Position numbers and translations under genes: made by a program. This document shows, piece by piece, positions 1 to 33,721 of a stretch of DNA of 33,721 nt. The notes under the pieces were generated by a model that was not told the origin of the DNA, made no database searches, and saw nothing but the letters and a program-made list of their open reading frames with translations. This DNA is from an uncultured Granulosicoccaceae bacterium (GTDB lineage: Bacteria; Pseudomonadota; Gammaproteobacteria; Granulosicoccales; Granulosicoccaceae). The stretch is taken from contig CALKXD010000213.1 in NCBI GenBank assembly GCA_938003855.1, forward strand, positions 1 through 33,721, written 5' to 3'. Positions within the stretch are counted from its first letter, which is position 1. Each line of letters opens with the position of its first letter.

Positions 1-522
<522 letters not shown>

Positions 523-530
523 CATCCGGT

Positions 531-1916
531 ATGTCAGGATTTACCGCTGAACTGGATAGCGCTGACCGATTCAGCCGCGATCACGATCGAGCCGGCGATA
601 TCAATGGTGATGGCATTGCTGATCTCGTCATCGGCGCGCGCTCCGACGACGACGGCGCAACGGATGCCGGTGCTGTCTATATTTTGTTCATGAATGCAGA
701 TGGAACTGTCAATTCACACCAGAAGATATCCATGTTAGAAGGTAACTTCACAGGCAATCTGGTTGAGGGTAATTTTTTCGGCTATGGCGTGGCCGGAATC
801 GGTGACTACGACGGTGATAACATACCCGACATTGCGGTGTCGGCACCAGCCGCCTCCACACCAACTCTATATATCCTGCACCTCAATGCCGATGGCACTG
901 TGAAATCCATGGTTCGAAATAACAATGTGCTTGCGTTCGGACTAAGTGCCGCCGGAGACCTTAACAGCGATGGCAGAATTGACCTGATCGCTCCCGACCC
1001 AAATGCCGACAATGGGGGCGCTATCGACTTATTGTTCCTTGATTCCTCCTCCAGAGTCATCCGTGACGCCACCGTTACCATTGGAGAAAATTCAGGGGGC
1101 TTCGGCACTGGACTGAACGACGGTGATAGCTTTGGCGGTCGCGAATCAGCACTGTTAGGAGATCTGGACAACAACGGCACACAGGAATTAGCGGTCGGCG
1201 CGTTTCAATCTGATAATGGCGTCGGGGCAATCTGGATACTCTCTCTCGATCCTGCAACAAACCAGGTTGTCGACAAGCTTAAGATCGCGCCAGGCCTGGC
1301 TGGATTTTCTGAATCGATACCCATCGAAGAAAATGCCAATGGCACAAGCGGCGGCCACTTCGGACATGCCATGGCCGCAACGGGTGATCTCAACGGAGAC
1401 GGAGTACCAGACCTGATCAGCAGCGCCAACCAATACAACAATGGCGTTGGCTATATTCTCTATTTAAACCCCGACAAAACTGTAAAAACCTTCAACCGAT
1501 TCGACGAAACCGAAGGTGGCTTCAATATTCCACTGAACACCGACGAACGTTTTGGACGCTCGATTTCGTTTGTCGGAGACAATCGGGAAGATGGCAACAT
1601 CACTGTTCTGATGGGTGGCGGGGCTGGCACAACCGGCGTATTGTACACGCTGGATTACCAGGCCTGTGATTACCAGCAACAAGGCGAAACCATGTTCTGG
1701 AGCGCCGGCACCGTATTGTTTTCGAACTGGAATCATGCAGCGCAGACAGTCACCGGCCCGCTCTCCTTTGAACAATGCACCTTAAAGGCACACGAAAATA
1801 ACGGCCCCTATATGACCACCAAAGCATCCGATGGTCGCTGCATTATCAAAGATACATCGGCAGTTCTGGCCTTCAGTGACGAGGGCAGTTCTGCCTATAT
1901 ACGCAGCTGCCCTTAA
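531..1916 (+). CDS. FG-GAP repeat (integrin alpha-type beta-propeller) surface protein, C-terminal part
   Basis: This 461-residue reading frame holds about six FG-GAP repeats at residues 14-50, 83-115, 136-168, 201-237, 277-309 and 341-372. Several carry calcium-loop motifs, such as GDINGDGIADLVIGA and GDLNGDGVPDLI. The family forms seven-bladed propellers on extracellular proteins and is often involved in adhesion or ligand binding. The ATG at 531 is only the first Met. The frame is open back to 321, and the preceding codons continue Asp-Thr repeats followed by a short hydrophilic stretch, so the real protein almost certainly starts left of the window (see the frameshift at about 374). The last ~85 residues are not FG-GAP and contain four cysteines (379, 416, 437, 460), suggesting a disulfide-bonded extracellular cap that I do not recognise. 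No signal peptide is visible because the N terminus is missing. Confidence 0.85.
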   Translation: MSGFTAELDSADRFSRDHDRAGDINGDGIADLVIGARSDDDGATDAGAVYILFMNADGTVNSHQKISMLEGNFTGNLVEGNFFGYGVAGIGDYDGDNIPDIAVSAPAASTPTLYILHLNADGTVKSMVRNNNVLAFGLSAAGDLNSDGRIDLIAPDPNADNGGAIDLLFLDSSSRVIRDATVTIGENSGGFGTGLNDGDSFGGRESALLGDLDNNGTQELAVGAFQSDNGVGAIWILSLDPATNQVVDKLKIAPGLAGFSESIPIEENANGTSGGHFGHAMAATGDLNGDGVPDLISSANQYNNGVGYILYLNPDKTVKTFNRFDETEGGFNIPLNTDERFGRSISFVGDNREDGNITVLMGGGAGTTGVLYTLDYQACDYQQQGETMFWSAGTVLFSNWNHAAQTVTGPLSFEQCTLKAHENNGPYMTTKASDGRCIIKDTSAVLAFSDEGSSAYIRSCP

Positions 1917-1939
1917 TTGACATCGGGATAGCGGACGCC

Positions 1940-1976
1940 GGTTGTCAGTCACTTTTACTGGCAACCAGTTCTTTTA
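1940..1976 (+). terminator. Intrinsic terminator after the FG-GAP gene
   Basis: An inverted repeat with arms 1940-1949 (ggttgtcagt) and 1957-1966 (actggcaacc) forms a 10-bp stem with one G-T wobble and a 7-nt loop. It is followed by the T-rich tail agttctttt. It starts 24 bases after the FG-GAP stop codon, in the right place and orientation to end that transcript. Confidence 0.7.
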
Positions 1977-2037
1977 AGATGTTTTATCGTGCTCCGTGTT
2001 ATTGTAATCTGTACTGGATACCACAGCAGGAATACTG

Positions 2038-2274
2038 ATGAAGACCATGACATGCAAGCAACTGGGCGGCGCCTGTGATGAAACATTCACCGCAGCAACC
2101 TTTGAAGAAATGGCCGAGCTAAGCAAAAATCACGGCATGGCAATGTTTCAGCAACAGGACGCCGACCATCTCAAGGTTATGGCAGACATGAAAGCGCTGA
2201 TGGAAAAACCCGGAGCCATGGAAGAATGGTTTGCACAGAAGCGCAAGGAATTCGAAGACCAACCTGACGACTAG
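2038..2274 (+). CDS. Small DUF1059-like protein
   Basis: This 78-residue soluble protein begins MKTMTCKQLGGACDETF. The Met-Lys-Thr-Met-x-Cys start, Gly-Gly-x-Cys-Asp motif and Thr-x-Glu-Glu-Met helix resemble the DUF1059 family of small cytoplasmic proteins of unknown function. Two cysteines (residues 6 and 13) lie close together and could bind a metal or form a redox pair; this is inference. The rest is helical and rich in Met, Lys and Glu. The ATG has an AGGA ribosome-binding site about seven bases upstream. The gene stands alone between a terminator on the left and about 550 bases of non-coding DNA on the right, so it is probably transcribed by itself. No function can be assigned. Confidence 0.75.
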   Translation: MKTMTCKQLGGACDETFTAATFEEMAELSKNHGMAMFQQQDADHLKVMADMKALMEKPGAMEEWFAQKRKEFEDQPDD

Positions 2275-2830
2275 CAGTTAACCCCGCGTCAGCTTCAAAT
2301 CCAAATAGGCGATCCCGCAAACCGGGGTCGTATCAGCAGGCAAAGCCTGCCCACACTACCGTATAGATCCGGCACGGCAGTGACAAAAGATGCGCGCCGG
2401 CGAAATACGCCGGCGATGCGAGGTTCTGTCGCATGCAGAGCCGCTCCCCCGACCCTGGTGCCTTAACCATTCAAAATCTACCAGGCTGGCAACCCCACAG
2501 GATCGTAGTGTTTCAGACAGTGAGTTACGCCTGATTAGTTCTGACGTAGAGCCCGATCAGCTGGCGCCAGCCAATCCACTATAGCGAGCACGGGCACTTA
2601 CGCCTGGTAGCTCAGCCCTGATCACGCCATGGAATACAACACCCAAGGCGATACCAGAGGCGCACAATTATTTAAGCAAAAAGCACGGCCACCAGAATGC
2701 CTTGCTTCTGCAAAAATATTGCTCCAATGCACAGGGATGGATCCTGGATGGATAGACAGAGCACCGCAAACCTTCTATCGGCAGAATTCAAACTGCTCCC
2801 GCTTTAACGGCGTTCAGGCATGATGGTTTT
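2275..2830. other. Non-coding stretch with hairpins and a palindrome
   Basis: No convincing gene is seen here; two 64-codon frames have unlikely composition and no family resemblance. The stretch holds a perfect 7-bp hairpin (arms 2396-2402 and 2408-2414, gccggcg/cgccggc), a 6-bp hairpin at 2336-2350 (gcaggc/gcctgc), and a 12-bp perfect palindrome, gctggcgccagc, at 2560-2571. The minus-strand threonine aldolase ends at 2831 and the plus-strand small gene ends at 2274, so this is a convergent gap where terminators or intergenic repeats would be expected. None of the hairpins has a clear T tail. Confidence 0.5.
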
Positions 2831-3904
2831 CTATATAGGCTCCTCACAACACTCAGCAACCACAGCAAGCAACCGATCCACATCTTCTATATTACTATCC
2901 CAGGCAGTAACAAAACGCGGCGGTGCTGTTTCATCTAATTCTCCTTCGGTGACCTTGACACCCCGCTCTGCAAGGCGCTCAATAACCGGGCGCGGGATAT
3001 TGGCAAAAACCTCATTAGAATGGGTCGGGTATTCCAGCGTAATTCCGGGTAGCGCGGCCAGGCCCTGACTCAGCCTCGCTGCCATAGCGTTAGCGTGCTC
3101 TGCGTTTCGATGCCAGATATCATTGCTGATATAGGCTTCAAGTTGCGCCGATACAAAACGCATTTTGGACAGCAACTGCCCTGCTCTTTTATGCAGAAAT
3201 GCAAACCGGTCTGCCAGTTCAGGTTTAAAGAAAACCACCGCCTCAGCGGCAAGGCAGCCATTTTTAGTCGCACCGAGCGACAGTACATCGATAGCGGATT
3301 TCCAGGTCATCTCAGCCGGACTTGCATTTATCGCAACCAGAGCATTGGCAAAACGGGCACCATCCATGTGCACGTGCAGGCCATGGTCATGCGCCGTTTT
3401 TGCAAGTGCGGCAATTTCGTCGAGCTGATAGACGGTGCCAACTTCGCAGGACTGGGTCATACTTAAGACAGCGGGTTGTGCAGCATGCACATTACCTTTT
3501 CCCCGAATACAGCGGCTCAATGCGACAGGGGCAATTTTGCCATCAACACCGGCGATCGGGACAAGCTTTGCACCGCCGGTAAAAAATTCCGGGGCAGCGC
3601 ATTCGTCGGTATTAATGTGCGACATTTCGTGACAGAACACTTTGCCATACTGAGGCGTTAACACAGACAACGCCAATGCGTTGGCCGCAGTGCCACTGAC
3701 AACCGGAAAGACCTTTACCGGTGTTTCAAAGAATTGACTCAAGGTGGATTCGAGCCTGACTGTATGACGGTCCTGCCCATAGGACTCGGCATTGCCGCCA
3801 TTTGCAGCCACAACCGCATCCATCACTTCCGGACAAGCACTGGATATATTGTCGGACGCGAAGCTGTTTACCGCGCGACTTTCCAACATAACTTTATTCT
3901 TCAT
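2831..3904 (-). CDS. ltaE: Low-specificity L-threonine aldolase (PLP enzyme)
   Basis: Threonine aldolase cleaves L-threonine or L-allo-threonine to glycine and acetaldehyde using pyridoxal phosphate. From the start chosen here the protein has 357 residues, normal for the family. Visible signatures are the N-terminal FASDN motif, GTAANALAL (cofactor phosphate region), HMDGARFANA with the PLP-ring aspartate at residue 181, and LGATKNG with the Schiff-base lysine at residue 214. The ATG at 3902-3904 follows GAGG about 11 bases upstream. An in-frame ATG 14 codons earlier (3944-3946) has no ribosome-binding site and would add a non-family extension. The gene stands alone. It supplies glycine or degrades threonine, which fits a genome that also carries a folate-dependent one-carbon enzyme in this window, but no direct link is shown. 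Confidence 0.93.
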   Translation of the reverse strand: MKNKVMLESRAVNSFASDNISSACPEVMDAVVAANGGNAESYGQDRHTVRLESTLSQFFETPVKVFPVVSGTAANALALSVLTPQYGKVFCHEMSHINTDECAAPEFFTGGAKLVPIAGVDGKIAPVALSRCIRGKGNVHAAQPAVLSMTQSCEVGTVYQLDEIAALAKTAHDHGLHVHMDGARFANALVAINASPAEMTWKSAIDVLSLGATKNGCLAAEAVVFFKPELADRFAFLHKRAGQLLSKMRFVSAQLEAYISNDIWHRNAEHANAMAARLSQGLAALPGITLEYPTHSNEVFANIPRPVIERLAERGVKVTEGELDETAPPRFVTAWDSNIEDVDRLLAVVAECCEEPI

Positions 3905-3973
3905 ATGGCTGCAAACCTCTACTGACTCAGCAGTACTCAATTGCAACTGTGTACTGATGACTCACACTTTAAC

Positions 3974-4120
3974 TTAAATAGTTGAATACCCGCTGTTCGC
4001 CATTGCGCAAATGACTCTGGCAGCGGGCGTGTTGTCCTCTACACCAATGTAGATAACCGCACCGGTTACAATCTTAGCGATAAAGCAAAATAACTGCGAC
4101 AACATCACCTGCGTGCTCAC
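3974..4120 (-). CDS. Possible small membrane ORF (48 residues), uncertain
   Basis: A short minus-strand frame starts at GTG 4118-4120 (alternative ATG at 4103-4105) and ends at TAA 3974-3976. It begins VSTQVMLSQLFCFIAKIVTG, so a hydrophobic segment comes first, followed by a polar tail containing VEDNTPAARV. The frame is open a little further upstream (to about 4147). I do not recognise a family. It could be a small membrane protein, a remnant of a decayed membrane-protein gene, or chance. It lies just upstream of ltaE on the same strand. Confidence 0.15.
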   Translation of the reverse strand: MSTQVMLSQLFCFIAKIVTGAVIYIGVEDNTPAARVICAMANSGYSTI

Positions 4121-4309
4121 CCCTGGTCCCCATAAGCCAAGCCAGTGCAATTACCGATTGCATTTTCTACTACCGTGGCACATGACAGCGGCACGTAACC
4201 ACACCAGGCCGTGATACCAACCATAAGCACACCCAGCCGTTATTGCTCCTGCCACTGTAGTTGCGACACCCTCAGAGTAATACGATAACCTCCTTCGGGT
4301 GATCGTTGC

Positions 4310-4418
4310 GAATCACTTGAAAACGCAGCACATTCAGGCATCCGGTCAGTCGATCCAGTGTTGCAAATAAACTAACTCTGCGCAGCAACTGTCCAGCGCG
4401 GCTTTTGAATCACTTGAA
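4310..4418. repeat. Two direct copies of gaatcacttgaa upstream of the SDR/ABC operon
   Basis: The 12-mer gaatcacttgaa occurs at 4310-4321 and again at 4407-4418, 97 bases apart in the same orientation. The second copy ends 57 bases before the SDR start codon. The gap from 3905 to 4474 is otherwise non-coding apart from the doubtful short ORF. A pair of identical 12-mers in a leader is compatible with a regulator binding site or a small duplication. Confidence 0.4.
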
Positions 4419-4474
4419 TCTCGGGTATATTGCTAAGACGAAAGACCACAACGTGCTCGCAGGGAGGAACAGGC

Positions 4475-5287
4475 ATGACGTCATCTGGCGATCCACCAGT
4501 CACAGATTTGAGCACGCTCAGCGGGCGCCTTGAAGGTAAAGTAGCACTGATCACCGGTGGTGCCGGCGGGATGGGTCGCGCGGCTTCTGTACAATTTGCC
4601 GCCGCCGGCGCACGAGTTGCGATTCTCGATATCGATCAACAACAGGGAGAATCCGCCGTCGCTGAAATAGAATCCTTCGGCGCAAGCGCCCTGTTTATTA
4701 ACACTGATGTCTCCAGTGCCACTCAGGTTGAGCAGGCCATTGCAAAAGTTGTGGCGAAGTTCGGCCCTATCACCATTCTCTTTAATCATGCTGGCACTAT
4801 CATCGTCAAACCACTCCACGAAACCAGCGATGCAGACTACGACCGGCTGATGGATATCAACGTTCGTTCTGCGTTTCTGGTGTGTCGCGCTATCGTCAGA
4901 CATATGTTGGAACACAACGGCGGATCAATTGTAATCACCTCTTCTATCGGCGGTGAAAAAGGCTTTGCACTGGAATCACTTTACTGCATGACCAAAGGTG
5001 CGGTGCTGCAACTTGCCCGCTCGATTTCCACAGAGTACCGGCAGCAGGGCATACGATGTAATGCAGTCTGCCCCGGCTTTGTTAAGACGGCCCACGGCCT
5101 GCGCGAAATTGATGAACTGGATGGTTTGGGACAAAAATGGAATGAAGCTGATCTAACGGATGCTCAGGTGCGGATCTGCGAAGCAAACGAGGTCGCTTCA
5201 GCAGCACTGTATCTGGCGTCGGACGAATCCAGTTTTATCAACGGCACAGCGCTGTATGTAGACAACGGCTGGTACGCCAAGGGTTGA
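4475..5287 (+). CDS. SDR-family NAD(P)-dependent oxidoreductase
   Basis: A 270-residue classical short-chain dehydrogenase. The cofactor motif TGGAGGMG lies at residues 27-34, an acidic residue at 52 (LDID) ends the second beta strand and suggests NAD preference, NHAG is at 104-107, and the catalytic set is Ser156/157 (ITSS), Tyr170 and Lys174 (YCMTK). The ATG at 4475 has a strong GGAGG 7 bases upstream. An in-frame ATG at 4430 lacks one and would add 15 residues. The stop is 71 bases before the ABC binding protein, with no clear terminator between, so it is probably the first gene of the transporter operon. The substrate cannot be read from the sequence. By context it may oxidise a hydroxylated compound imported by the transporter, for example a choline- or carnitine-like solute, but this is speculation. 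Confidence 0.88.
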   Translation: MTSSGDPPVTDLSTLSGRLEGKVALITGGAGGMGRAASVQFAAAGARVAILDIDQQQGESAVAEIESFGASALFINTDVSSATQVEQAIAKVVAKFGPITILFNHAGTIIVKPLHETSDADYDRLMDINVRSAFLVCRAIVRHMLEHNGGSIVITSSIGGEKGFALESLYCMTKGAVLQLARSISTEYRQQGIRCNAVCPGFVKTAHGLREIDELDGLGQKWNEADLTDAQVRICEANEVASAALYLASDESSFINGTALYVDNGWYAKG

Positions 5288-5358
5288 AACAAGCACTTCA
5301 ACTTGCCTGAACCCGGACTAACCGGCAGGCAGGACCAATGCAACCACGAGGAAAAAAT

Positions 5359-6324
5359 ATGCTCTTTAAAAAAGTATCCGGTATTGCATCAATGCTGCTG
5401 GCACTGACACTTGGTGCCCCCACCAATGCAAGCGCCGCAGTACCCGAATCAGACAAACCGATCAAGATCATGATTGCCGACTGGACCAGCATCGGTCTTC
5501 AAGGTGAAATGATGTCGTTGATTCTCCAGACCTATGGTTACACCACAGAATTGGTGGTGGCGGATGACTCAGGTCGCTACCCCGGTTTTGAAAACGGCGA
5601 TCTGCACCTGGCAATGGAAACCTGGCAGACCACCCAACAGAACAACCTCGCAAAATCTGTGGCGACCGGCAATGTGGTCGACCTCGGGGAAACCGGCCTA
5701 GCGGGTGTCGAAGATTGGTGGTACCCGCTCTATATGAAAGAAAAATGTCCCGGACTACCAGCCTGGGAAGCACTGCGCGACTGCGCAGAGGAATTCGCCA
5801 CCGCAGACACGGCGCCGAAAGGCCGCTATGTCGGTGGGCCGGTGTCCTGGGGTGATCACGACGAGAACCTGATCGCAGCATTGGACCTGCCGTTCGAAGT
5901 TATCCACCCGGGCACCGATGCCGCGATGTTCGCAGAATTAAAAGCCGCCTACGAGCGGCAGGCGCCTATTGTACTTTGGGTCTGGAAGCCACACTGGGTT
6001 CCTTCTCTCTACGACGGTGAGTACGTACAATTTCCGAAGTATGAAGACGGCTGTTTTGATGACCCGGCCTGGGGTCCCAATAAAACAGCGACAGGTGATT
6101 GTGGAAAGCCCTATGGCTGGATAAAAAAAATGGGCTGGGCAGGCGGTGAAGATGTATGGCCATGCGCCTATCAGATGGTGCGTAACTACAACATGGACAA
6201 CGACACCATCAGCGCCCTGCTGGTTGAAGTTGATCTCAACGGTCGCAGTAATACCGAAGTGGCCACAGAGTGGTTAAAGGCAAACGAAGACATCTGGCGT
6301 CCCTGGGCCGCTTGCGCCGGCTAG
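5359..6324 (+). CDS. ABC transporter substrate-binding protein, glycine betaine/OpuAC (ProX-like) type
   Basis: This periplasmic binding protein of 321 residues has a cleavable signal peptide (about residues 1-27, MLFKK start, hydrophobic core, then ASAA). The mature part starts with KIMIADWTSIGLQ. It contains an ETWQ motif and, near the middle, VLWVWKPHWVPSLYDG, the tryptophan-rich segment typical of the OpuAC family, where aromatic residues cage a quaternary ammonium group. Many other Trp and several Cys residues follow (for example GWAGGEDVWPCAYQM). The ATG at 5359 has GAGG upstream (cacgaggaaaaaatATG); the in-frame ATG at 5338 is less likely. It is followed by the permease and ATPase genes. 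The ligand is probably betaine, proline betaine, choline or carnitine, but the exact one is unknown. Confidence 0.87.
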   Translation: MLFKKVSGIASMLLALTLGAPTNASAAVPESDKPIKIMIADWTSIGLQGEMMSLILQTYGYTTELVVADDSGRYPGFENGDLHLAMETWQTTQQNNLAKSVATGNVVDLGETGLAGVEDWWYPLYMKEKCPGLPAWEALRDCAEEFATADTAPKGRYVGGPVSWGDHDENLIAALDLPFEVIHPGTDAAMFAELKAAYERQAPIVLWVWKPHWVPSLYDGEYVQFPKYEDGCFDDPAWGPNKTATGDCGKPYGWIKKMGWAGGEDVWPCAYQMVRNYNMDNDTISALLVEVDLNGRSNTEVATEWLKANEDIWRPWAACAG

Positions 6325-6359
6325 CACGCAAAAGCATCACCAGCTGACCCTCGCTAGAA

Positions 6360-6390
6360 GCTAGCCAGCTCACTCCGGTGACTGGCTAGC
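6360..6390 (+). promoter_or_regulatory. Intra-operon hairpin between binding-protein and permease genes
   Basis: GCTAGCCAG at 6360-6368 pairs with CTGGCTAGC at 6382-6390. Inside it, tcac (6370-6373) pairs with gtga (6378-6381) around a tccg loop, giving a stem of about 13 bp with one bulged C. There is no T tail. Hairpins in this position often protect the 3' end of binding-protein mRNA so that this protein is made in excess over the permease; that role is inferred from other transport operons. Confidence 0.6.
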
Positions 6391-6418
6391 CCGCTTCCAG
6401 TTAACTCAAGGTAATCTT

Positions 6419-8416
6419 TTGCACGACAGTGTAACCCGTGCGATACCCGCAAGCGCGCCGACCAGCCGCAAGCCCCGTCTGCACTCTGCAATGGCCCTGG
6501 CCGCACTTGCTGTGGCTGTGTTTTTCGGACCGGTCTGGCTGACGGTGATTCCCGCGTGGCTGGAATTTCCAGTGGCAACAGTGGTCGGCGACGCCATTAA
6601 CTGGTTTGCACGCGAGGCATCCATTGGCGGCCTTGCGGTTAAAGATATCACCCGCCTGTTTGCAGAGTTTATCGATCGCCCTATACAAGGCGCTGTGGTA
6701 TTGCTTGCCGACGGCCTCTTCTCCGGACGTGGACTGGACGTCAAGCAAAGTGTGCCACCGCTCTCCTGGCTTGCCATTGGTGGCGTTGCGGTGATTACCG
6801 CGTGGCGTCTTGGCGGCAGATCGCTGGCATTCACGGTGACCATCTGTGTAGGCTTTCTAGTGCTGTTCGGCCTCTGGCAAAACGCCATGGTGACGCTGTC
6901 AAATGTACTGGTCAGCGTATTTATTGCAGCGGCACTCGGGCTTGCCCTTGGTATCTGGTCGTTCCGCAGCACCCAGGTAGAAAATATAACCCGCGCAATC
7001 ATGAATGTTATGCAGACGGTGCCTATATTTTCGTATCTGGTACCAACCCTGTTGCTGTTCGGCTACGGTCCCAGTGCGGCACTCGTCGCCACAGTGGCAT
7101 ACGCACTACCACCAATGGTTCACAACACCGTTCTCGCCCTGAAATCTGTGCCCGCTGAAACCATCGAGTGCGGCAGGATGGCTGGCTGCACGCGCCGGCA
7201 ATTACTCTGGCAGGTACAACTGCCGACGGCACTTTCAAAAATAGCCGTCGGCCTCAATCAAACCATCATGATGACACTCAACATGGTCATCATCGCATCT
7301 ATGATTGGTGCTGGCGGGCTGGGCTTCGATGTTCTTAAAGCACTCCGCAAGCTCGATATCGGGTCAGGCCTTGAAGCGGGCATGGGTATCGTCGCTCTGG
7401 CTGTGGTCCTGGACCGGGTCAGTCAGGCGGCGGCAAAAAGAGCAGCACACGGCAAGCATTTGCAACCGGGGCAGCAACCGCTATGGCGATTGCTCGCGGT
7501 GTGGATAGTCGCCGCCACCGTCATTGCCTGGCTGCTGCCACTGGCGCAACTCTGGCCGAAGGCCTACCTGATCTCCACCGCTGCGTTCTGGAATAACCTG
7601 GTCAGCTGGATCAATCAGGAATGGTTTGATGTGCTCGATGCTTTTCGCACATTTGCACTGCTGCAGGTGATGCGTCCGATCCGGGATTTTCTAGCCGCTG
7701 CTCCATGGACATTAGTCATCGGGGCACTTGCCGTGGCTGCACACTGGACAGGTGGCCTGCGGCTGGTGATCTATACGGTTTCGCTGGCCTTGTTTATAGT
7801 CCTCACCGGCTATTGGGGCCCGGCAATGAATTCGCTGTATCTTATTCTGATTGCCGTCACACTCGCGGTACTGATTGGCTTCCCGATCGGGTTCTGGCTG
7901 GCGTCGCGACCGCGCCTGCAGACTGCCGCCAATCTGGTACTCGACACCCTGCAAACTCTGCCAACACTGGTCTATCTGCTGCCAGCGGTAATGTTATTCC
8001 GGATTGGCGATGTGTCTGCGATTGTCGCCGTCACGCTGTATGCCGTGGCTCCGGCAGTTCGCTACGGCATGGTCGGCATGAGCCAGGTACCACATGCCCG
8101 ACTCGAAGCCGCTGAAATATCCGGCTGTTCACGCTGGCAGACATTAATCTGGCTGCGGCTGCCCGCCGCCTGGCCAACGCTGCTGATCGGTATTAATCAA
8201 ACTATCATGATGGCGTTTTCAATGTTGATCATCGCGGCCCTGGTAGGCACAAAAGATCTGGGCCAGGAAGTACTCATCGCCCTTAATCGCTCACAGGTTG
8301 GTGAAGGCATCATCGCCGGACTCTGCGTTGCCTGCCTGGCTCTGATCGCCGATGGTTTATTAAAGGCCGCCGCTGCAAACACGGCTATTCAACGTCACCG
8401 GAAAAATAGCTTATGA
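6419..8416 (+). CDS. ABC transporter permease, two BPD_transp_1 (ProW-like) domains fused in tandem
   Basis: At 665 residues this is about twice the usual ProW/OpuAB length. Two homologous membrane halves are visible. The first has its EAA-type ATPase-contact loop at about residues 247-270 (ETIECGRMAGCTRRQLLWQ). The second has the same element at about 561-583 (RLEAAEISGCSRWQTLIW). Each is followed by a near-identical GLNQTIMM / GINQTIMM helix and a hydrophobic segment. The fused form would supply both permease subunits from one chain. The start is TTG at 6419, supported by AAGG seven bases upstream. The first internal ATG (residue 25) would remove a plausible cytoplasmic N terminus. The last four bases (ATGA) overlap the ATPase start, showing translational coupling. 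Confidence 0.9.
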   Translation: MHDSVTRAIPASAPTSRKPRLHSAMALAALAVAVFFGPVWLTVIPAWLEFPVATVVGDAINWFAREASIGGLAVKDITRLFAEFIDRPIQGAVVLLADGLFSGRGLDVKQSVPPLSWLAIGGVAVITAWRLGGRSLAFTVTICVGFLVLFGLWQNAMVTLSNVLVSVFIAAALGLALGIWSFRSTQVENITRAIMNVMQTVPIFSYLVPTLLLFGYGPSAALVATVAYALPPMVHNTVLALKSVPAETIECGRMAGCTRRQLLWQVQLPTALSKIAVGLNQTIMMTLNMVIIASMIGAGGLGFDVLKALRKLDIGSGLEAGMGIVALAVVLDRVSQAAAKRAAHGKHLQPGQQPLWRLLAVWIVAATVIAWLLPLAQLWPKAYLISTAAFWNNLVSWINQEWFDVLDAFRTFALLQVMRPIRDFLAAAPWTLVIGALAVAAHWTGGLRLVIYTVSLALFIVLTGYWGPAMNSLYLILIAVTLAVLIGFPIGFWLASRPRLQTAANLVLDTLQTLPTLVYLLPAVMLFRIGDVSAIVAVTLYAVAPAVRYGMVGMSQVPHARLEAAEISGCSRWQTLIWLRLPAAWPTLLIGINQTIMMAFSMLIIAALVGTKDLGQEVLIALNRSQVGEGIIAGLCVACLALIADGLLKAAAANTAIQRHRKNSL

Positions 8417-9483
8417 CGAGTATCCCGGGTACTGAAGCACAGCATGGCAGGCAACGCGAGGTTATTGTGCAATGCCGGAATCTATGGAAAGTGTTCGGTG
8501 CAACAAAGCACGCCTTCGAGCGCGCCGACGGCGCTCACCTGTCCGTTGAGGACTTTACCCGTAAGGGATGGACTGCTGCGGTTCGCAATGCCTCTTTCGA
8601 TGTTCACCGCGCCGAGGTGTTTGTGATCATGGGCCTGTCGGGCTCTGGTAAATCAACCATCGTGCGTTGCCTGTCCCGCCTGATCGAACCGACGACCGGT
8701 CAGGTACAGGTTGAGGGGCAAGACCTTCTAGCTGCCTCAGAATCCGAGTTGATCAAAACCCGACGCAGTAAGATGGGCATGGTGTTTCAGCATTTTGCGC
8801 TACTGCCGAACCGCGATGTGCTGGGCAATGTAGCGTTTCCGCTGCAGGTACAAGGGGTTGACCGAACCACACGCGAAGCCCGGGCGGCCGAAATGATTTC
8901 ACTGGTTGGCCTGGAGGGGCGTGAGAATCATTTTCCGGATGAGCTGTCCGGCGGTCAGCAACAACGCATCGGTATTGCACGCTCACTGGCTACCGACCCG
9001 TCACTGTGGTTTCTGGATGAGCCGTTTTCAGCACTCGACCCGCTGATCAGAGCCGACCTTCAGGACGAACTCATCAGACTCCAGAGTCAACTGCATAAGA
9101 CAGTGGTCTTCATCACCCACGATCTGGACGAGGCAATAAAGATCGCTGATAGAATTGCCATTATGGATCAAGGCCAAATTGTACAGATAGGCAGCCCGGC
9201 CGATTTGATCCTGAATCCGGCCAACGATTACGTCGCGCGCTTTACGCGCAACGTACATCGCTCCAGAGTGATCAGTGTAGACACGGTACTTCGCGAAACT
9301 ACCCCGAGCGATACCACCGCGGGGCCCGCTGTGCGACCGACAGAGCGGATCGCGGATGTCGCGTCACTGGTGGTGGAATCCGAACATCCTGTCGCGGTGC
9401 TTCACCCGCACGCCGATACTGTCGCCGGGTATATCGACCGGGAGAAGTTTGTGCGGGTGTTAGCCGGCCTCGATCCTCAATAG
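8413..9483 (+). CDS. ABC transporter ATP-binding protein, glycine betaine (ProV/OpuAA) type
   Basis: A 356-residue ATPase with Walker A GLSGSGKST (residues 74-82), Q-loop VFQHFALLP, signature LSGGQQQRIGIAR (178-190), Walker B plus D-loop WFLDEPFSALD (199-209) and switch His in FITHDLDEA. The region before Walker A (FGATKHAF...TRKGWTAAV) matches the ProV family, whose members carry this N-terminal extension. ProV proteins usually end with two CBS domains that sense ionic strength. Here only about 70-80 residues follow the nucleotide-binding domain (VARFTRNVHRSRV onward), so the regulatory part is short, enough for at most one divergent CBS-like unit. The ATG overlaps the permease stop (ATGA). 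It is the last gene of the operon; the next gene is convergent. Confidence 0.92.
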   Translation: MTSIPGTEAQHGRQREVIVQCRNLWKVFGATKHAFERADGAHLSVEDFTRKGWTAAVRNASFDVHRAEVFVIMGLSGSGKSTIVRCLSRLIEPTTGQVQVEGQDLLAASESELIKTRRSKMGMVFQHFALLPNRDVLGNVAFPLQVQGVDRTTREARAAEMISLVGLEGRENHFPDELSGGQQQRIGIARSLATDPSLWFLDEPFSALDPLIRADLQDELIRLQSQLHKTVVFITHDLDEAIKIADRIAIMDQGQIVQIGSPADLILNPANDYVARFTRNVHRSRVISVDTVLRETTPSDTTAGPAVRPTERIADVASLVVESEHPVAVLHPHADTVAGYIDREKFVRVLAGLDPQ

Positions 9484-9556
9484 CAACATGACCCGGAAAA
9501 CACTACGACGATACGGTCACAGCGGGGTTACCCCAAAGCACGCATTGCCCCCACTA

Positions 9557-10717
9557 TCACGCCTGCGGCCAGTCGAGGCTGCGTGAAAATTTAACGATAT
9601 CCTCGATCAGTAATTCGGGCTGCTCCATTGCCGCAAAATGCCCGCCGCGGGGCATATTTGTCCATTGAGTGATATTGTAAATTCGCTCAGCATAGCTGCG
9701 CGGCGGCCACGCCAGTAACTCCCTGGGGAACAGCGCACAGCCGGTCGGAACCTCGACTCTGTTACCCTCCGGCGACAGCACTCTGCCCCCTTCTTCACGA
9801 CGCCCGTAGTAAATCCACGAGGCGGTGTTAAAGGTGCGCGTAACGATATAAACCATGATATTCGTCAGCAACTGATCTTTGCTATAGACGCTCTCTACAT
9901 CGTCTCCCTGAGTATCGGACCAGCCGTGCATTTTTTCCAGAATCCATGCGGCGACACCGACCGGACTGTCCATCATTGCGTAACTGAGTGTTTGCGGTTT
10001 GGTCGCCTGTTGCGTGCGATAACCATTCTGAACAATCTGGTCTTTATCGAACTGCGTGGCCCAGGCGATTTCTTCTGCACCGATTGGTGCGTCCTTGTGC
10101 CGCATCGTTAGAATATTAATATGAATTGCCGCACAGGCCGGTGCGTGATCAAAACCCAGCCAGCTCGAGATCGCCCCGCCCCAGTCACCACCCTGTGCGA
10201 GATAGTGCTTGTAACCCAACACATCAGTCATCAGTGTATTAAATATCGCAGCCATTTTTCGCGGACCATAGGGCCGCGGCGGGCGTCCCGAAAAACCAAA
10301 TCCGGGTAGCGAGGGTGCGACTACATCAAACGCATCTTCCACTCTGCCACCGTGATTTTCCGGGTGTGCGAGTAAATCAATAAAATCGAGAAACTCGACA
10401 ATCGTACCCGGCCAGCCGTGACTGATAATCAACGGTCGCGGGTTCGGGCCACTGCCTTTTTCGTGTATGAAATGAAGATCAATACCATCTACCGGCACTT
10501 TGAAATTAGAAAAACGATTGATGCGTGCTTCGTGTTTACGCCAGTCAAACTCTGTTACCCAGTAGTCACAGAGTTCTTTCATGTAGTCGAGGTTGGTGCC
10601 GTAGCCCCAACCGCCATCATCCGGCATCTCGTGCCAGGGATACTCACGCACACGCCTCTGAATTAACGACAGAGTGTCATCAGGTACGGCGACAGAAAAA
10701 GGTTGAATATTGCTCAT
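9557..10717 (-). CDS. Epoxide hydrolase, EHN-domain alpha/beta hydrolase
   Basis: 386 residues with the N-terminal EHN lid region (PFSVAVPDDTLSLIQRRV and the WRKHEARINRF segment) followed by an alpha/beta-hydrolase fold. HGWPG (100-104) is the oxyanion-hole motif, GGDWGG gives the nucleophilic Asp178, and GGHFAAMEQPE near the C terminus gives the catalytic His360. Lid tyrosines that polarise the epoxide are expected but I cannot assign them with certainty. The family opens epoxides to diols through an alkyl-enzyme ester. No signal peptide is present, so it should be cytoplasmic. It is convergent with the ABC operon and lies 121 bases downstream of the MocR gene on the same strand. A role in degrading an aromatic or terpenoid epoxide is possible, but neighbours do not identify the substrate. 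Confidence 0.9.
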   Translation of the reverse strand: MSNIQPFSVAVPDDTLSLIQRRVREYPWHEMPDDGGWGYGTNLDYMKELCDYWVTEFDWRKHEARINRFSNFKVPVDGIDLHFIHEKGSGPNPRPLIISHGWPGTIVEFLDFIDLLAHPENHGGRVEDAFDVVAPSLPGFGFSGRPPRPYGPRKMAAIFNTLMTDVLGYKHYLAQGGDWGGAISSWLGFDHAPACAAIHINILTMRHKDAPIGAEEIAWATQFDKDQIVQNGYRTQQATKPQTLSYAMMDSPVGVAAWILEKMHGWSDTQGDDVESVYSKDQLLTNIMVYIVTRTFNTASWIYYGRREEGGRVLSPEGNRVEVPTGCALFPRELLAWPPRSYAERIYNITQWTNMPRGGHFAAMEQPELLIEDIVKFSRSLDWPQA

Positions 10718-10838
10718 TGATTAAAGGTTACGTGCTGATTCTGATCAAATGTAACTCGAAATAAGAAGACTTCGTAAGAGACAGATTTCATTTATTAAAA
10801 GGACAGTGTTTGAAAATAGTCCGGGGAGGGACAGACGC

Positions 10839-12323
10839 TCATCGGGCGGTCGCACTCAGTTGTCGATTAACTTCCCCGGCGATAAGCCGGATACCTTCAT
10901 CAAGCTTTTTCAGTGGTACAAAGGCAAACCCGAGCCGAAAGCTTCGGTTGTCACCATTCAGGCAAAAGGTTTCCCCGATATCAATCAGCACGCCTTTGGC
11001 ACGCAGGCGGTTACTTAGCTCTGTGGCGTTAAAACCCGCCGGCCCCGTCAGCCAGAATGATGTGCCCCCGTAGGTGCTGGTCCGATGAAGCATGCCAAGG
11101 TGCCTGGTTATTGAATCGTTCATCGCATGCCAGCGCTTTTTATAGCGGCGTTCGATATTGCGTATGTGGGAGTCGTAATAACCTAAGCGAAAAAACAGTG
11201 CGACGACTTCCTGTACGATAGTCGGCGGATGTCTCATCATTACTCCCCTGACAATTCGAGCCTGCTTGATGATATCTCTGTGCGCCACCATAAAGCCAAG
11301 CCGGATACCCGGAGATACGGTCTTTGACAAACTACCGATATAGACAACGCGGTTGTTTTTATCCTGAGAGCGCAACGATCGCGACCGGGCATTGAAGTAG
11401 TTCATTTCTGCTTCGTAGTCATCTTCGATAATCAGATAATCATTTTTCTCGGCGGACTGCAGCAGTTGTTCGCGTCTGTCCTGAGACATAGTTACCATCG
11501 TTGGAAACTGATGACTGGGGGTGGTAAACACCAATTGACAGCCGGTAGGCAGGGCATCAACCACCAGACCATTTTCATCGATGGGAACACCGATGATACG
11601 GTTTCCGGTCAGGTTAAATGCATTCCGGGCACCGGGAAAACCGGGGTCTTCAATCGCTATAGGCTTATTCTTGTGAGCAAACGTAGCGCCTATAATAAAC
11701 AGTGCATTCTGCGCGCCCAAAGTGATCAGTATTTCGCCGTCATCGGCATAAATACCACGTGAACTGAGCAGTCGCTGTCTAAGTTGCTGTGCCAGTTGCG
11801 AGCTGTCACTTTCGACCGAATCATCCCGCCACGCGGGCATCTGTGTAGTGCTCAGCGCTAACCGGGTACATTCCCGCCAACTGTCAACAGGAAATAAATC
11901 AGGGTCAATCTGATTGTAAATAAACGGGTAGGGATAACTGGTCCAGTTCAGTGGATTATCCACCGGCACCAGACCAAGTGACTCAAACTGTACCGGTGCC
12001 TGAGAGCCGGCCACTGCGGCCGCGACAGCCGCATCTGCAGTCTGCAGGTCTGTCTCGGTCGGTATCAACGGATTGACATAATAGCCCGACCTATCACGCG
12101 CCACCACCAGCCCCAGATCAATCAAGCGCCCATACGCCGCAAACACTGTATTTCTAGAGACACCCAGTTGCTCGGCCATCTCGCGACATGACGGCAGTCG
12201 TTTATCCGCAGAAAGTACCCGCGAATTAATCGCCGCACTGACAAGCTCGCATATCTGATCGCGCAATCCCAGACTGGAAGCTTCCGGCAGAGTAAACTTG
12301 GTTTGCGTTACGGAGTCAGCCAA
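10839..12323 (-). CDS. MocR/PdxR-type transcriptional regulator (GntR wHTH plus aminotransferase-like domain)
   Basis: 494 residues. The N terminus is a GntR-type winged helix-turn-helix (residues about 12-83, LPSCREMAEQLGVSRNTVFAAY). After a linker of about 60 residues comes a fold-type I aminotransferase-like domain with TPSHQFPTM (268-276), EDDYEAE (300-306) and the PLP lysine Lys334 in SLSKTVSPGIRLG. MocR proteins bind PLP, or its adduct with an amino compound, to control nearby catabolic or PLP-synthesis genes. The start is TTG (12321-12323), supported by AAGGGG five bases upstream; no better start is seen. The gene is divergent from the TRAP transporter operon with a 340-base gap between them, so regulation of that transporter is the natural hypothesis. 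The effector is unknown. Confidence 0.9.
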   Translation of the reverse strand: MADSVTQTKFTLPEASSLGLRDQICELVSAAINSRVLSADKRLPSCREMAEQLGVSRNTVFAAYGRLIDLGLVVARDRSGYYVNPLIPTETDLQTADAAVAAAVAGSQAPVQFESLGLVPVDNPLNWTSYPYPFIYNQIDPDLFPVDSWRECTRLALSTTQMPAWRDDSVESDSSQLAQQLRQRLLSSRGIYADDGEILITLGAQNALFIIGATFAHKNKPIAIEDPGFPGARNAFNLTGNRIIGVPIDENGLVVDALPTGCQLVFTTPSHQFPTMVTMSQDRREQLLQSAEKNDYLIIEDDYEAEMNYFNARSRSLRSQDKNNRVVYIGSLSKTVSPGIRLGFMVAHRDIIKQARIVRGVMMRHPPTIVQEVVALFFRLGYYDSHIRNIERRYKKRWHAMNDSITRHLGMLHRTSTYGGTSFWLTGPAGFNATELSNRLRAKGVLIDIGETFCLNGDNRSFRLGFAFVPLKKLDEGIRLIAGEVNRQLSATAR

Positions 12324-12540
12324 AGTATCCCCTTAATCAATGTCATTATCCGGCAGTCAATCGCGAATCACCGACAAGGCAAACCGGGATCAATACTTAA
12401 CTGCTATTTTTTAGCATGATTACCTGGTGTATCGGTGACACAGTCCCGGGTAACAGGCGACCCGCGCAACACAGAGCATAGCTCCGGTCGCACCCGATCA
12501 CCGCCCGGTTCATGTCGCTGTCGCCAGCGCGCAGTCTATT

Positions 12541-12590
12541 CTGTCACTTATTCTGCCGTCTGTCCTCTGATTTAGATCGAACTGTCACTT
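12541..12590 (+). promoter_or_regulatory. Repeated ctgtc motifs in the MocR/TRAP divergent promoter region
   Basis: The nine-mer ctgtcactt occurs at 12541-12549 and 12582-12590, with a related ctgtcctct at 12560-12568 between them. All three have the same orientation and are about two helical turns apart (19 and 22 bases). MocR regulators characterised so far bind direct repeats, so this is a candidate operator. The dctP start codon is 73 bases further on. I cannot place -35 and -10 boxes with confidence. Confidence 0.4.
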
Positions 12591-12663
12591 TCACAACCAC
12601 TGGCAATGTGAAAAGATCGCTCGATACCAATGCCATGAGCGCATTCAAGAGGAGAGCAAGCGA

Positions 12664-13704
12664 ATGAAAAAATCAGAAGTGTTTAAAGCGTTAACCGTCT
12701 GCGCAGCACTGGTGCTCGGCGCACAATCTGCCAGTGCCGAAACAGTACTGAAACTGGGCACGGTCGGCTTCAAGGGAATGCCAATCGGTGATGCTATCGA
12801 TCAGGCACTCATTCCCACTCTGGCCGAAGTGTCGGGTGGCGAAATGACCATTGAGCCGCATTACCGTAAATCACTCTGCAGCGAGCAAACCTGCGGCGAG
12901 CAGGCAAACCAGGGCCTTATCGCACTGTGGACCAGCTCCACGGCAAACTTTGGTAACTTCGGCACTGCACTGTCGGTATTCGATCTGCCCTATATATTTA
13001 AGAGCATCGAAGATGCGGATCGAATCTCATCCGAGTGGCTGGCAAAGAAGCAATGTGATATTGCAGCAGAAGAAGCCGGGCATGTCTGCCTCACGGTTTA
13101 TTCCAGTGGTGGCTTTCGCCAGTTGGGCAACGCACACGGCCCGGTGCATGTTCCTGATGACATGAAAGGTATCAAGTGGCGCGTTACCAAGAGCCCGATT
13201 GAATACACACTGATTAAAAACTGGGGTGCGGTACCCGTACCATACGACTGGGCACAGCTTTATCAGGGTCTCCAGACCGGCGTTGTGTCGGGTCAGTACG
13301 TCGCAACACCCTGGCAGCACGTGGCCAAACTCCACGAGGTCGCTCAGTACTTCACCGAGATAGGCGGATCATGGTCAGGCAATCAGTTGTCTATGGACAA
13401 ACGCCAGTACGATGCGCTTTCGGATCAACAACGAGAATGGCTGCATACCGCCGCCACAGCCTTTGGCAAGCACGTTCAGGAACTCGACCGCAACTGGGTA
13501 AAAGCCGGTGAAGATGAGATAAAAAAGGAAATTAAAGAGTGGTATGTACCAACAGAAGATGAAATGAAACTCTGGCGCGCCGGCGCTATCGACGCGTGGC
13601 TGAATGCAAAAGGCACGTTTGATCCGGCAACCGCAGAGCAGGTATTGCAGGAACAGGGCATGACGGATTTCATCGCCCAACTGAAAGAAGCAGGCGCTTT
13701 ATAG
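12664..13704 (+). CDS. dctP: TRAP transporter substrate-binding protein, DctP family
   Basis: 346 residues with a Sec signal peptide (MKKSEVFKALTVCAALVLG core, cleavage after ASA at about residue 25). The mature protein starts ETVLKLGTVGFKGMP. The family's ligand arginine is Arg173 in GIKWRV, which makes a salt bridge with a carboxylate group. DLPYIF and the motif around PYDWAQLYQGLQTGVVSGQ are also typical. Three cysteines near residues 72, 77 and 131 are less common and could form a disulfide. The ATG has AGGAG nine bases upstream. It pairs with the membrane subunits at 14028 and 15379, although a strong hairpin separates them. The substrate is probably a carboxylic or sulfonic acid; the nearby MocR regulator hints at an amino compound but does not prove it. 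Confidence 0.92.
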   Translation: MKKSEVFKALTVCAALVLGAQSASAETVLKLGTVGFKGMPIGDAIDQALIPTLAEVSGGEMTIEPHYRKSLCSEQTCGEQANQGLIALWTSSTANFGNFGTALSVFDLPYIFKSIEDADRISSEWLAKKQCDIAAEEAGHVCLTVYSSGGFRQLGNAHGPVHVPDDMKGIKWRVTKSPIEYTLIKNWGAVPVPYDWAQLYQGLQTGVVSGQYVATPWQHVAKLHEVAQYFTEIGGSWSGNQLSMDKRQYDALSDQQREWLHTAATAFGKHVQELDRNWVKAGEDEIKKEIKEWYVPTEDEMKLWRAGAIDAWLNAKGTFDPATAEQVLQEQGMTDFIAQLKEAGAL

Positions 13705-13779
13705 GCACACGAGCCAATACGGCATGATGGTCAGCGTGGTGTATCTACTTGCTACACTGACTCCTGCTATGTCGCATTA

Positions 13780-13820
13780 AAAATGGCGCGGTATCTACCG
13801 CGCCATTTTATTTTCCGGCT
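13780..13820 (+). terminator. Strong intrinsic-type terminator after dctP
   Basis: A perfect 14-bp stem joins 13780-13793 (aaaatggcgcggta) and 13796-13809 around a nominal 2-base loop, which in practice opens to a slightly larger one. It is followed by attttcc, a T-rich tail. It lies 76 bases after the dctP stop and about 210 bases before dctM. It could end most transcripts and so raise the ratio of binding protein to membrane subunits. The A-rich 5' arm could let it act in both directions, but there is no minus-strand gene to its right to terminate. Confidence 0.8.
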
Positions 13821-14027
13821 GAGGAAACATGCCGGGGCTTAAAACGCGCAGCTTTGATTAGCGGGTTCCGCAGCCACTGCAAGTGCATCACCGCCAACAA
13901 CCCGTTCGATGATTTTCGTTACCTATGTACAACGACACACTACACTGCAGCGTCCCCATACTCTGGCACTGCGAACATTTCGCGTCACAGACGCTACGTA
14001 TTCAGTTAGCCGGGTAATTAGCACACA

Positions 14028-15314
14028 ATGGAAAGCATTTTTCTTCTGATTATCCTGGTGGTACTAATCCTTCTGGGCGCACCGGTTGGCTTCACACTGA
14101 TTCTTATTCCAGTGGTTTATATTCTGATCACCGATGCCGCCCCGATGATCCTGATCCCGAGCCAGATGTTCAGCGCCATTGATGCCGTGCCCCTGACCGC
14201 GATCCCGTTTTTTATGCTGACGGGTGAACTGATGACCAGCGCCACCATTACAGAGAGACTGGTCGAACTGAGTCAGCGCCTGATCGGCCGGATGCGTGGC
14301 AGCATGGCTCAGGCAAACGTGCTTGTATCGATGTTCTTTGCCGGAATGAACGGATCGGTAGTGGCCGATACCGCAACCGTTGGATCACTGTTGGTACCGG
14401 CCATGAAAAAAGCCGGTTATCCTGCCGCCTTTGCCGCAGCTATAACGGCCGTGAGTTCAACAATCGGTGGCATTATCCCACCGTCTATAATGATGATTGT
14501 CCTTGCCAATGCCGGTGGCATTTCAGTCGGTGCGCTGTTTGCCGGCGGCATCATACCCGGTTTGATGATTGGACTGCTGTTAATGATCATCAATTATTTT
14601 ATCGCAAAACGAAACAATTTCGAGCGCAGCGAGGAACCATTCAGCTTTAGAGCGCTGGCACACTCAATCTATAAATCTTCTTTTGCTTTGCTGATACCCG
14701 TGGTATTGGTCGGATCAGTGGTGTTTGGCATTGCCGGTGTCGTTGAGGCCGGTGCACTGACCGCCACCATCGCATTGTTTGTCGGTCTTTTTATCTACCG
14801 GACAATCACCTGGGAAAACTGCAAAGGCGCTTTTATTCGCGCTTTTAGAAACTCGGCAATGGTGTTTATTATTATCGCCGCCTCCGGCCCTTTCAGCTGG
14901 CTGTTAACGTCTCTGGGCGCGATCAGTGATTTGGAGCAATGGTTGCTGGGCTATGCCCACAACCCATTGCTCTTTATACTGGTGCTGGTTCTGTTTATCT
15001 GCCTGCTTGGCATGGTGATGGATTCAGCCGCCAATATTATTGTGGTGGGTCCGGTGCTTGTGGATGTGATGGTGAAAGCTGGCTACCCTGATGTTCAGGC
15101 GGCACTGGTGGTGGTGGTCGGTTTTCTTATCGGTTCTGTTACCCCGCCCGTCGGCGTTGCGTTTTTTACCGCTGGTGCAATTGCCAATGTGCGGCTGGAG
15201 AAAGTAGCCGTTGCGATGCTGCCCTACCTGGTAGCGCTGTTTCTTTTACTGTTTTTACTTATCGTGGTGCCGCAATTCACTATGTTTCTGCCCGCAGTGT
15301 TCGGTTTTGTTTAA
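14028..15314 (+). CDS. dctM: TRAP transporter large permease subunit, DctM family
   Basis: 428 residues, almost all membrane helix (about 12 segments), the usual size for a separate DctM protein. Characteristic segments include PLTAIPFFMLTGELM near residue 55, SMFFAGMNGSVVADTATVGSLLVPAMKKAGY around 103-134, IGGIIPPSIMM at about 148, and VGSVTPPVGVAFF-like GSVTPPVGVAF near the C terminus. The paired PPS and PPVG hairpin loops are hallmarks of the ion-transporter superfamily fold. DctM carries the substrate and sodium path. It precedes dctQ, opposite to the more common P-Q-M order. The ATG at 14028 has only a weak ribosome-binding site (gggtaa). Confidence 0.93.
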   Translation: MESIFLLIILVVLILLGAPVGFTLILIPVVYILITDAAPMILIPSQMFSAIDAVPLTAIPFFMLTGELMTSATITERLVELSQRLIGRMRGSMAQANVLVSMFFAGMNGSVVADTATVGSLLVPAMKKAGYPAAFAAAITAVSSTIGGIIPPSIMMIVLANAGGISVGALFAGGIIPGLMIGLLLMIINYFIAKRNNFERSEEPFSFRALAHSIYKSSFALLIPVVLVGSVVFGIAGVVEAGALTATIALFVGLFIYRTITWENCKGAFIRAFRNSAMVFIIIAASGPFSWLLTSLGAISDLEQWLLGYAHNPLLFILVLVLFICLLGMVMDSAANIIVVGPVLVDVMVKAGYPDVQAALVVVVGFLIGSVTPPVGVAFFTAGAIANVRLEKVAVAMLPYLVALFLLLFLLIVVPQFTMFLPAVFGFV

Positions 15315-15378
15315 TGAGTACAACTGACTTGATAACTGCATCCAATGAGAATGCCGCCCGTCACGGAGTCTTATCAGC

Positions 15379-15975
15379 GTGATTAAACTCATCACATGGA
15401 TCGACAACGCTGTAAAAAAAACGCTCACCGCTTTTTGTGCCGTTTTTTTACTGTTGATGGTTGTCTTTGCAGTCTACAACGTAGTGATGCGGTACGTTTT
15501 TGAGAACCCGCCTGTGTGGGGTGATCTGCTCACAGTGCTCAGCAATATATGGCTGGTTTTTCTGGCGCTGGCACTGACCGTCAGAGACCGCGATCACATC
15601 GCGCTGGATCTTATTTATTCATGGCTGCCGGTTAAAGCGGCGTTTATTATTCAACAATTCTGGACAGCCGTCATCTTCTGCCTCGGTATTGTGATGATTG
15701 TGTACGGTTTGGAGGCGGTGAGCACGATGGGCGGAAAATACTGGGAGATGTGGCATTTTGCGTGGGAAAACGGTGAATTCGTTTTCAAACCAAACTACAT
15801 GCCGAAAAAATACGCGATAGCAATAGTGCCACTATCCGGATTTCTAGTCTGCGTTGCCGCTATTGCCTCTATCATTGAAGACAGCTTCAAAATGCGAGCC
15901 GGCACATACCGATCAGGCGACGAGATGGACCTGCTCATCGCTGATGATTCACAACCCACTGCCAGCAAGCAATAA
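15379..15975 (+). CDS. dctQ: TRAP transporter small permease subunit, DctQ family
   Basis: 198 residues with four predicted transmembrane helices, the normal DctQ topology. NVVMRYVFENPPVWGDLL (about 35-52) is the classical family motif, here with Trp and Asp in place of the commoner W-x-E. ALALTVRDRDHIALDLI follows. A 30-residue stretch between helices 3 and 4 (KYWEMWHFAWENGEFVFKPNYMPKKYA) is rich in aromatic residues. A polar tail of about 30 residues ends the protein. The start is GTG at 15379, with GGAG about ten bases upstream. It begins 64 bases after dctM on the same strand and completes the transporter. Confidence 0.88.
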   Translation: MIKLITWIDNAVKKTLTAFCAVFLLLMVVFAVYNVVMRYVFENPPVWGDLLTVLSNIWLVFLALALTVRDRDHIALDLIYSWLPVKAAFIIQQFWTAVIFCLGIVMIVYGLEAVSTMGGKYWEMWHFAWENGEFVFKPNYMPKKYAIAIVPLSGFLVCVAAIASIIEDSFKMRAGTYRSGDEMDLLIADDSQPTASKQ

Positions 15976-16088
15976 CAAAATCGTTTATCGGCCATTGCAG
16001 TAGCACGGCCCGTACCTGTAGCCGCGGTCTACCGGGGGCGCTCATCAAGCCAAAGGCAATCACCGGTTTACCACAGTACCAATAATCT

Positions 16089-16885
16089 TTATTTCTGCCT
16101 GGCGTTAGGACTGGTGGTGCCTGTCAGAGCGGTATAAATATCAAGCCCGGCTTTGCGCATCTGCGTGCTAAACGAGTCGGGCGGCACACTGTCGAGTACG
16201 ATACCGGAAGCACACTTCAGCGGCATCACAATATACGCAGAGGCTACGCTCTGTTTTTCGGCAGATGCCAGCACAACAGTGTCTGCGGCCCGCTGACTGA
16301 GCGCTTTTTTGATGTGTGCCTCTTCCAGATCGCCAGTGCTCAAGCCAGCATCTGTATCCACACCCGTGACACCCATGAAGTAGGTGCCAGCGCGCACAGG
16401 GGCCATGGCCTCTACGGCTGCGGCGCCCACATTCACCATAGAGTGCCGAAACAGGGTACCGCCGATCATGACGACGGTAATTGACGTATGCGGTGCCAGC
16501 GCTGCCGCCACCACTGGACGGTGTGTCACAACCGTGTTTTTTTGATCACGTGGCAAATGCGCAACGAGTTGCAGTGCCGTAGTGCCACCATCGATGATCA
16601 CCATTTGGTCCGGCTCTATAAGACTTGCAGCCGTTTTGCCGACCTCTTGTTTCGATTGAGAGGCAATGCCTTTGCGCCGTATCAAATCCGCCTCAGCAGG
16701 CGCTTTCGGCAACGCCCCCCATGCACGCGCTGCAGTTTCCCGGCTGACGCAAGCTCCCGCAGATCCCGCCGGATGGTGTCATCCGACAAGCCCGGCTCTG
16801 CGGCAACCGTTTTAGCCTCGATTTTACCTTGCTGCGCGACGATATTGAAGTGCTTGAGTTGAAATTTACCGATGCGATGACGATG
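16089..16885 (-). pseudogene. DeoR-family transcriptional regulator, frameshifted and lacking a normal start
   Basis: Two minus-strand frames together make one DeoR-type regulator. The upstream frame encodes the helix-turn-helix ([17 protein letters not shown], then [23 protein letters not shown]). The downstream frame (16089-16712) carries the sugar-phosphate-sensing DeoRC domain (IDGGTTALQLVAHLP, GGTLFRHSMVNVG, TGVDTDAGLSTGDLEEA). The join falls at a run of six C on the plus strand (16715-16720). With seven, the reading would be His-Gly-Gly-Ala-Leu-Pro-Lys, as expected for the family. The upstream frame also has no ATG, GTG or TTG between its preceding stop codon (16925-16927) and the HTH, so two separate defects are present. 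It lies just after the TRAP operon, convergent with it, and may once have regulated nearby genes. A sequencing error could explain the frameshift but not the missing start. Confidence 0.82.
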
Positions 16886-17258
16886 ATCAAGAGTGGTGAA
16901 ATATGCGACGGTAAAACCATTTTGTTACTGCAATATGCAGCACTCACTATTTTCCCGAATGCGCAACGCGACAGAAATTAAACGACCATCAGTAAAGGCT
17001 GAACAGACTCAAAGCGTCTAGCCTGCAATAGTCATGAGGATTCGGCATTCAGGGTCAATAGCGCTAAACAGGTCGCTCTATCGCTTGAGAAGCGTGGCCC
17101 GCCACGTGCCGGGCGGGATCGGGCGAGATGTGACGCGATATTGGCCTATGAGGTCAAATAGACCGTGTGTTTAGTTGTACAGCACTCTAATTGAGCAGCA
17201 AACTCGGTAGGTGGAGCCATAGAGTCATGTCATCTAGTCACCTTATGAATAATACAGA
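16886..17258. other. Non-coding gap between the DeoR remnant and pobA
   Basis: No gene is seen in about 370 bases. A short hairpin, cccgcc/ggcggg, lies at about 17099-17116. The gap is downstream of pobA (minus strand), so the hairpin could be part of its transcript end, though no T run follows. Confidence 0.4.
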
Positions 17259-18476
<1,218 letters not shown>

Positions 18477-18553
18477 CTAGTTTAACGGTTGTGTATCCCC
18501 GCAACAATCGAACCGCCTCGCCGACGCCAGTGCAGACCGGCTAAGCACCTGCC

Positions 18554-19522
18554 TTACGGTACCAGCGACAATCCGATCCGGTCCCATCGAATGCCGTCCT
18601 CTCCCTTCGAAAACCACACCTGCCTGGCACGTCCCACCACATCACTCAGCGGCACCTGACCAAACTTGCGGGAGTCGCTGCTGTGGTCACGGTTATCTCC
18701 CATCACAAACACATGCCCGGGCTTGACTATCACTGTGCGGCTGCCGTCAGCAACCGTGCCTGCAATGGCGCGCCAACTGACACCGTTAATCGATTCTTCT
18801 ATCACCTCTCCCGCTTCAGGAGCCTCACCGGGTGCTGACAGCGCGACACCATTAACCGACAGGCCATTGGCCGCGAATTCAACTTCGTCTCCGGGCAGAG
18901 CTATAATGCGCTTAATGTAGTACAAATTGCGATTGTTCGGATACACAAACACTGCAGCGTCGCCACGTTGAACATTTTTTCGGCAGTAAGGGCAGTTGTA
19001 GTTTTTATTGGCAAACAAAAAGTCTCCCGCGAGTATCGTTGGCTGCATACTACCGCTGGGGATCCGAAACGCCTGCACCTGTCGCGATTGCACCCAGTTA
19101 ACCAGCAGCGGCAGGATAATCAAACTGCAAACCACAAAAACCGCCGCATACAGCCCACCGGTCTGCCACGCCGGACGCCGGTAGCGCTTGCTCAGGCTGG
19201 CCTGACGCCAGGCAGCAACAATCGCATACAACCAAAGCCCCAGAGTAAGCACCAGACTCAGCACCAACACCGGTAAAGTCAGCGCCACCGGAAGGTATAA
19301 CGCGACTATCGCCATCAGCGGAATAGTCAGCAGGCAAAAGCACAGAAATATCCAGATCGCACTATTTACCCGGCCGTTATAGAGTTGACCGAATCCGGGC
19401 AATACTGCAGACATAAGCGCGGCGATCAGCGGGTTGCGTGGACACCCGGCCGGAGTATCTGTCAGCGGCTTGTAGCCGGTGGATTGCGGCGCGGGTGCGT
19501 AGAGGTCATTGCGTGTGTTCAT
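18554..19522 (-). CDS. lepB: Signal peptidase I with N-terminal membrane extension
   Basis: 322 residues. The C-terminal half is a family S26 leader peptidase: PSGSMQPT gives the catalytic Ser158, YYIKRIIALPGDEVEF gives the general-base Lys204, and GHVFVMGDNRDHSSDSRKFG is the conserved box. The N-terminal ~140 residues hold several hydrophobic helices, more than the two of E. coli LepB. They begin with NPLIAALMSAVLPGFGQLYNGR, a TM2-domain-like motif. Between Ser158 and Lys204 is a CPYC motif (177-180) that is unusual for this loop. The ATG has AGGAG five to six bases upstream. The gene lies 41 bases after the small TM-protein gene and is probably co-transcribed with the ECF sigma factor, which suggests a stress-controlled or specialised signal peptidase rather than the housekeeping one. 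Confidence 0.93.
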   Translation of the reverse strand: MNTRNDLYAPAPQSTGYKPLTDTPAGCPRNPLIAALMSAVLPGFGQLYNGRVNSAIWIFLCFCLLTIPLMAIVALYLPVALTLPVLVLSLVLTLGLWLYAIVAAWRQASLSKRYRRPAWQTGGLYAAVFVVCSLIILPLLVNWVQSRQVQAFRIPSGSMQPTILAGDFLFANKNYNCPYCRKNVQRGDAAVFVYPNNRNLYYIKRIIALPGDEVEFAANGLSVNGVALSAPGEAPEAGEVIEESINGVSWRAIAGTVADGSRTVIVKPGHVFVMGDNRDHSSDSRKFGQVPLSDVVGRARQVWFSKGEDGIRWDRIGLSLVP

Positions 19523-19563
19523 TTATCTCTCCTGATTGAGTTTCCGGCACGTCCGATCGGGGG

Positions 19564-19869
19564 TTAACCCGCTGCCGTGGTTACCCAGGCACCAAAAATA
19601 AACGCGGTTAACTGCCCCGCCCCGACCACGGCGCTGGCCAGCAAAGCCAACCACTGCCACCAGGACGGATGCGTGGTGCTTGTGTCAGTTGCGCCCAGCG
19701 AGCTCTCAGTCGCCAATGTCGGGGTATCCGCAGCAAGCGTTTTTTCGTAAGTTACCTGCGCCAGCACCGACCGGGTAAAGTCCGCCGGTGGAATCACCAT
19801 TGGACGGGCCAGCAAGTGCTCATGCTCCTCGCTGAGCATTGATTTGTCGGGCTCTGTGTCATACGTCAT
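19564..19869 (-). CDS. Small single-pass membrane protein, candidate anti-sigma factor
   Basis: 101 residues from the ATG at 19867-19869, which overlaps the sigma-factor stop in ATGA and is preceded by a strong GGAGGAG. The N-terminal ~65 residues are polar; the segment VIPPADFTRSVLAQV resembles the start of many membrane anti-sigma-like proteins. A Ser/Thr-rich linker follows. One transmembrane helix (WWQWLALLASAVVGAGQLTAFIFGAWV) sits near the C terminus, leaving almost no periplasmic domain. There is no zinc-binding HxxxCxxC motif, so it is not a classical ZAS anti-sigma factor. Tight coupling to the sigma gene makes an anti-sigma or accessory role the leading guess. An in-frame upstream start inside the sigma gene (19947) is not needed. 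Confidence 0.75.
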   Translation of the reverse strand: MTYDTEPDKSMLSEEHEHLLARPMVIPPADFTRSVLAQVTYEKTLAADTPTLATESSLGATDTSTTHPSWWQWLALLASAVVGAGQLTAFIFGAWVTTAAG

Positions 19870-20447
19870 GCGTTTGTCTCCTCCAGTCGGGTGGCGAGTC
19901 GCGCCCGGGCGCGGGATAAGCGGGTACGGAAAGTACCGGGGGTACATCCGGCAAGCTGCGACGCCTCCGCGGTACTCAGTTCCTGCACGTAAACCAATGC
20001 GAGCAAATCTCTGTCTTCTGCCGACAAGCTTCGCAGCGCCGACTGGATCAATTGGATTTTCTGGTTTGAATCGACAATCACCGACGGCTCTGACAGCGGA
20101 TGCCGGTCAACCAGATTATCAATCGCACTTTCGCCTTCATCAGTGAACTGCTCTTGCGAACGCCGTTTGAGCCGGTGAAATTCGGTTCTGGCCACATTAA
20201 CGGCAATGCTGAACAGCCAGGTGGACACTCTGCCGCGGGAAATATCAAAGCTCTCGCGGCCTCGCCAGACACGTAAAAAGGTCTCCTGCGCCAGATCTTC
20301 TGATTGCTGCTGAGAAAAACCCATTCGACCCAGGTATCCAAAAACGGACGCCTGATAGGTTTCTACCAGCCGGGTAAATACCGATAAATCTCCGCTGGTC
20401 AGATCAACGAAATTTTCGTTGTCGGGTTTGTCAATTTCAGTTGGCAT
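19866..20447 (-). CDS. RNA polymerase ECF (sigma-70 family) sigma factor
   Basis: 193 residues with the two ECF domains. Region 2 (about 22-92) includes EDLAQETFLRVWRG and VSTWLFSIAVNVARTEFHRLKRR. Region 4 (about 130-186) includes LRSLSAEDRDLLALVYVQELSTAEASQLAGCTPGTFRTRLSRARARL. ECF factors direct RNA polymerase to extracytoplasmic stress or nutrient promoters. The ATG at 20445-20447 has no ribosome-binding site, and a promoter-like pair of boxes ends only five bases upstream, so the mRNA may be leaderless. The gene overlaps the next by four bases (ATGA), and lepB follows. Auto-regulation is likely but unproven; the set of target genes is unknown. Confidence 0.92.
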   Translation of the reverse strand: MPTEIDKPDNENFVDLTSGDLSVFTRLVETYQASVFGYLGRMGFSQQQSEDLAQETFLRVWRGRESFDISRGRVSTWLFSIAVNVARTEFHRLKRRSQEQFTDEGESAIDNLVDRHPLSEPSVIVDSNQKIQLIQSALRSLSAEDRDLLALVYVQELSTAEASQLAGCTPGTFRTRLSRARARLATRLEETNA

Positions 20448-20452
20448 ATAAC

Positions 20453-20482
20453 GTTATACCAGCGCTATCGCGAATCGTTACA
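20453..20482 (-). promoter_or_regulatory. Candidate promoter of the ECF sigma operon (possibly leaderless)
   Basis: On the minus strand, TGTAAC (plus positions 20482-20477) and TATAAC (20458-20453) are separated by 18 bases. TATAAC fits a sigma-70 -10 box. TGTAAC is a poor sigma-70 -35 but resembles -35 elements used by several ECF factors. Transcription starting about seven bases after the -10 would begin at or next to the A of the sigma-factor ATG (20447). Confidence 0.4.
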
Positions 20483-20680
20483 GCTGCCGGTTTACCAGAC
20501 CGGAAAAAGCACCCGACTGTGAGCGCTGTCGCATCCGTCAACCCACCGGTAGCAACAGCCGCGAGCCGGGCTCAACGGCGGTATAAAAGCATCGGATAGC
20601 TGGTCGGCGGGTCTGCGCCGGCATTGCAATACGCTGTACTGTCGCACAGTGAAAATCACATGACGTAGTCACAGCGGGTA

Positions 20681-20706
20681 GTGGTCAGCTTGTCACCGCT
20701 GATCAC
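20681..20706. promoter_or_regulatory. Imperfect dyad in the divergent region upstream of the FAD oxidoreductase
   Basis: gtggtcagc (20681-20689) and gctgatcac (20698-20706) form a 9-bp inverted repeat with one mismatch and an 8-base spacer. It lies about 120 bases before the oxidoreductase start. The 380-base gap between the sigma gene and the oxidoreductase holds no gene that I can support, so an operator is plausible. Confidence 0.35.
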
Positions 20707-20826
20707 GATATAGTGCTGCCAAGCTGTCGGCTATTGCCTACAATAATTCAGTGCTACTCAGCTGCGCCGGCAGATTCACGCAGCGACTTGCGGCACGCCC
20801 TACCCTCAATTTACCGAGTGATTTTC

Positions 20827-23391
20827 ATGGCCACTTTTCCATCATCCGCTAAGGTCGTCATCATCGGACAAGGCGGTATCGTCGGCGCTTCCGTCGCCCA
20901 TCATCTGATCGAGCGCGGCTGGGACAACATCGTCGGCATCGATAAGTCTGCTATCCCGACCGATATCGGCTCTACCGCGCACGCCTCTGATTTCTGCTAC
21001 GCCACCGCCCACGATCAAATGACCTGCCACACCACCATGTACAGCATCGACTTCTACGAGAAGCTGGGTCGCTACGCTAAGGTGGGCGGCCTTGAAGTGG
21101 CACGGGTCGGCGACGACGATCGCATGGCCGAACTGATGCGCAAGGTTGGATCCGGCAAGGCCTTCGGCACCAATGCACGGATGATCAGCGCGGCGGAAGC
21201 CAAAGAAAAAATGCCACTGCTCGAAGAGCACATGATCCAGGGTGCACTGTGGGATCCTGACGCCGGCCTGGTGGTGCCGCGATCACAAGTCGTCAGTGGT
21301 GAAATAGTCGATGCCTGCGAGCAGACCGGCAAGCTCACCACTTTTGCCAACACATCAGCGACCGGACTCGATATAAAAGACGGCCGTATTGTCGGGGTGG
21401 AAACCACCCGTGGCTATATCGCGGCCGAGTACGTGGTGGTCTGCGCCGGGTTGTGGGGACGACTGATCGCCGAGATGGCTGGTGAAGATCTGCCGGTGAT
21501 GCCTGTCGATCACCCGCTGCTGTGGTTTGGACCTTACAAAGAATTTGAAGGCACTGGCAAGCACATCGGCTATCCACTGCTGCGAGACCAGGGCAACTCT
21601 GCGTATTTGCGTGACACCGGCGACCCGACCACGTCGGAAGGCGGCATGATCGAATGGGGCTACTACGAAGAAAAAGACCCGCGTATGTGTCACCCGCGAG
21701 ATCTGCTGGAGAAAGAAGAAGCCAGGTTGTCACCTTCGCAGCGCGACCTGGAAATGGAGCAGATCATGGAGCCACTTGAGCGCGCCATGGAACTCACGCC
21801 AATTCTGGGCGAACTCGGCTACGATGAAAAACGCTCGTTTAACGGCTTGCTGCAGGTCACCGCTGACGGTGGCCCCTCGATAGGCGAATCTGCCAATGTA
21901 CGCGGCCTGTGGTATGCGGTATCTGTCTGGGTCAAAGACGGACCGGGCACCGGCAAGGTGATCGCCGACTGGATGACTGACGGCTACACCGGTTTTGATC
22001 ACTTCGGTATTGATGTCGCACGCTACTACCCGTTTCAGCAGCAAGAGCAATACATCCACGATCGCTGTTATGAAACCGCCTTTAAAATTTACAACCCGGC
22101 AGTGCACAACCGAGAGCCCTACACCAAAGGCCGCGGACTGCGGCGCAGTCCGTTCTACCAACGCGAGCAGGCACTGGGAGGATACTTCATGGAGGCTGCT
22201 GGCTGGGAGCGGGCACACGGTTACGCAAGTAACGAGCACTTACTGGAAAAGTTTGCCGATAAGGTACCGGCGCGAGACGCCGAATGGGACAGCCGCCATT
22301 TCTGGCGCGTGTCCAATGCCGAGCATCTGCAACTGTCAGAGGATGTCGGCATGGTCAACCTCTCACACTTTGCAATTATCGATGTTACCGGTCCGGACGC
22401 AGAGAAACTGATGGAATATACCTGCGTTGCAAAAATCGGCGGCGACACACCGATAGGCAAAGGTGTCTACACCCATTTTCTAGACAAGACCGGTGGCGTG
22501 CGGGCAGATCTGACAATCATACGCATGGCAGAAAATCACTTCCGCGTTATGGACGGCGGCGACTCGGGCGCGCGTGACTTTGTCTGGTTAAAGCGCATGG
22601 CAGACGATCGCAACTACAACGCGCAGGTTGAAGACCGCACCACTGATTTCGGCTGCCTGGGTTTATGGGGCCCGAACGCCCGCGCTGTTCTGCAAAAAGT
22701 GATTGATGATCCTGACACAGTAACGCATGAGAACTTCCCCTTCGTGTCTGTTCGCAATATAGTGATTAACGGCGTCACGGTCACTGCGTTCCGGATTTCC
22801 TATGTCGGCGAGCAAGGCTGGGAGTTGCACTTCAACTATGACGACGGCCTCGCCGTCTGGGATGCTCTTGCCGGACAAGGCGTCACCCCGATAGGTATAG
22901 AAACCTACGCCAATAGCCGCCGACTGGAAAAAAGCCTGCGACTGCAAAATGCTGATCTACTTACTGAGTACAATCTATTTGAAGCCGACCTTGCACGGCC
23001 CAAAGTAAAAGCCGCAGACTTCCATGGCAAGGATAACTATGTCGCTCAGAAAGCACTGGCACATCAATGCGCCTATCTCTGCACCATGACAATGATCAGC
23101 AACATAGACAGCAATGGCGTTGCACGCTACCCGGTTGGCAGCAGTGCGATCATCGACCCGAAAACCGGTAACACACTGATCGATGAGAAGGGCCGGCGCT
23201 CCTATACCACCAGTATTGCCTATGGGCCATCAATTGGCAAAAACATCGCGCTCGGCTACCTGCCATATGACTATTGTCAGGAAGGTCGCGAACTGGCCAT
23301 TGATTATTTTGGCGAGCTGTATCCGGTCAAAGTGGAATCAATCGGTTACAAGCCTTTGTACGATCCGGAAAATTCAAAGCCGAAATCATAA
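20827..23391 (+). CDS. FAD-dependent oxidoreductase fused to GcvT-like domain (dimethylglycine/sarcosine dehydrogenase type)
   Basis: 854 residues. The N-terminal half is a DAO-type flavoprotein with GQGGIVG (14-20) for FAD and STAHASDF, where the His corresponds to the residue that binds FAD covalently in sarcosine and dimethylglycine dehydrogenases. A linker domain (FAO_M-like) follows. The C-terminal part is GcvT-like (LSHFAIIDVTGPDAEKLMEY, ISYVGEQGWELHF, ENYR-like ETYANSRRLEK) ending in a GcvT C-terminal barrel (IALGYLPYD). Such enzymes oxidise N-methyl groups and transfer the one-carbon unit to tetrahydrofolate. The exact substrate among dimethylglycine, sarcosine and related compounds cannot be read from the sequence. 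The start at 20827 is chosen because the GxGxxG motif then lies at residue 14; an in-frame ATG at 20713 would add 38 non-family residues. The gene is monocistronic as far as seen. Confidence 0.9.
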   Translation: MATFPSSAKVVIIGQGGIVGASVAHHLIERGWDNIVGIDKSAIPTDIGSTAHASDFCYATAHDQMTCHTTMYSIDFYEKLGRYAKVGGLEVARVGDDDRMAELMRKVGSGKAFGTNARMISAAEAKEKMPLLEEHMIQGALWDPDAGLVVPRSQVVSGEIVDACEQTGKLTTFANTSATGLDIKDGRIVGVETTRGYIAAEYVVVCAGLWGRLIAEMAGEDLPVMPVDHPLLWFGPYKEFEGTGKHIGYPLLRDQGNSAYLRDTGDPTTSEGGMIEWGYYEEKDPRMCHPRDLLEKEEARLSPSQRDLEMEQIMEPLERAMELTPILGELGYDEKRSFNGLLQVTADGGPSIGESANVRGLWYAVSVWVKDGPGTGKVIADWMTDGYTGFDHFGIDVARYYPFQQQEQYIHDRCYETAFKIYNPAVHNREPYTKGRGLRRSPFYQREQALGGYFMEAAGWERAHGYASNEHLLEKFADKVPARDAEWDSRHFWRVSNAEHLQLSEDVGMVNLSHFAIIDVTGPDAEKLMEYTCVAKIGGDTPIGKGVYTHFLDKTGGVRADLTIIRMAENHFRVMDGGDSGARDFVWLKRMADDRNYNAQVEDRTTDFGCLGLWGPNARAVLQKVIDDPDTVTHENFPFVSVRNIVINGVTVTAFRISYVGEQGWELHFNYDDGLAVWDALAGQGVTPIGIETYANSRRLEKSLRLQNADLLTEYNLFEADLARPKVKAADFHGKDNYVAQKALAHQCAYLCTMTMISNIDSNGVARYPVGSSAIIDPKTGNTLIDEKGRRSYTTSIAYGPSIGKNIALGYLPYDYCQEGRELAIDYFGELYPVKVESIGYKPLYDPENSKPKS

Positions 23392-23421
23392 GCCACTGAT
23401 TATAATAAAAAGACCCGTTAC

Positions 23422-23448
23422 ACCCGTGTGACAAGCTGCCACACGGGT
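23422..23448 (+). terminator. Hairpin after the FAD oxidoreductase gene
   Basis: acccgtgtg (23422-23430) pairs with cacacgggt (23440-23448), giving a 9-bp GC-rich stem with a 9-base loop, 31 bases after the stop codon. The following bases (tgtcattgctt) are only weakly T-rich, so this may be a weak or factor-assisted terminator. Confidence 0.5.
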
Positions 23449-23690
23449 TGTCATTGCTTGAAAACCACCAACCCCCGAAAAGTACTTCCGGCAGTCTGCA
23501 ATGGGCTGTCCATGCACTCCCCGATCTGTTAAAGGCCGCTGTGTGCCTGCCGTTATCTCGTCGTCTTGGAAACGTGGCGGGCAACGGCATCAGCAGCCCT
23601 GACCGCCCCGCGGAACTAATTTCTCGACACTCTGACTTCCGGTCGCTGGAGCCACCGGTTGTTTTTGCCAATGCAAGATCCGCCGTCGAA

Positions 23691-23720
23691 TTTTAAGCCA
23701 GCCACAGTGATGGCTTAAAA
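23691..23720. promoter_or_regulatory. Perfect 10-bp inverted repeat upstream of the histidine kinase
   Basis: ttttaagcca (23691-23700) and tggcttaaaa (23711-23720) are exact reverse complements around a 10-base spacer. The repeat sits 87 bases before the kinase ATG at 23807. The arms are 20 bases centre to centre, about two helical turns, which suits a dimeric regulator. It could also fold as an mRNA hairpin. The rest of the gap from 23392 to 23806 shows no supported gene. Confidence 0.5.
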
Positions 23721-23806
23721 CAGCAGTCGCGCTGGTGTTGCAATCTGAACCCGCAAACAAGGAAGACGCTGTGGCCAGGGAAGGTGTAAATTTGCAACCA
23801 GGCGTA

Positions 23807-25021
23807 ATGACGCTGAACACGCTTATCCTGCAGGACGACGGGTCAGCCAGCCCCCATCTGCGCCGCCTGGTACAAGAGAATCCGCACTACCGGTTCAATT
23901 TTGAAATCTGTAGCCGCCCGACCCTTGCCTCGCGCATCTGCGAGTCGTGCAACTTCGATTTACTGATTATTGATCATGTCGAAACCGTCAACAATCAACG
24001 TAATTTTCTGCAGGATATCCAGTCGACTAACTCACTAACGCCACCACCGGTGGTCTTTATAAGCGATAAAAACGCTGAGGGAAAAAGTAAGACGAACACG
24101 TCGACCCTGTGCACCGACACCCTTAACCGCACCCTGCTGAACAGTCAGTCGCTCGCAAGGTCTATACACAACGTTGTTTGCAAGCAGCGCTTGCTGTCTT
24201 CAAACATCCAGCGCTCTATAGAGCTGCAGCGCGTTAACTCAGAACTGAAAAACAAGAACCGCGAAATACGCGACTTCTACCAAACCGTATCCCACGAGGT
24301 TAAAACACCGCTGGCCGCCGCCCGCGAGTTCATCCACATTGTTCGGGACGGGATCGGTGGACCGGTGACACCCCGACAGGAAGAACTACTGGACCATGCG
24401 TTGACCAGCTGCGATCAAATCGCTACACACTTCAATGATCTTGTGGAGATCACCCGGCTCGACGCCGGCAAGGTACGCTTGCGTCGAAAGTCCGCCAGCA
24501 TCGATAGTATCATTACCCGCACGCTGGCATCCTGTGCCAAAGCCGCAGCCACCAACGGCATGCAAATCAACACCGAAATAGCATCAAACCACCGGCAATT
24601 TATCGCCGATGGTGATCGAATCTTTCAGGTCCTGTCCAACCTTCTGTCCAATGCCATAAAGTACTCCGACGCCAACAGCAGTATCACGATCAATGTGTCT
24701 GACAACAACTGCGGTGGCTTGATTTTTTGCATCGCCGATCAGGGTTGTGGCATCGCTGAGGATGATCAGCTGAAAATATTTGATCGCCTGTATCAAGGTA
24801 ACAACGGGCGCCACCAGTTCAGTGGCGCAGGGCTCGGACTGGGCTTAAGCATCGCCCGCGAGATGGTCACGCTGCATCAGGGAACATTGTGGGTGGAAAG
24901 CACTGTCGGACAAGGCAGTCAATTCTATTTTTCAATCCCTGACTGCACAGGCTCTAAAGACAAGGATCAGCTGAGCCACTTAACCAAGGATGACTATGAA
25001 CAAAAAAATATTGCTTGTTGA
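23807..25021 (+). CDS. Sensor histidine kinase with N-terminal receiver-like domain
   Basis: 404 residues from the ATG at 23807 (CAGG upstream). A GTG at 23735 would add 24 residues and has no ribosome-binding site. Residues 1-120 look like a divergent receiver domain: LILQDDG, then DLLIIDHV with Asp56, then PPVVFISDKN, but the conserved lysine motif is not clear, so it may be a pseudo-receiver. A coiled-coil-like helix (IQRSIELQRVNSELKNKNREI) leads to the phosphoacceptor box FYQTVSHEVKTPLA with His163. The ATP domain shows the N box (QVLSNLLSNAIKYS), G1 (IADQGCGI), F box (IFDRLYQ) and G2 (GAGLGLGLSIA). No transmembrane helix is present, so it is cytoplasmic. Its 3' end overlaps the response regulator by 26 bases. 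Confidence 0.9.
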   Translation: MTLNTLILQDDGSASPHLRRLVQENPHYRFNFEICSRPTLASRICESCNFDLLIIDHVETVNNQRNFLQDIQSTNSLTPPPVVFISDKNAEGKSKTNTSTLCTDTLNRTLLNSQSLARSIHNVVCKQRLLSSNIQRSIELQRVNSELKNKNREIRDFYQTVSHEVKTPLAAAREFIHIVRDGIGGPVTPRQEELLDHALTSCDQIATHFNDLVEITRLDAGKVRLRRKSASIDSIITRTLASCAKAAATNGMQINTEIASNHRQFIADGDRIFQVLSNLLSNAIKYSDANSSITINVSDNNCGGLIFCIADQGCGIAEDDQLKIFDRLYQGNNGRHQFSGAGLGLGLSIAREMVTLHQGTLWVESTVGQGSQFYFSIPDCTGSKDKDQLSHLTKDDYEQKNIAC

Positions 25022-25406
25022 AGATAACCCGGACTATGCGCTGGCACTCGGCATTCGGCTGGAAGCGATGGGCTATTCTCTGGTGGTCGCAAACACCGTG
25101 TCAAAGGCGCTGTCTAAAATTGTATCGTGCAAGCCCGACGTATCACTGATTGATATCAACCTGCCCGATGGCGATGGATTCAACCTTGCCGCGCAAATAA
25201 AAAACAATCCGAATGCGCCGGATATCCCGATCATATTTATTACCGCCAGCAACAACGCAAGTTTTCGCGAGAAAGCGTTACTGTACTCGCCGGTGGCTTT
25301 TCTCGAAAAACCCTTTAACCCTCGCAAGCTGATCGATGCGATCGAATTTTCACATTACTCTACTACCGGGTTTCGGGCCCACTACAAAGCCAGATGTGCC
25401 AGCTAG
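24996..25406 (+). CDS. Single-domain response regulator (receiver only)
   Basis: 136 residues with a complete receiver domain and no output domain. Acidic pair Glu9/Asp10 (LLVEDN), phosphoacceptor Asp53 (LIDINLPDGDG), Thr83 (FITAS) and Lys105 (LEKPF) are all present. About 25 residues of unrecognised tail follow. The ATG at 24996 has AAGGA six bases upstream; an in-frame ATG at 24990 overlaps that site and is less likely. It overlaps the kinase gene, so the two are translationally coupled and presumably a cognate pair. Without an output domain it probably acts through protein contact or as a phosphorelay intermediate. Confidence 0.9.
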   Translation: MNKKILLVEDNPDYALALGIRLEAMGYSLVVANTVSKALSKIVSCKPDVSLIDINLPDGDGFNLAAQIKNNPNAPDIPIIFITASNNASFREKALLYSPVAFLEKPFNPRKLIDAIEFSHYSTTGFRAHYKARCAS

Positions 25407-25490
25407 ACGGGTAGAGTGCAAGCTCGCCAACCGCGTATGCGGCAAAGATCTGATCGCCGCCAAGACAACGGCGACCAGCGCTTGCTGATA

Positions 25491-26069
25491 TCAGGAGATC
25501 TCGGTACTCGCCGTAATCACTTTGCTGACGATTCCATAGTCGATGGCTTCACCGGTATCCATCCACTTATCTCTTTCGATGTCGAGCCGCACCCGTTCGA
25601 TATCTGTACCGGTCCGATTTGAGATCACCTGCGCGAGTCGTTCACGCATCTTGATAATCTGCTGTGCCTGAATGGCGATATCAGACGCGCTGCCACCCGC
25701 ACCACCTGACGGCTGGTGAATCAGAAAACGGGTGTTCGGCAGACAGAATCGATCTTCCTTCTCCGCCGCCAGAAAAATGTGCGTGCCGGCACTGGCGACA
25801 TAGCCGGTTCCGATCACCTGCACCTTTGGTGAGATGAAACCGATCATGTCGTGGATGCTGTCACCTGCTTCCACATGACCGCCCTGACTGTTTACGAACA
25901 GGTGTATCGGGTCTGCAGATTCTTCCGCAAGCGCCAGTAGCTGGGCCATAACACGCTTGGCCATCGTCTGGTTTATTTCCTCACAGATGATAATTTTGCG
26001 TGCCCCGAACAATTTTTCAGCGATCGAAGATTCGCCTGGCTCACTCTTGTCCGTTTTTTTATCTGTCAT
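25491..26069 (-). CDS. ClpP-type serine protease subunit (paralog)
   Basis: 192 residues with the ClpP fold. Catalytic residues by alignment in memory are Ser93 (GYVASAGTHIF), His118 (FLIHQPSGG) and Asp167 (ERDKWM). The oligomer-forming segment IQAQQIIKMRERLAQVISNRTG and the ending EAIDYGIVSKVI are family-typical. The N-terminal ~24 residues are polar and differ from housekeeping ClpP, with no visible propeptide of the usual type. The ATG at 26067-26069 follows GGAGA seven bases upstream; an in-frame ATG at 26171 would add 34 residues. No clpX, clpA or tig lies nearby, unlike the standard tig-clpP-clpX order, so I read it as an accessory paralog. It is convergent with the two-component pair, 84 bases away. 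Confidence 0.88.
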   Translation of the reverse strand: MTDKKTDKSEPGESSIAEKLFGARKIIICEEINQTMAKRVMAQLLALAEESADPIHLFVNSQGGHVEAGDSIHDMIGFISPKVQVIGTGYVASAGTHIFLAAEKEDRFCLPNTRFLIHQPSGGAGGSASDIAIQAQQIIKMRERLAQVISNRTGTDIERVRLDIERDKWMDTGEAIDYGIVSKVITASTEIS

Positions 26070-26601
26070 GCTGTTGTCTCCGATGGGATCTGTTGAATTC
26101 TGAAAGTGCGTCACTGCATAGCGCGTGCGCGAACGGTGCATGGAAGGTGCCGAATACGGCCAATCGGTCAACTATTCAACCGGATCACTGATCGTAATCG
26201 CTCACTCGACCCGGCAGACATCTGTGCGCGCCGCTCGCAGGCAAGCAACCGGCCACTGTCAGAGGTTGCGCCGACAGCACTTTTAACTGCCCCTATTGTA
26301 CTGGCTTAGCGGACCGGTAACGGCAATTGTTAGTTGATGCTCACAATTACAGGTCGTCATTTTGATGACGCCTGAGCATAGCCGCCCATGCTGATTCTGA
26401 CACTACATCACTACCCGGTTAGCGGGCTTTAGACACCACGGGTGCGCTCACGTGCCGTGCAAACCTGCCTGCCGGGGCTACATCCTGATACATCTTGGCG
26501 CCGCCCGAAAACCATAATTAGCCGCACGACTGGCAAAGCATCAACGCTCTGCCACTCGTCACTGACACACTCTATGGGAACGGTAACGTGAGGTTGACAA
26601 C
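26070..26601. other. Divergent non-coding region between clpP paralog and peptidase gene
   Basis: About 530 bases with no supported gene; short frames here have no family resemblance. A hairpin lies at 26351-26373 (cgtcat tttg atgacg, extended by agg/cct around one bulged T). Both flanking genes are transcribed away from this region, so it must hold two promoters, but I cannot assign their boxes with confidence. Confidence 0.5.
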
Positions 26602-28035
26602 ATGATGGAATCATCCACAAAAACAGGATTCGCCGCTCTGGCACTACTGCTCATCAGTGGCTGCGACAGCGATAATAAAGTAACTACCGCCGCACCACTT
26701 GACTGGCAAATCTGCGAGGCAACAGAGGCACTGCAATGCAGCACACTGGAGGTGCCAATGATTCACGGCGACGCCGGTGGTGAAAAAATCACTCTGGCCC
26801 TGAACCGGTTGCCGGCAACCGGAACGACACCGCTCGGCAGCCTTGTGTTCAACCCGGGTGGACCCGGCGGCTCCGGTTTGCAACTGATCGAAGCCCTGCA
26901 GCAGGACAACATCGTTCCCGATGCCATCCGCGCCGCCTATCATCTGGTCAGTTTTGATCCGCGTGGTGTCGGCCAGAGCACACCCATCGACTGCGAAGAA
27001 GATGGCGTTGACAATCTAGACGACTACCCGGTAACACTGGCCGAGCTGCAAGCGATTGAACGCGGTATCACCGCTTATGCGACCACTTGCTTTGAAAAGA
27101 TCGGAGACTACCTGCTGCACGTCGGGTCACGCGCTGTGGTTCGCGATATGGAACTGATCCGCCAATCGCTGAGTGAACCCACACTTAATTTTCTAGGCTA
27201 TTCCTACGGTACCAGGCTGGCAGCATTATATGCACAGGACTATCCTGCGAAAGTCGGCCGTTTTATTCTCGACGGAAGTTTGCCCCCAACGCACGATACC
27301 GCCACTTTGTTTGGTGCATCACTGCCGGCGATGGAAGCCAACCTGCTGACCCTGGCTGACAGCTGCTCACAATTCAGCAGCTGTGATCCGGCCACTTATA
27401 AGCAGGCACTGGAATCACGTGTACAGACCCTGATCGACAATGGCGGTGAGCTGGAGCTGCAGATACTTAGCAGGCTGGTTATCGGCGCCGTGCAGTCACC
27501 GGAGATGATTCCCGCGGTTGCGCAGGCACTCTACGACTATTCACTGGCATGGAATGCAGGCAGTCTGCTGCAAATAGCTGACGATCTGGACCTTGGCGGC
27601 AACGGCGACGACGATGGCGATTCGATCACTATGGAATTTGCCGTTCTCTGTGCCGATGATGCCAGCAGACCTACTGCCACGGATGCCGAGGCACTTCGGG
27701 ATGACTTCAACCAGCGCAGCGATATATTTGCCGAACTACAACTGGCGTCGGCGCTGACCTGTGCCGGTTGGCCGGGTGCGGTTGATCCGTTGCCGGAGAT
27801 CAGCACCAGCCAGGCGCCACCGACACTGGTGATAGGCGGACCCACCGATACACAAACCATACTGCCGTGGAGCGAGCAAATGGCCACTGCCATCGGTGGT
27901 CACTTCCTGCGGTCCGAGCACCTTGGCCACACGACCGTGTTCAGCCGGCAGAATCAGTGTACGGACGCCGCCGCTATAGATTTTCTGCTCAATGGCACGC
28001 TGCCGGATAAAACCGTCTGTGCCGCTGATCTATAA
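26602..28035 (+). CDS. Secreted lipoprotein alpha/beta hydrolase, tripeptidyl aminopeptidase (S33/TAP) type
   Basis: 477 residues with a lipoprotein signal peptide (ALALLLISGC; lipid-modified Cys21). The catalytic fold shows FNPGGPGGSG (oxyanion region, 83-92), SFDPRGVGQST, and the nucleophile elbow FLGYSYGTR with Ser201. An Asp in the GGPTDTQT region and His443 in EHLGHTTV complete the likely triad. Cysteines at 38, 46, 131, 163 and later fit an exported, disulfide-bonded enzyme. The C-terminal TAP-like domain ends the protein. The family removes N-terminal tri- or dipeptides or hydrolyses small esters outside the cytoplasm. The ATG at 26602 follows GAGGT; a second ATG one codon later is possible. 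It appears monocistronic. Confidence 0.9.
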   Translation: MMESSTKTGFAALALLLISGCDSDNKVTTAAPLDWQICEATEALQCSTLEVPMIHGDAGGEKITLALNRLPATGTTPLGSLVFNPGGPGGSGLQLIEALQQDNIVPDAIRAAYHLVSFDPRGVGQSTPIDCEEDGVDNLDDYPVTLAELQAIERGITAYATTCFEKIGDYLLHVGSRAVVRDMELIRQSLSEPTLNFLGYSYGTRLAALYAQDYPAKVGRFILDGSLPPTHDTATLFGASLPAMEANLLTLADSCSQFSSCDPATYKQALESRVQTLIDNGGELELQILSRLVIGAVQSPEMIPAVAQALYDYSLAWNAGSLLQIADDLDLGGNGDDDGDSITMEFAVLCADDASRPTATDAEALRDDFNQRSDIFAELQLASALTCAGWPGAVDPLPEISTSQAPPTLVIGGPTDTQTILPWSEQMATAIGGHFLRSEHLGHTTVFSRQNQCTDAAAIDFLLNGTLPDKTVCAADL

Positions 28036-28053
28036 CGCATTTAATACGATGCC

Positions 28054-28082
28054 CCGGCAGAGGCTGCTAATACCTCTGCCGG
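28054..28082 (+). terminator. Hairpin after the peptidase gene
   Basis: ccggcagagg (28054-28063) pairs perfectly with cctctgccgg (28073-28082) around a 9-base loop, 18 bases after the stop codon. The following bases are caaaaatc, so there is no T tail for plus-strand transcription. It may be a factor-dependent terminator or an mRNA 3' end stabiliser. Confidence 0.5.
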
Positions 28083-28263
28083 CAAAAATCAAACACTGAC
28101 AAAAACCTGCTGCACCTCAGTCGCCTCCGGACGCCGTTTGATTTCCGTTGAAACGTACCAGAGTTATCCCGCGTTCCCCTACAGCACCAATGCAAATCTA
28201 TTCCATCGCTGGCAGCCCCCATGGAACAGGCAAGTCTGGCGCTGGTAGTAGAGTGAGGAATCA

Positions 28264-28295
28264 CTGCTTGAAATCGGCGCTTCTATTTCAAGCAG
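28264..28295. terminator. Perfect 11-bp hairpin downstream of the minus-strand gene at 28321
   Basis: ctgcttgaaat (28264-28274) and atttcaagcag (28285-28295) are exact reverse complements with a 10-base loop. It sits 26 bases past the stop of the minus-strand gene and about 230 bases past the plus-strand peptidase gene, in a convergent gap. No T run follows on either strand, so its role as terminator is tentative. Confidence 0.45.
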
Positions 28296-28320
28296 CGCTG
28301 CTCAGTGGATCTGCCCCCCA

Positions 28321-29028
28321 TCAGGTGGGTTCGGCAATACGCAGCCGCAGATAGTCGACTTCAATATCGACCGTCACAGCGATCATGAACTCAAACACTT
28401 CAACCGCGCGCGCAGGTTCGAGATCATAGTGCTCTGCCAGATTCGCCGCGAGCTGAAGTACTTTTTCCTCCCGATCCTTGCGTACTATAAACTCGAGCAT
28501 TTGATCGCGATCACCGCCGGTCTCGCGAAATGCGTCGGGCATTTCAAGAAACTTGGATTCCGCCACCAGCTTGCCTAAATTGACGCGCTCCATCATCGCC
28601 AGCAAGGCGGCGACATCCGCTGTGACGGTTTCACCGTAGGTATTTCTGTTGTCACCAACGGGACAGGCACGCACCACCCACTGGCGGTAAAATTCAATAA
28701 TGCGAGCACCAACGCCGCTGGGCATTGACCGCACCGGGCTTGCCGGGGCTTCCCGTGCAATCACGCGCTGAACATCAGACACGTCGCTGTAGGCGTCCTG
28801 CGCGGCAAAGGAATAACGCCCTAACTCTGCATGGCAGCGTTCAATTTGCGCCAACTCATAGTGCAACAGAGACTGCCCGGGTCGGGCCGTCACCAGGCCC
28901 GGCTCATACACCGCTGCATTGCTGGAGAAGCGGGTGCGTTTTTTCAGTGCAATAATTATCTCGTTAGCAAGAATATCGAGGCCGGGCCGGATGGTGGCTT
29001 GCAGGTCGAGGTCTGGATGAATAGCCAT
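28321..29028 (-). CDS. Helical protein with chorismate-mutase-like features, function unknown
   Basis: 235 residues from the ATG at 29026-29028; the frame is open 27 codons further to an ATG at 29107, and neither start has a clear ribosome-binding site. It seems all-helical. The N-terminal segment (LDILANEIIIALKKRTRFSSNAAVYEPG) and the C-terminal segment (AANLAEHYDLEPARAVEVFEFMIAVTVDIEVDYL) resemble helices 1 and 3 of AroQ-type chorismate mutases. The protein is over twice the length of a minimal mutase, and I cannot place all active-site Arg/Lys residues. The assignment is therefore weak. It is divergent from the sugar-acid operon with a 147-base gap, so the two could share control. No signal peptide is seen. 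Confidence 0.6.
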   Translation of the reverse strand: MAIHPDLDLQATIRPGLDILANEIIIALKKRTRFSSNAAVYEPGLVTARPGQSLLHYELAQIERCHAELGRYSFAAQDAYSDVSDVQRVIAREAPASPVRSMPSGVGARIIEFYRQWVVRACPVGDNRNTYGETVTADVAALLAMMERVNLGKLVAESKFLEMPDAFRETGGDRDQMLEFIVRKDREEKVLQLAANLAEHYDLEPARAVEVFEFMIAVTVDIEVDYLRLRIAEPT

Positions 29029-29175
29029 AGGTTTTTCGTCGTCTGGAAGACAAGAGCATCCACCACAGCTCAGCATGCCGTCAAGTCTGATCGACGCCCG
29101 ACCGTACATCCCCTGTTGTCGGAAACCCTGCCGCGCTGTTACTCTGCGTAGTCAGATTTGGCCATTGGAGGAACC

Positions 29176-30954
29176 GTGAGCGAGCCTAAAAATTTCAAGC
29201 GACGCAGCCAGGCATGGTTTGACAACCCTGCCAACCCGTCGATGACCGCACTCTATGTTGAACGCTACCTCAACTACGGACTGACTCGCGAGGAACTGCA
29301 GTCCGGCAAACCGGTAATCGGCATCGCCCAGACCGGCAGCGATCTGTCGCCGTGCAACCGCGCTCACATCGAAAACGCCAAGCGGGTGCGCGAAGGCATT
29401 CGCGAAGCCGGAGGTATCGCCATTGAGTTTCCGGTCCACCCGATTCAGGAAACCTCACGCCGCCCGACCGCTGCGATTGACCGGAATCTGGCCTACATCG
29501 GACTGGTTGAAATTCTGCATGGTTATCCGCTCGACGGTGTGGTGCTGACCACTGGCTGCGATAAAACCACCCCCGCCTGCCTGATGGCGGCGGCCACCGC
29601 AAACCTGCCGGCCATCGTGCTGTCGGGCGGGCCGATGCTCGATGGCTGGCACGACGGCAAACTGGCCGGGTCCGGCACCATTGTCTGGGCATCCAGATTG
29701 AAGCTCGCTGCCGGTGAAATCGACTACGACGAATTCATGGATATCACGGCATCCGCGGCGCCGTCACCGGGACACTGCAATACCATGGGTACGGCATCCA
29801 CCATGAATGCGCTGGCCGAGGGCCTGGGTATGTCATTACCCGGCTGCGCGGCAATTCCGGCGCCCTACCGCGAACGACTGCAAATAGCCTATGAAACCGG
29901 CAAGCGCATCGTCGAGATGGTCGACGAAAACCTCACACCGTCAAAGATCATGACACGCGCAGCCTTTGAAAATACCATTGCGCTGAATTCGGCTATCGGT
30001 GGCTCTACCAATGCCCCGATCCATGTGAACGCCATTGCTAAATGCATGGGCGTGCCGCTGTCAATTGAAGACTGGGAAACGCATGGCTACAAGGTGCCGC
30101 TGCTGGTCAATATGCAACCGGCCGGCGAATACCTCGGTGAGATGTTTCACCGCTCCGGCGGCGTGCCTGCGGTGATGGGTGAACTGCAGCGGGCCGGTCA
30201 GCTTAACGATGATGCACTGACCGTCAACGGCCGCTCAATGGCTGAAAACACCAGCGACAGTCACACCGCTGATGATCGCGTGATCAAGCGCTACGCAACC
30301 CCAATGCGCGACAACGCGGGCTTTCTGGTGATGTCCGGTAACCTGTTTGATTCAGCCGTGCTGAAGTCCAGCGTGATCAGCGAGGATTTTGCCGACCGAT
30401 TTCTGCGCAAGCCCGGCAGCGAAGGTGTGTTCGAAGGCCGCGCTATCGTCTTTGAAGGCTCGGAAGACTATCACGATCGACTCAATGATCCCGCACTGAA
30501 CATCGACGCCGATTGCATTCTGGTGATGCGCGGTTCCGGACCAATCGGCTGGCCGGGGTCGGCAGAAGTGGTCAACATGCAGCCACCGGATGCATTAATC
30601 AAAGCTGGAATATCAGAGCTACCCTGCATTGGCGATGGCCGTCAGTCAGGCACCTCTGCGAGTCCGTCAATACTGAACGCCTCTCCTGAGTCCGCAGTCG
30701 GTGGCGGGCTCTCACTGCTTGAGACAAATGACATTATTCGCATCGATATGAACCAGCGACGGGTCGATATGCTGGTGGATGAAACCGAACTGGAAGCGCG
30801 GCGCGCGCAACTGACGATCAGCTATCCACCAGACCAAACGCCCTGGCAGAATATCTATCGCAGCCATGTCGGGCAACTGGCGCACGGCGCCTGCGTTGAA
30901 CTCGCCGAGGCTTACCACAACGTTTGTGAAGACTTGCCACGGCACAACCACTAG
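29176..30954 (+). CDS. xylD: IlvD/Edd-family sugar-acid dehydratase, D-xylonate dehydratase-like
   Basis: 592 residues. Members of this branch remove water from aldonic acids such as D-xylonate or L-arabinonate to give 2-keto-3-deoxy acids, using an iron-sulfur cluster and Mg. Cluster ligands Cys60 (DLSPCNR), Cys128 (TTGCDKTTPA) and Cys201 (GHCNTMGTAS) fall at the numbers I recall for Caulobacter xylonate dehydratase. IGWPGSAEVVNMQPP, GDGRQSGTSASPSILNASPESAVGGGL and the ending LPRHNH also match that enzyme closely. Lys130 is the expected active-site lysine. The start is GTG 29176, placed by GGAGG four bases upstream; a TTG at 29158 would add six residues and include that site. It leads an operon with denD-like and uxaA-like genes, so the true substrate may differ from xylonate. 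Confidence 0.88.
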   Translation: MSEPKNFKRRSQAWFDNPANPSMTALYVERYLNYGLTREELQSGKPVIGIAQTGSDLSPCNRAHIENAKRVREGIREAGGIAIEFPVHPIQETSRRPTAAIDRNLAYIGLVEILHGYPLDGVVLTTGCDKTTPACLMAAATANLPAIVLSGGPMLDGWHDGKLAGSGTIVWASRLKLAAGEIDYDEFMDITASAAPSPGHCNTMGTASTMNALAEGLGMSLPGCAAIPAPYRERLQIAYETGKRIVEMVDENLTPSKIMTRAAFENTIALNSAIGGSTNAPIHVNAIAKCMGVPLSIEDWETHGYKVPLLVNMQPAGEYLGEMFHRSGGVPAVMGELQRAGQLNDDALTVNGRSMAENTSDSHTADDRVIKRYATPMRDNAGFLVMSGNLFDSAVLKSSVISEDFADRFLRKPGSEGVFEGRAIVFEGSEDYHDRLNDPALNIDADCILVMRGSGPIGWPGSAEVVNMQPPDALIKAGISELPCIGDGRQSGTSASPSILNASPESAVGGGLSLLETNDIIRIDMNQRRVDMLVDETELEARRAQLTISYPPDQTPWQNIYRSHVGQLAHGACVELAEAYHNVCEDLPRHNH

Positions 30955-31008
30955 CCGTCATCAGCAATTGGCTATCACAATCAAGCAACACGCAGTCTAG
31001 AGAAACAA

Positions 31009-32010
31009 ATGAACATACTAATTACCGGCGGTGCCGGTTTCGTCGGACAACGCCTTGCAATGGAATGCCTGCAGCGCGGAAACCTGCAACTCGACGGCAA
31101 GCCGTCCCCGCCGATCACAAAAATTTTACTGGCCGACAACGCCGAACCACCCTTCTGGCACGACGGCTTGCGCGAGCACCCGCTGGTCACCTCAAGTTTT
31201 GGCGATATCAGCGACGAGGCTTACGTCAAGTCGCTGTTCGCCGAAGAAATTCACGCGGTATTTCACCTTGCCTCTATTGTCAGTGGACACGGTGAAACCG
31301 ACTTCGATCTAGCCATGCGCGTCAACCTGGACGGTACCCGCTATTTGTTTGAAGCAACCCGGGCGCAGCAAAACAACGCACGGGTGGTGTTCACCAGTTC
31401 GGTGGCTGCTTTCGGGGGCGACGCCATGCCGGACACGGTCAGCGACTACTCCAAGCAAACGCCAATGACCACCTACGGTATGACAAAAGTCATTGGTGAG
31501 CTATTAGTCAATGACTACAGTCGCAAGGGTTTTTTCGACGGCCGCAGCGCACGCCTGCCAACGGTTATTGTACGACCCGGAAAACCGAATCTGGCCGCCT
31601 CCAGCTTTGTCAGTGGTTTGTTTCGCGAACCACTCAACGGCGAGCCCTGTGTGATTCCGGTTGACCCGTCGCAACTGATGCCGGTACTTGGCTATCGCAG
31701 TATCATCAACGGGATTATCAAGCTGGCCGAATTACCTGCCGCCGATCTCGGCACAGACCGCGGCGTCGGCCTGCCAGCTTTCAATGCCACGGTCCAGGAA
31801 CTCATGGACGCTTTGAAAAATGTCGCCGGCAACCGCCACCTGGGCGAGCACATTTTGAAAAAAGATGACACCATCGCAAAAATCTGCGCCGGCTGGCCGC
31901 AGCAGGCCGATACCGCTCGCGGTATTGAACTCGGGCTGCCGATAGAAGATTCTATAGAAGACATCGTCGCCAACTATATTGAAGACTATCTGGAAGGTGC
32001 GAGCACATGA
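31009..32010 (+). CDS. denD: NAD-dependent epimerase/dehydratase family, D-erythronate dehydrogenase (DenD)-like
   Basis: 333 residues of extended-SDR type. NAD motif TGGAGFVG (6-13), acidic Asp43 after the second strand, HLASIVSG, Ser130/Ser131 (FTSSVAAFG), and catalytic Tyr156/Lys160 (YGMTK). The segment ARLPTVIVRPGKPNLAASSFVSGLFREPLNGE is characteristic of the DenD group, which oxidises C2 of D-erythronate to the 2-keto acid. Relatives act on other sugar acids. It starts 54 bases after the dehydratase and overlaps the next gene in ATGA. Co-occurrence with two dehydratases suggests a combined oxidation and dehydration pathway for an aldonic or aldaric acid. The symbol reflects family, not proven substrate. 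Confidence 0.8.
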   Translation: MNILITGGAGFVGQRLAMECLQRGNLQLDGKPSPPITKILLADNAEPPFWHDGLREHPLVTSSFGDISDEAYVKSLFAEEIHAVFHLASIVSGHGETDFDLAMRVNLDGTRYLFEATRAQQNNARVVFTSSVAAFGGDAMPDTVSDYSKQTPMTTYGMTKVIGELLVNDYSRKGFFDGRSARLPTVIVRPGKPNLAASSFVSGLFREPLNGEPCVIPVDPSQLMPVLGYRSIINGIIKLAELPAADLGTDRGVGLPAFNATVQELMDALKNVAGNRHLGEHILKKDDTIAKICAGWPQQADTARGIELGLPIEDSIEDIVANYIEDYLEGAST

Positions 32011-33566
32011 CTGATGACATAATCAATATTAACTGGCACAAAAAACCCGACCAAAGCGTCGGTTTTATCAAGCTTACCGAAAAAGACAATGTTGCCGTTG
32101 CATTGCGCACCATCAATGCCGAAGAAACCATAAACGATATCACTACCCGCCAGGAGATCCCCAGTGGCCACAAGCTCGCCTTGCAGGATATTGCGACTGG
32201 TGAGCAGGTAATTAAATACTCACAGGTGATCGGCTATGCCAGCACAGATATTAAAACCGGCGATCACATCCACACCCAAAATATTGAGTTTCGTTTAACA
32301 GACCACAACTACGAGTATTGCGTCGACAACGAAGCACCGGAGGTCTTGCCACTGGAGTCCAGAGCGCAATTTATGGGCTTTCAGCGCGCTGACGGTCAGG
32401 TCGGTACGCGCAACTTCATTGCCATCCTCGCAAGCGTTAACTGCTCCGCAACAGCGGTACAACATATCGCCAACGCTTTTACCCCTGAACTACTCGCCGA
32501 TTACCCCAACATTGATGGCGTGGTTGGCTTTTCCCACAGCACCGGTTGCGGGCTCGCAGATTCCGGGGACGGCTTCGACAACCTGCAGCGGGTGCTGTGG
32601 GGCTATGCACAGCATCCGAATGTCGCCGGTGTGCTGTTGGTCGGACTGGGCTGTGAGGTCAATCAGATCAGCTCACTGGTTGAGCAATATCATATGCAGC
32701 GTGGCCCGCTGCTACGCACCATGAATATCCAGTCGGTTGGTGGCCACACCAAAACGGTTGCGGCCGGTGTCGCTCGCATAAAAGAGATGCTGCCGGAAGC
32801 CAATAACTGCCAGCGCAGTTCCTGCCCGGCCTCTTCTCTGACTCTGGCACTGCAATGCGGGGGCTCCGATGCATGGTCGGGCATTACGGCAAACCCGGCG
32901 CTCGGCTATGCCGCTGATTTACTGGTTAAACACGGTGGCACCGCCGTGCTGGCCGAAACTCCTGAAGTCTATGGCGCCGAACATCTGTTAACACGCCGCG
33001 CGAGCGATGAGCCAACCGCAAAGAAACTGGTCGAACGCATCCTCTGGTGGGAAGACTATGTAGCCCGCAACGGCGGCTCAATGGACAACAATCCATCACC
33101 GGGTAATAAGCTCGGCGGGCTTACCACCATACTGGAGAAATCACTCGGTGCGGTCGCCAAAGGCGGTACCACTCGTCTTAACGGTGTCTATCGCTACGCT
33201 GAGAAAATTGACCGCAACGGCTTTGTTTTCATGGACAGCCCGGGCTACGACCCTGCATCAATCACCGGTGAAGTGGCGGGTGGTTGCAACCTGGTTGCTT
33301 TCACCACTGGTCGCGGCTCAACCTACGGATGTAAGCCGGCCCCAAGCATTAAAATTGCGACCAACACAGAGATGTATAATCGCATGACCGAAGACATGGA
33401 CATCAACGCCGGTCGCATCGTCACCGAAGGCGCGAGCATTACTGATGTCGGGGAAGAAATATTTGCAACGCTGTTATCCGTGGCCTCCGGAGCCCCTTCA
33501 CTGAGCGAGCAGCTCGGGCTCGGCGATCACGAATTCGTGCCCTGGCAGGTAGGCGCTACCATGTGA
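32007..33566 (+). CDS. uxaA: UxaA-family altronate/galactarate-type dehydratase (SAF plus UxaA domains)
   Basis: 519 residues. The N-terminal ~95 residues form the SAF domain (IPSGHKLALQDIATGEQV, GYASTDIKTGDHIHTQNIEF). The rest is the catalytic UxaA/GarD domain: GFQRADGQVGTRNF, SVNCSATAV, HSTGCGLADSGDG, LLVGLGCEVNQ, LQCGGSDAWSGITANPALG, ETPEVYGAEHLL and TTGRGSTYGCKPAPSIKIATN. Characterised members dehydrate D-altronate or D-galactarate using iron or another metal. The ATG overlaps the denD stop (ATGA), with GGAAGG upstream. The last bases GTGA overlap the next gene. Length is normal for the fused form. Which sugar acid is used is unknown. Confidence 0.88.
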   Translation: MTDDIININWHKKPDQSVGFIKLTEKDNVAVALRTINAEETINDITTRQEIPSGHKLALQDIATGEQVIKYSQVIGYASTDIKTGDHIHTQNIEFRLTDHNYEYCVDNEAPEVLPLESRAQFMGFQRADGQVGTRNFIAILASVNCSATAVQHIANAFTPELLADYPNIDGVVGFSHSTGCGLADSGDGFDNLQRVLWGYAQHPNVAGVLLVGLGCEVNQISSLVEQYHMQRGPLLRTMNIQSVGGHTKTVAAGVARIKEMLPEANNCQRSSCPASSLTLALQCGGSDAWSGITANPALGYAADLLVKHGGTAVLAETPEVYGAEHLLTRRASDEPTAKKLVERILWWEDYVARNGGSMDNNPSPGNKLGGLTTILEKSLGAVAKGGTTRLNGVYRYAEKIDRNGFVFMDSPGYDPASITGEVAGGCNLVAFTTGRGSTYGCKPAPSIKIATNTEMYNRMTEDMDINAGRIVTEGASITDVGEEIFATLLSVASGAPSLSEQLGLGDHEFVPWQVGATM

Positions 33567-33721
33567 AGACCTATATGGTAGTGGAACGATTTCACGACGG
33601 CTGCTACGAGCAGGTGTATGAACGCTTCAGTCAGCAGGGGCGCCTGTTACCGGACGGCCTGCACTACCTGGACTCCTGGAGTAACCGTGAACACAATCTT
33701 TGCTTTCAATTAATGCAAACC
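33563..33721 (+). CDS. DUF3303-like small protein, cut by window end
   Basis: A frame beginning GTG at 33563, overlapping the uxaA stop codon (GTGA), runs open through the last base and gives 53 residues starting VKTYMVVERFHDGCYEQVYE. The pattern MVVERF, then RGRLLP-like GRLLPDGLHYLDSW, then CFQLMQT matches the DUF3303 family of small proteins of unknown function. AGGTAGG lies about nine bases upstream. An ATG at 33575 is an alternative start. By position it is the fourth gene of the sugar-acid operon. The C terminus is outside the window. Confidence 0.75.
   Translation, partial: MKTYMVVERFHDGCYEQVYERFSQQGRLLPDGLHYLDSWSNREHNLCFQLMQT

Follow-up and report, generated by a model that had tools for sequence, protein, structure and literature searches.

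An ECF sigma factor, a putative reduced anti-sigma factor and a second signal peptidase I in a conserved operon of Granulosicoccaceae

Gene content and layout of the operon

On the minus strand of the window, by which we mean the whole stretch of 33,721 nucleotides analysed here (contig CALKXD010000213.1 of an uncultured Granulosicoccaceae bacterium, GCA_938003855.1), positions 18554-20482 hold an ECF sigma factor gene, a gene for a one-helix membrane protein and lepB2, which together form one operon. Its features, in the direction of transcription, are the following:

20454-20482, minus strand: ECF-like promoter TGTAAC-N17-GTATAA directly 5' of the sigma gene; position kept in relatives, and no other site in its own genome fits the 12-base pattern exactly
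19866-20447, minus strand: sigma gene; Sigma70_r2 (2.4e-18) and Sigma70_r4_2 (7e-13) in Pfam, orthologs in triads
19564-19869, minus strand: gene for a putative reduced membrane-bound anti-sigma factor of 101 aa; alignments A1 and A5, NCBIfam NF052375 (10/25), zinc-motif homolog L071, AF2 model
18554-19522, minus strand: lepB2, second signal peptidase I of 322 aa; PF10502 (4.9e-40), TIGR02227 (6e-37), AF2 pLDDT 88.9, alignment A6
18911-19051, minus strand: predicted catalytic core of LepB2, with Ser158 (19051-19049), CPYC (18994-18983) and Lys204 (18913-18911); A6 columns 158, 177, 180 and 204

Position 20482 is where the promoter motif begins on its upstream side, and the sigma gene itself starts at 20447. 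As a first, sequence-only reading of this DNA had described, the sigma gene and the membrane-protein gene overlap in an ATGA, with GGAGGAG just 5' of the membrane-protein ATG, and lepB2 follows after a gap of exactly 41 bases. The gene 5' of the operon, which is dimethylglycine-dehydrogenase-like, is divergent, and the FAD monooxygenase gene on the 3' side is separate, so the operon comprises three genes only. Further along the window (25491-33566) lie ClpP-like, dehydratase and epimerase genes, which are separated from the triad by two sensor/regulator genes and a dimethylglycine-dehydrogenase-like gene, and whose homologs directly adjoin the triad in three genomes (G004, G009 and G010). At the other end, an open frame with Thr/Asp/Asn- and Pro/Ile/Thr-repeats (217-522) stands just before an FG-GAP repeat protein (531-1916).

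The sigma factor has 193 aa, with Sigma70_r2 at residues 27-95 and Sigma70_r4_2 at 132-184, and scored above the cut-off of TIGR02937 in the profile search. LepB2 is a type I signal peptidase of family S26, with PF10502 and TIGR02227 above their cut-offs and a Ser/Lys dyad whose Ser158 and Lys204 are each found in 35/36 aligned sequences. The enlarged N terminus that had been pointed out contains a PGFGQLYNG stretch related to DUF5683 (E 2e-5, slightly short of the cut-off), and the confident AF2 model places an N-terminal membrane domain before a normal catalytic domain. The CPYC that had likewise been seen occupies residues 177-180, between Ser158 and Lys204. Most LepB2 proteins of triads have a CxxC following the catalytic Ser, a family trait which the housekeeping LepB lacks; its reading as a defining redox switch was rejected, because at least one intact triad (L164) has YNR... 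instead and the motif is hence not essential.

A second S26 gene, with the higher family score and with lepA-, rnc- and era-like genes on its flanks, lies on contig C256 (G000:C256) of the window's genome, an assembly of 6.8 Mb that is 98% complete. On sequence grounds, this gene is the housekeeping LepB, for which a search had been proposed, and the window gene is a paralog, LepB2, which lies outside a lepA-lepB-rnc-era neighbourhood and is not the only copy. A Pro seven residues before the catalytic Ser confers arylomycin resistance. The idea that LepB2 is an inhibitor-resistant replacement was rejected for lack of support at this position, where the housekeeping LepB has Pro, LepB2 has Ala, and relatives show a mixture of P, S and A.

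Conservation of the triad and its promoter

The three-gene order is conserved in relatives and was found in about 38 genomes, belonging to Granulosicoccaceae, Thiothrix/Leucothrix, Methylococcales, Burkholderiales, Rhodocyclaceae and Rhodoferax. Intact triads are present in the same genus (G000, G001, G004, G005, G006, G009, G010, G011 and G013), elsewhere in the same family (G017, G026, G027 and G032) and in another family (G036). With a second lepB in the genome and the order shared by relatives, the situation that had been named as speaking against a dedicated system, a single lepB in an order of its own, is not what is seen. Among the 32 closest LepB2 loci of the genome collection, 26 have a sigma gene and a small gene upstream, 5 of these 26 being contigs already counted among the triads. 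The other six are without a sigma gene; a description of these Thiothrix/Thiolinea loci as LepB2 without sigma was rejected, because three of the six genomes (Thiothrix caldifontis, T. lacustris and Thiolinea disciformis) carry an intact triad with its own lepB2 elsewhere and the loci are further paralogs. In these Thiothrix and Thiolinea genomes (L166, L176, L181 versus L247, L248, L249), the extra LepB2-like paralog outside the triad has neither a sigma gene nor a clear promoter.

The flanking genes of the triad vary between groups, so that the three genes stay together for function and not by general synteny, and no other gene accompanies the triad throughout. Across the class the triad is rare, the strict promoter form having been found at one triad only in a sample of 369 genomes, and a search of plasmids gave no match. 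In two genomes (G008 and G003) the sigma or lepB part lies at contig ends. In G012 (L073:7122-7580), an internal deletion, either genuine decay or an artefact of assembly, joins the promoter and the start of the sigma gene to the C-terminal end of lepB2, and no triad was detected in G002 and G007; with one triad decayed and none detected in two further genomes, the circuit would be dispensable. A longer arrangement occurs in Burkholderiales bacterium LacPavin (L177:3478-4152), where a compact S26 signal peptidase of 206 aa heads the operon behind the same sigma promoter and is followed by sigma, anti-sigma and LepB2, giving four genes with two signal peptidases.

The promoter motif TGTAAC-N17-GTATAA, which can also be written TGTAACC-N16-GTATAA, is kept 5' of the sigma gene across triad relatives, and distant triads have the extended form TGTAACCTTT-N12-GGTATAA. 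At the sequence level this is the arrangement expected of ECF autoregulation, a promoter with an AAC-containing -35 element before the sigma factor's own gene. The sigma ATG lies about 6 nt past the -10 element in the window, and usually about 5-8 bases past it across the genus; given this short distance, the sigma transcript may be leaderless. The -35 element resembles the GTAAC(C) of ECF16 promoters (EcfF), whereas the -10 element is CGAA-like there and GTATAA here (PMC3420878). Most triads match the 12 fixed promoter bases with 0-1 mismatches, where about 0.0008 matches with at most one mismatch would be expected by chance in the stretch scanned at each locus. The 13-base form gave 11 matches among 16 triad genomes, one per genome and all at the triad operon, and its reversed-pattern control gave zero matches in the same 16 genomes.

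A second copy of the promoter stands immediately 5' of lepB2 in Thiothrix STA_22, T. caldifontis, T. lacustris, Thiolinea and HyVt-519, and lepB2 is therefore a direct predicted target of the sigma factor. In HyVt-519 both copies have the same altered -35 element, GGGAACC, which suggests that the promoter pair has changed in step with its sigma factor. No further consensus targets were found in the 16 other genomes scanned, and at one mismatch the 12-base pattern showed no enrichment over the reversed control in any genome, that of the window included; therefore, no wider regulon is claimed from this pattern. Promoter matches upstream of yidC in G005 and G006 (L123, L124) were rejected as evidence for a regulon link to membrane insertion, the motif appearing within a yidD-like coding sequence. 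At the level of consensus promoters, the signal peptidase would thus be the main output of the circuit. That a sigma factor governs export processing through a self-contained circuit, as had been proposed, has good in silico support from the conserved order, the changing flanks, the shared promoter and the lepB2 promoters of five genomes.

The membrane protein as a putative anti-sigma factor

The membrane protein has been described as lacking the zinc anti-sigma motif and having almost no periplasmic part, and both points hold. The H-x3-C-x2-C motif is not present in the window protein, and the AF2 model (mean pLDDT 79, low pTM) has helices at residues 10-21 and 31-47 and a TM helix of 31 residues (70-100), so that the single TM helix runs to residue 100 of 101 and no periplasmic domain remains. 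The window protein has no profile match above a curated cut-off. A consensus of 25 members reads DxLDxLLxxxLLxPPxDFxxRVMxxI, followed by a variable linker and a TM segment ending FxFGxWxxxAx, and many members are only 71-85 aa in full length. The NCBIfam anti-sigma model NF052375 matches 10 of these 25, with a best E of 3e-5 that is far below the curated cut-off; the PxxFxxxVMxxI motif is conserved, and the alignment to RsiW is weak (E 1.2).

A link to class I anti-sigma factors is provided by the triad of G036, whose middle protein (L071) has a full H-x3-C-x2-C, then PxxFxxxVM and a similar TM helix, and whose sigma promoter has the same motif with one mismatch. In class I proteins, helix 1 binds sigma-4 and helix 4 binds sigma-2, and the two-helix CnrY uses both sites (PMC7406223). 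In its AF2 model the window protein shows two cytosolic helices only, and not the four-helix cytosolic domain (ASDI) of class I. We read it as a class I anti-sigma factor probably cut down to helix-1-like and helix-4-like parts, with PxxFxxxVM as the predicted sigma-2-binding motif, because the G036 homolog combines the zinc motif, PxxFxxxVM and a similar TM helix behind a promoter of the same motif. Homology thus speaks for the anti-sigma role implied from the start, and of the readings considered a reduced anti-sigma factor fits the membrane protein best.

The predicted two helices and single TM helix would also fit the architecture of class II, CnrY-like proteins. The CnrY-CnrH and AabA-SigAb systems likewise have a very short anti-sigma factor with two cytosolic helices and one TM helix, translationally linked to the sigma factor (PMC4598750, PMC7406223, PMC12153292). 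However, CnrY has no detectable sequence similarity to the window protein, a PDB search having given no CnrY match, and the third gene in those systems encodes a sensor (CnrX, AabB), as opposed to a signal peptidase here. Given the class I zinc anti-sigma factor of a related triad, the short protein here resembles a class I protein that has been cut down.

The C-terminus of the window protein reads W-V-T-T-A-A-G, and among 33 sequences 30 have Trp at precisely the seventh position counted from the end and 27 have Ala as the penultimate residue. Because the N-terminus would be in the cytosol, the C-terminus is predicted to lie at the periplasmic face of the membrane, where LepB acts. For a cut before the last residue, the -3/-1 rule of signal peptidases is satisfied in 26/33 sequences. 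The AxA-X end resembles a signal-peptide cleavage region, a likeness that is only suggestive, since the rule is satisfied nearly as often at offsets 2 and 3.

Proposed circuit, alternatives and related systems

We favour, as rather probable, an autoregulated circuit of an ECF sigma factor and a minimal anti-sigma factor that is dedicated to a second signal peptidase I and includes feedback from signal peptidase. The sigma factor would read TGTAACC-N16-GTATAA before its own gene, and in some species also before lepB2, leading to expression of sigma, anti-sigma and LepB2, while the two cytosolic helices of the membrane protein would hold the sigma factor. Because the anti-sigma factor has no periplasmic sensor domain, we infer that the signal is most likely read within the membrane, at the conserved TM helix and the AxA-like C-terminus, which would be located where the active site of signal peptidase would be. 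Free signal peptidase, either LepB2 or the housekeeping LepB or both, would most likely engage this tail and hold the anti-sigma factor in position, whereas saturation or shortage of signal peptidase would cause the anti-sigma factor to fail and LepB2 to be induced.

This feedback step, in which free enzyme on the tail keeps the system off and shortage induces it, is tentative and in our estimate falls somewhat short of an even chance; it is favoured because the tail is conserved, of fixed length, AxA-like and at the membrane face where LepB acts. In its most specific form, the circuit would work as a thermostat in which a C-terminal mimic of the cleavage region is occupied by free signal peptidase, and loss of enzyme through saturation or inhibition frees an ECF sigma factor for the gene of a second signal peptidase, a form that we regard as possible but doubtful. 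Against the feedback step stands that it rests on one motif, and that small residues at the end of a TM helix can also serve helix packing.

The alternative that survives best, although it too is on the unlikely side, is that LepB2 is merely an output, the anti-sigma factor being governed otherwise, by an unlinked periplasmic or membrane partner, by redox or by general proteolysis, and making no contact with LepB2. ECF regulons often include their own operon, the promoter evidence as a whole needs no feedback, and for CnrY-type anti-sigma factors control lies with a distinct partner, CnrX (PMC4598750). However, no further gene accompanies the triad throughout, and the membrane C-terminus is the most conserved part of the anti-sigma factor and has a fixed length to its end.

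It is improbable that LepB2 instead acts, along the lines of the second idea of the sequence-only reading, as a site-1 protease, making a signal-triggered cut at the anti-sigma C-terminus that frees the sigma factor in positive feedback, as SipP does with RsiP. SipP cuts RsiP and signal peptidases cut RsiV (PMC8844934), and the AxA-X end here would be on the correct side of the membrane; but RsiP and RsiV lose extracytoplasmic parts, whereas a cut at the AxA would remove a single residue, and positive feedback of a protease on its activation would call for an additional brake. The SigP-RsiP-SipP system of Bacillus thuringiensis, like SigV-RsiV, does share with the favoured circuit an ECF sigma factor, a membrane anti-sigma factor and a non-housekeeping signal peptidase in one circuit (PMC8844934). 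It differs in that the extracytoplasmic part of RsiP is cut by SipP, whereas the TM helix of the anti-sigma factor here reaches the C-terminus, with no extracytoplasmic part, and in that it needs a PBP sensor and RasP and targets beta-lactamases and PBPs, as opposed to a signal peptidase as main predicted target.

Less probable still is that LepB2 serves a special cargo under the same sigma factor, that is, particular exported proteins and not general export capacity. A DUF4185 lipoprotein gene lies directly behind a sigma-type promoter in G013 (L088:1501-2700) and in G008 (L152), where the promoter is a one-mismatch form whose motif is retained although the surrounding upstream DNA differs. 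In G001 (L087:1501, G001:C204), an exact promoter match stands 27 bases before the GTG start of a beta-propeller lipoprotein, which is perhaps an additional sigma target. With these lipoprotein targets in G008, G013 and perhaps G001, the regulon would not be strictly LepB2 everywhere. However, lipoproteins are normally processed by signal peptidase II, the DUF4185 lipoprotein is absent from the genome of the window, and the 16 other genomes have no second consensus target. Finally, that the membrane protein is an accessory subunit of LepB2 which shares an operon with sigma by chance and is not an anti-sigma factor would fit its highly conserved membrane C-terminus, but is very improbable in view of the translational coupling to sigma, the PxxFxxxVM helix motif, the NCBIfam anti-sigma similarity and the zinc-type homolog.

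In the literature searched, which did not include the main ECF classification paper, no described system was found that shares the set of genes, the arrangement of promoters or the use of a signal peptidase as main sigma target, in agreement with the sequence-only reading. How bacteria monitor whether their signal peptidase is sufficient is largely unknown, ayrRABC of Staphylococcus aureus being the one worked-out case, and its authors state that almost nothing is known of responses to insufficient signal peptidase (PMC5727409). That system shares with the favoured circuit a dedicated response that offers a substitute once signal peptidase runs short, but it is Gram-positive and uses a repressor and an ABC-transporter bypass, with neither a sigma factor nor a peptidase (PMC5727409). 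A compact Gram-negative circuit that has a signal peptidase gene as main predicted sigma target, a promoter of defined sequence and an anti-sigma factor of very small size would make signal-peptidase sensing testable in a heterologous reporter strain, and would bear on the response of Gram-negative bacteria to inhibitors of signal peptidase. The recurrence of this three-gene switch and its control site in distant relatives suggests a means by which cells could tune how much export processing they can carry out.
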